A DNA stretch of 64,000 nt from Pseudoxanthomonas kaohsiungensis (GTDB lineage: Bacteria; Pseudomonadota; Gammaproteobacteria; Xanthomonadales; Xanthomonadaceae), in NCBI RefSeq assembly GCF_010211765.1, contig NZ_PDWO01000002.1, positions 163,581 to 227,580 on the forward strand. The letters run 5' to 3'. The position numbers were made by a program, and so were the translations under genes. Position 1 is the first letter of the stretch. The number at the start of each line of letters is the position of its first letter. A model generated the notes under the pieces. The model saw only the letters and a program-made list of their open reading frames with translations. It was not told where the DNA came from and did not search any database. Below, piece by piece: positions 1 through 64,000 of this stretch.

Positions 1-835
<835 letters not shown>

Positions 836-906
836 GCCTTCGCCGCAATCGGGGCCGGGCCGCGGCCTGTTGGCTGCGGACACCTTAGCTATAGGGTTGA
901 CGGGCG

Positions 907-912
907 ATTATA
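907..912 (-). promoter_or_regulatory. Putative -10 box of gyrB
   Basis: A perfect TATAAT on the minus strand lies 72 bp before the gyrB start, in the 105-bp gap after recF. No clear TTGACA is seen 17 bp upstream, so the -35 part is weak or absent. Confidence 0.5.
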
Positions 913-940
913 CCCCACCGTGGCCATCTCCCCGACCCAC

Positions 941-2041
941 CTACTGCGCCTGGCGGGTGATGCGCCCCTGTTCCACGTGGAACACGCTTGCCCCGGCGCT
1001 TCGGTCCGCCAAGGCCTCGGTGGACTCGGTTGCGGTGATGAACAACTGCAGCCCGGGGCGTCCGCACAGGTACTCCAGCACCCGCGCCTGGTGCAGGCGA
1101 TCCAGCTCGGAGGGCAGGTCATCCAGCGCGATGACCGGCCACTGTCCCCGGCGCGCCGCATAGTCGCCGGCCTGGGCAAGCAGCACCACCAGCGCCGCGA
1201 GTTTGGTCTGGCCGCGCGACAGCGCCTCCCTGCCCGGCAATCCCGGCAACGCCAGGCTCCAGTCCGCCCGATGGGGCCCCACGCCGGTGTGCCCACTGAG
1301 CCGGTCCCGCTCCCGCGCCAGCAACAACGCATCCGCCAGCGAAAGGTCCTGGCGGCGCCAACCGGGGTGGAAATCCAGCCCCCCTAGCTCCAAGCCATGG
1401 GCGAGTCGAGCGCCCAGCTCGCGTACGGGGGCGACGAGCTCGCTGAGATAGCGTTCGCGAAATGCCGTCAGCCCCTCACCGGCATCCGCCAGCTCATGGT
1501 CCCACGCATCCAGCTGGCCGGTACTGCCCCCCGCCTTCAGCAGCGCGTTGCGCTGCTTCAGCGCGCGGGCGTAGCGCCGCCATAGCGGGAGGAAGTCGGG
1601 TTCCACGTGGAACAACCCCCAATCGAGGAAGCGGCGCCGGTTCTCGGCGCCACCCGCGATCAGCGCATGACTCCCCGGTTCGAAGGTGACTACGGCCAGC
1701 GCCGCGCACAACTGCCCCAGATGGGCGACGTCCTGCCCGTCCAGGCGGCCCGTCCAGTCCTGCCCGCTGTGGCGCAGCCCTGCTCGCCTGCGCAACTCTC
1801 CAGGGCCCCCGGCCTCTTCCCACTCGACGAACACCTCGAGTGCCTGGGCGTGCTCGCGGACCAGCCCGTCACGGACCCGGCCACGGAAGCTGCGGCCGTA
1901 AGCCATCAGGTGCAGGGCTTCCAGGACACTGGTCTTGCCGGCCCCGTTGGGACCCAGCAGCAGGTTCAGGCCCGGGCCCGGCGCGATCTCCACGCTATCG
2001 AAACGACGGAAATCGCCCACGGCCAGCCGGGTCACGTGCAT
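941..2041 (-). CDS. recF: DNA replication and repair protein RecF
   Basis: SMC-like ATPase that loads RecA at single-strand gaps together with RecO and RecR. The 366-residue length is normal. The Walker A motif GPNGAGKT is at residues 30-37, and the C-terminal part carries the ABC-type signature region (ALSRGQTKL) and Walker B (VIALDDLPSELD). The start at 2041 follows a GAGG sequence. It lies between dnaN and gyrB as in most Gammaproteobacteria. Two parS palindromes are embedded in the coding sequence; each is read as Phe-His-Val-Glu, at about residues 144-147 and near residue 355. So the ParB sites constrain the codons here, and possibly the protein. Confidence 0.97.
   Translation of the reverse strand: MHVTRLAVGDFRRFDSVEIAPGPGLNLLLGPNGAGKTSVLEALHLMAYGRSFRGRVRDGLVREHAQALEVFVEWEEAGGPGELRRRAGLRHSGQDWTGRLDGQDVAHLGQLCAALAVVTFEPGSHALIAGGAENRRRFLDWGLFHVEPDFLPLWRRYARALKQRNALLKAGGSTGQLDAWDHELADAGEGLTAFRERYLSELVAPVRELGARLAHGLELGGLDFHPGWRRQDLSLADALLLARERDRLSGHTGVGPHRADWSLALPGLPGREALSRGQTKLAALVVLLAQAGDYAARRGQWPVIALDDLPSELDRLHQARVLEYLCGRPGLQLFITATESTEALADRSAGASVFHVEQGRITRQAQ
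969..984. other. parS: parS centromere site 1 (inside recF 3' end)
   Basis: TGTTCCACGTGGAACA is a perfect 16-bp palindrome and matches the ParB binding site known from Pseudomonas and relatives. It is read through by the last codons of recF. Confidence 0.9.
1599..1614. other. parS: parS centromere site 2 (inside recF)
   Basis: GGTTCCACGTGGAACA keeps the full 14-bp palindromic core GTTCCACGTGGAAC. It lies within recF coding sequence, 630 bp from site 1. Confidence 0.88.
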
Positions 2042-2056
2042 GGATGGCGCCTCAAA

Positions 2057-2088
2057 GCACGACGCCCGGGGCGAGCCGGGCGTCGTGC
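2057..2088 (-). terminator. Hairpin between dnaN and recF
   Basis: Perfect 13-bp stem (GCACGACGCCCGG at 2057-2069 with its complement at 2076-2088) and a 6-nt loop. On the minus strand it is followed only by TTTG, so it is a weak or attenuating terminator between dnaN and recF rather than a strong one. It ends 2 bp before parS site 3. Confidence 0.55.
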
Positions 2089-2089
2089 G

Positions 2090-2105
2090 CGTTCCACGTG
2101 GAACA
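2090..2105. other. parS: parS centromere site 3 (dnaN-recF gap)
   Basis: CGTTCCACGTGGAACA with the intact 14-bp core, placed in the short dnaN-recF gap next to a GC-rich hairpin. The three sites fall within 1.14 kb and about 3-4 kb from the presumed origin. Confidence 0.88.
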
Positions 2106-2126
2106 TGTCCAGACGTCGACCTGGAA

Positions 2127-3227
2127 TCACAGCCGCAGCGGCATCACCACATGCCGGCACTTGCTGCTGCTGGCCTCGCGGACCAGGGCCGAGGAGTTGG
2201 CGTCGCGCAGGGCGATGATGATGTTCTCCTCGCGCAGGGCGCTCAGGGCGTCCAGCAGGTAGTTCACGTTGAAGCCGATTGCCAGGTTGTCGACGCGGGT
2301 GTCGGCTTCGATCTCTTCCTGGGCTTCTTCCTGTTCGGGATTGTGGGCGCTGATCTTCAGTTGGCCGGGCGATACCTCGACACGCACGCCCCGGTACTTC
2401 TCGTTGGAAAGGATCGCTGCACGCTGGAGGGCGGCCCGCAGGACCTCGCGGTCCAGCTTGACCTCCTTCTCCGCGCCGATCGGGATGACTGCCTCGTAGT
2501 CCGGGAAGCGGCCGTCGATGAGCTTGGAGGTAAAGGTGACATCGTCCCGCTTGACCCGTACGTGGCTGCGGCCCAGCTCGAGCTCGAGCGCGCGATCCCC
2601 GCCTTCCAGCAGTCGCTGCAATTCGGTGACGCCCTTGCGCGGGACGATGATCTGGCGCTTGGCCGCCACCGTCTGCTCCAGCGGCGCTTCGCACAGTGCC
2701 AGCCGGTGTCCGTCGGTGGCGACACAGCGAAGCGTCTGGTCGCGCAGGTCGAACAGCAGGCCGTTGAGGTAGTAGCGCACGTCCTGCTGGGCCATGGCGA
2801 ACGCGGTGCGCTCGATCAGCTCCTTCAGGCCTGCTTCCGGCACGCCGATGCGCTCGGTCGCTTCAACCTCGTCGACCGACGGGAAGTCGTTGGCAGGCAG
2901 CGTAGCCAGGGTGAAGCGGCTGCGCCCGGCCTGCACCGTGACCTTGTCGCCGGACTGGCTCACGGTAACCCGGCTGCCGTCGGGCAGCGCACGCACGATT
3001 TCGAACAGCTTGCGTGCCGGGATCGTGGTTTCGCCATCCTGGGCGTCATCTACCGCTGCCCGCGCGACCATTTCCACTTCCAGGTCGGTGCCGGTCAGCG
3101 ACAGCTGGCCACCCTGCACCTGGACCAGGAAGTTGGCCAGCACCGGCAGGGTCTGGCGGCGTTCGACGACATTGACGACCTGGGCCAGGGGTTTGAGAAA
3201 GGCTTCGCGTTGCAGAGTGAAACGCAT
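2127..3227 (-). CDS. dnaN: DNA polymerase III sliding clamp, beta subunit
   Basis: Ring-shaped processivity factor that tethers DNA polymerase III and other polymerases to DNA. The 366-residue length matches the family (three beta-clamp domains of about 120 residues). The N-terminus MRFTLQREAFLKPL and the ending VMPLRL are typical. It follows dnaA in the same direction with a 277-bp gap that probably contains the origin and the dnaN promoter. A hairpin separates it from recF. Confidence 0.98.
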   Translation of the reverse strand: MRFTLQREAFLKPLAQVVNVVERRQTLPVLANFLVQVQGGQLSLTGTDLEVEMVARAAVDDAQDGETTIPARKLFEIVRALPDGSRVTVSQSGDKVTVQAGRSRFTLATLPANDFPSVDEVEATERIGVPEAGLKELIERTAFAMAQQDVRYYLNGLLFDLRDQTLRCVATDGHRLALCEAPLEQTVAAKRQIIVPRKGVTELQRLLEGGDRALELELGRSHVRVKRDDVTFTSKLIDGRFPDYEAVIPIGAEKEVKLDREVLRAALQRAAILSNEKYRGVRVEVSPGQLKISAHNPEQEEAQEEIEADTRVDNLAIGFNVNYLLDALSALREENIIIALRDANSSALVREASSSKCRHVVMPLRL

Positions 3228-3504
3228 GGGAATCCGTGCCTCTACGCTTTAAAGGAATGTGGAATAAATCTAAAAGCGGTGGTACTGGAGTAGCTCCGGA
3301 GCTGTGGAAAACACCACTAAGCCATTGAAACAAAACAGATACTTGGCGGTACAAAGGGTGCGGACAAGGTGCCGTGCGCTGGCGGGACAAGCTGTGGATG
3401 GATTTCGGCGCCCGATTCTGTCCCCTGCTTATCCCCAGCCCGCCCCCGTGCTTTCCACTGGAAGTTCTTCCCGCAGCAGAATCTACCGCACCTGACCGCT
3501 GCGC
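3228..3504. other. oriC: dnaA-dnaN intergenic region, candidate oriC
   Basis: This 277-bp gap is clearly richer in A/T than its surroundings, especially 3241-3360. DnaA-box-like nonamers (consensus TTATCCACA) occur at 3258-3266 (reverse, 7/9), 3303-3311 (reverse, 8/9), 3393-3401 (reverse, 7/9) and 3429-3437 (TTATCCCCA, 8/9). The dnaA-dnaN gap is a frequent origin site, and I recall it being the origin in Xanthomonas. Placing oriC here is inference from motifs and gene order; the dnaA-rpmH gap is the alternative. Confidence 0.6.
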
Positions 3505-4848
3505 TCACTCGCTGAGCTTGCGGATCAGCTTGTCCCAGTCCTCGCGCAGCTTGCCGTCGGTCTCCATGAGATTGCGGATCTGGCGGCAGGCATGCAGCAC
3601 GGTGGTGTGGTCGCGGCCGGCGAACGCATCGCCGATCTCCGGCAGGCTGTGCTCGGTCAGCTCCTTGGTCAGGGCCATGGCCATCTGGCGCGGGCGCGCC
3701 AGCGAGCGGGTGCGGCGCTTGGACAGCAGGTCCTTGACCTGGAGGCCGTAGTAGTCGGCTACCGTCTTCTGGATGTTGGGGATGCCAATCGCCTGCTGCT
3801 GGGCGCGCAGCAGGTCGCGCAGGGTTTCCTGGGCGAACTCGATGCTGATCGTGCGGCCGGTGAAGTTCGCGCGCGCGGCCAGCGTGTTGAGCGCCCCTTC
3901 CAGGTCGCGCACGTTGCTGCGCATCTTCTTGGCCAGCAGGAACGCGACCTCGTCCGGGATGTGCGCGCCGCGCTCCTGGGCCTTGGCCAGCACGATCGCG
4001 GCGCGGGTCTCGAAGTCCGGCGGATCGATCGCCACCGACAGCCCCCAGGCCAGGCGCGACTTCAGCCGCGGCTCCAGTCCGTCCACTTCGCGCGGATAGC
4101 GGTCGCAGGTCATGATGATCTGCTGGCGGCTGTCGAACAGCGCATTGAAGGTGTGGAAGAACTCTTCCTGGGTGCGGTCCTTGCCGGCGAAGAACTGGAT
4201 GTCGTCGATCAGCAGCGCGTCGATCTGCTGGAACTGGCGCTTGAACTGGTCGGCGGTCTTTTCCTGCAGCGCCCGGAAGAACGCGTTGTAGAACTGCTCC
4301 GAGCGCAGGTACAGCACGCGTGCGCCCGGGTTGGCCGCGCGCATCGCGTTGCCGGCGGCGAACATCAGGTGGGTCTTGCCCAGGCCGGTGCCGCCGTACA
4401 GCAGCAGCGGGTTGTGTGCGCGGTCGCCCGGGCGCAGCGCGGCCTGCCATGCGGCGGCGCGGCCCAGCTGGTTGCTGCGGCCCTCTACGAAATTCTCGAA
4501 GGTGTAGTGCGTGTCCAGGTTGCCGTTGAACGGCTCGGCCGGGACGGTGCGCGGCTGCGCGCCCGGCGCGGAACCGCTCGCGCCCGGGCGGGCGGCAGGC
4601 ACCGGCTCGACCGCCCGGGGCCGGGACCCGATCTCCAGGGCCACGTTGAGCCCGGCGAAATGCTGGGCGAGCTCCCGGATGCGCGCCAGGTAGCGGTCGC
4701 GGACCTGTTCGACTATGAAGGCGTTCGGCGCGTAGAGCACGACGCTGTCGGCGCGCTCCTCGGCCTGCAGGGGTTTGAGCCAGGTATGGACGTCCTCGGC
4801 CGGGAATTCGGCTTCGAGGCGTTCCAGACAACGGGGCCAGGCATCCAT
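3505..4848 (-). CDS. dnaA: Chromosomal replication initiator DnaA
   Basis: AAA+ initiator that binds DnaA boxes and melts the origin. 447 residues. Domain I spans about residues 1-75. A Pro/Ala/Gly-rich linker (about 76-105) forms domain II. The AAA+ domain has Walker A GGTGLGKT at 152-159 and Walker B LLIDDIQF near 212. The C-terminal DNA-binding domain carries the signature [15 protein letters not shown]. The start ATG at 4848 has no clear ribosome binding site. A perfect TTATNCACA box lies about 115 bp upstream, consistent with autoregulation. It is divergent from rpmH, the classic arrangement at the origin. Confidence 0.98.
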
Positions 4849-5089
4849 CGGAAAGGCAAAGCTCGTGGGGCGATCGCCGCGCCGCCATCGCGTCGCCGGA
4901 CGACCGCAGGGGTCGGAGTGGGACTGGGCAGACTATCATCGGCCCCGGTGTTTCCCCAAGACTTATTCACAGGGCATCCACAGCGTCCAAGGCGGCCTGC
5001 GATGGCGCGGGTGCCCGGCGGGTTGACCCGACCGGCAGGCGCCCCGTAGAATTTCCGGTTCTTTCGATCCGAACAAGCCGAGTGCCGCC
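4849..5089. other. dnaA-rpmH divergent region with DnaA boxes
   Basis: A 241-bp gap holding the divergent dnaA and rpmH promoters. TTATTCACA at 4963-4971 matches the TTATNCACA DnaA box exactly, and GCATCCACA at 4974-4982 is a 7/9 match directly beside it. This may be the dnaA autoregulatory site or part of a bipartite origin. Confidence 0.55.
5023..5052 (+). promoter_or_regulatory. rpmH promoter
   Basis: TTGACC at 5023-5028 and TAGAAT at 5047-5052 with an 18-bp spacer form a good sigma-70-type promoter, 38 bp before the rpmH start codon. Confidence 0.7.
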
Positions 5090-5230
5090 ATGGCCACCAA
5101 GCGCACCTACCAGCCCAGCAACCTCAAGCGCAAGCGCGACCACGGGTTCCGTGCCCGCATGAAGACCGCCGACGGCCGCAAGATCCTGGCGCGTCGCCGC
5201 GCCAAGGGCCGCAAGCGCCTGACCGCCTGA
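5090..5230 (+). CDS. rpmH: 50S ribosomal protein L34
   Basis: Small basic protein of the large ribosomal subunit, 46 residues. The N-terminus [20 protein letters not shown] and the Arg/Lys-rich remainder ending KRLTA are diagnostic. It is the first gene of the rightward operon rpmH-rnpA-yidC, with rnpA starting 65 bp downstream. It has a recognisable promoter at 5023-5052. Confidence 0.98.
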
Positions 5231-5295
5231 TCGCGCCGCGGTCCCTGCCCGGCATCGACGGGCATCAGCCGGGCCGCCGCGATCCGCAACACCTG

Positions 5296-5736
5296 ATGAC
5301 CTCCGACCCGCGCGCGCGATTCCCTCGCAGCGCGCGGGTTCGTTTGCGCGCGGAATACACCGCCGTGTTCGAGCAGGGCCGGCGTTCCGGCGACAGCCTG
5401 CTTGGACTGCACTGGGTACCCGGGCCGCAGCCCGCCCGCCTGGGCCTGGCGGTGTCGCGCAAGGTCGATCCCCGCGCGGTTGGCCGCAACCGGATCAAGC
5501 GCATCCTCCGCGAAGCGACCCGCCGGATGCGGCCGCAACTGGCCGGTGGCGACTATGTCGTGGTCGCGCGTCCGGCGGCCGGCCGGGCGGCGCGGGCGCA
5601 GATCCTCGAGGCCTACCTGACGCTGCTGCGCCGTGCCGGTGCATTGCCCCCCCCGGCCGCCGGCGGCACAATGCCCGCGGCCCTGTCGCCGAACACCCCC
5701 CGTCCCCCGACGCCCCCTTCCACGCCGGACTCCTGA
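5296..5736 (+). CDS. rnpA: Ribonuclease P protein component
   Basis: Protein subunit of RNase P, which supports the catalytic RNA in 5' maturation of tRNAs. 146 residues. The family signature RNRIKR is at 64-69, followed by the basic helix ILREATRR. The tail from about residue 110 is Pro/Ala-rich, unusual in length and probably disordered. It lies between rpmH and yidC with a short gap to yidC. The common small yidD gene is not seen between rnpA and yidC. Confidence 0.95.
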
Positions 5737-5758
5737 GCCGGCCGAGCCCGCCTGCCCG

Positions 5759-7480
5759 ATGAACCAGACCCGCGTATTCCTGATCCTTGCCTGGCTGATG
5801 GTGGCGATGCTGCTGTGGATGGAATGGGGCAAGGAACAGGCCGCGCCGCCGACCGAGGCCGCCACGACCACGTCCCTGCCGGCAGCCGGTCCGGACGCGG
5901 CCGCGATCCCCGCCGCCGTGCCCGCGGCGACCACGCCGTCCGCCGATCCGAGCGTGCCCGCCGCGTCCGTGCCGGCGGCCGCGTCCGTCCAGGCCCCCGT
6001 GTCGCCGTCGGCCGCCGCCGCCCGCGTCCATGTGCGCACCGATGTCCTGGACCTGGTCCTGGATGGCGGCAGCGTGCTGCAGGCGGACCTGCCCAAGTTC
6101 CCGCAGACCCGGCAGCCCGGCAGCGCCCCGGTCCGCCTGTTCGACACCGATCCCGCCCATCTCTATGCAGCCCAGGCCGGCTGGGTCAGCGCCAGCGGCG
6201 CGGCGCCCAACCACCAGTCCGGGTTCGTCCCGGCCGGACCCGAGCGCGACTTCGTCCTGGCCGACGGCCAGGAGCAGGTGGTGGTGCCGTTTGTCTGGCA
6301 GGGTCCGGACGGGGTCAGCATCCGTCGCACCTACACCCTCACCCGCGGCTCCTATGCGGTGGAAGTGCGCGACGAAGTGGTCAACCAGGGCAGCACGCCG
6401 TGGCAGGGCCAGATCTACCGCCAGCTGCTCCGCAAGCCGCCGCTGATCAAGCGCGGCTACACCCAGCCCGAATCCTTCAGCTTCACCGGTACGGCCTGGT
6501 ACGACGGCGAATACAAGCGGCGCAAGTTCGACGAGGATTATCTTGACGGTGACAAGAAGGTTAATAAGCATGTAGCGCAAAGCTGGGTCGCGATGCTGCA
6601 GCACCACTTCTTCAGCGCTTGGGTTCCTGAAGGAGAGGAGCTGTCGACGATCTCACTGGGCGCACCGACCGGGGTTGCACTAGTGCGCGAATTGGGCGAC
6701 GAAATACAGGTCGCACCAGGGGCCACCGCCACCACCCAGGCGCGCTTGTACGTCGGCCCGAAGTTGGTCTCGCAGATCAAGGCACAAGAGGTAAAGGGCC
6801 TTGAACGAGCTGTGGACTACAGCAGCAACATCATCCTTGCCACTCTAGGCGAGGGCCTGTTCTGGGTGCTGAGCCACCTGTATGGCCTGTTCGGCAACTG
6901 GGGCTGGGCGATCATCGGCCTGGTGGTGCTGGTCAAGGCGGTGCTCTATCCGCTGTCGGCGGCGCAGTACAAGAGCTTCGCCAAGATGCGCAAGTTCCAG
7001 CCGCGCATCCAGCAGCTCAAGGAGCGCTACGGCGACGACAAGCAGAAGTTCCAGACCGCGATGATGGAGCTTTACAAGAAGGAGAAGATCAACCCGATGG
7101 GCGGCTGCCTGCCGATCCTGGTGCAGATGCCGGTGTTCCTGGCGCTGTACTGGGTGCTGGTGGAGTCGGTGGAGCTGCGCCACGCGCCGTGGATCCTGTG
7201 GATCCAGGACCTGACCGCGCGCGACCCGTACTTCATCCTGCCGATCATCAACGTGGCGGTGATGTGGTTCACCCAGAAGCTGCAGCCTGCGCCGGGCATG
7301 GATCCGATGCAGCAGAAGATGATGCAGTTCATGCCGGTGGCGTTCGGCGTGATGATGGCCTTCTTCCCGGCCGGCCTGGTCCTGTACTGGGTCACCAACG
7401 GCGGCCTGGGCCTGCTGCAGCAGTGGTGGATGATGAAGCGCCACGGCGAGCCGGCAGCGAAGGCCACGCCGGCCAAGTGA
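5759..7480 (+). CDS. yidC: Membrane protein insertase YidC
   Basis: Inserts and folds inner-membrane proteins, alone or with SecYEG. 573 residues from the ATG at 5759, which gives the typical start [20 protein letters not shown] with TM1 at about residues 6-21. A long Ala/Pro linker (25-90) and a periplasmic domain follow, then the conserved insertase core beginning near [16 protein letters not shown]. The core contains the amphipathic region [16 protein letters not shown] and [20 protein letters not shown]. Codons for about residues 261-363 (6541-6850) are much less GC-rich than the rest and use rare-looking codons (CTA, ATA, GTA), suggesting recombination with a divergent allele. A strong terminator follows. 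Confidence 0.97.
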
Positions 7481-7503
7481 CCGCGGCGCCGGCCCGGTTT
7501 CCC

Positions 7504-7534
7504 GCAAAAACCCGCCTTACCGGCGGGTTTTTGC
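7504..7534 (+). terminator. Terminator after yidC
   Basis: Perfect 13-bp stem (GCAAAAACCCGCC / GGCGGGTTTTTGC) with a 5-nt loop. The A and T runs on either side make it usable in both directions. It separates yidC from mnmE. Confidence 0.85.
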
Positions 7535-7553
7535 TGTGCCAGACTGGATCGCG

Positions 7554-8906
7554 ATGAGCGAGCGTCCGGCCAACGACACGATCGCGGCGATCGCCACCGC
7601 GCCGGGCGCCGGCGGCGTCGGCATCGTCCGCCTGTCCGGCCCGCGTGCGCTGGCGATCGCCGAGGCGATCGGCGGCCGCGCACTGCTTGCCCGGCGCGCC
7701 ACCCGCGCACTGTTCTCCGATGCCGCCGGCGAGACCATCGACGACGGCATCGCCCTGGCGTTCCCGGGCCCGCACAGTTTCACCGGCGAGGACGTGGCCG
7801 AGCTGCAGGCGCATGGCAGCCCGGTGCTGCTGCGCCGCCTGGTCGAGCGCTGCTGCGAGCTGGGCGCGCGCCCGGCCCGACCCGGCGAGTTCAGCGAGCG
7901 CGCCTTCCTCAACGGCAAGCTCGACCTGGTCCAGGCCGAGGCGATCGCCGACCTCATCGCGGCGGCCGACCTGCGCGCGGCGCGGGCGGCGCGACGCTCG
8001 CTGGAAGGCGCGTTCTCGCACCGCATCGACGCGGTCGCGGCGACCCTGCTGCGCCTGCGGATCCACGTGGAGGCGGCGATCGACTTCGTCGACGAACCGA
8101 TCGAGACGCTCGGCATCGACCGCGTCCGCGTCGAGCTGCACGGCCTGTGCGATGCGCTGCGCCAGCTGCTCGCCGAGGCCGAACGCGGCCGCCGCCTGCG
8201 CGACGGCCTGCACGCGGTGCTGCTGGGTCCGCCCAACGCCGGCAAGAGCTCGCTGCTCAACGCGCTGGCCGGCGATGCGCGGGCGATCGTGGCCGATGTC
8301 GCCGGCACCACCCGCGACGTCCTGCGCGAGACCGTGCGCATCGACGGACTGGAGCTGGAACTGTCCGACACCGCCGGCCTGCGCGAAGGCGGCGACGCGA
8401 TCGAACGTGAAGGCATGCGCCGCGCCCATGCCGAACTGGCCCGCGCCGACGTGGCCCTGCTGGTCCTCGACGCCCGGGATCCGTGCGCCGGCCGCGATGC
8501 GCTGGCGGCCGCGTCGGCCGGAGTGCCAGCACGGTTGTGGATCCTGAACAAGTCCGACCTGGCCGATCCTGCGGCCATCGGCGAAGCGGCAGCCGACGAG
8601 GTGCGGGTCTCGGCCCTTACCGGCGCCGGCATGGAAGAACTGCACATGGCCTTGCGGCGGCTGGCTGCGGGAGGGGCTCCGGAGGCCGTCGAAGGCGAGT
8701 TCAGCGCGCGCGCGCGCCAGGTCGGGGAGTTGCGTACGACCCTGGCGCACGCCGAGGCAGCTACTGCCGAGCTGGCCGCCGAGCGGATGGAGCTGGCGGC
8801 CGAGGAACTTCGGCTGGCGCACCGGGCGCTGGGCCGGATCACCGGGCAGACCAGCGCCGATGAACTGCTGGGCCACATCTTCTCCAGCTTCTGCATCGGC
8901 AAATAG
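7554..8906 (+). CDS. mnmE: tRNA uridine-5-carboxymethylaminomethyl(34) synthesis GTPase MnmE
   Basis: With MnmG it modifies the wobble uridine (U34) of certain tRNAs. 450 residues from the ATG at 7554, where the conserved N-terminus [20 protein letters not shown] begins soon after. The embedded G domain shows G1 GPPNAGKS, G3 DTAGL and G4 NKSD. The last residues, FCIGK, are the conserved C-terminal CxGK motif required for the modification chemistry. Six additional upstream codons are in frame but not conserved. Its position next to yidC is standard. Confidence 0.97.
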
Positions 8907-9073
8907 GCCGCCGGGACTTGACCCACGTCACGCTTCGCGGCGTCCGCCGGCCCCCGCCAAGGGACCGCGGCGCTTGTGGCCGGACCCCCGGCGGTTGACA
9001 ATCCCCGGAGGATTGCGCGATCTAGGGGACGCGATCCATGCCGTATCCGAGTTTTTCCACGGGGGAGTTACCA

Positions 9074-10075
9074 ATGCTGTCCATGACGATTTCGCCGAAG
9101 TCGCGGCTGTGCGCATGCCTGTTGCTGGCCGCCGCGCTCGGCGCCTGCTCCAAGCAGGAAGAAGCCGCGCCCGCTGCGGGCGCCACGCCCCCGGCCCCGA
9201 GCGCACCGGCCGCTGCCGCCCCGGCGGCGCCGCCCGCCCCCGCGGTCGCGGCCACCGTCCAGGCGATGGGCGCCGACCAGCTGCGCGATGCCGCCAGCCA
9301 GGCGCTGCGCGAGAACCGGATGTACGCGCCGGCCGGGGACAACGCCATGGAGTACTACCTGGCGCTGCGCGACAAGCTGCCCGACGACCCGGGCGTGTCC
9401 AGCGCACTGACCGACCTGATGCCCTACACCGTCATCGCCGCCGAGCAGGCGGTCGGCCGCGAGCAGTTCGACGAGGCCCAGCGCCTGGTGGCGCTGATCG
9501 AGAAGGCCGACAAGACCGCGCCGGCATTGCCGCGGATCAAGCAGAGCATCACCAACTCGCAGCAGGCGGTGGCCCAGCGCAGCGAGGCCGAAGCCGCGCG
9601 TGCCAAGGCCGAAGTGGAGGCGCGCGCCCAGGCCCAGCAGCAGCAGCTGGCGCAGCAGCAGGCCGCCGAAGCCGAAGCCGCCCGCCGCCTGGCTGCAGAA
9701 GCCGAAGCCGCGCGCGAGGCCGCGGCCGAACGCCAGGCCGCCGCGGCCCGCGAGGCGGCCGCCCGCCAGGCCGCCGCGCAGCAGGCGGCCGCCACGCCGG
9801 CACCGGCGCCGGCCCAGCGCAACCTGCGTCCGATCAGCATGGCCTCGCCGCGCTACCCGCCGGACGCGCTGCGCGCCGGGACCTCCGGCGAAGTCCTGGT
9901 CGAGTTCACCGTGGGCACCGATGGCTCGGTCACCGATGCGCGCGTGCTGCGCGCCAACCCGGCCCGCACCTTCGACCGCGAGGCGCTCAATGCGGTACGT
10001 CGCTGGCGCTTCGAGCCGGTCGACGCGCCGGTGACCACCCGTCGCACCGTGGCCTTCAACCCGGGCGGCGGCTGA
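9074..10075 (+). CDS. Lipoprotein with C-terminal TonB-like domain
   Basis: 333 residues. The start at 9074 is supported by GGGGGA seven bases upstream. The N-terminus is a lipoprotein signal ending LAAALGAC with the modified Cys at position 25 and Ser at +2, which predicts sorting to the outer membrane. An Ala/Pro linker follows, then a helical region rich in Ala, Glu, Gln and Arg (about 165-250) likely to form a coiled coil, and a TonB C-terminal domain with SPRYPPDALRAG, GEVLVEFTV and NAVRRWRFEPV. Classical TonB proteins are held in the inner membrane by an N-terminal helix for contact with ExbBD, so this is a TonB-fold protein of another role. A terminator follows. Confidence 0.85.
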   Translation: MLSMTISPKSRLCACLLLAAALGACSKQEEAAPAAGATPPAPSAPAAAAPAAPPAPAVAATVQAMGADQLRDAASQALRENRMYAPAGDNAMEYYLALRDKLPDDPGVSSALTDLMPYTVIAAEQAVGREQFDEAQRLVALIEKADKTAPALPRIKQSITNSQQAVAQRSEAEAARAKAEVEARAQAQQQQLAQQQAAEAEAARRLAAEAEAAREAAAERQAAAAREAAARQAAAQQAAATPAPAPAQRNLRPISMASPRYPPDALRAGTSGEVLVEFTVGTDGSVTDARVLRANPARTFDREALNAVRRWRFEPVDAPVTTRRTVAFNPGGG

Positions 10076-10102
10076 CAGCGGCCCACCGGCGGAAGGCCAG
10101 GA

Positions 10103-10131
10103 AAAAGGCCCGGCAATGCCGGGCCTTTTCT
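10103..10131 (+). terminator. Terminator after the TonB-domain lipoprotein gene
   Basis: 12-bp stem (AAAAGGCCCGGC / GCCGGGCCTTTT) with an AAT loop and a T-rich tail. The convergent gene ends 36 bp further on. Confidence 0.85.
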
Positions 10132-10167
10132 TTTCCACTCCGGAACCGGCTGGCCGGTCGCGACGGA

Positions 10168-11349
10168 TCAGGTCGAGATCGCCAGCTTCTCCTGGCGGTA
10201 GCGCATCACCGCCGCCAGCCACAGCAGCAGGGCCAGGCCCAGGCTGCTGCCCAGGTACACCGCCCAGACCTGCGCGGAGATCGGCTCGGCGCGGATCACC
10301 TTCAGCAGCAGCTGGTTCTGCGCCAGGAACGGCACCGCGAACTGCCACAGCTGGGTCTTCACCGGATTCACCATCAGCATCATGGTGGGGATCATCGGCA
10401 TCAGCATCAGCCAGGTCATGTGGCTCTGCGCTTCCTTCAGGCTCTTCGCCGCCGCGGCGAGGAACGTGAGCAGCGAAGTTCCGATCAGCAGCATCGGCAG
10501 CAGCACGAACAGCATGCTGGCGATGGACATCAGCGACATGTCGAGGGAGCGGGCCATGCCGGTGGCGAACTGCGCGCTGAGCTTGATCGCCAGCAGCGAC
10601 AGCAGCAACGACACCACGCCGAGCAGGCAGGCGGCGACGATCTTGCCGCTGACGATCGCTCCGCGCGGGGCCGGCGTGGCCAGCAGCGGTTCCAGGGTCT
10701 GCCGTTCGCGTTCGCCGGCGGTGGCATCCAGCACCAGGGCCGCGCCGCCGAGGAAGGCGGTGATGATCAGGAAGTACGGCAGCATCACCGACAGCATCAG
10801 GCCGCGCTTAGCCTCGGGCGTGGACACGTCCAGCGTGCCGGTGTTGACCGGCTGCGCCACCGACGGGTCCATGCCCCGCGCCAGCAGGCGCAACGCCCCG
10901 ACCTGGCCGCTGTACGCGGACAACGCCCCGCGCAATCGTTGCCCGGGAATGCTGGAGTCGCGCTGCGTCGTGTCCAGCATCACCTCCACCAGCGCCGGCC
11001 GGCCGGCGCGCCAGTCCTCGGCGAAGCTCTCCGAGACGCGCAGGCCCACGTCCTGCCGCTGTTCGCGCAGTGCCGCTTCCAGGTCCGCCGGCGCTTCCAC
11101 CGCCTTGATCCCCTGGGTGGCGAGGAACGCCACCAGGTTCGGCGCGCGCTCCATGCCGATGACCGGCACCTCCAGCACCTTGTCGATCTGGGTCTTGGCC
11201 CGCTTCTCGGCCAGCGCGCCCATGCCCAGGATCAGCGCAGGAAACAGCAACGGCCCCAGCAGCAGGGTCAAGGCAAGCGTGCGGCGGTCGCGGCCGATGT
11301 CGCGCAACTCCTTCAGCATCACGATCCACATCGTCGACAGCGTGCTCAT
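10168..11349 (-). CDS. natB: ABC-2 type exporter permease, NatB-like
   Basis: 393-residue integral membrane protein. One N-terminal helix (about residues 27-46) is followed by a ~150-residue extracytoplasmic domain, then a cluster of five or six helices from about residue 183 to the end. The juxtamembrane motif TAGERERQTLEPLLATP is characteristic of the NatB/ABC-2 family. It overlaps the preceding ATPase gene by 4 bp, so the two form an exporter. NatAB of Bacillus extrudes sodium, but the substrate here is not determined by the sequence. Confidence 0.85.
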   Translation of the reverse strand: MSTLSTMWIVMLKELRDIGRDRRTLALTLLLGPLLFPALILGMGALAEKRAKTQIDKVLEVPVIGMERAPNLVAFLATQGIKAVEAPADLEAALREQRQDVGLRVSESFAEDWRAGRPALVEVMLDTTQRDSSIPGQRLRGALSAYSGQVGALRLLARGMDPSVAQPVNTGTLDVSTPEAKRGLMLSVMLPYFLIITAFLGGAALVLDATAGERERQTLEPLLATPAPRGAIVSGKIVAACLLGVVSLLLSLLAIKLSAQFATGMARSLDMSLMSIASMLFVLLPMLLIGTSLLTFLAAAAKSLKEAQSHMTWLMLMPMIPTMMLMVNPVKTQLWQFAVPFLAQNQLLLKVIRAEPISAQVWAVYLGSSLGLALLLWLAAVMRYRQEKLAIST

Positions 11350-12092
11350 GCGTGCAGGCCCTCCTCGGAGCCGATCACCTTGACGAAGGCGTCTTCCAGG
11401 TTGCTTTCGCCGGTCTGCTCGCGCAGCTGGTCGGCGGTGCCCTCGGCCACGACCTGGCCCTTGGCGATGATCACGATCCGGTCGCAGAGCGCGGCCACCT
11501 CCTGCATGATGTGGCTGGAGAAGATCACGCAGCGGCCCTCGTCGCGCAGGCCGCGCAGGAAGTCGCGCATCGCGCGCGTGGTCATCACGTCCAGGCCGTT
11601 GGTCGGTTCGTCGAGGATCACGTTGCGCGGGTCGTGGACCAGCGCGCGCGCGATCGCGGTCTTGGTCCGCTGGCCCTGCGAGAACCCTTCGGTCTGGCGC
11701 TCGAGGATCTCGCCCATGTCCAGCGCCGAGGACAGCGCGGCGATGCGTTCCTCCACGCGCGCGGCCGGGATGCCGTGCAGGCGGCCGAAGTAGGCGATGT
11801 TCTCGCGCGCGGTCAGGCGCTTGTATACGCCGCGGGCGTCCGGCAGCACGCCCAGCGCGCGGCGCACCGCGACCGGATCGGCCGCCGGGTCCACGCCATC
11901 CACTTCGATCCGGCCCTGGTCGGGCCGCATCAGCGTGTAGAGCATGCGCAGGGTGGTGGTCTTGCCCGCGCCGTTGGGCCCGAGCAGGCCGGTGATCTGG
12001 CCGTCGTGGGCTTCGAAGCTGACGCCGGAGACCGCGTTCACGGTGCCGGTCTTGGTCTTGAAGCTCTTGTGCAGGTCATGGGCGCGGATCAT
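11346..12092 (-). CDS. natA: ABC transporter ATP-binding protein, NatA-like
   Basis: 248-residue ATPase of the exporter whose permease overlaps it downstream. Walker A GPNGAGKT is at 38-45. The signature region reads GFSQGQRTKTAIARAL (a FSQGQ variant of LSGGQ, as in NatA), Walker B is VILDEPTNGLD and the H-loop is FSSHIMQEV. The gene lies 31 bp after the TAP-like hydrolase gene in the same direction, so all three may be cotranscribed. Confidence 0.88.
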   Translation of the reverse strand: MIRAHDLHKSFKTKTGTVNAVSGVSFEAHDGQITGLLGPNGAGKTTTLRMLYTLMRPDQGRIEVDGVDPAADPVAVRRALGVLPDARGVYKRLTARENIAYFGRLHGIPAARVEERIAALSSALDMGEILERQTEGFSQGQRTKTAIARALVHDPRNVILDEPTNGLDVMTTRAMRDFLRGLRDEGRCVIFSSHIMQEVAALCDRIVIIAKGQVVAEGTADQLREQTGESNLEDAFVKVIGSEEGLHA

Positions 12093-12123
12093 GGCGCGGC
12101 TCCCGCTGGATTGTGTCGGCGCA

Positions 12124-13650
12124 TCAGGGTTCCCATCCGTTGAAACTGGTGAAAGGCGGCACGTAGGTCATCGAATCCAGGCAGCCGGCATCCAGCGCCT
12201 TCGCATCGGTCGACTCGAGGAACTGGCCCAGCAGCCTGGGCATGCAGCCCAGGCCGAGGGTGCCGTGGGCCTGGCCGCGCAGGACCAGGTGGCGGCCGTT
12301 GGGCAGCGTCTGCAGGACGCGTTCGGCGTAGCGCGGCGGCGTCACCGGGTCCAGTTCGCCCGACAGCAGCAGGACCGGCACGTCCGACGACAGCGGCGCG
12401 GTGAAATCCTCCGGCCGGCCGCCATGCGGCCAGGTCGCGCAGGCGGCGAAGAACATGCGTGCCACCTCCGGCCCGAGCAGCGTGCCTTCGGCACCGCCTT
12501 CCCGGTACCGGTCCGCGTCCTCGGCGCAGATCACCGACCACTGCATGCCGCGCGCCATCGAGCCGCCCATGTTGCGGCCCATCAGCTCGTGCAGCGACAT
12601 CAGCGGCGCGTAGCGGCCCTGGCTGGCCTCGTCCAGCACCAGCGGCAGCAGCGAGGCGGTCTGCGGCATGTACGAGAACATGAAGGCCAGGCCGGTGACG
12701 GTGTCGGCGCTGACGGTGCCGGTACGGCTCTCACCGCTGGCCGGGTCGCGGTACTCGACCTGCGCCGGTGCGTCCTTGAGCTTGGCTACCAGTGCCCCGA
12801 GCTGTGCGCGCGCATCCTGCGGAAAGCGCTTGGCGCAGGCCGGCAACTGGTGGCACTGCTGCGACTGCAGGCCGATCGCATCCTCGAAGGTGTGCGCGAA
12901 CTCGCCACCGACCACCAGGTCGTTCGGCGCCACGCCGTCGAGCACGATGCTGCGCACGTGCTGCGGGAAGCGCCGGGCGTACTGCTGGGCCACGCGCGTG
13001 CCGTAGGAGCCGCCGACCAGGTTGATCTCGCGCGCGCCGATCGCCTCGCGCACCGCGTCCAGGTCGGCGATGGCGTCGGTGGTGGCGTAGAAGCGCGGAT
13101 CGGCGCGGTCGGCCGCCTGTTCGGCGCAGCGCCGGGCGAAGTCCGCGATCGCCGCGGCGTCGACGGTGGCGGCGGCCTGCGGATCGGCGTCCCCGCCTTC
13201 GGGCGCGCACGACAGCAGGTTGGAGCCGCCGGTGCCGCGCTGGTCGACCAGCACGACGTGGCGCTGCTTGCGCACTTCCCTGAAGGCCGGATCCAGCTGC
13301 GGCCAGACCTGCACCGCCGACTGGCCGGGACCGCCGGCCAGGAAGAACACGGGGTCGTCGGTGGCCGACCCCTCGTCGGTCGCCGGCAGCCAGGCCAGGT
13401 TGAGCTTGATCCTGCGGCCGTCGGGCGTGGCCCGGTCTTCGGGAACCTCGAACGTGGCGCATTGCGCCTGCACGTTGCCGGCGGACATGCCGCTGGCCAG
13501 CGTGCACGGTTCGAAGGCGATGCCGCCGTAGTGGCGGGTGGAGCCGGTCGCCGCTTCGGGCGCCGGGGCGGAATCGCAGCCGGCGAGCAGGGCCGTGGAA
13601 ACGGCGAGCACGGTGGCGGCGGTGAGCTGGCGGGTGTTGCGGGACATCAT
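12124..13650 (-). CDS. Secreted alpha/beta hydrolase lipoprotein, TAP-like (S33 peptidase family)
   Basis: 508 residues. The ATG at 13650 is preferred because GAGAGG stands about 10 bases upstream; it gives a lipoprotein signal ending ALLAGC (Cys25). The oxyanion region is FFLAGGPGQSAVQVWP, the nucleophile elbow is GGSYG, and the C-terminal TAP-like part has LSGELDPVTPP (Asp) and GQAHGTLG (His). This is the arrangement of tripeptidyl/prolyl aminopeptidase-like hydrolases. It probably acts in the periplasm or at the outer membrane on peptides. It is the first gene of a possible three-gene unit with natAB. Confidence 0.85.
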   Translation of the reverse strand: MMSRNTRQLTAATVLAVSTALLAGCDSAPAPEAATGSTRHYGGIAFEPCTLASGMSAGNVQAQCATFEVPEDRATPDGRRIKLNLAWLPATDEGSATDDPVFFLAGGPGQSAVQVWPQLDPAFREVRKQRHVVLVDQRGTGGSNLLSCAPEGGDADPQAAATVDAAAIADFARRCAEQAADRADPRFYATTDAIADLDAVREAIGAREINLVGGSYGTRVAQQYARRFPQHVRSIVLDGVAPNDLVVGGEFAHTFEDAIGLQSQQCHQLPACAKRFPQDARAQLGALVAKLKDAPAQVEYRDPASGESRTGTVSADTVTGLAFMFSYMPQTASLLPLVLDEASQGRYAPLMSLHELMGRNMGGSMARGMQWSVICAEDADRYREGGAEGTLLGPEVARMFFAACATWPHGGRPEDFTAPLSSDVPVLLLSGELDPVTPPRYAERVLQTLPNGRHLVLRGQAHGTLGLGCMPRLLGQFLESTDAKALDAGCLDSMTYVPPFTSFNGWEP

Positions 13651-13705
13651 CGAAACGGCCCCTCTCGGTTGCACTTCTGGATGGAAAAGCGGTTGCGTGG
13701 CACGG

Positions 13706-13897
13706 TCACTCGGGCGAGAACACGTCCTCGATGCTCAAGCCGAACAGGCGCGCGATGCGGAACGCCAGCGGCAGGCTCGGATCGTACTTGCCGGTCTCCA
13801 GCGCATTGACCGTCTGCCGCGACACCTCCAGCCGCTCGGCCAGCTCGCCTTGCGACCAGCCGCGCGCGTCGCGCAGTTCGCGCAGGCGGTTGTTCAC
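13706..13897 (-). CDS. Short XRE/Cro-type transcriptional regulator
   Basis: 63 residues, almost only a helix-turn-helix: RLRELRDARGWSQGELAERL then VSRQTVNALETGKYDPSL and a short tail ending DVFSPE. The GTG start at 13897 overlaps the stop of the upstream membrane-protein gene (GTGA), so the two are translationally coupled. Two mirrored 18-bp palindromic sites lie before the membrane-protein gene and are the obvious operators, suggesting autoregulation of the pair. Such short regulators are widespread next to small membrane proteins. The signal is unknown. Confidence 0.88.
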   Translation of the reverse strand: MNNRLRELRDARGWSQGELAERLEVSRQTVNALETGKYDPSLPLAFRIARLFGLSIEDVFSPE

Positions 13898-14490
13898 CGG
13901 TAGCGCCGCGCGACCACGACCTTGGCCAGGCCGTAGGTGAGGCAGACCAGCGGGAACAGCCAGATCAGCACCGCGCCGGCAGGCAGGTCGATGACCTTGG
14001 CCGTCTGCAGGAAGCCGCCCGCCAGGTAGAGCAGCGAGACCAGCGCGGTGGCAATACACACGGCTTCCAGCTCGATGCGCTGTTGCATCTCGTCCGAATC
14101 GCGGATGTAGCGGACGATGGCGCGCAGGGCGAACGCGATCGGCGGCACCGGCAGCAGCGCCACCAGGGCGCGCAGCGCCGGCGCCTCGACGTGCCGCAGC
14201 AGCCAGACCGAGGCGAACAGGACCAGGGTGTAGGCGCCCATCGCCAGCAGCAGCTCGCGGGTGTAGCGCCTGCGCAAGCCCGGCGAAGCCGAATCGCAGG
14301 GCTCGGGCAACTGCCCGCGCAGCAGCGCGGCGAAGGCCAGCACCAGCGCGAACACGAACAGCACCGGACCGGCCCAGGCAGGCAGCAGGCCGGGCCACAG
14401 GCGCGGGGGCACCGCTCCGGCCAGGCCCGCCAGTACGGCAGCGGCCAGCAGGCCCCAGGTGGTCGTGCGCCGGCTCACGGCCGGATCCAC
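13894..14490 (-). CDS. Integral membrane protein coupled to an XRE regulator
   Basis: 198 residues with about six hydrophobic segments (for example TTWGLLAAAVLAGLAG, VLFVFALVLAFAALL, AVLIWLFPLVCLTYGLA). A charged cytoplasmic loop around residues 107-125 contains YIRDSDEMQQRIELEA, a pattern often seen in the membrane partners of these short XRE regulators. The start is a GTG at 14490, with a second in-frame GTG 12 bases downstream; neither has a strong ribosome binding site. I do not recognise a function. The mirrored operators lie 38 bp and 82 bp upstream. Confidence 0.75.
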   Translation of the reverse strand: MDPAVSRRTTTWGLLAAAVLAGLAGAVPPRLWPGLLPAWAGPVLFVFALVLAFAALLRGQLPEPCDSASPGLRRRYTRELLLAMGAYTLVLFASVWLLRHVEAPALRALVALLPVPPIAFALRAIVRYIRDSDEMQQRIELEAVCIATALVSLLYLAGGFLQTAKVIDLPAGAVLIWLFPLVCLTYGLAKVVVARRYR

Positions 14491-14528
14491 CGGAAAGGAC
14501 GGAGGTGGCGCGCCATCGCGGAAATCCT

Positions 14529-14546
14529 TGTCAAGGAAGCTTGACA
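14529..14546. promoter_or_regulatory. Operator 1 of the XRE/membrane-protein pair
   Basis: TGTCAAGGAAGCTTGACA: half-sites TGTCAAG and CTTGACA around four bases. It is the exact reverse complement of the second site at 14573-14590. Confidence 0.75.
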
Positions 14547-14572
14547 GGACGATAGGGGTCCGGCCGCGGGCT

Positions 14573-14590
14573 TGTCAAGCTTCCTTGACA
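14573..14590. promoter_or_regulatory. Operator 2 of the XRE/membrane-protein pair
   Basis: TGTCAAGCTTCCTTGACA, identical in 18 of 18 positions to the reverse complement of operator 1. The centres are 44 bp apart, about four helical turns, so two bound dimers would sit on the same face of the DNA. Confidence 0.75.
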
Positions 14591-14624
14591 GCAGGCGGAG
14601 CGCTCCGCCGGACCCGCCGGGGTG

Positions 14625-14658
14625 CTGCCTACGTGCGCCGGCATAGGCGCCGGCCTAC
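14625..14658 (-). repeat. Degenerate GTAG-headed REP-like sequence at the fpr 3' end
   Basis: On the minus strand GTAGGCCGGCGCCTATGCCG is followed by further GC-rich palindromic sequence. The TAG in its head is the stop codon of the ferredoxin reductase gene. It is a single, degenerate unit, less certain than the dimeric elements elsewhere. Confidence 0.4.
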
Positions 14659-15416
14659 TTGTTGGAGACGTATTTCTCGCGCCGGATCTGCGGGATCGGC
14701 AGTCCGTATCCCTTCAGCGCCTCGAAGCAGGCATCGACCATGTCCGGGTTGCCGCACAGGTAGGCGATGTCGGTGGTGGGGTCCGGGGCGAACTCGGCCA
14801 GTTGCTGCTGCACGTAGCCGTGGCGCACATCCGGGTGGGCGTGCGCCGAGCCGGCCGCGGGCAGTTCGCGCGACAGGCAGGGCACGTAGCGGAAGCGCGG
14901 ATGCGCCTCGGCGAAGGCGCGGAAATCCTCCGCGTAAAGCAATTCACCGGGTGTACGCGCGCCCGCCAGCACCACCACTTCCAGGTCGCGTTCGGCCATG
15001 CGCTGCGCCAGCACCGGCAGCATCGAGCGGTACGGGGTGACGCCGGTGCCGGTGGCGATCAGCAGGTAGCGGCGGTTGTGGTCGCCGGGCATCAGGCAGA
15101 AGCGGCCATAGGGTCCACTGGCATTGACCCGGTCGCCGATGGCCATCCCCTCGAACAGCGCGGTGGCCGCGCCGCCGGCGACGTGGCTCACCGCGATCTC
15201 CACCGCTTCGCCCGGCCCCAGTGCGTGGTCGTGGATGGTGGACAGCGAGTAGCTGCGCCGCGCCGGCGTGCCGTCGGCGTAGTCGAAATGGATCTGGATG
15301 AACTGGCCCGGTATGAAGTCCAGTGGCTGGCCGTCGTCGCGGGCCAGCACGTAGTGGCCGATGGTGGGCGCCAGCATGCGGCGGTCGACGAGGCGGAGCG
15401 GGAACTGGACGGGCAC
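14655..15416 (-). CDS. fpr: Ferredoxin--NADP(+) reductase, bacterial Fpr type
   Basis: FAD enzyme that passes electrons between NADPH and ferredoxin/flavodoxin, used in iron-sulfur repair and oxidative stress. 253 residues. FAD-binding RRSYSLST near residue 53, phosphate-binding GPYGRFCLM, NADP-binding GTGVTPYRSMLPV and LCGNPDMVDA are visible. The start is a GTG at 15416. The stop codon lies in a GTAG-headed repeat-like sequence. The gene is divergent from the ABC exporter genes and the shared gap has a TATAAT-type element. Confidence 0.92.
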   Translation of the reverse strand: MPVQFPLRLVDRRMLAPTIGHYVLARDDGQPLDFIPGQFIQIHFDYADGTPARRSYSLSTIHDHALGPGEAVEIAVSHVAGGAATALFEGMAIGDRVNASGPYGRFCLMPGDHNRRYLLIATGTGVTPYRSMLPVLAQRMAERDLEVVVLAGARTPGELLYAEDFRAFAEAHPRFRYVPCLSRELPAAGSAHAHPDVRHGYVQQQLAEFAPDPTTDIAYLCGNPDMVDACFEALKGYGLPIPQIRREKYVSNK

Positions 15417-15467
15417 GAGGGTCGTTTTCGCAACGGTGTGTGGCCGGGAGCGTACCCGGCGGCGGCC

Positions 15468-15473
15468 TATAAT
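15468..15473 (+). promoter_or_regulatory. -10 element in the fpr / ABC-exporter gap
   Basis: Perfect TATAAT about 48 bp before the ABC ATPase start. The reverse strand reads TATTAT over nearly the same bases, so it could serve both directions. No good -35 is seen. Confidence 0.5.
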
Positions 15474-15520
15474 AGCCGCAGCCCCCGAACCAGGCGCCGG
15501 TACGCGGCGCGAAGGCGTCC

Positions 15521-16474
15521 ATGACTTCCCCCGGCGAAGCAGCCGTGCCCGCGCTGCGCGTGCGCGACCTGCGCAAGACCTACGACAACGGCGTCCAGGC
15601 GCTCAAGGGCGTCTCGCTCGACGTCGCCCCGGGCGACTTCTTCGCCCTGCTCGGCCCCAACGGCGCCGGCAAGTCCACCCTGATCGGCATCACCAGCTCG
15701 CTGGTCAACCTCAGCGAAGGCTCGGTGGAAGTGTTCGGCATCGACCTCACCACCCGCCGCAGCGATGCGATGCGGATGATCGGGCTGGTGCCGCAGGAGA
15801 TCAACTTCAACCTGTTCGAGCAGCCGTTCGACATCCTGGTCAACTACGCCGGCTTCTACGGGATCCCGCGCGAGGAGGCCGAGGCGATGGCCGAGGCCGA
15901 GCTGCGCCGCGCGCACCTGTGGGAGAAGGCCAGGGTGATGAGCCGCACCCTGTCCGGCGGCATGAAGCGCCGCCTGATGATCGCCCGGGCGATGATGACC
16001 CGCCCGCGCCTGCTGATCCTGGACGAACCCACCGCCGGCGTGGACATCGAGATCCGCCGCGACATGTGGCGGGTGCTGCGCGAGATCAACGCCGCCGGCA
16101 CCACCATCATCCTGACCACGCATTACCTGGAGGAAGCCGAGAGCCTGTGCCGGCACCTGGCGATCATCGACCACGGCACGATCGTCGAGTCCGGGCCGAT
16201 GCGCGCGTTGCTGGCCAAGCTCGACGTGGAAGGCTTCCTGTTCGACATCGACGGCGCGCTGCCGGCGCAGCTGCCGGTGATCGAGGGCACCACCCTGGTG
16301 GCGCTCGACCACCACACCCTGGACCTGGACATGCCGCGGGCGATGGACCTCAACCGCGTGTTCGCCGCGCTGCAGGACGCCGGCATCCGCGTGCGCTCGA
16401 TGCGCACCAAGAGCAACCGCCTGGAAGAGCTGTTCGTGCGCCTGACCGGCCCGAAGCAGGAGGCCGCCGCATGA
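15521..16474 (+). CDS. yadG: ABC transporter ATP-binding protein, YadG-like
   Basis: 317-residue ATPase. Walker A GPNGAGKST is near residues 45-53, the Q-loop is LVPQEINFNLFEQPF, the signature is LSGGMKRRL and Walker B is LLILDEPTAGVD. The ~80-residue C-terminal extension is typical of the YadG/ABC-2 drug-type ATPases. The next gene starts within its stop codon (ATGA), so the two form one exporter. The substrate is unknown. Confidence 0.88.
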   Translation: MTSPGEAAVPALRVRDLRKTYDNGVQALKGVSLDVAPGDFFALLGPNGAGKSTLIGITSSLVNLSEGSVEVFGIDLTTRRSDAMRMIGLVPQEINFNLFEQPFDILVNYAGFYGIPREEAEAMAEAELRRAHLWEKARVMSRTLSGGMKRRLMIARAMMTRPRLLILDEPTAGVDIEIRRDMWRVLREINAAGTTIILTTHYLEEAESLCRHLAIIDHGTIVESGPMRALLAKLDVEGFLFDIDGALPAQLPVIEGTTLVALDHHTLDLDMPRAMDLNRVFAALQDAGIRVRSMRTKSNRLEELFVRLTGPKQEAAA

Positions 16475-17289
16475 AGCACGACGCCGACACCGCGGCCGCC
16501 ATCGCCGCCACGCGCAGCGACGCGGCGCGCAACTGGACCGCGCTGGGGACCATCGTCCGCCGCGAAGTGCGCCGCATCCTGCGCATCTGGGGCCAGACCC
16601 TGGTGCCGCCCGCGATCACCATGACCCTGTACTTCCTGATCTTCGGCGGCCTGATCGGCTCGAAGATCGGCGACATGGGCGGCTTCACCTACATGCAGTT
16701 CATCGTGCCCGGGCTGGTCATGATGAGCGTGATCCAGAACAGCTACGGCAACATCTCCTCTTCGTTCTTCGGCGCCAAGTTCGGCCGCCACGTCGAGGAG
16801 CTGCTGGTCAGCCCGATGCCGAACTGGGTGATCCTGGGCGGCTACGTCGCCGGTGCGGTGCTGCGCGGGCTGATGGTCGGCGTGATCGTGCTGGCGATCG
16901 CCATGTTCTTCACCCCGGTGCGCATCCCGCACCCGCTGGTGACCTTCACCACGGTGCTGCTGGGCGCGACCATCTTCTCGCTGGCCGGCTTCGTCAACGC
17001 GGTCTACGCCAAGAAGTTCGACGACGTCGCGATCGTGCCGACCTTCATCCTGACCCCGCTGACCTACCTGGGCGGCGTGTTCTATTCGGTGACCCTGCTG
17101 CCGGGCTGGGCGCAGGCGCTGACCCACGCCAACCCGATCTTCTACATGGTCAATGCGTTCCGCTACGGCCTGCTCGGTACCTCGGACGTGCCGTTGTGGG
17201 TGGCCTACGCGCTGATGCTCGGTTTCGTCGCTGCGCTGTCGACGCTGTCGCTGTGGCTGCTGCGCCGCGGCGTGGGCCTGCGCAGCTGA
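16471..17289 (+). CDS. yadH: ABC-2 type permease, YadH-like
   Basis: 272 residues with six predicted helices, starting with VPPAITMTLYFLIFGGLIG. Motifs FIVPGLVMMSVI and EELLVSPMPNWVILGGYV are typical of the ABC-2 permease core (YadH). The start overlaps the ATPase stop codon by 4 bp, so translation is coupled. The following ketopantoate reductase gene begins only 8 bp after the stop. Confidence 0.88.
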   Translation: MKHDADTAAAIAATRSDAARNWTALGTIVRREVRRILRIWGQTLVPPAITMTLYFLIFGGLIGSKIGDMGGFTYMQFIVPGLVMMSVIQNSYGNISSSFFGAKFGRHVEELLVSPMPNWVILGGYVAGAVLRGLMVGVIVLAIAMFFTPVRIPHPLVTFTTVLLGATIFSLAGFVNAVYAKKFDDVAIVPTFILTPLTYLGGVFYSVTLLPGWAQALTHANPIFYMVNAFRYGLLGTSDVPLWVAYALMLGFVAALSTLSLWLLRRGVGLRS

Positions 17290-17297
17290 GCCCGAGC

Positions 17298-18230
17298 ATG
17301 CGTGTGCTGGTGCTCGGCGCCGGCGGCACCGGCGGCTACTTCGGCGGCCGCCTGGCCCAGGCCGGCGCGGACGTGACCTTCCTGGTTCGGCCGGCGCGCG
17401 CGATGCTGTTGCGCGAACGCGGCCTGCGCCTGCGCAGCCCGCTGGGCGATGCCGACCTCGACGTCGCGGCAGTGACCGCCGATGAACTGCCTTCGCAGCC
17501 GCCATTCGACCTGGTCGTGCTGAGCTGCAAGGCCTACGACCTGGACAGCGCGATGGACGCGATCGCGCCCGCCGTCGGCCCGGCGACCAGCGTGCTGCCG
17601 ATCCTCAACGGACTGCTGCACTACGCCGCGCTCGACGCGCGTTTCAGCCGGGCGCGCGTGCCGGGCGGACTGTGCTTCATCAGCGCCACGCTCGGCGCCG
17701 GCGGCGAGGTCGTGCATATGGGCGGGCCGGCCTCGATCACCTTCGGCCTGCGCGAAGGCAACACCGATACCGGCGTGCTGGCGCAACTGGCGTCCAGCTA
17801 TGCGGCCGCTGGCGTGGACCACCTCCTGGCGACGGACGTCGCACAGGCGCAATGGACCAAGTTCAGCTTCCTGGCCGCGCTAGCGGCCGGTACTTGCCTG
17901 ATGCGCAGCAGTGTCGGCGACATCGTCGCCAGCGAAGGGGGCGAGGCGTTCATGGCCGCGTTGCACGAGGAATGCCTGGCGGTCGCCGCCGCCGAAGGCC
18001 AGCCGGTGCCGGACACCGAAGCGCGCATCGCGCGCGGCCACCTGACCCGTGTCGGTTCGCCGGTCACCGCCTCGATGCTGCGCGACCTGCAGGCCGGCGC
18101 GCGGGTCGAGGCGCTGCAGATCGTCGGCGACATGGTCCATCGCGCGCATCGGGCCGGCCTGGCCGCGCCGCGACTCGAAGCCGCCTGGATCCATCTGCAG
18201 GCCTACGAATCCGCCCGTACCGCCGGCTGA
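17298..18230 (+). CDS. panE: 2-dehydropantoate 2-reductase family protein
   Basis: Ketopantoate reductase makes pantoate for coenzyme A with NADPH. 310 residues. The dinucleotide motif GAGGTGGYFGG is at about 6-16, the conserved Asn is in ILNGLLHY, and the catalytic Lys is in WTKFSFLAALAAG. The C-terminal helical domain has the substrate region GSPVTASMLRDLQAG (usually K/P-T-SMLQD-). It is nearly fused to the exporter genes (8-bp gap) and probably transcribed with them. Family members with other substrates exist, so the symbol is probable rather than certain. Confidence 0.82.
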   Translation: MRVLVLGAGGTGGYFGGRLAQAGADVTFLVRPARAMLLRERGLRLRSPLGDADLDVAAVTADELPSQPPFDLVVLSCKAYDLDSAMDAIAPAVGPATSVLPILNGLLHYAALDARFSRARVPGGLCFISATLGAGGEVVHMGGPASITFGLREGNTDTGVLAQLASSYAAAGVDHLLATDVAQAQWTKFSFLAALAAGTCLMRSSVGDIVASEGGEAFMAALHEECLAVAAAEGQPVPDTEARIARGHLTRVGSPVTASMLRDLQAGARVEALQIVGDMVHRAHRAGLAAPRLEAAWIHLQAYESARTAG

Positions 18231-18266
18231 GGCCGGGTCCGTCATCGCCGCCTGCACCGGCTTGGC

Positions 18267-18272
18267 TACACT
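18267..18272 (+). promoter_or_regulatory. -10-like box before the lipoprotein gene
   Basis: TACACT 29 bp before the start codon at 18302, followed by a GCGGAG ribosome binding site. The -35 is not evident. Confidence 0.35.
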
Positions 18273-18301
18273 CGCCTTCCCTGGACGCGGAGTATGGATG
18301 C

Positions 18302-18991
18302 ATGGAAACGAGCAGGACCTTGTTGGCCCTCGGCGTGACGATCGCCTTGCTGGGCGGGTGCAAGAAGCAGGAAGACGCGGCGCCGGCCGCCGCCGAACCG
18401 GTCGCGGCCGCCACCGCCGAGCCGGCGCCTTCGGTACCCGCGCCTGCAGCGGCTGAAGCGGCCGCCCCCGCCGCCGCAGCCCCGGGCACCCGCTTCGACC
18501 TCGCTGCGCTTCCGGTCAGCACCGCCGCGCTGCCCGCCTGGCCGTACCTCGTGCCACCGGCGGGCTACGAGTTCGACGATGCCAACCGGCTGCAGGAGCG
18601 GACCAAGGACCTGGCGCGGATCCCGGTGTGGACCGGCGGCCAGCTGCTGTGGGTGGAAGGCCGGGTCTTCAGCGACGGCATCGAGAATGCCGACGGCAAG
18701 ACCTTCTCCAGGTTCGAACTGGCCAAGGGCCTGCGCCAGCAGATCGAGGCGCTGGGCGGCGTGCGGGTGAGCGAGCGCAGCTACGCCCGTGACTTCTACG
18801 CGGCCAACGAGAAGGCGCTGGACGACTTCCGCCAGGAGTTCGACGACCTGCAGGACGCCTACTGGTACGACAAGGACGTGGACACCTACGCCATCCGCCG
18901 CGCCGACGGCGTGGTCTGGGTAGTCCTGCAGACGCGCAACGAGGATGCCGCGGTGCTGGTGGCCGAAGGCCCTGCGCCGACGGCGGACTGA
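18302..18991 (+). CDS. Uncharacterised lipoprotein
   Basis: 229 residues. The signal METSRTLLALGVTIALLGGC puts the lipidated Cys at position 20, followed by KKQE and a ~40-residue Ala/Pro/Glu linker. The globular part (from about residue 65) contains PYLVPPAGYEFDDANRLQER, VEGRVFSDGIENADGK and a C-terminal DAYWYDKDVDTYAIRRADG. Pattern and length resemble small outer-membrane lipoproteins of OmpA-associated loci, but I do not recognise the family. Its N-terminal linker resembles that of the TonB-domain lipoprotein at 9074. It converges with tatD with a 4-bp gap. Confidence 0.75.
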   Translation: METSRTLLALGVTIALLGGCKKQEDAAPAAAEPVAAATAEPAPSVPAPAAAEAAAPAAAAPGTRFDLAALPVSTAALPAWPYLVPPAGYEFDDANRLQERTKDLARIPVWTGGQLLWVEGRVFSDGIENADGKTFSRFELAKGLRQQIEALGGVRVSERSYARDFYAANEKALDDFRQEFDDLQDAYWYDKDVDTYAIRRADGVVWVVLQTRNEDAAVLVAEGPAPTAD

Positions 18992-18995
18992 CGGC

Positions 18996-19811
18996 TCAGG
19001 CGGTCGCTCCCGGCAGGCGGAAGAACGCCGCCGCCGTCGCCGTCGAGGCGGCGGCGGTGGTCTCCAACGCCTCGCCGCGGTCGCGCGCCAGCTCCTCGAC
19101 GATGTGCGACAGGAACGCCGGCTCGTTGCGACGGTCCCTCGGCATCGGCTTGAGGGTGCGCGGCAGCAGGTAGGGGGCGTCGGTCTCCACCATCAGCCGG
19201 TTCGCCGGGATGTTCTTCACCAGCTCGCGCAGGTGCGCGCCGCGGCGCTCGTCGCACAGCCAGCCGGTGATGCCGATGTGCCAGTCGCGGTCGAGGTAGT
19301 CGAACATCTCTTCGCGGGTGCCGGTGAAGCAGTGCACCACCGCCGGACCGGTCCGGCCCTCGAAGTCCTTCATGATCGCCAGGAAGTCGGCGTGCGCATC
19401 GCGCTGGTGCAGGAACAGCGGCTTGGGGTTGCCGGCGGCCGCCAGGTCCGCGCCGATCTGCAGCTGGCGCTCGAACGCCCTGCGCTGCGCCGGCCGCGGC
19501 GAAAAGTCGCGGAAGTAGTCCAGCCCGCACTCCCCCACCGCCACCACCTGCGGATGCGCGTGCAGGGCGCGCATTTCCGCGTCGCACTCGTCGGTGTACT
19601 CGGTGGCGTGGTGCGGATGCACGCCGGAGGTGGCGAACAGCACGCCCGGATGCGCCTGCGCCAGCTGCAGCGCCAGCGGCGAATGTTCGCGGCTGGCGCC
19701 GGTGACCACCATCTGCGCCACCCCGGCTGCGCGGGCGCGGGCCAGCACCGCGTCGCGGTCGCGGTCGAAGCTGTCGTGGGTGAGGTTGGCGCCGATGTCG
19801 ACGAGGAGCAT
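18996..19811 (-). CDS. tatD: TatD family metal-dependent nuclease
   Basis: 271 residues and close to Escherichia coli TatD, a 3'-5' exonuclease used in repair of oxidative DNA damage. Visible metal and active-site motifs: SGVHPHH, GECGLDYFRDF, HCFTGTREEM and ETDAPYLLPR, as well as the diagnostic ITGWLCDERRG. The start ATG at 19811 gives LLVDIGANLTHDSF, matching the TatD N-terminus. It is divergent from hrpB, with a dimeric REP element in between. Confidence 0.93.
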   Translation of the reverse strand: MLLVDIGANLTHDSFDRDRDAVLARARAAGVAQMVVTGASREHSPLALQLAQAHPGVLFATSGVHPHHATEYTDECDAEMRALHAHPQVVAVGECGLDYFRDFSPRPAQRRAFERQLQIGADLAAAGNPKPLFLHQRDAHADFLAIMKDFEGRTGPAVVHCFTGTREEMFDYLDRDWHIGITGWLCDERRGAHLRELVKNIPANRLMVETDAPYLLPRTLKPMPRDRRNEPAFLSHIVEELARDRGEALETTAAASTATAAAFFRLPGATA

Positions 19812-19839
19812 GCGGGAAGAACCGGGTGGTGGCCGTCTA

Positions 19840-19935
19840 TTGTAGGAGCGGGCATGACCGCGACACGAGCGCTGCAGTTGCGATCGGATTGCCTGTTCCA
19901 GCGTCGTCGGGTCGCGGTCATGCCCGCTCCTACAA
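19840..19935. repeat. Dimeric GTAG-headed REP element A
   Basis: Perfect 25-bp inverted arms at 19840-19864 and 19911-19935 (head TTGTAGGAGCGGGC) flank a 46-bp centre. This is the layout of REP dimers dispersed by RAYT transposases, known in Stenotrophomonas and related genera as GTAG-type REPs. It lies between divergent tatD and hrpB. Confidence 0.85.
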
Positions 19936-19950
19936 CAAGGCGGCGGTCCG

Positions 19951-19956
19951 TATCCT
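19951..19956 (+). promoter_or_regulatory. -10-like box directly before hrpB
   Basis: TATCCT ends 6 nt before the ATG at 19963 and there is no ribosome binding site, which suggests transcription starting at the start codon. Confidence 0.45.
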
Positions 19957-19962
19957 GTGTGC

Positions 19963-22488
19963 ATGGAATCCGCCACCTTCCCCATTTCCCCGCTGCTGCC
20001 GGCCATCGCCGACAGCCTGGCGGCGCATCCGCGCCTGGTGCTCGAAGCACCGCCGGGCGCCGGCAAGACCACCCAGGTGCCGCTCGCCCTGCTGCATGCG
20101 GCGTGGGCAGAAGGCCGCCGCATCGTGATGCTCGAGCCGCGCCGTGTCGCCGCGCGCAGTGCCGCCGCGTTCATGGCGCGCCAGCTCGGCGAAGCGGTCG
20201 GCGAGACCGTCGGCTACCGGATCCGCTTCGAGAACAAGGTCGGCCCGCGGACGCGGATCGAGGTGGTCACCGAGGGCATCCTGACCCGGATGATCCAGGA
20301 CGATCCCGAACTCGGCGGCACCGGGCCGGGCGGGATCGCCGCGCTGCTCTTCGACGAGTTCCACGAACGCCACCTGGCCGCCGACCTGGGCCTGGCGCTC
20401 GCGCTCGACGTGCAGGCCCAGCTGCGCGAGGACCTGCGCATCGTGGTGATGTCGGCCACGCTCGACGGCCAGCGCCTGGCGGATTTCCTCGACGCGCCGC
20501 GCATGTCCAGCGAGGGCCGCAGCTTCCCGGTGCAGGTTGCGCACTATCCGGCGCGCCGCGAGGAATCGATCGAGGCGCAGGCGCGCCGGGCGACCACCGA
20601 GGCGCTGGCGCGGCATCCGGGCGACGTGCTGGTGTTCCTGCCCGGCCAGCGCGAGATCGCGCGCCTGCAGGCGGCGCTGGAGGCGGCGGCCGCCCTGCCG
20701 GCGGATACCGAAGTGCTGGCCCTGCACGGCGAGCTGCCGGTGGAGCAGCAGTCGCGCGTGCTGCAGCCGGCACCGGATGGCCGCCGCCGCGTGGTCCTGG
20801 CGACCAACGTCGCCGAGTCCTCGGTCACCCTGCCCGGCGTGCGCGTGGTCATCGACAGTGGCCTGGCGCGCGAGCCGCGCTTCGATCCCAACAGCGGCTT
20901 CTCCCGGCTGGACGCGGTGGCGATCTCGCAGGCCTCGGCCGACCAGCGCGCCGGCCGCGCCGGCCGCGTTGCCGAGGGCTGGGCCTGGCGCCTGTGGCCG
21001 GAGTCGCAGCGCCTGGAGGCGCAGCGCCGCCCGGAAATCGCGCAGGTCGAGCTGACCGGGCTGGCGCTGGAACTGGCCAGCTGGGGCAGCGACGCACTGC
21101 GCTTCGTCGATCCGCCGCCACCCGGTGCGTTGGCCGCCGCGCGCGAACTGCTGCAGCGGCTCGGTGCGCTGGCCGACAGCGGCGGCCTGACCGCCGCGGG
21201 CAAGAGGATGCTGGCGCTGGGCACGCATCCGCGCCTGGCGGCCATGCTGCTGGCCGCGCGCGACCCCCGCGAACAGGCATTGGCCGCCGACCTGGCCGCG
21301 CTGGTCGAAGCGCGCGATCCGCTGCGCAGCCGCGGCGACGCGCTGGCCGAGCGCTGGCGTGCGCTGGCCGCGTTCCGTGGCGGCCACACGCCGGCCAACG
21401 CCAGCCGTACGGCGCTGGCGGCGATCGATGCCGCCGCCCGGCAGTGGCGACGCCGCCTGCGCTGCGACGCCACGCCACCGGACACCGTCGAGGCGCACGC
21501 GCTGGGCGACCTGCTCGCGCACGCCTTTCCCGACCGGATCGCCGCCCGGCATCCGGCCGATCCGCTGCGCTACCAGCTCGCCAACGGCCGCATGGCCAGG
21601 CTGTTCGACGACAGCGCCCTGCGTGGCGAGCCCTGGCTGGTGGCCAGCGAACTGCGCTTCGAAGCGCGTGGCGACGCCCTGCTGTTGCGCGCCGCGCCGG
21701 TCGACGAGGCGCGGCTGCGCGAGGATTTCCCGCAGCGCTTCGTCGAACGCGAAGGCGCGGTATGGGATCCGGACAGGCGCGCGCTGGTGGCGCGCCGCGA
21801 ATCGCGCTTCGACCGCATCGTGCTGGACAGCCGGCCGGCCGGGCGCGTGGATCCGGCCCAGGCGGCCCAGGCGCTGACCGACGCGGTGCGTGAGCTCGGG
21901 GTGTCCGCGCTGCCGTGGACCGATGCGCTGCGCCAATGGCAGGCGCGCGCGTCGTCGCTGCGGCAGTGGATGCCGGAACTGGCCCTGCCCGATGTGGGCG
22001 ACGGCGCGCTGGCGGCGACGCTGGACGCCTGGCTGCGGCCCGCCTTCGCCGGCAAGACCCGGCTCGATGCCCTGTCGGAGGAGGAGCTGGGCCAGGCGCT
22101 GAAATCCTCGCTGGACTGGAATGCGCGCCAGCACCTGGACCGGTTCGCGCCGGCGCGCATCGTCGTCCCCTCCGGCATGGAGCGGCGGATCGACTACGCG
22201 CTGGACGACGGGGGCGTGGCGCGCCCGCCGGTGCTGGCGGTCAAGCTGCAGGAGCTGTTCGGCCTGGCCGACACCCCGCGCGTGGCCGACGGCCGGGTGC
22301 CGGTGCTGCTGCACCTGCTTTCCCCGGGCGGCAAGCCGCTGCAGGTGACCGGCGACCTCAAGGGCTTCTGGGACCGCACCTATCCGGAGGTGAAGAAGGA
22401 GATGAAGGGCCGCTACCCGCGGCACCCATGGCCGGACGACCCGTGGAGCGCGACCGCGACCCACCGCGCCAAGCCGCGAGGCACCTGA
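19963..22488 (+). CDS. hrpB: ATP-dependent helicase HrpB
   Basis: DEAH-box-type helicase of unknown cellular role, 841 residues, the normal length. Motif I GAGKTTQVP is near residue 34, motif II is DEFHERH, motif III is SATLDG and motif VI is QRAGRAGR. The C-terminal HrpB-specific part ends with EMKGRYPRHPWPDDP. The ATG at 19963 was preferred over an in-frame GTG six bases upstream because a TATCCT box ends 6 nt before it. It is monocistronic in appearance. Confidence 0.93.
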   Translation: MESATFPISPLLPAIADSLAAHPRLVLEAPPGAGKTTQVPLALLHAAWAEGRRIVMLEPRRVAARSAAAFMARQLGEAVGETVGYRIRFENKVGPRTRIEVVTEGILTRMIQDDPELGGTGPGGIAALLFDEFHERHLAADLGLALALDVQAQLREDLRIVVMSATLDGQRLADFLDAPRMSSEGRSFPVQVAHYPARREESIEAQARRATTEALARHPGDVLVFLPGQREIARLQAALEAAAALPADTEVLALHGELPVEQQSRVLQPAPDGRRRVVLATNVAESSVTLPGVRVVIDSGLAREPRFDPNSGFSRLDAVAISQASADQRAGRAGRVAEGWAWRLWPESQRLEAQRRPEIAQVELTGLALELASWGSDALRFVDPPPPGALAAARELLQRLGALADSGGLTAAGKRMLALGTHPRLAAMLLAARDPREQALAADLAALVEARDPLRSRGDALAERWRALAAFRGGHTPANASRTALAAIDAAARQWRRRLRCDATPPDTVEAHALGDLLAHAFPDRIAARHPADPLRYQLANGRMARLFDDSALRGEPWLVASELRFEARGDALLLRAAPVDEARLREDFPQRFVEREGAVWDPDRRALVARRESRFDRIVLDSRPAGRVDPAQAAQALTDAVRELGVSALPWTDALRQWQARASSLRQWMPELALPDVGDGALAATLDAWLRPAFAGKTRLDALSEEELGQALKSSLDWNARQHLDRFAPARIVVPSGMERRIDYALDDGGVARPPVLAVKLQELFGLADTPRVADGRVPVLLHLLSPGGKPLQVTGDLKGFWDRTYPEVKKEMKGRYPRHPWPDDPWSATATHRAKPRGT

Positions 22489-22659
22489 CCGGCCCGCCCG
22501 GGACTTGGGGCACCGCCGCGGCCCGGGGCCGGCATCGGCAATGAACCGCAGGCATCGGCCGATGAACGACCACGGCCTGGCCGCGGCGGCGCTGACGTAT
22601 CGTCCACATGCCGTGGCCGACACTGGCCGCGCCTCCCACCTCTCTCCGCGGGGATCCCC

Positions 22660-23049
22660 ATGAGCAAGCTGACCATCATTTCCGATCGCGCCCTGGAGCT
22701 GGCCGGACAGGCCGGCGCGGGCCTGCGCCACGCCGGTTCGAGCCTGCGCGACGCCGGCATCGGCGCCGAACAGTGGATCAAGACCGGCGCCGCGCTCGGC
22801 GCGGCCAAGGCCGGCTTCAAGGTCGCCCGTGGCACCGTGCGGCGCCATCCGGTCGCTGTGGCTACCGCGGCAGCGGTCGTCGGCGCCGGCGTGCTGGCCT
22901 ACGTGCTGTACCGCAAGCGCCGCCAGCAGCAGGCCCAGGAGCCGATCGAGGGCGAGTCCAGCCGCGTGCCGCGCAGCAACGGCAACGCCTCGGCGCGTGC
23001 GCGCGCCAGCCGCGCACGCCGGCCGTCGTCGACCTCGACGTCGACCTGA
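22660..23049 (+). CDS. Small membrane protein of unknown function
   Basis: 129 residues. One hydrophobic segment at about 65-84 (PVAVATAAAVVGAGVLAYVL) is followed by a basic stop-transfer YRKRR and a Ser/Arg/Ala-rich tail. The N-terminal half is amphipathic with many Ala and Gly. Topology and composition recall the DUF883/YqjD-type ribosome- or membrane-associated small proteins, but no diagnostic motif is present. A GGGGA sequence precedes the start. Confidence 0.65.
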   Translation: MSKLTIISDRALELAGQAGAGLRHAGSSLRDAGIGAEQWIKTGAALGAAKAGFKVARGTVRRHPVAVATAAAVVGAGVLAYVLYRKRRQQQAQEPIEGESSRVPRSNGNASARARASRARRPSSTSTST

Positions 23050-23164
23050 TATCCACCCCGCGCCGGGCAGGAGTGCCCGGCAGCGGTGGCGCCAGGCCGG
23101 CGCGCCCGCGTCTCAGGGCTTCAACCGTCCACGCTACCGGTGTTGCGCGACCGCGAAGCGCGCG

Positions 23165-23725
23165 TCAGCGGCGATCCACGGCGAGCCAGTCTCCGGGCAT
23201 CAGCCACGCGCCGTCCCGTGCACGGTCCAGTCGATACGGGCCGACCGCCACCCGCACCAGCCGCAGCGTCGGCAGTCCCACGGCCGCCGTCATGCGTCGC
23301 ACCTGGCGATTGCGTCCCTCGGTGATCTGGAGTTCCAGCCACGCGTCCGGCACGGTCTTGCGATGGCGCACCGGCGGGTCGCGCGGCCACAGCGCCGGCG
23401 CATCGATGCACCGGGCCTGCGCCGGACGGGTCGGTCCGTCGTTGAGTTCCACTCCGTCGCGCAGGGCGCGCAGCTGCTCCGGACGCGGGTCGCCTTCCAC
23501 CTGTACCCAGTAGGTCTTGGGCTGCTTGTGCCGCGGATCGGTCAGCCGGTGCGCGAGCGCGCCGTCGTCGGTGAGCAGCAGCAGGCCCTCGCTGTCGTGG
23601 TCCAGGCGACCGGCCGGATACACGCCGGCCGGCAGGCCGAAGCCGGCCAGGGTCGGGCGCGGCGGCTGCGAGCGGTCGGTGAACTGGCACAGCACGCCGT
23701 AGGGCTTGTTGAACGCGACCAGCAT
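23165..23725 (-). CDS. rluE: 23S rRNA pseudouridine(2457) synthase RluE-like
   Basis: 186 residues, RsuA/RluE family without an S4 domain, as for RluE. The catalytic loop [15 protein letters not shown] puts the active Asp at residue 42. KTYWVQVEG and [12 protein letters not shown] are the other family motifs. It modifies a uridine in 23S rRNA. The start ATG at 23725 gives [14 protein letters not shown], typical of the family. A monooxygenase-domain gene lies 15 bp upstream in the same direction. Confidence 0.87.
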
Positions 23726-23740
23726 CGGGATGCACGGACC

Positions 23741-24121
23741 TCAGGCGGTCGCCAGGCCGTGGCCGCCGAGCGGGCGCGTCTCGGTGCGCGAATCGAAGCC
23801 GGCGATCAGCGGCCGCCCGCGCGCGATCGCGTCCTTTACCGCCGGCAGCGCCAGCGAGCCCTGGTGGCTGGCCGCGCTGTCCCAGACTTCGGTGACCCAG
23901 AGCGCGTCCTCGTCGGCCGGATCCTCGGCGATGACGTAGGTCAGGCAGCCAGGCATCGCCGCAGTGCCCTCGAGCAGGATGGAGGCCAACGCGGCGCGCT
24001 GGCCCGGGATGGCGCGCATCCTTCCGATCAATCCGTACATCGACGTGGCTCCGTTCAAGTCCGGCAGGACCAACACCGACGCCCCCGCGCCCAGCAAGGT
24101 GATGAAGCTGCGTCGGTCCAT
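23741..24121 (-). CDS. Putative antibiotic-biosynthesis-monooxygenase (ABM) domain protein with signal sequence
   Basis: 126 residues. The first ~22 residues, MDRRSFITLLGAGASVLVLP, look like an export signal with a Tat-like RRSF. Then comes an ABM/YgiN-like ferredoxin-fold domain: YGLIGRMRAIPGQRAALASI, GCLTYVIAEDPADEDALWV and a VWDS block. Such proteins are small dimeric quinol monooxygenases or act on reactive aldehydes. An exported ABM domain is unusual. Alternatively translation starts at an internal Met (residue 28, 24040), giving a cytosolic protein. Confidence 0.7.
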   Translation of the reverse strand: MDRRSFITLLGAGASVLVLPDLNGATSMYGLIGRMRAIPGQRAALASILLEGTAAMPGCLTYVIAEDPADEDALWVTEVWDSAASHQGSLALPAVKDAIARGRPLIAGFDSRTETRPLGGHGLATA

Positions 24122-24207
24122 GCCGTGCGGCGGGTTTACGGTGCGTGGCGGCAGCGTGCAGGCTGGGCCGCGTGCGCGGCCCCGGCGCTCTCACCCCCAT
24201 TCGCTTC

Positions 24208-25065
24208 TCACTTTTTCACGAAGCGCAGGGTCATGCGGTCGCTCTCGCCGATGGCCTGGTACCTGGCGCGCTCGGCCTCGGGATGGTTGTTCGACGGCGG
24301 CAGGGTCCACACGCCGTTCGGATGGTCCTTGGTGTCGCGCGGGTTGGCATTGACCTCGCTGCTGCCAGCCAGCTCGAAACCGGCGGCCTTGGCCAACGCG
24401 ATCACCTGGTCCTGGCCCACGTAACCGCTCTTGTCGTCGGCCGGCACGTCGCCCTTGGCGCGGTGCTCGACCACGCCGAGCACGCCGCCGGGCTTGAGCA
24501 CCTCGTAGAAGCCCTTGAACATGCCTTCGGCCTGGCCGGCGCTGCGCCAGTTGTGCACGTTGCGGAAGGTCACCACCAGGTCTGCCGAGCCCGGCGCGCC
24601 GAACGACGGGGCCTTCGGGTCGTAAGCCACCACCACGGCCTTGTCGAACTGGGCGGCGCCGTCGGCGAACTTCTTCGCCAGCCCGTCCTTGCCGCGCTGG
24701 TAGTAGTCGCGCTGGCGGCCGGCCTCGAACGCTGCCGGATCGACGATCGCGGCCACGTACTTGCCGTCGTCGCGCAGGTACGGGGCGAGGATTTCCGAAT
24801 ACCAGCCGCCGCCGGGGGTGATCTCCACCACGGTCATGTCCGGACGGATGCCGAAGAAGGCCAGGGTCTGGCCCGGATGGCGGTACGGGTCGCGCGCGGT
24901 GTCGGCCGGGTCGCGCCAGCTGCCGGCGATGGCCGCCTGCAGCGCCGCATCGGGCGCCGGCAGGGTGGCGCTGTCGGCCGGCTTGACCGCCTGCGCCAGC
25001 GGCGCGGCGAGTGCCAGGGCCAGTCCCAGCAGGCAGGCGCGGGAGAGCGGGGTGCGGTTCGACAT
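24208..25065 (-). CDS. Secreted class I SAM-dependent methyltransferase
   Basis: 285 residues from the ATG at 25065, chosen because it directly gives a signal peptide ending in AQA at about residue 26. The SAM-binding motif is VVEITPGGGWYSEILAPYL, and later VTFRNVHNW and VLKPGGVLGVVEHRA form motifs III-IV. Predicted methyltransferases of this type with signal peptides recur in Xanthomonadaceae and alphaproteobacteria. Their substrate is unknown, and SAM is not expected in the periplasm, so the function of the domain is open. Confidence 0.8.
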   Translation of the reverse strand: MSNRTPLSRACLLGLALALAAPLAQAVKPADSATLPAPDAALQAAIAGSWRDPADTARDPYRHPGQTLAFFGIRPDMTVVEITPGGGWYSEILAPYLRDDGKYVAAIVDPAAFEAGRQRDYYQRGKDGLAKKFADGAAQFDKAVVVAYDPKAPSFGAPGSADLVVTFRNVHNWRSAGQAEGMFKGFYEVLKPGGVLGVVEHRAKGDVPADDKSGYVGQDQVIALAKAAGFELAGSSEVNANPRDTKDHPNGVWTLPPSNNHPEAERARYQAIGESDRMTLRFVKK

Positions 25066-25235
25066 CGCAAGGCTCCAGTCGATGGAAGGTGGCGGCGAGC
25101 CTAGCACGCGCCCGGTCGCGGCCCGTGTGCACGGGTCGGCAATGTCGACCCTGGCCGACGAGGCGCGGGTGATCGGCCCCGGCGTGTAGCGCGACTTGCC
25201 CCCTCGCCTTCATGGACAGGCCGCAACCACTCCGT

Positions 25236-25314
25236 CGTAGAGCGGGGCTCGCCCCGCTGCCGTTGCCGATGGCGCCTTGAACCACCAGTGCAGCGGGGCA
25301 AGCCCCGCTCTACG
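25236..25314. repeat. Dimeric GTAG-headed REP element B
   Basis: Arms CGTAGAGCGGGGCTCGCCCC... at 25236-25260 and the complement at 25290-25314 match in 24 of 25 positions around a 29-bp centre. The head of the right arm supplies the TAG stop codon of aceK. Confidence 0.85.
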
Positions 25315-27019
25315 CCAGCTTCAACGCATCCGGATAAGGCGGCGTGTCCGGCCATTCGCCGCTGCGCAGCTGCGCCTGCAGCTGCCACCACCACTGCGGC
25401 CGGAACAGCTGGCCGTGCACGGTCTTCAGTGCGGCGGCAAGCGGGCCCGGCAGGCCCATGAACATCGGGAAGCGCTCGGGGAACACATCTTCCGGCGCGA
25501 CATGGAACCAGGGCTCGCTCGCCATCTGCTCGTCGTATGTCTGCGCCTGCGGCCACTCGCGGAACCGGCATTCGCCCACCGAACGGATCTCGTCGTAGTC
25601 GTAGAAGACCACGCGCCGGTGGCGCGACACGCCGAAGTTCTTCAGCAGCATGTCGCCGGGGAAGATGTCGTTGCGGGCCAGGTCGACGATGGCCTGGCCG
25701 TAGTCGAGCGCGGCCTCGCGCACCGCTTCGCCGGCCTGCTCGCGCAGGTACAGGTCCAGCGGCCGCAGCCGCCGCTGCACGTAGCACAGCGACAGCACCA
25801 CGTCATCGCCGTCCTCGGCCAGGCTGCCGGCGCAGCTCGCGCGCAGTTCGGCCAGCAGCGAAGGATCGAAGCGGGCACGCGGGAAGCGCAGGTGGCGGAA
25901 CGGTTGCGCGTCGAGCAGGCGGCCGATCCGGTCCAGCCGGAACACCCGCTCGTACTGCGCCTGCACCTGCTCGCGCGTGGTCGCCTTCGGCCAGGCGAAG
26001 CGGTCGCGGATCACCTTGAACACCAGCGGGTAGCCCGGCAGGGTGAACACGGCCATGACCATGCCCGGCGTGCCCTCGGCGCGGACCAGGCGCTCTTCCG
26101 GGTGGCCCTGGAAGTAGCGGAAGAAGCTGCGGTAGCGTTCGGTCTTGCCCTGCTTGGCGCGGCCGAGCACGGTGTACAGCTCGTCCACCGGCTTGTTCGG
26201 CAACAGCGTGCGCAGGAACACCACCGCGTCGCCCACGGTCGGCAGGTCGGCCTGGAAATAGCTGCGCGAGACGCCGAACAGCTGCGCCACGTCGGCGCGC
26301 CGGGTCAGTACCGCCTCGGCGCGGATCCCGCCGTCGCCGTGCACCAGCGCGATCACGCACGGCGAGAAGCGGTGCTCGCCGAACACGCGGCCGACCAGGT
26401 AGGCGCGGCGCTCGCGGTAGAACACCGTGTCCAGCAGCTCGATCCCGCGCACGGGGTGCCCGCCCCAGTGGGCCAGGTCGTCCTGCAGGCGGATGGCTAT
26501 CGCCGCCGCGCAGCGCATGCGGTGCGCATAGGGCACGGCGAAGCGGTAGTTCTCCAGCACGCGCATGAAGGTGTCGGTCGGCCGCGTTTCCGACACCGCG
26601 TAGCTGTGCCGGGCGACCGGCGTAGTGATCGCGTCGGTCGGCTCGATCTCCAGGGCCACGAACTCGATGGCCGGATCCACGCCGCGGGTGCGGAAGAAGC
26701 GCCGGGTCAGCGTGTTGTAGAACGTCTTGTACAGCTCGATGTCGACCAGGCCGTCGATCAGCGCCGCGTACGCCGCGCGCACTTCGATCCACGGCGCGCG
26801 CTCGTGCGGGCGGGAGGACAGCAGCGCGCCCAGGCGCCGGCCGCATTCTTCGATGCAGGCGTCGTACAGGTCCAGGCGCTCGGTCGCGTCCTCGCGCGCC
26901 GCGGCCCAGTCGCGGGTTTCGAAGCGCTTCTGCGCGCGACGGCTGATCGCGGCGAAGCGCGCATGGTAGTCGTCGAAGGCGTCGCGGATCTGCGCGGCGA
27001 TGGCATCGGCACGGGGCAT
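25310..27019 (-). CDS. aceK: Isocitrate dehydrogenase kinase/phosphatase
   Basis: Bifunctional enzyme that phosphorylates and dephosphorylates isocitrate dehydrogenase to divert flux to the glyoxylate shunt. 569 residues from the ATG at 27019; a GTG two codons upstream is possible, but a TACCAT box ends 6 nt before the ATG. Family features include the N-terminal regulatory half, the kinase region with [20 protein letters not shown] and [26 protein letters not shown], and MFMGLPGPL near the end. The stop codon is provided by a REP element. The nearby isocitrate dehydrogenase is of the monomeric type, not the dimeric type AceK is known to act on. Confidence 0.95.
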
Positions 27020-27025
27020 GCGCAC

Positions 27026-27031
27026 ATGGTA
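27026..27031 (-). promoter_or_regulatory. -10-like box directly before aceK
   Basis: TACCAT on the minus strand ends 6 nt before the ATG at 27019, with no Shine-Dalgarno sequence between. Confidence 0.4.
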
Positions 27032-27097
27032 GGGCGGGACCGGGCAGCGTCGCCACGGACCGCTTCGCGCTCTGCCGCGTCCGTCGACCGGTCGTCC

Positions 27098-27162
27098 GTG
27101 GAGCGGGGCTTGCCCGCTGCTCTCTTCGGCGTGCGACAGGAGCGGGACAGGCCCCGCTCCAC
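27098..27162. repeat. Degenerate dimeric REP element C
   Basis: GTGGAGCGGGGCTTGCCCGC... and, inverted, GGCCCCGCTCCAC at its right end. The heads read GTGG instead of GTAG and the arms contain several mismatches, so this is an older copy of the family seen at 25236 and 32687. Confidence 0.6.
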
Positions 27163-27166
27163 GATG

Positions 27167-27514
27167 TCAGAGCACCTCGAGCGTCTTGACCCAGACGTAG
27201 CGCCCGGCAGGACCCCGGTCCACTTCGCCCAGCAGTCGCACCCGGGTATCCGGACCGACCTGTCGCCCGCCCCAGACGCCGGAGGCGATCTCCACGCGGA
27301 TCTCGCCAGTGTCGTCGCGGAACGTGAAGTAGTCGCTGCGCTGGTGGTTGACGATGTTGCCGGTCAGGGTGACGTAGCTGCCGATGCGCGCGTTGCCGAT
27401 GGCGGACACGGTGGTGGGCTGGCCGCTGGCACTGGGTCCGGTGAACTGCGCCATCGCGGCGGAAGCGGACAGCACGGACAGGCAGAACACGAAGGCGAAG
27501 ACGATCCTCTTCAT
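27167..27514 (-). CDS. Periplasmic BOF (bacterial OB-fold) protein, YgiW/YdeI type
   Basis: 115 residues. The start at 27514 is set by AAAGGAG nine bases upstream and a signal peptide ending AMA at residue 22. The mature part is a single OB-fold: GSYVTLTGNIVNHQRSDYFT, FRDDTGEIRVEIASGVWGG and VRLLGEVDRG. Family members (YgiW, YdeI, VisP) are periplasmic stress-tolerance proteins that bind small ligands. The repeat C lies immediately after its stop. Confidence 0.85.
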   Translation of the reverse strand: MKRIVFAFVFCLSVLSASAAMAQFTGPSASGQPTTVSAIGNARIGSYVTLTGNIVNHQRSDYFTFRDDTGEIRVEIASGVWGGRQVGPDTRVRLLGEVDRGPAGRYVWVKTLEVL

Positions 27515-27623
27515 CGCGTTGCACTCCTTTGGCGGGAAATGCCGGGCCGGAGCAGTGCCGGACGGCCGGCGCATCGATTATGCATGCGCCACGCCGTTGC
27601 CCCTGACTGCGTGGCCGTTGCGG

Positions 27624-28499
27624 TCAGCCGCGCGTCCCGGCCGCCTGATCGAGCAGCCATTCGCGCACGGTGGCAAAGCCGGCGTGCGACAGGCTGCGCT
27701 CCGGGTACACGAGGTAGTGGCCGAAGCCGGCCTGCATCCGCTCCTGCGCCAGCGGCTGCAGCCGGCCAGCGCGCACCAGTGGTTCGGCCAGGGTCCAGCG
27801 CGCCAAGGCCACGCCAATGCCCTGCACCGCGGCCTGGTGCAGGGTCTCGGTGTCGTCGAACCGCGCGACATAGCGTTCGGGCGGCAGCCCGCCGAAGCGC
27901 GCGAACCAGTCCTTCCAGCGATCGGCCGGATCGCCCAGCAGCGGCCAATGTGCCAGCTGGTCCGGCGCCGGCGTGCCGAGCCTTTCGACCAGCCCGGGAC
28001 TGGCCACCGGCACGATGGATTCGTCGAACAGCAGCTCCGCACGCACGCCCGACCACTGACCGCCGCCCAGGCGCAGTGCCAGGTCCACCGGCTCGCGCTC
28101 GAAGTCGACCACGTGGATGCTCGATTGCAGGTTCAGCGCCAGCTCCGGGAACTGCGCCAGGAACGCCGGCAACCGCGGCACCAGCCAGGCGGTCGCCATC
28201 GACGGGATCAGGCTCAGGGTCACCGTGTTGTCGCCGCGCACGGTGGCGTGGCGCAGCGCGTGCTCGATGGTGGCCAGCGGACCGGCGATCGCGTCGAACA
28301 GGCGTTGCCCGTCCGGGGTCAGTTCCACCCCGCGCGGCCCGCGCGCCAGCAGGCGATGCCCCAGCCGCTGTTCGAGCAGGCGCATGCGATGGCTCAGCGC
28401 GCTCACGGTGAGGTTCATGCGCTCGGCCGCGCGGGTCAGGTTGCCCAGGCGGGCGGCGGTGACGAAGGCGTCCACCTGATCCAGCGGGAGTCGGCTCAT
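27624..28499 (-). CDS. LysR-type transcriptional regulator, GcvA-like
   Basis: 291 residues. The N-terminal winged helix-turn-helix is [20 protein letters not shown] with [17 protein letters not shown] LysR substrate-binding domain follows ([29 protein letters not shown]) with the GcvA-subgroup look. Start at 28499 with GAGGTGAG upstream. It is divergent from a small ORF at 28612, and the gap contains a CAAGC-CTA-GCTTG palindrome. The target genes are not evident. Confidence 0.88.
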
Positions 28500-28512
28500 C
28501 TTGAACTCACCT

Positions 28513-28525
28513 CAAGCCTAGCTTG
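28513..28525. promoter_or_regulatory. Possible LysR-type operator
   Basis: CAAGCCTAGCTTG, 5-bp arms around CTA, 14 bp upstream of the LysR gene start in an AT-richer gap. Suggestive of an autoregulatory site only. Confidence 0.3.
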
Positions 28526-28611
28526 CTGATGTTTCGCTATGTGAGCGCAAATCGTGACCCTATCTTGGCAATCATTCAAGCCGGCGCGCCGGCGCAGATA
28601 GGAGCGGTGTG

Positions 28612-28842
28612 ATGGGCAGCGGGAACCGGAAACAGGTGTGGCACCAGCTGGCCGTGATGTACCAGGGCCTGCTGTTCCTGGGCGGCCATGTCGTCGATCC
28701 CGGGCTGGCCACGGGTGAGGATCGCCGAGCGCGCTCGCGCGATGCCGCCGGCGAAGCGGCCGCGCACCGGCACGCGCGCGCGCAGGTGCGGCTGGATGCG
28801 CGCCGGATGCGTGCGGGCACCACGCTGTCGCTGTTCCGCTGA
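28612..28842 (+). CDS. Small hypothetical protein divergent from the LysR gene
   Basis: 76 residues. The ATG at 28612 is preceded by TAGGAG about 6-8 bases upstream, which is the main reason to accept it. [20 protein letters not shown] and FLGGHVVDP look protein-like; the remainder is Arg/Ala-rich and low in complexity. No family recognised. It could be the target of the divergent LysR regulator. A GC-rich hairpin follows 18 bp after its stop. Confidence 0.5.
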
Positions 28843-28859
28843 CAGCCGGCCTGGAACGA

Positions 28860-28885
28860 CGACGCCCGGCACAGGCCGGGCGTCG
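28860..28885. terminator. Hairpin between the small ORF and isocitrate dehydrogenase
   Basis: 11-bp stem CGACGCCCGGC / GCCGGGCGTCG with an ACAG loop between two convergent genes. No T-run on either side, so termination strength is uncertain. Confidence 0.5.
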
Positions 28886-28920
28886 GATGGAACCGGTAGC
28901 GGCCGGGGCCGCGATCAAGC

Positions 28921-31449
<2,529 letters not shown>

Positions 31450-31450
31450 T

Positions 31451-31456
31451 TACAAT
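31451..31456 (+). promoter_or_regulatory. -10-like box directly before rlmI
   Basis: TACAAT ends 6 nt before the ATG at 31463; no ribosome binding site is present. Confidence 0.5.
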
Positions 31457-31462
31457 GCGCGC

Positions 31463-32644
31463 ATGGATACCCACTACCCCACCGTACGGCTCAAGAACGC
31501 CTGGCGCTCCAGCCACCCCTGGATCTTCCAGAAGGTGGTCGACAAGCCGGCGCAGAAGCCCAAGCCCGGCGAGATCGTCGACGCCTTCGACATCGACGGC
31601 CAGTTCATCGGCCGCGGTTTCTACAACGGCCATTCGCGGATCGCGCTGCGCATCCTGGAGACCGATCCGGCGGTGGCCGTCGATGCGGCCTGGTTCGAGC
31701 GCCGCATCGGCGCGGCGGTCGAGTTGCGCCGCCAGGTGTTGAAGCTGGACGAGGTCTCCAACGCCTGGCGGGTGGTCCATGCCGAGGGCGACGGCCTGTC
31801 CGGGCTGGTGGTGGACCGCTACGACGACCTGCTGGTGGTCGAATTCTTCAGCGCCGGCATGTACCGCCACCGCGAGTGGATCTATGCGGCGCTGCGCGCG
31901 CAGTTCCCCGGCGCGCGCATCTACAGCTTCGCCGACGAACACGTGCAGAAGCAGGAGAGCTTCGACTACCGCCCGGTCTACAGCGAGGGCGGCTCGCCGG
32001 AGCCGGCGGTCATCACCGAGCACGGGATCCGCTTCCGTGCCGACCCGGCCGGCGCGCACAAGACCGGCTTCTTCGCCGACCAGCGCGAGAACCGTGAATG
32101 GTTCTCGCGGCAGGTCGCCGGCAAGACCGTGCTGGACCTGTGCTGCAACACCGGCGGCTTCGCCGTGTACGCGGCCGCGCGCGGCGCGTCCGAAGTCACC
32201 GGCATCGACATCGACGAAGCGGTGATCGAGATCGCCAAGGGCAATGCGCGGCTCAACGGCGTCAAGCCGCGCTTCGTCCAGGCCGACATCTTCCCGTGGC
32301 TGCGCGACGCGGCCAACCGCGGCGACCGCTACGACGCGGTGATCCTCGACCCGGCCAAGATGACCCGCGACCGCGACCAGGTCATCACCGCGCTGAAGAA
32401 GTACCTGGACATGAACAAGCTGGCGCTGGGCGTGGTCAAGCCGGGCGGGCTGTTCGCCACCTTCTCCTGCACCGGCCTCGTCGCCGAGGACCAGTTCCTG
32501 GACATGCTGCGCCGCGCCGCGTTCTACGCCGGGCGCACGGTGCAGGTGCTGAAGGTGGCCGGCGCCGGCGCCGACCACCCGTTCCTGGCCAACGTGCCCG
32601 AGTCGCGCTACCTCAAGGCGGTGTTCTGCCGCGTGCTGGACTGA
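31463..32644 (+). CDS. rlmI: 23S rRNA (cytosine-C5) methyltransferase RlmI-like
   Basis: 393 residues. An N-terminal PUA domain ([17 protein letters not shown] onward) and a central EEHEE-type domain precede the Rossmann methyltransferase with [19 protein letters not shown] and VILDPAKM (usually DPPK in RlmI). Acts on 23S rRNA in E. coli (C1962). Start at 31463 because it gives the conserved N-terminus and follows a TACAAT box by 6 nt. A REP dimer lies after the stop. The DPAK variant leaves some doubt about the exact target. Confidence 0.88.
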
Positions 32645-32686
32645 GCCCGACACACCGGCGCGCCCATGCGGCCGGCGGCCGCTCCC

Positions 32687-32765
32687 TCGTAGAGCGGGGC
32701 TCGCCCCGCTGCTTTCAAGGGTCTCGTGGCCAGACCGGAGCAGCGGGGCGAGCCCCGCTCTACGA
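32687..32765. repeat. Dimeric GTAG-headed REP element D
   Basis: Perfect 27-bp inverted arms at 32687-32713 and 32739-32765 (TCGTAGAGCGGGGCTCGCCC...) with a 25-bp centre, between convergent rlmI and the APC permease gene. Nearly the same arms as element B at 25236. Confidence 0.88.
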
Positions 32766-32786
32766 CAGCGGTGCGGACCGTAGGCG

Positions 32787-34193
32787 TCAGCGTCCGAGCT
32801 GGCTGTTGCGCCGGGCATAGGCCACGTACAGCACGAAGCCGACCACGTTCCAGGCCAGGAAATACAGCTGGGTCTTCTGCGGCAGGCTCCAGAACAGGTA
32901 GGCGCAGCCGAGGATGGCCAGCGGGGCGACCATCCAGGCCAGCGGCGTGCGGAACCCGCGCGCGCGATCCGGCTCGCGCTTGCGCAGCACCAGCAGGCAT
33001 ACCGACACGGCGATGAAGGCGACCAGCGTGCCGGCATTGGCCAGCGCGGCGATCTCGTCCAGGCGGGCCACGCCGGCGAGGGCGGCGACCAGGATTGCGG
33101 TGAACACGGTGATCGCCACGGGCGTGCCGGTCCTGGGATTGACCAGCGACAGCGAACGCGGCAGCAGGCCGTCGCGCGACATCACGAAGAAGATCCGGCT
33201 CTGCCCGTAGAAGAACGCCAGCAGCACCGTCGGCAGCGCGATCACCGCGGCGATGCCGATGGCGGCGGCGGCCGTGCCGTGGCCGAGCTCGCGCAGGATC
33301 AGCGCCAGCGGCTCGGCGCTCTGCCCGAACACGGTGTAGGCCATCGCGCCGACGGCCGCCAGCGCGACCAGCACGTAGATCAGGGTGCAGCCGATCATCG
33401 AGCCGATGATGCCGATCGACAGGTTGCGGCTGGGGTCCTTGGTCTCCTCGGCGGCGGTGGAAATCGCATCGAAGCCGTAGAAGGCGAAGAAGATGATCGC
33501 CGCGGCGGCCATCACCCCGCGCTCGACGCCGTCGGCCCCCATCGACTTCGGGAAGCCGTACGGCATGAACGGCTGCAGGTTCCCGGCGTCGAACGCCGGC
33601 AGGGCGATGGCGATGAACACCGCCAGCGCGATCAGCTTGACCACCACCAGCACCGCGTTGAGCGTGGCGCTCTCGCGGGTGCCGGCGATCAGCAGCCCGG
33701 CCACGGCGAAGGTGATGAGGATCGCCGGCAGGTTGATGATCCCGCCCGCGTGCGGCCCGGCCGCCAGCGCCGGCGGGATGGTGATCCCTACCCACTGCAT
33801 GAAGCCGACGAAATAGCCCGACCAGCCCACCGCCACGGTGCTCACCACCAGCGAGTACTCCAGGATCAGGCTCCAGCCCACGATCCAGGCCAGGGTCTCG
33901 CCCAGCGCGGCATAACTGTAGGTGTAGGCGCTGCCGGCGGCCGGCATCATGGTCGCCATCTCGGCATAGGCCAGCGCCGCGCAGGCGCAGACCATGCCGG
34001 CGATCACGAACGACAGCAGCACCGCCGGGCCGGCCTTGTCCGCACCGACGCCGATCAGGGTGTAGATGCCGGTACCGACGATGGCGCCGATCCCGAGCGC
34101 CACCAAGTGCGGCCAGGTCAGGGTCGGGACCAGGCGGCGGCCTTCTTCGTGCTGGGTGATGGTGTCGAGGGACTTGCGGCGGTGCCAGCTCAT
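32787..34193 (-). CDS. APC-superfamily amino acid permease (CAT-like)
   Basis: 468 residues, about 12 transmembrane helices. The start ATG at 34193 is preceded by AGGA and gives [17 protein letters not shown], the usual cytoplasmic lead of the cationic amino acid transporter (CAT/YhdG) group. TM1 carries [15 protein letters not shown], the substrate-binding loop of APC transporters; [20 protein letters not shown] and [17 protein letters not shown] are further family motifs. The inner-membrane importer's exact amino acid is not determined. Confidence 0.9.
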
Positions 34194-34270
34194 GGAAATC
34201 CTGCGGCGGAAGCGAAGCGCGGAGTGTGGCGCAATGCGGCGCAGCAAAGCCATGGGCCGGTGCGGCCGGA

Positions 34271-34681
34271 TCAGGCGGAGCCGGACCCGCGCCCGGCGTG
34301 GCGGCGGGCCGGCCGGTGCCCGTGCAGGACGTAATCGCGCAGCGCGACCGCATTGTTGTGCTCCTCGTCGCGGGCGGCGTAGACCAGGGTCACCGGTCCG
34401 CGGACCAGGTAGCCGCGCAGCTGGGCCAGCGCCTCCGGGTTGGCCTCCAGTTCGGCGGCGTAGCGCGCGCGGAAGCCCTCCCAGCGCGCCGGATCGTGGT
34501 TGAACCACCTCCGCAGCGCGGTGCTGGGTGCCAGCGCCTTCAACCAGGCCTCGGCCTGCAGGTCCGCCTTCGACACCCCGCGCGGCCATACGCCGTCGAC
34601 CAGCAGGCGCTGGCCGTCGCCCGGCGCCGGCTCCTCGTAGGCGCGCTTGAGGAAGATGGGAGGGCGGGCGCTGCTGGCCAT
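34271..34681 (-). CDS. DUF488 family protein
   Basis: 136 residues. Family motifs RLLVDGVWPRGVSKADL, WLKALAPSTALRRWFNHDP, WEGFRARYAAEL and VTLVYAARDEEHNNAVALRD are all present. The function of DUF488 is unknown; a heme or redox role has been suggested for some members. The Arg-rich tail is short. Start at 34681 lacks a Shine-Dalgarno sequence; CAGACT ends 6 nt upstream. Confidence 0.88.
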   Translation of the reverse strand: MASSARPPIFLKRAYEEPAPGDGQRLLVDGVWPRGVSKADLQAEAWLKALAPSTALRRWFNHDPARWEGFRARYAAELEANPEALAQLRGYLVRGPVTLVYAARDEEHNNAVALRDYVLHGHRPARRHAGRGSGSA

Positions 34682-34846
34682 GGCGGCAGTCTGGGCGCAT
34701 CCGGTTGTAGTGGCGTGAATGGCGTGGCCGCCCGCGGCCCCGGGCACGACGCGAAGGGGGCGGCGCCGGCCGCCGGGGCCGGCGGCTCCGGTGCGAACAA
34801 GGCCGATGGCGGCACCCGGCGTCGCGCCTGCCGAGACAGCCGCCGC

Positions 34847-34852
34847 TAGACT
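34847..34852 (+). promoter_or_regulatory. -10-like box directly before rmuC
   Basis: TAGACT ends 6 nt before the ATG at 34859 and no ribosome binding site lies between. Confidence 0.4.
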
Positions 34853-34858
34853 GGGCGC

Positions 34859-36250
34859 ATGACCGACACTTCCCTGCTCTACCTGCTCGCCGGCCTGCTG
34901 CTGGCGGTGCTGGCGTTCCAGCTCGCCCTGTTCCTGCGCCGTCCCGACGCCGCGCTCGAGTCGCTGCGCGCGCGGCTGGAGGAGGCGCTGCGCAACGAGC
35001 AGCGCGACGGCCGCCTGGAACTGCGCCAGCAGCTCGACGGCCTGGCCGCGACCCAGGGCCAGCGGATCGACGGCTTCGCCCGCCACCTGGCCGACCTGGG
35101 CACGCGTACCGACGGCCGCCTGGACCAGCTGCGCGACACCCTCACCGAGGACGCGCGCAAGGGCCGGCTCGAGGCGGGCGAATCGCAGCAGCGCTTCACC
35201 GAGGCGCTGTCGGCGCAGTTGCGCGAGCTGACCCAGCGCAACGAGCAGCGCATCGGCGAGATGCGCGCCACCCTGGAGCAACAGCTGCGCGCGCTGCAGG
35301 AAGACAACGCGCGCAAGCTGGAGAAGATGCGCGAGACGGTCGACGAGAAGCTGCAGAGCACGCTCACCACCCGCCTGGACTCCTCGTTCAAGCTGGTTTC
35401 CGAGCGGCTGGAACAGGTCCAGCGCGGGCTCGGCGAAATGCAGCAGCTGGCCACCGGCGTGGGCGACCTCAAGCGGGTGCTGACCAACGTCAAGAACCGC
35501 GGCGGCTGGGGCGAAGTGCAGCTGGAAAACATCCTCGAGCAGACCCTGACCCAGGACCAGTACGCGCGCGGCGTGCGCGTGCGCCCGGATGGCGCGGAGA
35601 TGGTCGACTTCGCCGTGCGCCTGCCCGGGCGCGGCGAAGCGGACGCGCCGGTGTGGCTGCCGATCGACTCCAAGTTCCCGCGCGAGGACTACGAGCGCCT
35701 GCTCGATGCGCAGGAGCAGGGCGACCCGGAGCTGGTCCGCGCGACCGGTGCCCAGCTCGAACGCGCGATCCGGATCCAGGCCAAGTCGATCAGCGACAAG
35801 TACATCGCGCCGCCGCATTCCACCGACTTCGCGGTGATGTTCCTGCCCACCGAAGGCCTGTACGCCGAGGCCCTGCGCCGCGCCGGCCTGACCGACGCGC
35901 TGCAGCGCGAGCACCGCGTGGTGATCGCCGGCCCGACCACCGTCACCGCGCTGCTCAACAGCCTGCAGATGGGCTTCCGCACCCTGGCCATCGAGCAGCG
36001 CTCCAGCGAGGTGTGGAGCCTGCTGGGCGCGGTGAAGAGCGAGTTCGGCAAGTTCGCCGGGATCCTCGAGAAGGCCGAGAAGCAGATCAACACGGTCGGC
36101 AAGAGCCTGGGCGACGCCAGCCGCAAGACCCGCACGATCGAGCGCAAGCTGCGCGGGGTCGAATCGCTCGGCCAGGACCAGGCGCAGGCGCTGCTGGGCG
36201 ACCTCGGCCCGGACGAAGAGCCGGAAGCCGACGATACCGACGAGACGTAG
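34859..36250 (+). CDS. rmuC: DNA recombination protein RmuC
   Basis: 463 residues. An N-terminal membrane anchor (about residues 6-26) is followed by a long charged coiled coil (about 30-175) and the RmuC nuclease-like domain (VLTNVKNRGGWGEVQLENIL, WLPIDSKFPREDYERLL, GPTTVTALLNSLQMGFRTL). RmuC limits rearrangements at inverted repeats in E. coli. That is a suggestive role in a region rich in palindromic elements, but the link is only inference. A leaderless start is likely. Confidence 0.92.
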   Translation: MTDTSLLYLLAGLLLAVLAFQLALFLRRPDAALESLRARLEEALRNEQRDGRLELRQQLDGLAATQGQRIDGFARHLADLGTRTDGRLDQLRDTLTEDARKGRLEAGESQQRFTEALSAQLRELTQRNEQRIGEMRATLEQQLRALQEDNARKLEKMRETVDEKLQSTLTTRLDSSFKLVSERLEQVQRGLGEMQQLATGVGDLKRVLTNVKNRGGWGEVQLENILEQTLTQDQYARGVRVRPDGAEMVDFAVRLPGRGEADAPVWLPIDSKFPREDYERLLDAQEQGDPELVRATGAQLERAIRIQAKSISDKYIAPPHSTDFAVMFLPTEGLYAEALRRAGLTDALQREHRVVIAGPTTVTALLNSLQMGFRTLAIEQRSSEVWSLLGAVKSEFGKFAGILEKAEKQINTVGKSLGDASRKTRTIERKLRGVESLGQDQAQALLGDLGPDEEPEADDTDET

Positions 36251-36359
36251 TCGCACTTCGCTGTTGGCCGTGCTGCCGGGGCGGGTCCGCATCGCGGCCG
36301 CCGCGCACCACGCCGACCCATCCGGCGGGCCCCGGCCCGCTCCCACAGGAGCTACAACC

Positions 36360-36905
36360 ATGACCGACACCCTCGATGCGATTGCCGTGACCACCATCGA
36401 CGGCCGCCCCGCCACCCTCGGCGACTGGGCCGGCAAGGTGCGCCTGGTCGTCAACGTCGCCTCCAAGTGCGGCCTGACCCCGCAGTACGAAGGCCTGGAG
36501 AAGCTCTACCGCGAGAAGCACGCGGCGGGGCTGGAGGTGCTGGGCTTTCCGGCCAACGACTTCCTCGGCCAGGAGCCGGGCGACGAGGCGCAGATCGCCA
36601 GCTTCTGCTCGGTCAACTTCGACGTCACGTTCCCGATGTTCGCCAAGATCGCCGTCACCGGCGACGGCATCCATCCGCTGTACCGCGCGCTGGTCGCGGC
36701 GCAGCCGGCCGCGACCGGCGAAGGACCGATGCGCGGCAAACTGGCTGGCGCCGGCATCGCCATCAATCCGGCGCCGGGCGTGCTGTGGAATTTCGAGAAG
36801 TTCCTCGTCGGCCGCGAGGGCCGCGTAGTGGCCCGCTTCGCCCCGGACGTCACCGCCGACGACCCGCGCCTGCGCGCGGCGATCGACGCCGCGCTCGCTG
36901 CCTGA
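36360..36905 (+). CDS. Glutathione/thioredoxin peroxidase family protein
   Basis: 181 residues, Cys-type Gpx (no selenocysteine). The peroxidatic Cys is at 37 in NVASKCGLTPQYEGLE, the conserved Gln at 71 in FPANDFLGQEPG, and Trp in WNFEKFLVGREG. The second family Cys in the FPCNQF block is Ala here; another Cys at about 82 (ASFCSVNF) fits the resolving Cys of thioredoxin-dependent Gpx. So the enzyme probably reduces hydroperoxides with thioredoxin. CAGGAG lies about 10 bases before the ATG. Confidence 0.9.
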   Translation: MTDTLDAIAVTTIDGRPATLGDWAGKVRLVVNVASKCGLTPQYEGLEKLYREKHAAGLEVLGFPANDFLGQEPGDEAQIASFCSVNFDVTFPMFAKIAVTGDGIHPLYRALVAAQPAATGEGPMRGKLAGAGIAINPAPGVLWNFEKFLVGREGRVVARFAPDVTADDPRLRAAIDAALAA

Positions 36906-37013
36906 GCGGCGAACCGGGAGAGCGGCGCTTCCGATCGCTTTCGGGGCCTGGCCAAGAGTCTTCTGTTGCGTCGATTCCGAACGGGCCAGCGTCAGGATCC
37001 AAGGCATCTCGTC

Positions 37014-37417
37014 GCGCTGGCTCCGGAGGGGGCCGCCGTCCTGCCGCCATGGGGGCCGTCGCTCGCGCCGGCGTCCCTGCCTCAGCTCGCGACCGCGGCA
37101 CAGCCCTGTGCCGCTCGACCCCCATGGCGGCAGGACGGCGTCCTTCCGGCGCGTCGAGGGCGTGGCTTCGATCGGTGCCCGGGGCTCGCAGCGATAGAGC
37201 ACTCCGCAGAAATCATGGAACGGCGACAGCGACGCGCTGCTCTCGCAGTCACCCCATCGATCGAAGCCACCACCCCGAAGATCCCCGAGGACGCCGTGTC
37301 CTGGGGAGAGGGCCCAAGTGGCACATGGATGTGCCACGACCCGAGTAAAGACAGGATGTCGTCCCGAGGGATGGGCCCTCTCCCCAGGGCACGGCGGCCC
37401 CTTCCGAAGCCGACGCT
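37014..37417 (+). repeat. Copy 1 of a 404-bp element with terminal inverted repeats and three stem-loops
   Basis: Same length as copy 2 at 58762-59165 and 19 differences by eye (about 95% identity), no indels. Module A: 22-bp perfect arms 37034-37055/37119-37140 around an inner 9-bp hairpin (37095-37114). Module B: 13-bp arms 37162-37174/37258-37270. Module C: 24-bp arms 37292-37315/37373-37396, one G-U pair, around an inner 9-bp hairpin (37318-37337). Modules are 107, 109 and 105 bp, spaced by 21 and 21 bp. The right end and the inverted left end match at 22 of 27 positions. No transposase is encoded. It may be a MITE-like non-autonomous element or specify a structured RNA. Confidence 0.85.
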
Positions 37418-37498
37418 TTCCTTCGGTGTCTGCGAAGCCGAAGCGGTCACGGCCCATCCGAAGCCGACGCTCCCACCGCCTTCTCCGAAGCCAACGCT
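37403..37498 (+). repeat. ~27-bp tandem array of the element end motif
   Basis: GAAGCC cores begin at 37406, 37434, 37460 and 37487 (steps 28, 26, 27). The full motif TCCGAAGCCGACGCT is at 37403 and 37457, with a one-base variant at 37484 and a weaker copy at 37431. The first unit is the right end of the 404-bp element. Confidence 0.75.
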
Positions 37499-37533
37499 TC
37501 GGGCAGAGCCGCGGGCCGCTACCCCGCAGGCGC

Positions 37534-37566
37534 GCAAAGAAAAAGCCCGGGAGCGATCCCGGGCTT
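37534..37566 (-). terminator. Terminator after mlaA
   Basis: 10-bp stem AAGCCCGGGA / TCCCGGGCTT with a 4-nt loop, followed on the minus strand by TTTTTCTTT. A classical Rho-independent terminator closing the mla operon. Confidence 0.85.
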
Positions 37567-37597
37567 CCATCTGCTTCGGTGCGTGGCGGCCTGCGCC

Positions 37598-38668
37598 TCA
37601 GCCGCCCGGAATCGGCACCGGCATCGCGTCGGCCGGGACGGTCGGATACGGATCCTCTTCCTCGAGGTAGTCGGGCAGGCCATCGGACTGTTCGCGGCGG
37701 CGGCGGTCGCCCTCGATCTGGAACGTGCGCCGCTGCATCCAGGCGTTGCGGACCAGCGCGTACTCGTCCGAGGCGTCCTGGCGCATCGCGTCCAGCGACA
37801 GCAGCTGTGAACGCTTGTCGACCAGCTGCAGCCCCTGCAGCCCGTAGCGGATGGTGTCGTCGTCGACCTGGCGGGTCACCGACAGAGGCGCGTCGCCGAC
37901 CAGCCCGAACACGTCGCGCACCGTGCGCGGCCCGAACAGCGGCAGCTCCACGTAGCGCGAACTGCGCCAGCCCCAGATGCCCAGGGTCTGGCCGAAATCC
38001 TCGCTGCGGCGCTTCATCTTCAGGTCGCTGGCCGGATCGAAGATGCCGCCGATGCCCAGGGTCGAGTTGACCACGAACCGGCCAAGCGTCTGCACCGCGT
38101 GGCGCGGGCGGCCCTGCAGCAACTGGTTGACGAAGGTCAGCGGCGAGCTGAGGTTGTCGAAGAAGTTGGCCACGCCCAGCCGCATCGGCTGCGGAACCAC
38201 GGTCGCGTAGGCCTGCGCCAGCGGCCGGGCGATCGCGTTGTCGACTGCGGTGTTGAACGCATGGATCCGGCGGTTCATCGGCTCCCACGGATCGAACGGC
38301 GCCGGGGCGGCGGCAGCACCGCTGCCTTCCGGCGTGCCCGCGGCCGGGACTTCCCCGTAGAGCGCGGCGTAATCGTCCTCGGCCGCAGTCGGTGTGGCGG
38401 ACGCGCCGTCCTCGGCGGAAACAGCTGCGTCGTCGACGGCGGGCTCGGCGACTGGGGCGGCGACCGCGACCGGGGGCGTGGCCACTGCTGCGTCCACCGG
38501 GGCGGCTGCGCTCTCGGCCGCGGCCACCGGCGGTGCGCCGGACCCGGCGGCCTGGCCAGCCACCGGCTCGGCCGCGGCGGGCGCGACACCCGGCTTCGGC
38601 GCGCTGGCGCAGGCGGCCAGGGCCAGCAGCAGGACGACGGATCCCAGGCCGCGGAGCGCGCGGTTCAT
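37598..38668 (-). CDS. mlaA: Outer-membrane lipoprotein MlaA (VacJ)
   Basis: Removes misplaced phospholipids from the outer leaflet of the outer membrane and hands them to MlaC. 356 residues, longer than usual. The lipobox LLALAAC puts the lipidated Cys at 20; residues ~24-120 are an Ala/Pro/Val-rich linker not found in E. coli MlaA. The conserved domain begins at FDPWEPMNRRIHAFN and includes NSTLGIGGIFDPA, DFGQTLGIWG and YVELPLFGPRTVRD. Last gene of mlaFEDCBA, overlapping mlaB by 4 bp; a strong terminator follows. Confidence 0.95.
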   Translation of the reverse strand: MNRALRGLGSVVLLLALAACASAPKPGVAPAAAEPVAGQAAGSGAPPVAAAESAAAPVDAAVATPPVAVAAPVAEPAVDDAAVSAEDGASATPTAAEDDYAALYGEVPAAGTPEGSGAAAAPAPFDPWEPMNRRIHAFNTAVDNAIARPLAQAYATVVPQPMRLGVANFFDNLSSPLTFVNQLLQGRPRHAVQTLGRFVVNSTLGIGGIFDPASDLKMKRRSEDFGQTLGIWGWRSSRYVELPLFGPRTVRDVFGLVGDAPLSVTRQVDDDTIRYGLQGLQLVDKRSQLLSLDAMRQDASDEYALVRNAWMQRRTFQIEGDRRRREQSDGLPDYLEEEDPYPTVPADAMPVPIPGG

Positions 38669-38988
38669 GGCGACGGCTCCGCGAAGCCCAGCGCCGCGTC
38701 GAGGCGGTAGGCGGCGCGCAGTTCGGCCAGGCCTTCCGGCGCCCCGGTCACCTGCACCGCCGCGCCCTGCGCGGACAGACGGTCGGCGGCTTCGGCCAGC
38801 AGTGCCAGGCCGGCACTGTCCAGCCGCTGCACGGCGGCGACGTCCAGCACCTGCGCACCCGGCAACTGCGCCAGCAGCACCGGCCAGGCCGCGGTGGCCG
38901 CGGCGCGGTCGAGGACACCGGACAGGCGCAGCACCGGGCCGTCGCGATGCAGCGACAGCCCGGAGGCCTCAGCGAGCGCCATCGGCAT
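38665..38988 (-). CDS. mlaB: STAS-domain protein MlaB
   Basis: Cytoplasmic subunit of the MlaFEDB phospholipid transporter, regulating the MlaF ATPase. 107 residues. STAS fold with VLRLSGVLDRAAATAAW, AQVLDVAAVQRLDSAGLALL (the conserved Asp-Ser-Ala-Gly) and a final helix. It overlaps mlaC by 20 bp and mlaA by 4 bp, placing it firmly in the operon. Confidence 0.9.
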   Translation of the reverse strand: MPMALAEASGLSLHRDGPVLRLSGVLDRAAATAAWPVLLAQLPGAQVLDVAAVQRLDSAGLALLAEAADRLSAQGAAVQVTGAPEGLAELRAAYRLDAALGFAEPSP

Positions 38989-39619
38989 CCGTGCCTGGGC
39001 TGATGCTGCCGGCGCGCAGGTCGGCGGCGACCTGGGGGATCGACTTCTGCCGCAGCGGCGCGTCGAACTGGCTGCGGAAGGTCTGCACGTAGGACACGCC
39101 TTCGACCATCACGTCGAAGATCTTCCAGCCGCCGTTGTTGCGCACGTAGTAGTCGACCGGGATCGGGTCGCCGCCTTCGCGCAGGATCTCGGTGGAGACC
39201 TTGACGCCACGGTTGTTCGGCAGCGGCGACTCGCCCTTCAGGCGGATCCGCGGCTTGCCGTCGAAGCCGAGCAGGGCCGCGCCGTAGCGCTGCATCAGGT
39301 TGTCGGTCATCGCGTCGGCGAACAGCTTGACGTCGGCGTCGCTGGCGCCGCGGCCGTGCGGGCCCAGCACCAGGCGCGCGGCGTACTCGCGGTCGAACAC
39401 GTTGCGCAGCTCGGTGTCGATGTAGGCGCGCAGGGTGTCCGGGCTCTTCTGGAACTCGGCGCGCCGCTGCTGCAGCGTGGACAGGATGCGGGTGCCGTTG
39501 TCGACGACCTGCTTGCCCGGCGTGATCGTGGCGACCTGCTGGGCGTGGACGGCCACCGGCGCCGACGCCAGCAGCGGCAGGGCGAGGGCGAGGGAGAGGG
39601 AGAAGGCGAGTGGCTTCAT
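38969..39619 (-). CDS. mlaC: Periplasmic phospholipid-binding protein MlaC
   Basis: Shuttles phospholipids across the periplasm between MlaA and the MlaFEDB complex. 216 residues with a signal peptide ending VHAQ near residue 26. Motifs LRAYIDTELRNVFDREYAAR, DGKPRIRLKGES and YYVRNNGGWKIFDVMVEGVS are characteristic of the Tol-Tol-Ttg2/MlaC family. It overlaps mlaD by 4 bp and mlaB by 20 bp. Confidence 0.95.
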   Translation of the reverse strand: MKPLAFSLSLALALPLLASAPVAVHAQQVATITPGKQVVDNGTRILSTLQQRRAEFQKSPDTLRAYIDTELRNVFDREYAARLVLGPHGRGASDADVKLFADAMTDNLMQRYGAALLGFDGKPRIRLKGESPLPNNRGVKVSTEILREGGDPIPVDYYVRNNGGWKIFDVMVEGVSYVQTFRSQFDAPLRQKSIPQVAADLRAGSISPGTDADGAR

Positions 39620-40146
39620 GGCTGGATCGCTTCGCTGGGGGAGGGTGCTGCTTCGTCGTGCGGCGGCGGGGGCGGAGGCGCACCCGCGCCTGCGCCGCCG
39701 AACATGTACTTGCCGACCAGCTGGATCAGGTCGATCGCCGGCTGGGTGTAGGCGATCTCGTCGCCCGGTCGCAGCGGCTCGGGGTCGCCGCCCGGCTGCA
39801 GGCCGATGAAGCTCTCGCCGAGCAGGCCGCTGGTGAAGATGCCGGCCGAGGTGTCGCCCGGCAGTTCGGCAAAACGCTTGTCGATGGCCAGGGTGACGAC
39901 CGAGTCGAACTTCACCGGATCCAGGTCGATCCTGTCGACCCGGCCCACGACCACGCCGCCGATCTTGACCGGTGCCTGCAGCCGCAGCTGGCCGAGGTTG
40001 GAGAAGCGCGCGGTCAGCGGGTAGGTGCCGCCGCCGATGCCGAACTGGCGGTTGGTCGAGGCGAACGCCAGCACCAGCAGCGACGCCAGCGCCAGCACGA
40101 GGAAGGCGCCGACCGCGAATTCGAGCCTGGGACCACGGATTGCCAT
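39616..40146 (-). CDS. mlaD: MCE-domain protein MlaD
   Basis: Inner-membrane anchored hexameric MCE protein of the Mla transporter. 176 residues: one TM helix (about 9-30), an MCE domain (YPLTARFSNLGQLRLQAPVK to LGESFIGLQPGG) and a Pro-rich C-terminal tail. RLEFAVGAF at the start is typical. It is separated from mlaE by an unusual 170-bp gap, whereas all other junctions of the operon overlap. Confidence 0.95.
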   Translation of the reverse strand: MAIRGPRLEFAVGAFLVLALASLLVLAFASTNRQFGIGGGTYPLTARFSNLGQLRLQAPVKIGGVVVGRVDRIDLDPVKFDSVVTLAIDKRFAELPGDTSAGIFTSGLLGESFIGLQPGGDPEPLRPGDEIAYTQPAIDLIQLVGKYMFGGAGAGAPPPPPPHDEAAPSPSEAIQP

Positions 40147-40316
40147 GGGTAGATACCTATCGGATCGCTTCTAAACGGGATTGCAACAAGGTGCTCGATC
40201 ACACCCGGGTTTTTGGTTCAGCACCTGCAGTTGGACGTGCAGGCTTGTGAAGGATTCATGCCAGCGAGGGTTCGTGCGGAGGGCCGCCCATGCACCAGGC
40301 GACCCTGTCGCCGCCC
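40147..40316. other. Unusual non-coding gap between mlaE and mlaD
   Basis: 170 bp, richer in A/T than its neighbours. On the minus strand TTGCAA and a GATAGGTATCT stretch lie directly before mlaD, which could be an internal promoter for mlaDCBA. A small hairpin CCTGCA/TGCAGG is at 40224-40243. No gene or repeat family recognised. Confidence 0.5.
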
Positions 40317-41072
40317 TCACCTGAACAGCAAGGCCGACATCACGAAGTTCAACATCAACACCAGCAAGGAGGCGTTGACGACCGCGCGGGTGGTGGCCAC
40401 CGAGGTGCCCTCGATGGTCGGCTCGGCATGGAAACCCACGTACGAGGCCACCAGCGCCGCGGTGCCGCCGAACACGGCCGACTTCAGCAGCGCCACGCCG
40501 AAGTCGTCCCAGAAATCGACGCTGCCCTGCAGCGCCGACCAAAACGTGCCGTTGTCCAGGCCCAGCACCTGCACCGCCTGGAACCAGCTGGCGCTGATCG
40601 CCAGCGAGCAGAAGAACACGGTCAGCAGCGGCACGCACAGCACCGCCGCCCAGAAGCGCGGCGCCACCGCCTTGGCCACCGGGTCGATCGCCATCAGCTC
40701 CAGCGCCTTGATCTGGTCGGTGGCGCGCATCAGGCCCAGCTCCGCGGCGATGGAGCTGCCGGCGCGGCCGATGAACAGCAACGCGGTCAGCACCGGGCCC
40801 AGCTCGCGGTACAGCGACAGGCCCAGCAGCGTGGACAACGCATCGGCCGCGCCGAAGGTGGTCAGGGTGCGGTAGCCCTGCAGGGTCAGCACCAGGCCCA
40901 CGAAAGCGCCGCCGACGGCGATGATCGGCAGCGAGCGGCCGCCGATCTTGTAGATCTCGCGGACCAGTTCGGCGAAGAAGTCGCGGGTCGGCAGCGAGGC
41001 GCGCAGCACCGACAGCGAGAACAGGCCGGCGCGGCCCAGCGATTGCAGGGTGGTGGCCACCGCGGTGCTCAT
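40317..41072 (-). CDS. mlaE: Phospholipid transporter permease MlaE
   Basis: Inner-membrane permease of MlaFEDB. 251 residues with five to six helices. Motifs RSLPIIAVGGAFVGLVLTLQ, FIGRAGSSIAAELGLMRATD and QIKALELMAIDP are the MlaE family signature. The start overlaps the mlaF stop by 4 bp. It normally abuts mlaD directly, but here 170 bp intervene. Confidence 0.95.
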   Translation of the reverse strand: MSTAVATTLQSLGRAGLFSLSVLRASLPTRDFFAELVREIYKIGGRSLPIIAVGGAFVGLVLTLQGYRTLTTFGAADALSTLLGLSLYRELGPVLTALLFIGRAGSSIAAELGLMRATDQIKALELMAIDPVAKAVAPRFWAAVLCVPLLTVFFCSLAISASWFQAVQVLGLDNGTFWSALQGSVDFWDDFGVALLKSAVFGGTAALVASYVGFHAEPTIEGTSVATTRAVVNASLLVLMLNFVMSALLFR

Positions 41073-41872
41073 GCGTGCGCCCCGGCGGCGCGCGTGCGCG
41101 GCACCGCGCCCTCGAACGGGATCGGGCCGTCCGGCTCGCCGTGCAGGAACTGGCGCAGCAGCGGGTCCTCGCTGGATTCCAGCTGGGCCGGGGTGCCGTC
41201 GAAGACAATGCCGCCGTTGGCGATCACCACCGCCTGGTCGGCGATCGGCAGGGTCTCGCGGACGTGGTGGCTGACGATGATGCTGGTCAGGCCCAGGCTG
41301 CGCGACAGGCGCCGGATCAGGCTCATGATCACGCCGGAGGCGATCGGGTCCAGGCCGGTCAGCGGTTCGTCGTACAGCATCAGCGGCGGGTCCAGCGCCA
41401 GCGCGCGGGCCAGCGCCACGCGCCGGGCCATGCCGCCGGACAGCTCGCGCGGATACAGGTCGGCGGCAGCGCGCAGGCCGACCGCATTGAGCTTCATCGC
41501 CACCAGCCGCTGCAGCAGCGGTTCCGGCAGCCGCGTATGCGCGCGCAGCGGCAGGGCCACGTTCTCGGCCACGCTCAGGTCGGTGAGCAGGCCGTTGCCC
41601 TGCAGCAGCACGCCGATCCCCTTGCGCATCTCCAGCAGGTCGCGGGATCCCTGCGGCACGGACTGGCCGAACACGCGGACCTCGCCGGCGGCCGGCACCA
41701 GCTCGCCGGTCAACGCGGCCAGCAGGGTCGACTTGCCGGTGCCCGACGGGCCCAGCACGGCGGTGATGCTGCCGCGCGGGACCACCAGGTCGAGGTCGCG
41801 CAGGATCGTCCGCCCGCCACGATCGAGGCGGACGCCGGTCAATTGCACGGCAGCGGTGGCAGGGACTGTCAT
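41069..41872 (-). CDS. mlaF: Phospholipid transporter ATPase MlaF
   Basis: ATPase of MlaFEDB that powers phospholipid transport. 267 residues. Walker A GPSGTGKST, signature LSGGMARRVALARAL, Walker B LMLYDEPLTGLDP and H-loop IVSHHVRET are present. First gene of the leftward operon and divergent from recC over 226 bp. On the minus strand that gap has a TTGGAC element near 41964-41969, but no convincing -10. Confidence 0.95.
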   Translation of the reverse strand: MTVPATAAVQLTGVRLDRGGRTILRDLDLVVPRGSITAVLGPSGTGKSTLLAALTGELVPAAGEVRVFGQSVPQGSRDLLEMRKGIGVLLQGNGLLTDLSVAENVALPLRAHTRLPEPLLQRLVAMKLNAVGLRAAADLYPRELSGGMARRVALARALALDPPLMLYDEPLTGLDPIASGVIMSLIRRLSRSLGLTSIIVSHHVRETLPIADQAVVIANGGIVFDGTPAQLESSEDPLLRQFLHGEPDGPIPFEGAVPRTRAAGAHA

Positions 41873-42098
41873 CGCGGGGGGATTCGAGGGGAGGCAGGGC
41901 TTTACGGAAAAACAACGATCCAGCTTCGGGTGGTTCGACTGAACAAAAAGCGAACCGACGCGTCCAATAATCGCACAGGCTCCCGGCCAGCGACCGTGCG
42001 GGAAGTTGGGATGCTGCGTCGTGGCGGCCGCGCGGCCGCCCTCGAGGTGGCGCAGCGGCGTCTCGGAGGACGAGACCGGGCTCAGGCATCATGCCGCG

Positions 42099-45000
42099 AT
42101 GACGGGGACCGCCGGCGACTTCCGCCTCTACTGCTCCAATGCGCTGGACGTGCTGGCCGACCTGCTGGCCGAGGCGCTGCGCACGCCGGCGCCGGGCCAG
42201 CCTGCACTGGCCCCGGACACGGTCCTGATTCCGCAGGTGGCGATGCGCCGCTGGCTGCAGGCCACCCTGGCCGCCCGCCACGGCGTGGCCGCGAACCTGG
42301 AGTTCCTCACTCCCGGTGAATTCGTCGCCCGGGCGCTGGCGGCCAACCCCGACCCGGCCTCGACGCCGGACGCGGAGCTGGACGCGGCGGTGCTGCAGTG
42401 GCGGCTCTACGCGGCGCTGGGCGAGGCCGGCGTGATCGGCCGCCCAGCCCTGCGCGCGCTGCGCGAGCACCTGGGCGGCGGCGATCGTGGCGGGCACGAC
42501 CCGGGCAAGGCCTGGGCACTGGCCGGCGAACTGGCCGCGGTGTTCGAGAAATACCAGGCCTGGCGCCGCGACTGGCTGCTGCGCTGGGAGGCCGGCGCCG
42601 ACCCGGACGATCCGCAGGCCGTGCTCTGGCGCGAGGTCGCCGCCGGCCGCGCCCACCGCGCGCGCCGGATCCAGGATTACCTGGCGCGGTTCGGCGGGCG
42701 CGACGGGGGCGGCGCGCTGCCGGCCGGGCTGCCGCCGCGCCTGTTCGCCTTCGCCACGCTCAATGTCTCGCCCGACGTGCTGCGGGTGATGGCGACCCAG
42801 GCCCGGGTCGGCACCCTGCACTTCTACCTGCCCACGCCGACCCGGGCCTACTGGGGTGACCTGCAGGCGCTGGGCGCGCGCCTGCGCGCCGACCCGCAGG
42901 CGCCGCCGGCCTGGCTGGCCGGCGAGGACCCGGGCGAGAACCCGCTGCTGCGCGCCTGGGGCGCGGCCGGGCGCGATTTCATGGCCCTGCTCGGCAGCTA
43001 CGAGGTGGTGCATCCGTCCGGCGAGATCGAGGCCTGGGTCGACCCGGAACTCGCCGCCGGCCCGACCCGCGCCGAGGGCGGCCTGCGCGACAGCCTCCTG
43101 CATCGCCTGCAGGCGGACCTGTTCCACCGCCGCGCCGCGCCCGCCGGCCCGCCGCGGCCGCAGCTGGACCGCGACGATCCCAGCCTGCAGGCCCACGCCT
43201 GCCATACCCGGCTGCGCGAACTGCAGGTGCTGCACGACCGCCTGCGCGCGCTGCTGGAGGATCCGCGCTTCGATCCGCCGCTGCAGCCACGCGAGATCGC
43301 GGTGCTGGCGCCGGACATCGACCCGTACGTGCCCTACCTGGATGCGGTGTTCGGCGGCCACGGCCAGGACGATCCGATCCCGTGGGCGATGGCCGACGCC
43401 AGCCCGCTGGCCGGCGAGCCGCTGGCCGAGGTGTTCCTGCGCCTGCTCGACCTGCCGGTGTCGCGCTTCGGCCTCGGCGAAACCCTGGACCTGCTCGCCA
43501 GCCCGCCGCTGGCCGCCGCCGCCGGGCTCGACGCCGCCGCCTTCGAGCGCCTGCATGGCTGGCTCCGCGCCACCGGCGCGCGCTGGGGCCTGGACGCGAC
43601 GCACCGCGCGCGCCTGGGCGCGCCGGCCGACGACGCCTACACCTGGCAGTTCGCGCTCGACCGGCTGCTGCTGGGCCATGCCAGCGGCAGCGAAGCCTCC
43701 ATCGGCGGCGTGGCCCCCTGGCCGGAACTGGAAGGCAGCGCGCTCGACGCGCTGGATACCCTGTTGCGCCTGCTGCGCGTGCTGGCCCGGCACCAGCGCC
43801 TGTTCGCCGAGGCGATGCCGCCGGCGCAGTGGCGCGAACGCCTGCTTGGCCTGCTCGACGCGCTGCTGCCGCGGCCACCGGCCACGCCCGGCGGCGAGCG
43901 CGCGCTGGAGCGGCTGCGCCGCCTGGTCAACGCGTTCGCCGGCGACGCCGCGCGCGCCGGGGTCGAGCAGCCCATCCCGGTCGAGGTGGTGCGCGCGTAC
44001 TTCGGCGCGGCGCTGGCCGAGGCCGACACCCGCGCGCCGCTGCTCACCGGCGGGGTCAGCTTCGCGCGGATGGTGCCGATGCGGTTGCTGCCGTTCCGGG
44101 TGATCTGCCTGCTCGGCATGGACGAGAGCGATTTCCCGCGGCGCGACCCGGCCGCCGGCCTCAACCGGCTCACCGCCGAGCTGGGTACGGCGCAGCGCCG
44201 GCATGGCGACCGCTCCACCCGCGACGACGACCGCTACCTGTTCCTGCAGCTGTTCTCCTCCGCGCAGGACGTGTTCTACGTCAGCTGGCTCGGCGCCGAC
44301 CCGCGCGACGGCAGCGCGCGCGAGCCGTCGGCGCTGGTCGGCGAACTGCTCGCCGCCGCCGGCGCGCACCACGCCGATCCGGCCGCGGCCGCACGCGCGC
44401 TGGTGGTGCGGCATCCGCTGCAGCCGTTCGCGCCGGCGGCGTTCGGCGCGGCCGATATCGACGGACAGCGGGATCCGCGCCTCTTCAGCTATCGTGGGCA
44501 CTGGAACGCCGCCGCCCATCGCCTGGCCGGCGCACGCGCGCCGCTGGCGCCGTGGATCGATGCCGGGGCCGCGCTCGCGCCGGTCGAACCGGACGAGGGG
44601 GCGTTGCCGCTGGATGCGCTGCGCCGGTTCCTGGTCGACCCGGCCGGGCAGTTCCTGCGCCAGCGCCTGGCGCTGCGCCTGCCGGAGGTGGAAGAGGAGG
44701 CCGAGGACGTCGAGCCGTTACAGGCGCCCGGTCGCGGGCTGGAGCGCGCGCAGTTGCAGCGCGCGGTGTTCGAGGCGCTGCTGCACGGCGCGGATGCCGA
44801 GGCGATCTACCCGGTGCTGCGCGCGCGCGGCCTGTTGCCGTCCGGTCCGCTGGGACGGCGGGCGCTGGCCGGCGTGCTGGACGAAATCCGGCCCTATGCC
44901 ACGCGTTTCGCCCAGTGGCGCGGAGATGCGTTGCCGACGGCGCTGCCGGCGCTGGAAGTGCCGATCGATGGCGTGCGCCTGCAGGGCCGGCTCGACGATG

Positions 45001-45533
45001 CCTGGCCGCAGGGCCTGGCACGGCTGCGCTTCGGCAAGCCGAACGGGCCCTCGGCGATCCGCCACGGGCTGGACTGGCTGTTGGCGCAGGCCGCGGGTGT
45101 GGAGCTGCCCTTCGTCGACATCCATGACGGCGATGAGGGCATCGGCGTGTATCCGCGCCAGGCCCTCGGTCGCGAGGCGGCGATCGCCGCGCTGCGCCAC
45201 TTGCTGGCGCTGCGTGCGGAAGGCCTGCACCGGCCGCTGCCATTCGCGCCGCACAGCGGCTGGGCGTTCTATCGCGAAGCCGACACCGCTCGCGGCGTGC
45301 GCGAGGCGGCAAAGAAGTGGCGTGGCAGCACGCGTTCGTGGGCCGAGGGCGACAGCGAGGCGCTGCGGCTGGCCTTGCGTGGCCGCGATCCGTTTGCCGA
45401 CGCGCCGACGCTGCAGGAGTTCGCCGCGCTGTCGCGTTCGATCTTCGCCGCGGTGACGGGCGGGGTGGTCGAGGATGGCGAGGTCGACGGGCTCGACCTG
45501 CCTGGCGACGAGGACGCGGAGGACGCGGCATGA
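42099..45533 (+). CDS. recC: Exodeoxyribonuclease V subunit gamma (RecC)
   Basis: Chi-recognition and strand-splitting subunit of RecBCD. 1144 residues. N-terminal LYCSNALDVLADLLAE, VAMRRWLQATLA, SYEVVHPSGEIEAWVDP, QPREIAVLAPDIDPYVPYL and RMVPMRLLPFRVICLLGMDE are RecC hallmarks. The start at 42099 lacks a Shine-Dalgarno sequence; CATCAT ends 6 nt upstream. Overlaps recB by 4 bp. First gene of recCBD. Confidence 0.95.
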   Translation: MTGTAGDFRLYCSNALDVLADLLAEALRTPAPGQPALAPDTVLIPQVAMRRWLQATLAARHGVAANLEFLTPGEFVARALAANPDPASTPDAELDAAVLQWRLYAALGEAGVIGRPALRALREHLGGGDRGGHDPGKAWALAGELAAVFEKYQAWRRDWLLRWEAGADPDDPQAVLWREVAAGRAHRARRIQDYLARFGGRDGGGALPAGLPPRLFAFATLNVSPDVLRVMATQARVGTLHFYLPTPTRAYWGDLQALGARLRADPQAPPAWLAGEDPGENPLLRAWGAAGRDFMALLGSYEVVHPSGEIEAWVDPELAAGPTRAEGGLRDSLLHRLQADLFHRRAAPAGPPRPQLDRDDPSLQAHACHTRLRELQVLHDRLRALLEDPRFDPPLQPREIAVLAPDIDPYVPYLDAVFGGHGQDDPIPWAMADASPLAGEPLAEVFLRLLDLPVSRFGLGETLDLLASPPLAAAAGLDAAAFERLHGWLRATGARWGLDATHRARLGAPADDAYTWQFALDRLLLGHASGSEASIGGVAPWPELEGSALDALDTLLRLLRVLARHQRLFAEAMPPAQWRERLLGLLDALLPRPPATPGGERALERLRRLVNAFAGDAARAGVEQPIPVEVVRAYFGAALAEADTRAPLLTGGVSFARMVPMRLLPFRVICLLGMDESDFPRRDPAAGLNRLTAELGTAQRRHGDRSTRDDDRYLFLQLFSSAQDVFYVSWLGADPRDGSAREPSALVGELLAAAGAHHADPAAAARALVVRHPLQPFAPAAFGAADIDGQRDPRLFSYRGHWNAAAHRLAGARAPLAPWIDAGAALAPVEPDEGALPLDALRRFLVDPAGQFLRQRLALRLPEVEEEAEDVEPLQAPGRGLERAQLQRAVFEALLHGADAEAIYPVLRARGLLPSGPLGRRALAGVLDEIRPYATRFAQWRGDALPTALPALEVPIDGVRLQGRLDDAWPQGLARLRFGKPNGPSAIRHGLDWLLAQAAGVELPFVDIHDGDEGIGVYPRQALGREAAIAALRHLLALRAEGLHRPLPFAPHSGWAFYREADTARGVREAAKKWRGSTRSWAEGDSEALRLALRGRDPFADAPTLQEFAALSRSIFAAVTGGVVEDGEVDGLDLPGDEDAEDAA

Positions 45534-48500
45534 GCCACGCGCCTGCGCACGATGCCTCGCACGACCCCTGGCTGGCCCTGCCGCTGGATGGCGTGCGCCT
45601 GATCGAGGCCTCGGCCGGTACCGGCAAGACCTTCACCCTGGCCACCCTGGTCACCCGGCTGGTGGTCGAGCGCGACCTGCGCCTGGCCCAGATACTGGCC
45701 GTGACCTTCACCGAGGCGGCCACGCAGGAGCTGCGCAAGCGCATCCGCGAACGCCTCCAGCTGGCGCTGGACCTGGCCGGCACCACCCCGGCCGACGATG
45801 AATCCCCGGAGTTCGCGCTCACCCGCGCGCTGCTCGACGCGCACCGCCAGCGCAGCGGCGAACCGGTCGACGCAGTGCGGATGCGCCTGCGCCGTGCGGT
45901 GGACGACATCGACCTGGCCGCGATCTTCACCATCCACGGCTTCTGCACGCGGGTGCTGCGCGAGCATGCGCTGGAAAGCGGACAGGGCTTCGATCCGCCC
46001 GGGCTGCTGGCCAACGACCGCGACCTGCGCGAGGAAGTGGCCGCCGACCTGTGGCGCGCGCATGCGATGGATGCGGCTGCCGTCGACGACCTGGCCGCGC
46101 TGTGGAAAGAAGGCCCGCAAGCGTTGGCTGCCGACCTCCCTGCGCTGCTGCGCGAGCCGGTCCTGCTGCCGCCGGCATTGCCGTTGCCGCCGGATCCGGC
46201 GCCGATGCTGGAGGTGGCTGGCCAGGCATTGGTCGCCGGCTTCCGCGCCCATGGCGACGACTTCCGCGCCGCGATGCTGGCGGCGGTCGAAGCCAAGGTG
46301 CTCAACGGCAACAGTTACCGCGCCGATTGGATCGACGCGCTGTGGCAGGCCTGGGCCGGCTGGTGCGTTGCGGGCGATCCCGCCGCCCCGCTGGACGAGC
46401 GCATCGCGCGCCTCACGGCCGAAGCGCTGTCGGCCAAAACCAACAAGGGCAAGGAGGCGCAGACACCGGCTTCCCCGCTATGCGCACTGATCACCGCCTA
46501 CCTGGAGGCCGGGCAGGCACAGGCGCGCTACCTGGCGCTGCGTCGAGCCGCGTTGCTGCACCGCCTGCGTGACGACGCGCGCCTGCGCATCGCCGCGCTC
46601 AAGCGCACCCGGCGCGTGCAGACCTACGACGACCTGATCGATGGCGTGGCCGACGCGCTGGACGGGCCGCAGGGCGACCAACTGGTCCGGCGCTTGCGCG
46701 AGCAGTACCGGATCGCCTTGGTCGACGAATTCCAGGACACCGACGCGCGCCAATGGCGGATCTTCGAGCGGGTGTTCGGCGCGGGTTCTCCGGAGCGGGG
46801 TCGCGAACCGGCTGATCCGGCCGGCGGGCATGGCCCGCTGGCGCCCGGTCGCGCGCGAAGCAGCGATTCGCAAGCGCGCTTCCTCGCCCTCATCGGCGAC
46901 CCCAAGCAGGCGATCTACGGTTTCCGGGGCGGCGACGTGCACACCTACCTGGAGGCCTGCGCAGTGGCCGCGCCGGCACCGGTGCTGGCGCACAACTTCC
47001 GCTCGCGGCCGTCGCTGCTGGCCGCGATCGATGCGCTGTACCGGCAGGCCGGCGGGCAGGCCTTCGTCGATGGCCGCATCGCCTTCCATCGCGTCGAGCC
47101 CGGTGGCAAACGCGCCGATGCCGACTTCCAGCGTGGCGGCACCGCCGCACCGGCGCTGACCGTGTGGCGCGCCGCCGATCCGCCGGTGGACGACAAGGGC
47201 AAGGTCAAGCCGTGGAGCGCCGGTGATTCGCGGCAGAAGGCCACCGACGCCTGCGTCGCGGCGATCCACCGCGTGCTGCGCGAGGGCCGCGACGGCACCG
47301 CCACGCTGCTCGACAAGGGCGAGGCGCGCCCGGTGCGCCCGGGCGACATCGCCGTGCTGGTGCGCAGCCATGCGGACGCCGGTCGCATCCAGCGCGCGCT
47401 GGCCGACGCCGGCATTCCCGCCGTCGCGGCCGGCAAGCAGAGCCTGTTCGCCACGGCAGAGGCGCGCGAGCTGCATGCCCTGCTGCTGGCGTTGTTGCAC
47501 GCGGCCGACGACGCGCGCCTGCGCGCCGCGTTGTCGACCGTGCTGGTCGGCGTCGATGCAGCCGGAATCGATGCGCTCGAACATGATGCCGACGCCCATC
47601 GCCACTGGCAGCACCAGGCGCTGGCCTGGCGCGAACGCCTCCTGCGCGGCGGCCCGCTGGCGCTGGTAGGCGATCTGGCCGCAGCGCAGGCCGGGCGCCT
47701 GCTGGGCCTGCTCGACGGCGAACGCCGGCTCAGCAACTATCTGCAACTGGCCGAAGCACTGCAGGAAGCGCAGGTGCGCACGCTCGGCCTGCAGGGCCTG
47801 GTCGACTGGCTCGGCCGCCGCATCGCCACCGCCGACCCGGACGACGAGAGCCAGTTGCTGCGGCTGGAATCGGACGCGCGCCGCGTGCAGATCGTGACCC
47901 TGCACAAGAGCAAGGGCCTGGAGTACCCGCTGGTGTTCCTGCCCTTCGCCGGCATCGGCGGCAAGGAGCGCAGCGCCGGTCGCAAGTGCGTGGTCCATGA
48001 CGATGGCAACGGCCGGCGCCTGCACTGGCGCCTGGACCTGCCCGAAGCGGCGTGGCCGGAGGCGGAGAAGGCCTGGAAGCAGGAGCAGCGCGCCGAGGAC
48101 GCGCGCCTGCTCTATGTCGGCCTGACCCGCGCCGAGCACGCGCTGTGGCTGGCGACCGGCGCGTTCTACCAGCACAGGGACAGTCCGCTGCACGCCATGC
48201 TCGCCGACCTGGACGCGCTGGCCGGCATCGAGGGCGTGCAGGTCGACCGGTCGCCACCGCCGTCGCTGCCGCGCCTGCCTCCGGAATCCGAAGCGGCCGT
48301 GCCACCCGCGCGCATCGCCACCCGCGCGCTGTCGCACGACTGGTGGGTGTACAGCTTCACCCAGCTGGCGCACGCCGATGCTGGCGGCGACCGGTCCAGC
48401 GCGGCCACGCTGCCCGCGGCCGGCGGCAACGATGAGCCGGTGCCACTCGACGCCACCGCCGCAGGGGCCGATCCCGGCGCCGACGACGCAGGGGGGGCGC

Positions 48501-49264
48501 CATCCGATCCGCGCTTCGCCGGCAACCGCTACGGCGTGGCCCTGCACGCGGCGTTCGAGCACGCGGACTTCGCCGCCTGGCGCGACTGGCGCCCTGGCGA
48601 CGCCGCGCCCGCCGGCGAACACGCGGTGATTGCCGCGGCGCTGGAGGACGGCGGTTACGCGGCCGCCGAGCTCGGCGACGGCATCGCCCTGACCGCCACG
48701 CTGATCGGCCACAGCCTGACGGTGGTCCTGCCCGAGGGCGTGCGCCTGTGCGACGTGCCCGCCGGCGAGCGCCGCGCGGAGATCGAATTCCAGTTCGCAC
48801 TGCAGCCGACCCGGGTCGAGGCGCTGCTGCGCCTGCTGCACGCGCATGGCGTGGTCGCCGCGCGCCAGGGCTTCGGCCTGCGCCAGCGGCTGGAAGGGCT
48901 GATGACCGGCCTGGTCGACCTGACCTACCGCCACGACGGCCGCTGGTACGTGCTCGACTACAAGTCCAACCGCCTGCCGCGCTACGACGCGCCCAGCCTG
49001 GAGGCGGCGATGGCGCACAGCGAGTACGACCTGCAGGCGCTGATCTACACCCTGGCCCTGCACCGCTGGCTGCGCTTCCGCCTCGGCGATGGCTACGACT
49101 ACGCGCGCGATTTCGGCGGCATCCGCTACCTGTTCTGCCGGGGCGTGGATGCCGCGCGCGGCGGCGCAGGCGGACCGGGCCTGCACGCGCAGCGCTTCGC
49201 CCCGGAGCTGGTGCATGCGCTCGACGCCCTGTTCGGCCTGCCGGCGTCCGGGGTGGCCGCATGA
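45530..49264 (+). CDS. recB: Exodeoxyribonuclease V subunit beta (RecB)
   Basis: 3'-5' helicase and nuclease subunit of RecBCD. 1244 residues. UvrD-type helicase motifs: Walker A IEASAGTGKTFTLATL, VDEFQDTDARQWRIF, IGDPKQAIYGFRGGD, LHKSKGLEYPLVFLPF and LLYVGLTRAEHALW. The C-terminal nuclease domain carries GLVDLTYRHDGRWYVLDYKS with the catalytic Asp and Asp-Tyr-Lys. Short insert around residues 420-445 between DEFQDT and the next motif is Gly/Pro-rich. Overlaps both neighbours by 4 bp. Confidence 0.97.
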   Translation: MSHAPAHDASHDPWLALPLDGVRLIEASAGTGKTFTLATLVTRLVVERDLRLAQILAVTFTEAATQELRKRIRERLQLALDLAGTTPADDESPEFALTRALLDAHRQRSGEPVDAVRMRLRRAVDDIDLAAIFTIHGFCTRVLREHALESGQGFDPPGLLANDRDLREEVAADLWRAHAMDAAAVDDLAALWKEGPQALAADLPALLREPVLLPPALPLPPDPAPMLEVAGQALVAGFRAHGDDFRAAMLAAVEAKVLNGNSYRADWIDALWQAWAGWCVAGDPAAPLDERIARLTAEALSAKTNKGKEAQTPASPLCALITAYLEAGQAQARYLALRRAALLHRLRDDARLRIAALKRTRRVQTYDDLIDGVADALDGPQGDQLVRRLREQYRIALVDEFQDTDARQWRIFERVFGAGSPERGREPADPAGGHGPLAPGRARSSDSQARFLALIGDPKQAIYGFRGGDVHTYLEACAVAAPAPVLAHNFRSRPSLLAAIDALYRQAGGQAFVDGRIAFHRVEPGGKRADADFQRGGTAAPALTVWRAADPPVDDKGKVKPWSAGDSRQKATDACVAAIHRVLREGRDGTATLLDKGEARPVRPGDIAVLVRSHADAGRIQRALADAGIPAVAAGKQSLFATAEARELHALLLALLHAADDARLRAALSTVLVGVDAAGIDALEHDADAHRHWQHQALAWRERLLRGGPLALVGDLAAAQAGRLLGLLDGERRLSNYLQLAEALQEAQVRTLGLQGLVDWLGRRIATADPDDESQLLRLESDARRVQIVTLHKSKGLEYPLVFLPFAGIGGKERSAGRKCVVHDDGNGRRLHWRLDLPEAAWPEAEKAWKQEQRAEDARLLYVGLTRAEHALWLATGAFYQHRDSPLHAMLADLDALAGIEGVQVDRSPPPSLPRLPPESEAAVPPARIATRALSHDWWVYSFTQLAHADAGGDRSSAATLPAAGGNDEPVPLDATAAGADPGADDAGGAPSDPRFAGNRYGVALHAAFEHADFAAWRDWRPGDAAPAGEHAVIAAALEDGGYAAAELGDGIALTATLIGHSLTVVLPEGVRLCDVPAGERRAEIEFQFALQPTRVEALLRLLHAHGVVAARQGFGLRQRLEGLMTGLVDLTYRHDGRWYVLDYKSNRLPRYDAPSLEAAMAHSEYDLQALIYTLALHRWLRFRLGDGYDYARDFGGIRYLFCRGVDAARGGAGGPGLHAQRFAPELVHALDALFGLPASGVAA

Positions 49265-51072
49265 GCCTGTTTCGCGATCTCCAGCAGGCCGGCGTGTTGC
49301 GCGCGCTGGACGATGCGCTCGCGCTGGCCCTGCGCCGGCTCGATCCGCAGACCCCCGACCTGGTGCTCGCCGGCGCCGCGCTGGCATCGCTGGCGGTGGC
49401 CCAGGGCCATGCCGGATTCGATCCGGCGCGGCCGCGGGCGCTGGTCGAGGCATCGCTGCCCTGGCCCGACGCGGACGAATGGATCGCGGAGCTGCAGGCT
49501 TCGCGCTGGGTCGCCGCACCGGATGCGGCGCTGGCCGGATCGGCGGCCGACGCGCCGCTGGTGTTCGAGCGGTTCGACGACGGTGGCAGCCTGCTCTACC
49601 TGCGCCGCTACCGCGAGTACGAACGCCAGCTCGCGGGGCGGCTGCGGCGGATCGCCGCGCAGCCGTTGCCGGTCGGGGACCGCGCCGCGCTGGCGCCATT
49701 GCTGGCGGCGCTGTTCCCGCACGCCAATGCGAGTGCCGATGCCGGCGAAGACCAGCAGGCCCGCGCCGCCGAAACGGCACTGCACCATCCGCTGCTGCTG
49801 GTCACCGGCGGACCGGGTACCGGCAAGACCACCACCATCACCCGCCTGCTCGTGCTGCTGGCCGCGCAGGCGCGCGAAGCCGGGCGCCCGGCGCCGCGCA
49901 TCGCCCTGGCCGCACCCACCGGCCGCGCCGCCGAGCGCATGGCCGGGAGCGTGCGCGGCGCCGTGCAGCAGCTCGCCGCCGCCGGCATCGAGCGCGCCCT
50001 GTGCGAGGCGCTGCCGGCGACCGGCACCACCCTGCACCGCCTGCTCGGTGCGATCCCGGATTCGCCGCGCTTCCGCCACGACGCCGACCATCCGCTGCCG
50101 TTCGACGTGGTGGTGGTCGACGAGGCCTCGATGATCGACCTGCCGCTGATGGCCAAGCTCGCCGACGCGGTCGCCGACGGTGCACGCCTGGTGCTGCTGG
50201 GCGACCCCGACCAGTTGCCGTCGGTGGAGGCCGGCGACGTGCTGGCCGGCATCCTGCACGCCGCCGACGCGGCGACGCCGGCGTTCCCCGCCGCGCACGT
50301 GCACCTGGTCCGTGGCTATCGCCAGGACGCCTCGCTGCGGCTGGCCCCGCTCGCTGCCGCGGTGCGCGACGGCGACGCGCCTGCCGCGCTGTCGCTGCTG
50401 CGCGGCGGCGACCTGGCCGGCGTGCACTTCCACGAGAACGCGCTCGACCCCTTGCAGGCGCAGCGCGAACCGCTGCTCGCGCACTGGCGCGCGCTGGCCC
50501 AGGCCACCGATCCGGCGCAGGCGCTGGCCGAGGCCGGCCGCATGCGCCTGCTCACCGCCGTGCGCGACGGCCCGCAGGGCGCGCGCACGCTCAACGCGCG
50601 GATCGAAGCACTGCTGGCCGGCACCGGCGTGGCCGGCGCGCGCGGCCGCGGCCCTTCCGGCGGGCACTTCCATGGCCGCCTGCTGCTGGTCACCGAGAAC
50701 AGCTACCGCCATGGCCTGTTCAACGGCGACATCGGCGTGTGCCTGTCCGACCCGCGCGGCGTGCCGGTCGCCTGGTTCCCCGGCGCGGACCCGGCACACC
50801 CGCGCGCGTTCCACCCGGCCGCGCTGCCCGCGCACGAGAGCGCGTTCGCGATGACCGTGCACAAGGCGCAGGGCTCGGAATTCGACACGGTCTGGCTGCT
50901 GCTGCCGGCGCGACCCAACCGCGTGCTGTCGCGCGAGCTGGTCTATACCGGCCTGACCCGGGCCCGCCGCGAGCTGCACCTGGCCGCCAGCGCATCGATC
51001 CTCGAGGCCGCCCTGGCCCGCCACGCCAGCCGTCATTCCGGGCTGGGCTGGCGGCTGCAGCAGCAGGACTGA
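49261..51072 (+). CDS. recD: Exodeoxyribonuclease V subunit alpha (RecD)
   Basis: 5'-3' helicase subunit of RecBCD. 603 residues. Walker A GGPGTGKTTTITRLL, Walker B VVVDEASMIDLPLMAKL, LGDPDQLPSVEAGDVL, TVHKAQGSEFDTVW and YTGLTRARRELHL are intact. The start lies in the recB stop (ATGA). Completes a functional-looking recCBD operon. Confidence 0.97.
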   Translation: MSLFRDLQQAGVLRALDDALALALRRLDPQTPDLVLAGAALASLAVAQGHAGFDPARPRALVEASLPWPDADEWIAELQASRWVAAPDAALAGSAADAPLVFERFDDGGSLLYLRRYREYERQLAGRLRRIAAQPLPVGDRAALAPLLAALFPHANASADAGEDQQARAAETALHHPLLLVTGGPGTGKTTTITRLLVLLAAQAREAGRPAPRIALAAPTGRAAERMAGSVRGAVQQLAAAGIERALCEALPATGTTLHRLLGAIPDSPRFRHDADHPLPFDVVVVDEASMIDLPLMAKLADAVADGARLVLLGDPDQLPSVEAGDVLAGILHAADAATPAFPAAHVHLVRGYRQDASLRLAPLAAAVRDGDAPAALSLLRGGDLAGVHFHENALDPLQAQREPLLAHWRALAQATDPAQALAEAGRMRLLTAVRDGPQGARTLNARIEALLAGTGVAGARGRGPSGGHFHGRLLLVTENSYRHGLFNGDIGVCLSDPRGVPVAWFPGADPAHPRAFHPAALPAHESAFAMTVHKAQGSEFDTVWLLLPARPNRVLSRELVYTGLTRARRELHLAASASILEAALARHASRHSGLGWRLQQQD

Positions 51073-51274
51073 CCGCACACGCGCCGCCGCGCTATCGCGC
51101 AACAAAGCGTGACCGATTTCACGGATCTCGGGTTCGCGTTGTGATGCCGGGAATCGTGGTGATGGCGGTGGCGCGGATGGGCTGGGGAGCCCGACCGCCA
51201 TCGCGCCGGCATCCTGCCCGGTCCCGCCCAACCACCTTCTGAGTCACGCCTGGGGAGCTACCCGGAGGGATCGC

Positions 51275-51382
51275 ATGCGTTACCTGTTCTGCCTGATCGG
51301 CCTGCACCGCTACCGCAAACCGACCCATGACGGCGGCATGCGCTGCAGATGCGGCCGCGTGCAATACCGCGTGCACTGGTAA
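51275..51382 (+). CDS. 35-residue Cys-containing small protein
   Basis: Starts at ATG 51275 with CGGAGGG seven bases upstream, an excellent ribosome binding site. Sequence features: an N-terminal hydrophobic MRYLFCLIGLHRYRK, then a Cys-x-Cys-Gly in MRCRCGRVQYRVHW. Three Cys and two His-type residues recall tiny zinc-ribbon proteins (DUF1660-like), but a full CxxC pair is lacking. Stop TAA is followed 49 bp later by the DUF1905 gene. Real because of the ribosome binding site and composition; function unknown. Confidence 0.65.
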   Translation: MRYLFCLIGLHRYRKPTHDGGMRCRCGRVQYRVHW

Positions 51383-51418
51383 GCCGGCGCGTTGACCGGG
51401 TGCACCAAGTGGCGCGCC

Positions 51419-51424
51419 TATACT
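51419..51424 (+). promoter_or_regulatory. -10-like box directly before the DUF1905 gene
   Basis: TATACT ends 7 nt before ATG 51432 with no ribosome binding site. TTGACC at 51392-51397 is upstream but 21 bp away, longer than optimal. Confidence 0.45.
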
Positions 51425-51431
51425 CCGCTCC

Positions 51432-51986
51432 ATGCCCAAGACCGCCACGTCCGTCCCGCTCCGCTTCAAGGCCAGGTTGCTGCGCCCGGCCGAGCCGGCC
51501 GGCGCGGACTGGATGTTCTTCGTCCTGGCGCCGGCTACCAGCGCCAGGCTGCCCACGCGCAGCCAGGTGTCGGTCGAGGGCAAGCTCGGCGGGCAGCCGT
51601 TCCAGGCCACGCTCGAACCCGACGGCGAGGGCAGCCACTGGCTGAAGGTGGAACCGGCGCTGGCCGGGGCCGCGGGCGTGGCGGCCGGCGACACGGTCGC
51701 GGTGGAGATGGCGCCGATGGCGAAGGAACCCGAGCCCGAAGTGCCGGACGACCTGCGCAAGGCGCTGGCCGCCGATCCGGCCGCGAAGGAGACCTGGGGC
51801 GACATCACCGCCGTGGCGCGGCGCGACTGGATCCAGTGGGTGACTTCGGGCAAGAAGGCGGAGACGCGGACCAGGCGCATCGAGGTGGCCTGCGACAAGC
51901 TGGCGAAGGGCCAGCGCCGGGCGTGCTGCTTCGACCGCTCCGGCATGTACAGCAAATCCCTTCGCGCGCCGGAGCCGGCGCGGTAG
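51432..51986 (+). CDS. DUF1905 / YdeI (OmdA-like) domain protein
   Basis: 184 residues. The N-terminal DUF1905 beta-barrel (VPLRFKARLLRPAEPAGADW to VAVEMAPMA) is followed by a bacteriocin-protection YdeI/OmpD-associated domain with PDDLRKALAADPAAKETW and a helical C-terminus ending CCFDRSGMYSKS. Domain combination is common in proteobacteria; the biochemical role is unknown. Convergent with the glycosyltransferase gene (5-bp gap). Confidence 0.8.
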   Translation: MPKTATSVPLRFKARLLRPAEPAGADWMFFVLAPATSARLPTRSQVSVEGKLGGQPFQATLEPDGEGSHWLKVEPALAGAAGVAAGDTVAVEMAPMAKEPEPEVPDDLRKALAADPAAKETWGDITAVARRDWIQWVTSGKKAETRTRRIEVACDKLAKGQRRACCFDRSGMYSKSLRAPEPAR

Positions 51987-51991
51987 CACCC

Positions 51992-53188
51992 TCAAGCGCG
52001 TGCGTAGCGCTCCACCAGCGCCACGGCGCTCGCGCAGCCATCCTCCAGCGCCATGCGTCCACCCAGCTCCGCCGCCCGTGCACGGACCTGCGGGCGGCTG
52101 GCGAAGTCCACCGCCCGCGCCAGGCGCGAGGCGGTGATTGAACTGCCGGACAGCGGCCGGTCCATGATCCCGGCCGCGCGCAGGCGCGCACCCCAGAAGA
52201 ACTGGTCACCGGCGAACGGCACGACCACCGAGGGAATGCCGGCGCGCGCCGCCGAATGGGTGGTGCCGGAACCGCCATGGTGGATCGCCATCGCGCAGCG
52301 CGGCAGCAGCCATTCGTGCGGGACATGGCCGACGGGATGGAAGTTCGCCGGCAGCCGCGCAGGATCCATCCCGCTCCACCCGGGATTGAACAGCGCGCGG
52401 CGGCCGCCGACCGCGCGCACCACCGCGTCCTGCAGGCGCGCGTCGTCGAAGCCGGCCATGCTGCCGAAGCCGACGTAGACCGGCGCCTCGCCGGCCGCCA
52501 GGAAGGCCTGCAGGCCGGATGGCGGCGCCCAGCCGGCCGTTGGCGGAATCCACTGCCCGGTGAGGTGCGCGTTGCCGGGCCAGTCGCGCGGCGGCGGCAC
52601 CAGCGTCGGCGAGACGCCGTACAGCATCGGGTGGCCGATCCAAAGCGAGCGCCGCGGCGGCAATCCGGCCTCGGCACGGGCGCGGTTGGTGGCGTCCCGG
52701 AACAGCCGCCACGAGGCATGCCCGAACAGCGCGTGGCTGGCTTGGTTGAACAGCCGCGGCGGGGTGAACGGCAGGAACGGCGAGGCGAAGGCCGAGGTCG
52801 GCGAGACCGGGATCAGCATCGCGCCGATCGCCTGCACCCGCAGCGCTTCGGCCACCGACAGGCCGACGAATGCGGTCAGGCCGGAGACGATCACCGCGTC
52901 GCAGCCGCGGCCGGCCTCCAGTGCCTGGCGCATCCAATCGCCGGTGTGCGCGATCGCCAGCCGGCCCAGGTTGGCGGTAATGCGCTTCATCGCGCCCTCG
53001 GCGGCCAGCGTGCCGCGGATGTCGCCGGCCAGCGCGCTGCACGGCAGGCCCAGCGACCGCACGCCATCCAGCGTGGACACATCGGCGAGCAGGTGGACCC
53101 CATGTCCGGCCCGGGACAGGGCATGGCCCAGCGCGGCCAACGGGCGGGTGTCGCCTTCGGTGCCGTAGGTGAGGATCAGCAGTCGCAT
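51992..53188 (-). CDS. UGT/MGT-like glycosyltransferase
   Basis: 398 residues of GT-B fold, family GT1. The N-terminus MRLLILTYGTEGDTRPLAAL is the acceptor-domain entry; the donor-binding signature is CAMAIHHGGSGTTHSAARAG with VVVPFAGDQFFWG following. Such enzymes glycosylate lipids, sterols or natural products (rhamnosyltransferase RhlB, macrolide GTs). The acceptor is not predictable. ATG 53188 is preceded at 6 nt by a TACCAT box and has no ribosome binding site. Confidence 0.87.
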   Translation of the reverse strand: MRLLILTYGTEGDTRPLAALGHALSRAGHGVHLLADVSTLDGVRSLGLPCSALAGDIRGTLAAEGAMKRITANLGRLAIAHTGDWMRQALEAGRGCDAVIVSGLTAFVGLSVAEALRVQAIGAMLIPVSPTSAFASPFLPFTPPRLFNQASHALFGHASWRLFRDATNRARAEAGLPPRRSLWIGHPMLYGVSPTLVPPPRDWPGNAHLTGQWIPPTAGWAPPSGLQAFLAAGEAPVYVGFGSMAGFDDARLQDAVVRAVGGRRALFNPGWSGMDPARLPANFHPVGHVPHEWLLPRCAMAIHHGGSGTTHSAARAGIPSVVVPFAGDQFFWGARLRAAGIMDRPLSGSSITASRLARAVDFASRPQVRARAAELGGRMALEDGCASAVALVERYARA

Positions 53189-53194
53189 CGGCCC

Positions 53195-53200
53195 ATGGTA
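53195..53200 (-). promoter_or_regulatory. -10-like box directly before the glycosyltransferase gene
   Basis: TACCAT on the minus strand, the same hexamer as before aceK, ending 6 nt before the start codon. Confidence 0.4.
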
Positions 53201-53335
53201 GGTGGCCGCGCGTGGCGGGCGCGTGGGATACCGCTGCCAGCACGCCCACCCCCGACTTCCGGCACCCGTGCCCGGTCTCGCCTGCAACTAACCTGACGGG
53301 CCGACTGGCATGACCGCCGCGACCCGGAGATCCCG

Positions 53336-55450
53336 TTGAAGAAGACCCTGCTGACCGCCGCCACCCTGCTGGCCCTCGGCCTCGCCGCGCCGGCCACGGC
53401 CCACGACACCGACGAATGCGCCGACGTGGCCTGCACCCAGCACTGGCTGTACGAGGGCGCAGGCGACAGCGGCGGCGGTGACACCACCGCCGCCACCCGC
53501 TACGGAACCTGGGGCATCGATACGGCCGGCATGGACCGGACGGCCTCGCCGGGCGCCGATTTCTTCGGCTTCGCCAATGGCAACTGGGCGAAGAACACCC
53601 CGATCCCGGCCGACCAGTCCAGCTACGGTTCGTTCCGGGTGCTGCGCGACCTGTCCGAGGCGCGCGTGCGCGCGCTGGTGGAGGGCCATGCGCCGGGCGA
53701 CCCGGCCACCGGCGGCGATGGCGCGAAGATCGCGGCGGTCTACCGCGGCTTCATGGACGAGGCGGCGATCGAGCAGCTCGGCGCCGCGCCGCTGCAGCCG
53801 GCGCTGGCGCGCATCCGCCAGGCGGACACCCACGCCGAACTGACCGCGCTGATGGGCGCGCGCGACACCTTCAACGTCACCCTGTTCGGCCTGGGCGTGT
53901 CCGACGACCAGCGCGACCCGGACCGCTACACCCTGTACATGAACCAGTCCGGCCTGGGCCTGGGCGACCGCGAGATGTACCTGCGCGACACCTTCGCGCC
54001 GCAGCGCGAGCGCTACCTGGCGTACATCGCGCAGATGCTCGAGCTGGGTGGCTGGACCGACCCGAAGGGCAGCGCCGAGGCGGTGCTGGCGCTGGAGACG
54101 CGCATCGCCCAGGCGCACTGGACCCGCGCCGAGAGCCGCGACCGCGACAAGACCTACAACCCGGTGGCGTTCGACGCGTTCGCGGCCTACGCGCCGGGAT
54201 TCCCTTGGGCGACCTACTTCGCCGCCGCCGGCGTCGACCATGGCGATCGCGCGGTGGTGCGCCAGTCCACCGCGATCCCGAAGCTGGCGAAGATCTTCGC
54301 CGGGACCGACGTGGCCACCCTGCAGGCCTGGCAGGCCTTCCATGCGATCGACGGGGCCGCGCCGCTGCTGTCCAGCGCGTTCGCCAACGCCCACTTCGAG
54401 TTCCGCGACAAGTTCCTGTCCGGCCAGCTCGAGCAGCGCGAGCGCTGGAAGCGCGGCGTGGCCCTGGTCGAAGCCAGCCTCGGCGAGGCGGTCGGCCGCG
54501 AATACGTGGCGCTGTATTTCCCGGCCGACGCCAAGGCCAAGATGGACGGGCTGGTGGCCAACGTGAAGGCGGCCATGGGCGCGCGCCTGGAGACGCTGGA
54601 GTGGATGAGCCCGGCGACCAAGGCCGAGGCGCGCGCGAAGCTGGCCGGCTTCGGCTTGAAGATCGGCCATCCGGAGCAGTGGCGCGATTACAGCGGCCTG
54701 CAGGTGGCCAACGGCGACGTGGTCGGCAATGCGCTGCGCTCGCGCGCGTTCGAGTGGGACTACCGCCGCGCCCGCCTGGGCCAGCCGGTCGACAAGGCCG
54801 AATGGGGCATGACCCCGCAGACGGTCAACGCCTACTACAACTCGGTCAAGAACGAGATCGTGTTCCCGGCCGCGATCCTGCAGCCGCCGTTCTTCGATCC
54901 CGATGCCGATCCGGCAGTGAACTACGGCGCCATCGGCGGGGTGATCGGCCACGAGATCATCCACGGCTTCGACGACCAGGGCCGCAAGTCCGACGGCGCC
55001 GGCATGCTGCGCGACTGGTGGACGGCCGACGACGCGGCCAAGTTCGAGGCGCAGGCCGCCAGGCTGGGCGCGCAGTACGAGGCCTATGCGTTCCCGCAGC
55101 TGCCGGGCATGCACATCAACGGCCGCACCGCGATGGGCGAGAACATCGGCGACCTCGGTGGCCTGACCATCGCCCTGGAGGCCTACCGCCGCTCGCTCGG
55201 CGGCAAGCCGGCGCCGGTGATCGACGGCTTCAGCGGCGAGCAGCGCCTGTTCCTGGGCTGGGCGCAGGTATGGCGCACCCTGTGGCGCGACGACGCGCTG
55301 CGCCAGCAGCTGGTCAACGGCACCCATTCGCCGGGCCACATCCGCGCCTTCGCCCCGCTGCGCAACATCGATGCGTGGTACGCCGCGTTCGGCATCAAGG
55401 AAGGCGATCCGCTGTACATCGCCCCGGAAGACCGCGTGCGGATCTGGTAA
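53336..55450 (+). CDS. pepO: M13 family zinc metallopeptidase (PepO/neprilysin-like)
   Basis: 704 residues from a TTG start at 53336, chosen because GGAGA precedes it and it gives the signal peptide KKTLLTAATLLALGLAAPAT. Periplasmic endopeptidase. Zinc motif GHEIIHGFDDQGR, third ligand in GENIGDLGG, substrate loop VNAYYNSVKNEIVFPA and the C-terminal VRIW are all intact. Two Cys lie near the mature N-terminus (ECADVACTQHW). Monocistronic. Confidence 0.93.
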   Translation: MKKTLLTAATLLALGLAAPATAHDTDECADVACTQHWLYEGAGDSGGGDTTAATRYGTWGIDTAGMDRTASPGADFFGFANGNWAKNTPIPADQSSYGSFRVLRDLSEARVRALVEGHAPGDPATGGDGAKIAAVYRGFMDEAAIEQLGAAPLQPALARIRQADTHAELTALMGARDTFNVTLFGLGVSDDQRDPDRYTLYMNQSGLGLGDREMYLRDTFAPQRERYLAYIAQMLELGGWTDPKGSAEAVLALETRIAQAHWTRAESRDRDKTYNPVAFDAFAAYAPGFPWATYFAAAGVDHGDRAVVRQSTAIPKLAKIFAGTDVATLQAWQAFHAIDGAAPLLSSAFANAHFEFRDKFLSGQLEQRERWKRGVALVEASLGEAVGREYVALYFPADAKAKMDGLVANVKAAMGARLETLEWMSPATKAEARAKLAGFGLKIGHPEQWRDYSGLQVANGDVVGNALRSRAFEWDYRRARLGQPVDKAEWGMTPQTVNAYYNSVKNEIVFPAAILQPPFFDPDADPAVNYGAIGGVIGHEIIHGFDDQGRKSDGAGMLRDWWTADDAAKFEAQAARLGAQYEAYAFPQLPGMHINGRTAMGENIGDLGGLTIALEAYRRSLGGKPAPVIDGFSGEQRLFLGWAQVWRTLWRDDALRQQLVNGTHSPGHIRAFAPLRNIDAWYAAFGIKEGDPLYIAPEDRVRIW

Positions 55451-55504
55451 GCCGCAGCGCGCGGCAGCGCACCGCCACCGGCCCCGTGCCGGTGGCGGCG
55501 CGGC

Positions 55505-56551
55505 TCAGACCTCGCCCTTGCGCGAGAGCAGCACCGCGAGCGGGCGGCTGCCGTCGAACTCGGCCAGCACCATCACGATGCTCGCGGTCACCGGCACCGC
55601 CAGGAAGGCGCCGGGCACGCCCCACAGCGCGGTCCAGACGGTCAGGCTGACCAGGATCACGAACGGGCTGAGGTTGAGCGAGTTGCCCATCAGGTAGGGG
55701 TCGAGCAGGTTGCCGTTGAGGAACTGCGCCACCGACAGCGCGCCGGCCAGCAGCAGCGCAGTCCTGAGGTCGCCGAACTGCAGCACCGCGAACAGCACCG
55801 GCAGCACCACGCCCAGCACCGAGCCGATGTAGGGCACGTAGTTGAGCAGGCCGATGACCAGCGCCCAGAACGGCGCCAGCTCCACCCCGAACAGGGCCAG
55901 GATGACCCAGCTGGCGAAGCCGAGCAGCACGCTCAGCGCGGTCTTGAGCGCCAGGTAGGTGCCGATCCGGCCGTTGATGTCGCCGATGATCCGGCGCACC
56001 CGCGCCACCCGCCCGGGATCGTCGGACAGCCGGCCGAGCTTGGCGTCGAAGTGCCGGCGCTCGAGCATCAGGAACACCACGTACAGGCCGACCACGGTGA
56101 ATCCGGCGAGCATCGCGCCGAGCCAGGCCAGGGTGGAACCGGCCAGTGCCTGCACGCTGACCTGGCCCAGCACCCAGTCGCGGATGCCCTGCCAGCTCGG
56201 CTCGGAGTCGATGCCGAGCAGGCCTGCGCCCTGTTGCACCATCCACACCAGCTGCGCGCGGTAGTGCGGCACCTGCGCGACCAGCCGGTCGACGCTGTCC
56301 AGCGCCACCCAGCCCAGCACCAGCAGCGCGCCGAGGATCAACGCCGTGGCCAGCAGGTAATGAACCTGCACCGGCAGCTTCGCGCCGACCACCGGCAGGC
56401 GCGCGGCCAGCCGCGCCGCGCCGATGATCACGTACACCACCAGGATCGCGAACACGACCGGCACCAGGATGTCGCGGCCGACATGCAGCACCCAGCCGAG
56501 CAGCACCGCGAACACGGTGGCGCGGACCAGGGCGCGGAAGCGTTCGTTCAT
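55505..56551 (-). CDS. AI-2E family (PerM-like) transporter
   Basis: 348 residues with about seven to eight TM helices. ILVPVVFAILVVYVI near the N-terminus, the amphipathic middle domain, and the conserved GLLNYVPYIGSVLGVVLPVL plus LDPYLMGNSLNLSPFVILVS block define the family. Members export AI-2 or sodium/protons; the substrate here is unknown. Start ATG 56551 gives NERFRALVRA. Confidence 0.88.
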   Translation of the reverse strand: MNERFRALVRATVFAVLLGWVLHVGRDILVPVVFAILVVYVIIGAARLAARLPVVGAKLPVQVHYLLATALILGALLVLGWVALDSVDRLVAQVPHYRAQLVWMVQQGAGLLGIDSEPSWQGIRDWVLGQVSVQALAGSTLAWLGAMLAGFTVVGLYVVFLMLERRHFDAKLGRLSDDPGRVARVRRIIGDINGRIGTYLALKTALSVLLGFASWVILALFGVELAPFWALVIGLLNYVPYIGSVLGVVLPVLFAVLQFGDLRTALLLAGALSVAQFLNGNLLDPYLMGNSLNLSPFVILVSLTVWTALWGVPGAFLAVPVTASIVMVLAEFDGSRPLAVLLSRKGEV

Positions 56552-56748
56552 GCGGGCTGCCCATGGGTGGACGGGGCCATTGTGTTGCATGCGCACCGGT
56601 CGCGCACCTGCCGGCGGCGCGCCGGTTCCATCGGCACAGGGACGGCTTCGTCGGCGGCTGCGTGGTCCGGTCGCAACGCCGTTGCCGTCCCCGGTCCATG
56701 GTCGCAGGCTGTGCATCGCCGGCATCCCGCGCCGGCAAGGAGCCATGG

Positions 56749-56973
56749 ATGAAGACCCTGATCGCCCTGCTCGCCTGGTGCCTGCTGCTGGTGCTGTGCT
56801 GGCCGCTCGCCATCCTCGCGCTGGTGCTGTGGCCGCTGGTGTGGTTGCTGTCGCTGCCGTTCCGGCTGGTCGGCATCACCTTTACCGCGCTGTTCGCGTT
56901 CCTGGCCGCGCTGCTGATGCTGCCGGCGCGGCTGCTGGGTGGTGGGCCACGCCCGGCCGCCGCTTCGACCTGA
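56749..56973 (+). CDS. Small hydrophobic membrane protein
   Basis: 74 residues, ATG 56749 with AAGGAG about nine bases upstream. Two hydrophobic helices, about 4-30 and 41-62, rich in Leu, Trp and Phe (LALVLWPLVWLLSLPFRLVG). Reminiscent of small inner-membrane proteins found in many Xanthomonadaceae; no function known. It converges with the GH43 gene. Confidence 0.75.
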   Translation: MKTLIALLAWCLLLVLCWPLAILALVLWPLVWLLSLPFRLVGITFTALFAFLAALLMLPARLLGGGPRPAAAST

Positions 56974-57012
56974 GCACACCGGCACGGCGCCGGCGCCGCC
57001 GGCGCGCGACAG

Positions 57013-58644
57013 TCAGTCCGGCAGCGCGCGATAGCGGAAGTCGCGGAAGCGCACCGCTTCCTGGCCGGCGCTGTACAGGCCCGCGCGCAGGCTGAGGAAT
57101 CCGCCGAACACGTTGTGGTGGATGCCCGACACTTCCATGCGCGTGCCGTGCAGGCGCCAGGTGCGGCCACCGTCGAACGAGTAATGCCAGGTCAGCACGT
57201 GCGCGTCATTGGTCAGCCGCACGCGGACCGGGCCATCGCCCTGGCGGGGTACCCGCGCCCAGGGATGCTCCTCGGCGTACTGGAAGGTCTTGACCGATTC
57301 CGGGGTGAAGCCCAGGCCGACGAAGGCCTTGTGGTTGTAGAACAGCAGCAGGCCGCCTTCGCCGTCGTCGGGCACGTCCACCGTCACTTCGAGCTCGTAG
57401 CTGCGATCGACCAGCGTGCACAGCAGCGGCGCGCTGTCCGCCGGCGAGGTGCCCGCGCCGGCCAGCGCGAGTGCGCCGTTACCGCGGCTGATCCGGGCCA
57501 GGCCGTCATCGCCCGGCTGGAACAGGCACCACTGCGTGCCGAGCCGGTCGCTGGAGAAATCGTCGGACAACGCGGTGCCGGCGCTGGGCGTGGACGAGGG
57601 CAGCGGCTTGCGCAATGGCCGCGACAGGTCGCCGCCTTTCGCGCGGAACCAGCCGTCGGCGCCCCATTCGACCGGCTCCAGCAGCACCTGCCGCCCGAGC
57701 GTGCGATAGCCGTTCTCGTAGCCGTGGTAGACCATCCACGCATCGCCCGCCGGCCCGTCGACCACGGTGGCGTGGCCGCGCGACCACCACGGCTCGTCGA
57801 CCGACAGCGTGCGCACCAGCGGGTTGTGCGGGCAGTGCTCCCACGGCCCGTGCACCGAACGCGAACGCGCGGCGATCACCATGTGCCCGGTGACCGGCCC
57901 GGCGGTGCCGCCCACCGCGGTGACCAGGTACAGCCAGCCGTCGCGCCAGAACAGCTTGGGCCCTTCCGGCGCGAAGTTCTCGGTGATCCACTCCTCCGGA
58001 TAGCGCCACGGCTCGTAGGCCATCTCCAGTTCGCCGTCGGTGGCCAGGCCGTCGTCGGTGAGCCGGATCTTGCGGATGCCGTTGACGAACAGGTAGCGCT
58101 TGCCGTCCTCGCCGACCACATGGCCCGGGTCGATGCAGTGCTCGATGCCCAGGTCGTCCGGATCGCTCCAGCGGCCGCTGCGGATATCGTCGGTCCAGAT
58201 CACGAAGATCCGCCAGCCCTTGTCGCCCGGATTGGCCGGCAGGTAGATGTAGTAGCGATCGCCATGCTTGCACAGGTCCATCGCCCACACGTCGCCCAGC
58301 GACTGGTGCAGGGCCGGGCCCAGCGGCGTCCAGTTCACCAGGTCGGTCGAGTGCCAGAGGACGATCCCGGGCACGTCGCGGAACGAGGAGAACGTCATGT
58401 AGTAGTCGTCGCCATCCTTGAGGATGGTCGGGTCCGGACGGTCGCCGGCGACGATGGGATTGAGGTAGGTGCCATCGCCCAGGTCGGCGCGGCGCTGGCC
58501 TTCCACGCCACGGCGCCAGCGTGGCGGCGCCGTTACGCACGATTCGACCGCAGCGGCCGTGGCGTTGCCGCCGGAAAGCGCAGCCAGCGGTGCGGCCACC
58601 GCGCCGGCGGCCATCGTCCTGAAGAGATCCCTGCGCGTGGCCAT
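57013..58644 (-). CDS. Tat-exported glycoside hydrolase family 43 protein
   Basis: 543 residues. The start ATG 58644 has AGAGGAAA upstream and gives the Tat signal ATRRDLFRTMAAGAVAAPLA. The five-bladed GH43 domain has the catalytic base in NPIVAGDRPDPTILKDGDDY, AMDLCKHGDRYYIYL, IDPGHVVGEDGKRYLFVNG and the acid in NFAPEGPKLFWRDGWLYLV. A C-terminal beta-sandwich (from about residue 370) looks like the DUF1349 module of beta-xylosidases. Probably acts on arabinan or xylan oligosaccharides. An 8-bp-arm palindrome 56 bp upstream may be its operator. Confidence 0.88.
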   Translation of the reverse strand: MATRRDLFRTMAAGAVAAPLAALSGGNATAAAVESCVTAPPRWRRGVEGQRRADLGDGTYLNPIVAGDRPDPTILKDGDDYYMTFSSFRDVPGIVLWHSTDLVNWTPLGPALHQSLGDVWAMDLCKHGDRYYIYLPANPGDKGWRIFVIWTDDIRSGRWSDPDDLGIEHCIDPGHVVGEDGKRYLFVNGIRKIRLTDDGLATDGELEMAYEPWRYPEEWITENFAPEGPKLFWRDGWLYLVTAVGGTAGPVTGHMVIAARSRSVHGPWEHCPHNPLVRTLSVDEPWWSRGHATVVDGPAGDAWMVYHGYENGYRTLGRQVLLEPVEWGADGWFRAKGGDLSRPLRKPLPSSTPSAGTALSDDFSSDRLGTQWCLFQPGDDGLARISRGNGALALAGAGTSPADSAPLLCTLVDRSYELEVTVDVPDDGEGGLLLFYNHKAFVGLGFTPESVKTFQYAEEHPWARVPRQGDGPVRVRLTNDAHVLTWHYSFDGGRTWRLHGTRMEVSGIHHNVFGGFLSLRAGLYSAGQEAVRFRDFRYRALPD

Positions 58645-58699
58645 CGGCTTTCCTCTGGTTTTCGCGGCGAATCTAGCCCGTGGTCGAGCCGGCATGCCA

Positions 58700-58720
58700 G
58701 CCATGCCCGGCCGGCATGGC
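58700..58720. promoter_or_regulatory. Palindrome upstream of the GH43 gene
   Basis: GCCATGCC-CGGCC-GGCATGGC, perfect 8-bp arms, 56 bp before the GH43 start. Dimeric-regulator-like; may be an operator for sugar-responsive control. Confidence 0.4.
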
Positions 58721-58761
58721 GCGAGTCTCGCTACGTCGGTTGGCTTTGCTTGAATCAGGGC

Positions 58762-59165
58762 GCGTCGGCTTCGGACGGGGCCGCCGTCCTGCCGCCACGG
58801 GGGTCGTCGCTCGCGCCGGCGTCCCTGCCTCAGCTCGCGACCGCGGCACATCCCTGTGCCGCTCGACCCCCATGGCGACAGGACGGCGTCCTTCCGGCGC
58901 GTCGAGGGCGTGGCTTCGATCGTTGCCCGGGGCTCGCAGCGATAGGGCACTCCGCAGAAGTCATGGAACGGCGACAGCGAGGCGCTGCTCCCGCAGTCAC
59001 TCCATCGATCGAAGCCACGACCCCGAAGATCCTTGAGGACGCCGTGTCCTGGGGAGAGGGCCCAAATGGCACATGGATGTGCCACGACCCGAGTAAAGAC
59101 AGGATGTCGTCCCGAGGGATGGGCCCTCTCCCCGGGGCACGGCGGCCCCTTCCGAAGCCGACGCT
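58762..59165 (+). repeat. Copy 2 of the 404-bp tripartite palindromic element
   Basis: Equal in length to copy 1. Left end CGCGTCGGCTTCGG... and the inverted right end AGCGTCGGCTTCGG... agree at 25 of 27 positions. Module A arms match at 20 of 22; module B 13 of 13; module C 24-bp arms are kept with two G-U-type pairs (a change in the right arm turned a T-A into a T-G). The inner hairpin of A stays intact with substitution only in its loop. Located between the GH43 and DUF885 genes. Confidence 0.85.
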
Positions 59166-59212
59166 CCAACCCGCCAGCTCCGAAGCCGACACGTCGGCAG
59201 CCAGCTCCGAAC
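59151..59212 (+). repeat. Short tandem array of the element end motif, copy 2 side
   Basis: CCGAA(G) cores begin at about 59154, 59182 and 59209 (steps 28 and 27), parallel to the array beyond copy 1 but shorter and more degenerate. Confidence 0.55.
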
Positions 59213-59244
59213 AAAGATTCCTTCGCCAGCCGCACCCCAAGCCG

Positions 59245-59281
59245 CCGCAAAGAGAAAGGGCAGGCCAATGGCCTGCCCTTT
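59245..59281 (-). terminator. Terminator after the DUF885 gene
   Basis: 12-bp stem AAAGGGCAGGCC / GGCCTGCCCTTT with an AAT loop (59255-59281). On the minus strand it continues TTTCTCTTT. Confidence 0.8.
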
Positions 59282-59307
59282 CATCCTTCCGGCGCGGGTA
59301 GCAGCGA

Positions 59308-61200
59308 TTACGCCGCGGCCTTCTTCTCCGCGATCCAGCGGTCCACGCGCTTCTCCAGCAGGTCCAGCGGCATCGCACCGCCGCCCAGCACGGTGTCGTG
59401 GAAGCCGCGGATGTCGAACTTGTCGCCCAGCTCGGCCTCGGCCTTCTTGCGCAGGTCCTGGATCTTGATCATGCCGATCTTGTAGGCGGTGGCCTGGCCC
59501 GGGTTGACCAGGTAGCGCTGCACCTCGGACTTGACCGCCGCCGCCGGCACCGAACTGTTGGCGGTGAAGTAATCGATCGCCTGCTGCTCGGTCCAGCCCT
59601 TGGCATGCAGGCCGGTGTCCACCACCAGGCGGATCGCGCGCCACATCTCCGACATCAGCCGGCCGTACTCGGCGTAGTCGGTCTTGTAGGTGTCCGGGAT
59701 CTCCTTGGCCAGCCACTCCGAGTACAGGCCCCAGCCCTCCGCGTAGGCGGTGGTGTTGTACTGCGTGCGGAACTTCGGGATGCCGGTCAGTTCCTGGGCG
59801 ATGGCGATCTGCATGTGGTGGCCCGGCAGGCCCTCGTGGTACGCGATCACCTCCAGCTCGGTCTTCGGCATCGCGTTCATGTCGGAGAGGTGCGCGTAGT
59901 ACACGCCCGGACGCGAACCGTCGGGGGTGCTCGGATAGTAGTGCTGCGCCGCGCCGGGCTGCTCGCGGAACGCCTCCACGCGCTTGACCACCAGGTCCGC
60001 CTTCGGCATCAGCCCGAAGTACTCTGGCAGGTGCTTCTTGATGTTGGCGATGTCGGCGGTGGCCTGGTCGATGTAGGCCTGGCGGCCGGCGTCGGTGTTG
60101 GGATACACGCGCGCCGGATCGTTGCGCACGTGCTCGAAGAACGCCTGCAGGTCGCCCTCGATGCCCATCTTCTTCTGCAGCGCCTCCAGCTCGCCGCGCA
60201 GGCGCGCCACTTCCGACAGGCCGAGCTCGTGGATCTGCTCGGCGGTCATGTCGGTGGTGGTGTTCTGCTTGAGCTGGTACTCGTAGTAGGCCTTGCCGTT
60301 CGGATGGGTGGTGCCCACGCCGGTGGCGTTGACCGCGGCCTTGGGCAGCTCCTCCTCGGCGAAGGCGATGACGCGCGCGTAGCCCGGCGCCACGTTCTCC
60401 AGCAGCGCCTTCTTCGCCAGCTCCTTCAGCTCGGCCGCGCGTTCGGCGGTGACCTTGCCGTCCTTGGCCAGCGCGTCGGCCTTGGCCTGGGCGTCGGCCC
60501 ACAGCGCGCTGTCGGGGCCGTCGGTGAACGGCGCGCCGGTGACGACCTTCTTCGACTGGTCGAGCACGCCCTCGTAGGCGAACTTCGGCGGACGGATGCC
60601 CTGCGCGGTCGAGGCGCGGGTGCGCTCGAGCAGCTGGTCGAACACCACCGGCACCTTCTGCAGGCGCGAGACGTAGGCCAGGTAGTCCTTCTCGTCGTCG
60701 ACCTGGTGGAAGTTGATCAGGAAGGTCGGCACCAGGTTCTGCATGCCGCTCATCTGGTCGAACGGATAGCCGTCGGCCAGGAACGGCATGCCGTCGCGCG
60801 CGCTTTCGTACTGGCGCTTCCACAGGTCCCAGGACAGCTGGGTTTCCGGATCGAGCCTGGCGTAGTCGAAGGTCGACTCCATTTCCTTGACCGACGCTTC
60901 CAGCCACGCGAGCTGCTTGCGGATCCCGGCCTCGGACATGTCGTCGATCTGGTCGTTCAGTTCCTTGCGGCCCTGGAACGAGAGCTGGATCGGGCTGAAC
61001 TGCAGCTGCTCTTCGTACTTGGCGTCGAACCAGGCGTTGAGGCGTTCGGATTCGGCCTTGATCTGCTCGGGCGTGGCGGCCGCGGCCGCTTCGGTGGCCG
61101 CCGGCGCGCCGGCGTCGCCGGCCGGCTTCGAGCAGGCGGGCAGGAACAAGGCCATCGACAAGGCAAGGGCCAGGGGGGTCAGGGCGGAAGCTGGGCGCAC
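59308..61200 (-). CDS. DUF885 family zinc-peptidase-like lipoprotein
   Basis: 630 residues from a GTG at 61200 that yields a lipoprotein signal ending FLPAC (Cys23); an ATG further upstream is possible but unconserved. Motif [19 protein letters not shown] contains the HExxxGH-type zinc site of DUF885, and [15 protein letters not shown] supplies the second conserved block. Family members are periplasmic or cell-surface peptidases of uncertain specificity. Divergent from folE. Confidence 0.88.
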
Positions 61201-61390
61201 GGCGGACTCTCGGGTGAGTGGGACAGCCGATTCTGCGCCCAACCGGCGCCGATGGACCATGCGGATGGTCATGCTCCGGGCCGCGGGAAGGCCCGTTCGG
61301 GCGCCGCCGGGCCGTCCGGGGGCATCCGCCCGGCGGAGCCATGCGTATGACTCGGGTACGATGCACCCCCTTCGCCATCGGTACCCCGCC

Positions 61391-61987
61391 ATGACCGACC
61401 AGGACAGCTCCGCCCCCGTCACCCGGGACCAGGCCGAAGAGGCCGTGCGCACCCTGCTGCGCTGGGCCGGCGAGGATCCCGCGCGCGAGGGCCTGCTGGA
61501 CACGCCCAAGCGCGTGGCCGAGGCCTACGGCGACTGGTTCAGCGGCTACCGCGAGGATCCGCGTGCCTACCTGGAGCGCACCTTCGAGGAAGTGGCCGGC
61601 TACGACGAGATGATCGTGCTGCGCGACATCGAGTACGAAAGCCATTGCGAGCACCATATGGCGCCGATCATCGGCCGCGTCCATGTCGGCTACCTGCCGG
61701 ACGGCAAGGTGGTGGGGATCAGCAAGCTGGCGCGCGTGGTCGAGGCCTACGCGCGCCGCTTCCAGGTGCAGGAGAAGATGACCGCGCAGATCGCCCAGTG
61801 CATCCAGGACGTCCTGCACCCGCTGGGCGTGGGCGTGGTCGTCGAGGGCACCCACGAGTGCATGACCACCCGCGGCATCCACAAGCGCGGGGTGAGCATG
61901 GTGACCTCGAAGATGCTCGGCAGCTTCCGCGAGGACGCGCGCACGCGCGCCGAGTTCCTGCGCTTCATCGAAAGCGGCCGGCGCTGA
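61391..61987 (+). CDS. folE: GTP cyclohydrolase I
   Basis: First enzyme of tetrahydrofolate biosynthesis, GTP to 7,8-dihydroneopterin triphosphate. 198 residues. Zinc and active-site motifs [39 protein letters not shown] and [13 protein letters not shown] are complete. ATG 61391 gives a normal N-terminus. TACGAT at 61357-61362 may be its -10. A YchJ-like gene follows 8 bp downstream. Confidence 0.97.
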
Positions 61988-61995
61988 GCGCGCCG

Positions 61996-62391
61996 ATGGC
62001 GGTGCAGGCCTGTCCATGCGGCAGCGGCCAGGCGTATCCGCAGTGCTGCGGCCGCTGGCACGCCGGCGAGCCGGCGCCGGATGCGCAGGCGTTGATGCGG
62101 TCGCGCTACAGCGCCTACGTGCTCAAGCGGCGCGATTACCTGCTCGCCACCTGGCATCCCGCCACGCGCCCACCGGCGGACGAACTGGGCCTGGACGACG
62201 CGCCCGGCGCGCGCACCGCCTGGCTCGGCCTGGAGCTGAAATCGCACCGCGCCACCGGGCAGGACACGGCCGAGGTCGAATTCGTCGCCCGCTTCCGCGT
62301 CGGCGGTGGCCGCGCCCAGCGCCTGGTCGAGCGCAGCCGCTTCGAGCGCATCGACGGGCGCTGGTTCTACCGCGACGGCGACCTGCGCTGA
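61996..62391 (+). CDS. ychJ: YchJ-like SEC-C motif protein
   Basis: 131 residues. N-terminal SEC-C zinc motif CPCGSGQAYPQCCGRW, then MRSRYSAYVLKRRDYLLATW and the NTF2-like C-terminal FVARFRVGGG and HxxFER-type block (SRFERIDGRWFYRDGDL). YchJ family; proposed chaperone-type role through the SEC-C motif, function not settled. Begins 8 bp after folE and is probably cotranscribed. Confidence 0.9.
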   Translation: MAVQACPCGSGQAYPQCCGRWHAGEPAPDAQALMRSRYSAYVLKRRDYLLATWHPATRPPADELGLDDAPGARTAWLGLELKSHRATGQDTAEVEFVARFRVGGGRAQRLVERSRFERIDGRWFYRDGDLR

Positions 62392-62477
62392 GCGGCCGCA
62401 TCTGTTGACTTCCGGCAGGTCACGCCGGACCCGTCCCGACCTAGAGTGGGTGCACCACGGCACCGGGAAGGCGCAGG

Positions 62478-63794
62478 ATGAACAGCGACAGCACCCCTGC
62501 GGCCACGCCGCCCGCGCCGGGCAGGCACGCGCCGCGCCGGTTCCTGCGCCGCCTGTTGCGCGGCCTGGCCTGGCTGGCGCTGTTGCTGCTGGTCCTGGCG
62601 GCGCCGACGCTGGCCTACCACGCCCGCTGGAGCTGGCCGCGCGCCACCCTGCCCGGGGTGGGCACGGCGCAGGAGCAGCAGCGCGCCGCGCCGGCCATGG
62701 ATCCGGCGCTGGCCACGCGGTTGATGGCGATCGTGCGCGACGCCCGCAGCACCTCCGGCCTGCCGTCGCTGTCGGCGGCGGTAGCGCGCACCGATGGACT
62801 GGACTGGGCCGGCGCCAGCGGCTGGGCCGACATCGATCGCCGCCAGGCGGCGGGCGTGGCTTCGCGCTATCGCACCGGCAGCATCGCCAAGCCGATCACC
62901 GCAGTGGCGATGATGCGCCTGGCCGAAGCCGGCGCGCTCGACCTCGACGCGCCCGGCGCCGAGGTGGTGTCCGGCCTGCCCCCGGGCCTGGCGCCGCTGA
63001 CCGCGCGGCAGCTGGCCTCGCACACCGGTGGCGTCCGCCATTACTCGCCGATGCCCTGGGGCTGGTGGTGGCCGGGCTGGTTCGAGGCCAACTCGCAGCG
63101 GCACTATCCGAGCGTGGAGGCCGGGCTGGCGCTGTTCGCCGGCGACCGCCTGCGCTTCGCGCCGGGCGCGGGCTTCCAGTACTCCACCTTCGGTTACTCG
63201 CTGCTGTCGCGGCTGCTGGAGGGCGCGGCGGGGCGGCCGTTCCCGGCGCTGCTGGCCGCGCAGGTGTTCGCGCCGGCCGGCATGACCGGGACCGCGGTCG
63301 ACACGCCCGGCGCGATGCCCGACCGGGTCGCCTTCTACGTGGGCCAGGGCGACCGCTACACCGCGGCGCGCCCGGTCGATTCGAGCTTCCGCATCGCCGG
63401 CGGCGGCCTGGTGTCCACGCCGACCGACCTGGCGCGCTTCGGCCTCGCGTTGCAGGACGGCCGGCTGCTGTCGGCGGACGGCGTCCGGCGGATGTGGACC
63501 GTGCAGCCGCTGGCCGACGGCAGCGCCAACCCGCAGAACTACGCGCTGGGCTGGCGGGTGGACGAATCGACGCGCCTGTTCGTCGACGGCCGGCCGTTGC
63601 AGGTGGTCCACCACGGCGGCAGCCAGGCCGGCGCCGCCGCCTTCCTGCTGCTGGTGCCGGAACAGGGGCTGGCGGTGGCGGTGATGGCGAACTCCAGCGA
63701 CGGCCGCGCGCAGGTGCAGGACACCGCCCTGCGGCTGGCGCAGGAACTGCTGCAGGTGCCAGCGGCGGTAAAAGCGGCTGCCCACGCGGACTGA
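62478..63794 (+). CDS. Membrane-anchored serine hydrolase, beta-lactamase/class C PBP fold
   Basis: 438 residues. N-terminal TM helix about 28-47, preceded by a basic segment. The S-x-x-K nucleophile motif is SIAK at 135-138. The second motif reads QYSTFGYSLLSRLL (Tyr-Ser-Thr, not Y-A-N), and the third region is HHGGSQAGA. This fits esterase/D-aminopeptidase-like members rather than true beta-lactamases. AAGGCGCAGG precedes the ATG. Confidence 0.88.
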   Translation: MNSDSTPAATPPAPGRHAPRRFLRRLLRGLAWLALLLLVLAAPTLAYHARWSWPRATLPGVGTAQEQQRAAPAMDPALATRLMAIVRDARSTSGLPSLSAAVARTDGLDWAGASGWADIDRRQAAGVASRYRTGSIAKPITAVAMMRLAEAGALDLDAPGAEVVSGLPPGLAPLTARQLASHTGGVRHYSPMPWGWWWPGWFEANSQRHYPSVEAGLALFAGDRLRFAPGAGFQYSTFGYSLLSRLLEGAAGRPFPALLAAQVFAPAGMTGTAVDTPGAMPDRVAFYVGQGDRYTAARPVDSSFRIAGGGLVSTPTDLARFGLALQDGRLLSADGVRRMWTVQPLADGSANPQNYALGWRVDESTRLFVDGRPLQVVHHGGSQAGAAAFLLLVPEQGLAVAVMANSSDGRAQVQDTALRLAQELLQVPAAVKAAAHAD

Positions 63795-63853
63795 GCGCGG
63801 CGCGTGCGCGCGTGCGTTGGCGGCGCCGTGAACGCCGGCCATGCCGCGCGTCC

Positions 63854-63859
63854 TAGAAT
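63854..63859 (+). promoter_or_regulatory. -10-like box before the last gene
   Basis: TAGAAT 12 nt before the ATG at 63872; it would give a very short leader. Confidence 0.4.
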
Positions 63860-63871
63860 GCACCGCAGGCC

Positions 63872-64000
63872 ATGGAGACGGCAGCCGTGCACGCCCCCAC
63901 CTTTCCACTCCGCATTTCCGCCCCGGTTCTCGCGCTGCTGCTGGCGCTGCCGTTGCCGCTGTGCGCGCAGGACGCGGCCTTCCAGCGCTGCCTGGCGGCG
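63872..64000 (+). CDS. Start of a secreted protein, possibly a lytic murein transglycosylase (cut by window edge)
   Basis: 43 codons visible. A signal peptide (PVLALLLALPLPLCAQ) is followed by DAAFQRCLAA, a mature N-terminus common in lytic murein transglycosylases of this family group. An in-frame GTG at 63887 is an alternative start. The assignment rests on a few residues and is tentative. Confidence 0.45.
   Translation, partial: METAAVHAPTFPLRISAPVLALLLALPLPLCAQDAAFQRCLAA

Follow-up and report, generated by a model that had tools for sequence, protein, structure and literature searches.

Paired GGA-hairpin repeats dispersed through Pseudoxanthomonas genomes, candidate binding sites for CsrA

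The window analysed here, the whole of a 64,000-nucleotide stretch of the Pseudoxanthomonas kaohsiungensis genome, contains two copies of a 404-bp element (37014–37417 and 58762–59165), and the question raised by this locus is whether it represents non-autonomous mobile DNA or an RNA with a defined structure, the two options offered by the original prediction. The basic description stands: the copies differ at exactly 19 positions and align without indels, 22 of 26 positions match in the terminal inverted repeats, and the long inverted arms are present (28 nt 93%, 28 nt 93% and 43 nt 77% complementary). Nor does the element look like coding DNA: a codon-based gene finder rates the longest frames through it as non-coding. 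Folding of the + strand yields −268.6 kcal/mol (z −11.9) and folding of the − strand has a z of −10.9; on each strand, 0 of 100 dinucleotide shuffles were as good.

When the element is compared with the source genome (G000; 3.76 Mb in 85 contigs) by blastn, 74 matches are found, eight of them near full length. Most of the others cover one ~160-bp end, in both orientations, so the whole element consists of two inverted copies of one unit. A covariance model of this unit (R1; 150 candidates scored, E-values rough) identifies at least 82 sense units at 66 bits or more in at least 49 intergenic places in G000, and a further 24 weaker matches represent those palindromes read in the opposite direction. 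The family therefore extends far beyond two copies and includes structure-preserving changes, which removes the fear that the regular pattern might be a coincidence within a segmental duplication.

Within the 404 bp, an RNA-like unit of ~125 nt occurs twice, as an inverted doublet. Copy 1 is a divergent pair, of type 1-A, enclosed by common terminal inverted repeats. Its unit A (37025–37148, − strand; G000:C22:200605-200728; R1 100 bits) forms a three-way junction with hairpin 1 at 37095–37114 (loop CAGGGCTG) and hairpin 2 at 37070–37081 (loop CAGGGACG), both on the − strand. Unit C (37284–37405, + strand; G000:C22:200864-200985; R1 125.6 bits) forms another, with hairpin 1 at 37318–37337 (loop CATGGATG, of the AYGGAY or CsrA type) and hairpin 2 at 37350–37360 (loop CAGGATG, as in CsrB repeats; PMC7652899), both on the + strand. 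Copy 2 is organized in the same way, with unit A at 58773–58896 on the − strand (hairpin 1 at 58843–58862, loop CAGGGATG) and unit C at 59032–59153 on the + strand (hairpin 1 at 59066–59085). Of the three modules originally perceived, the outer two are thus inverted, outward-facing copies of one unit, and the middle one (37149–37283) dissolves into a spacer, that is, variable sequence between the 5' flanks (GATCGAAGCC...) that are conserved in the two units. The symmetric spacing of the modules results from the inverted pairing of two units. The copy 1 spacer is 95% alike in copy 2 and cannot be aligned with that of most other doublets. The 3' tail of the unit, CCGAAGCCGACGCT or CGGCGGCCCC...GACGCTTC, recurs in short tandem copies after some units (37399–37498 in the window; L208, L200, L222 elsewhere); these look as if they were 5'-truncated copies or remnants of tandem units.

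The consensus fold of the unit is a three-way junction composed of a ~29-bp outer stem, an ~8-bp hairpin 1 and a hairpin 2 on its own stem. The alignment behind this fold (A1) comprises 54 units from G000 loci picked by plain blastn, reduced from 57 finder units by omission of near duplicates (both L032 units, that is, window copy 2, and the L034 + unit); the finder match L053 +, which is not of the GGA type, was excluded. The finder requires GG-containing loops and an outer helix and scores G-U above A-C, so that the covariation, the conserved loops and the strand bias seen in A1 partly reflect this choice of rows. All 40 blastn-picked loci gave at least one unit, with stem scores mostly well over the threshold, and the A of GGA was not demanded. 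In A1, 91.5% of the cells pair, compared with 73.5% after shuffling, two-sided changes occur at 40 of the 47 pairs, and the outer stems differ widely between copies and still pair. The covariation score is 0.485 in A1 (0.147 shuffled, 0 of 500 as high) and 0.553, compared with 0.156, in the model-fitted alignment A2 (59 matches, drawn from G000 and ten congeneric genomes). Helix 3 contains tandem G-A/A-G pairs (GA at columns 64/89 in 29 of 54 units, AG at 65/88 in 30 of 54), which alternate with U-A/C-G.

The pairing is also biased to one strand. Among the core pairs (the outer-stem core and the two hairpins) read on the GGA strand, G-U is found in 79 and A-C in three of 1722 cells (p 4e-20), so one folding strand is favored, the strand with the GGA loops, which in the window corresponds to − in the left-hand and + in the right-hand unit. 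Over all 47 pairs, the ratio is 88:69, which speaks against a CsrA-binding RNA repeat; the A-C cells lie mostly at columns 6/123, 60/94 and 35/96, which were judged unpaired and excluded from the core after the table was seen. The two substitutions that seemed to favor opposite strands can be partly reconciled. The T-A to T-G change at 37386 does keep the + strand pairing of unit C, as had been proposed. The difference at 37318, where copy 1 has G and copy 2 has A, leaves a real mismatch on the + strand at the foot of hairpin 1 and speaks against strict pairing in copy 2. The puzzle is eased because unit A reads on the − strand and unit C on the + strand.

The loops are where the unit most resembles a known binding site. 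The loop residues G-G-A are 98–100% conserved in A1, where the outer-stem columns have a mean majority-base frequency of 0.69. Among the R1 matches in G000, 80 of the 82 units have CA(N)GGANG in both hairpin stretches, the loop CAGGGCTG of the window being one of only two departures; this test searched stretches of each unit, not alignment-fixed loops. The SELEX consensus of CsrA is RUACARGGAUGU, with ACA and GGA invariant, and the motif of CsrB is CAGGA(U/A/C)G in hairpin loops (PMC7652899). By that published yardstick (CANGGANG or CAGGAYG in hairpin loops), both hairpins of 80 of the 82 units carry a CsrA-type motif. The ~8 bp of hairpin 1, compared with mostly 4 bp or fewer in SELEX ligands of CsrA (PMC7652899), count against this assignment. 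A transcript of the unit would most likely offer two sites to one CsrA/RsmA dimer. The protein side is represented in G000 by a canonical csrA, and L4 and R44 are key residues of CsrA. Two divergent extra CsrA-like genes lie ~35 kb apart on contig C77 of the same genome (L244:2028-2186 and L245:2010-2162), and the CsrA search gave one match in each of the other 12 genomes of the genus that it covered.

Several GGA hairpin loops are likewise found in the sponge RNAs CsrB/CsrC and RsmX/Y/Z, with CAGGAYG as the CsrB type (PMC7652899). The arrangement differs: CsrB and CsrC concentrate many sites in the products of one or a few dedicated genes, whereas the units described here have two sites each, are dispersed by the dozen and lack a recognizable promoter. 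RsmX, RsmY and RsmZ resemble CsrB and CsrC in this respect. Exact matches to the hairpin GTGGCACANGGATGTGCCAC also appear in 18 Sedimenticola rows and eight rows of a Pseudomonadales metagenome-assembled genome (r_calh23_24) among the 80 matches listed. By eye, these loci (L279–L358, e.g. L286:2794-2909 and L280:3250-3400) are differently built multi-hairpin repeats with further GGA loops. R1 matches 14 of 40 non-Pseudoxanthomonas loci weakly, and the Sedimenticola and Pseudomonadales repeats perhaps represent separate families of GGA-hairpin repeats.

Among the described RNA families, the closest likeness is to TwoAYGGAY (RF01731), which was listed as a motif, a predicted RNA, in 2010 (PMC2864571) and has been proposed to bind CsrA, with tandem GAs stated (PMC4333381). 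The units share with it the three-way junction, two adjacent AYGGAY-like hairpins, the tandem G-A in one stem and the occurrence in Gammaproteobacteria (PMC4333381). They differ in the longer, variable, GC-rich outer stem, the conserved 3' tail and the many divergent doublets, and the passages on TwoAYGGAY in PMC4333381 and PMC2864571 do not describe a paired, high-copy repeat. At the Rfam gathering threshold, no family matched the window, and RF01731 in particular (43 bits) had no match in the 64 kb. At a relaxed threshold, two G000 units reach 37.2 and 30.7 bits against the cut-off of 43. Three results weigh on the other side of the proposed kinship with a CsrA binder: in the same relaxed search, the unrelated family BjrC68 hit flanking DNA with a better E-value; RF01731 was not found in G000 in the search of relatives, in which 51 of 225 candidates were scored; and ten further loci of G000 gave no match at E 0.05. 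The cut-off is passed by same-genus units that R1 also finds (45.7 bits in G013, 46.1 in G006). Because the score falls short in G000, the units are treated as a relative of TwoAYGGAY and are not filed as members. Elsewhere in the order, three genomes pass (G030, G040 and G027), with −+ pairs at L089, L090 and L102, and in the class, at least 11 of 229 genomes do; three of these match at 11 of 11 scored candidates, so TwoAYGGAY itself can be multi-copy. In G030 and G040, the RNase P RNA gene is the immediate neighbor of a TwoAYGGAY match (L090, L102). The family is a paired, dispersed, high-copy relative of TwoAYGGAY, and that form seems to be new; in the open-licence literature (titles and beginnings of abstracts, among the matches listed), no account of this repeat or of a repeat family of CsrA sites was recognized.

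The pairing of units follows a single pattern almost throughout. The 49 places in G000 hold 30 −+ doublets, one −−−+ group, 14 single − units and four single + units, so that the inverted doublet, as in REPINs, is the main form and each of the 30 two-unit places is −+. For the 18 single units, a partner search with the filter off revealed one convincing partner, a + unit at 53.8 bits beside L229. In other Pseudoxanthomonas, 23 of 23 two-unit groups at 47 loci are −+, a count in which 70 of 73 rows were entered and three opposite-strand rows omitted. The exceptions, which tell against the proposed reading as a repeat of CsrA sites, are a '--' tandem in G006 (L105), a weak '++' in G034 (L097), a '+-' pair in G197 and a finder-only '--' in L343. 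The doublets of G000 are of types 1-3 (15), 1-A (10) and 2-2 (5), with no 1-1 and with two partners assigned by eye. The spacers measure 90–493 nt (median 177.5) and match over 50 bases or more in only five of 435 locus pairs; the units are thus conserved where the spacers are not. Within the genus, at least 16 of 17 genomes have R1 matches (weak in one), as do at least five of six others of the family and at least two of 14 others of the order, with up to 96 candidates scored per genome.

Taken together, the best explanation, which we consider somewhat better supported than doubtful, is that the element belongs to a dispersed, REPIN-like repeat family built from a CsrA/RsmA-binding RNA unit of the TwoAYGGAY type. 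Two blocks would stand back to back, − then +, around a variable spacer, and with this geometry, a transcript crossing the doublet from either side contains exactly one block in the GGA sense. Each transcribed block would offer two loops, and a CsrA/RsmA dimer could hold both hairpins. Individual copies might then act as dispersed local binding sites that tether CsrA to read-through RNA, and the blocks, at least 82 of them, could together form a decoy pool that titrates CsrA. Binding, transcription and the decoy role are what we infer from the make-up of the sequences. The two blocks have probably spread together, as a non-autonomous REPIN-like unit that inserted into gene-free DNA and only seldom between divergent genes, and the REPIN-like spreader and its cargo of CsrA sites may both be real. 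Both halves of the original alternative thus gain support, the mobile one from the dispersed copies and the empty sites in relatives, the RNA one from the strand-biased structural conservation and the many two-sided changes; what falls is the notion that the 404 bp form a single molecule carrying three stem-loops. At that stage, the GGA loops had not been noticed, nor had the resemblance to TwoAYGGAY or a possible connection with CsrA.

If the repeats bind CsrA/RsmA, TwoAYGGAY would acquire a function, Pseudoxanthomonas a candidate Csr antagonist, and there would be an example of a repeat family that harbors binding sites of a global RNA-binding regulator. The idea lends itself to direct testing, since natural copies are numerous, paired and resolved by strand. 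A broader proposal, which we put forward only tentatively, is that a mobile, REPIN-like doublet, arranged so that transcripts from either side display one CsrA docking site, has distributed more than 150 CsrA loops over the gene-free DNA of Pseudoxanthomonas, that such dispersed repeats set the level of free CsrA and that TwoAYGGAY as a whole is a family of this kind. Should this be the case, the level of free CsrA would be determined by the repeat population, not by a few dedicated sponge RNAs.

The evidence for spread comes from orthologous sites. At the junction of the GPx and MlaA genes, DNA of approximate extent 36922–37535 is absent from G001, G002 and G014, where the GPx stop codon lies ~20–35 bases before a terminator-like hairpin that is followed by MlaA; in the window, this hairpin, with its A/T tract (37540–37566), adjoins the inserted DNA. 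At this site, G000 is ~610 bp longer than these three genomes, and G010 holds a different 1.2 kb. Around copy 2, ~515 bp (approximately 58723–59238) are absent from G004, and the terminator-like hairpin beside this copy (59255–59281) has a counterpart at the G004 empty site, so that the extra DNA adjoins such a hairpin at both window copies; match coordinates alone, with the junctions not read, leave 86 bases at the copy 2 site in G013 and 78 in G001. By flank coordinates, the sites L217/L313, L230/L305 and L236/L366 are empty in one species and occupied in others. Gain in G000, as opposed to loss in the relatives, is the simpler reading of these empty sites, which is not proof.

The main rival explanation regards mobility as the whole story: a REPIN/MITE-like inverted doublet of mobile DNA replicates, its hairpins are recognized as single-stranded DNA by a transposase supplied in trans, and the GGA loops would be contacts of that enzyme, their likeness to CsrA sites being coincidental. 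This would explain the presence or absence of the element at orthologous places, a strand bias would also be expected of one single DNA strand, and the dispersed doublets, singlets and fixed heterodimer types are comparable to those of REPs and REPINs (PMC3116915, PMC3733652). Indeed, REPINs and REP doublets resemble the family in being intergenic inverted doublets that coexist with singlets and heterodimers and enclose a variable spacer. REP palindromes, however, are 20–40 bp long with GTAG or CGTC tags (PMC3733652), whereas the unit described here is a ~125-nt branched structure. GTAG occurs within 12 nt of the unit end in 0 of the 82 units, and the combination of this tag with linkage to a RAYT gene, which characterizes REPINs, was not seen. 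The other tag, as CGTC or GACG, lies no more than 12 nt from the 5' end in 28 and 67 of the 82 units, respectively, which would fit the rival, but it sits inside the ~29-bp paired stem; in CGTC-type REPs, an unpaired CGTC stands at one end of an 8–9 bp stem (PMC3733652). A link between the units and Y1 transposases was considered and dropped: three Y1 genes are present in G000, none near the listed units (the nearest, on C33, is ~31 kb away).

In line with the original prediction, no transposase of its own was found in the element, and the spacers, at most 493 nt, are too short for a typical transposase gene. Neither the autonomous partner expected of a MITE, sought among the Y1 genes only, nor a target-site duplication was found, and active mobility was not detected. 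The outer ends of the two window elements share no 4-mer, and the two edges of the longer insertion around copy 1 have one 5-mer (GGCGC) in common. Single units are on average no more decayed than paired ones (mean 105.8 versus 107.6 bits), which counts against this rival, and the published CsrA motif in both loops is left to chance. On balance, we consider this main rival possible but unlikely. No blastn match to the element was found in plasmids or phages, and viral contigs contain no exact match to one 20-base hairpin pattern. A second repeat, approximately GTAGGAGCCGATTCATCGGCGAC on the other strand, which is REP-like and GTAG-tagged, lies just 5' of the unit at L203, L206, L210, L211, L218, L219, L220 and L232. 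Degenerate short arrays, e.g. (GGTTGC)n and (GCCTCT)n, lie just beyond the 3' ends of units (L217, L235, L237, L218, L220 and others) and are inverted on the two sides of some loci.

The position of the units relative to genes bears on a further alternative. In all 49 clusters, the overlap with a predicted gene never exceeds 60 nt. The neighboring genes are convergent in 23 cases, codirectional in 23 and divergent in three, compared with 3, 14 and 9 among window gaps of more than 100 bp (convergent excess p 0.0022, divergent deficit p 0.0025; the gene finder is a codon log-odds model trained on the window, and the background of 26 gaps includes two that hold elements). The abundance of convergent gaps, together with the very stable stems and the terminator-like hairpins that adjoin both window copies, would suit a bidirectional 3'-end element of convergent genes, such as a transcription boundary or an mRNA-stabilizing stem. 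A terminator or stabilizer, however, needs no GGA loops, let alone two, the terminator hairpins that adjoin the window copies occur at the empty sites as well, and a T-rich tract (5 of 8) follows within 30 nt in only 11 of the 82 units, all of which makes this explanation improbable.

For the preferred reading, in which the units are CsrA sites carried on read-through RNA, the transcription signals are in part unfavorable. No sigma-70-like promoter was found around either window copy, and in seven single units (six '+|-|+' and one '-|+|-'), the only gene reading into the unit reads the wrong strand. A single weak terminator-like site was found in each window copy; it lies within unit C, on the opposite strand, and is close to what chance would give.

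The evolution of the stems is best followed at orthologous places. In 33 comparisons, which are non-independent, rest on a model-fitted alignment and include one locus under two identifiers (L177, L348), there are 327 two-sided, 58 one-sided and 129 unpaired changes, and two-sided changes outnumber one-sided ones in 31 of the 33. This excess, along with whole arms that look rewritten, would also result if long palindromes without any RNA-level function were homogenized by template switching or gene conversion between arms or copies, the least probable of the explanations considered, given that arm correction should be strand-blind, in contrast to the core ratio of 79:3 (88:69 over all 47 pairs), and leaves both the near-invariant GGA loops of two different hairpins and the tandem G-A pairs unexplained. 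Some places hold another subfamily in another species (e.g. L235, L295), and the overall picture points to stems that have been shaped by whole-unit replacement between copies as well as by compensation.
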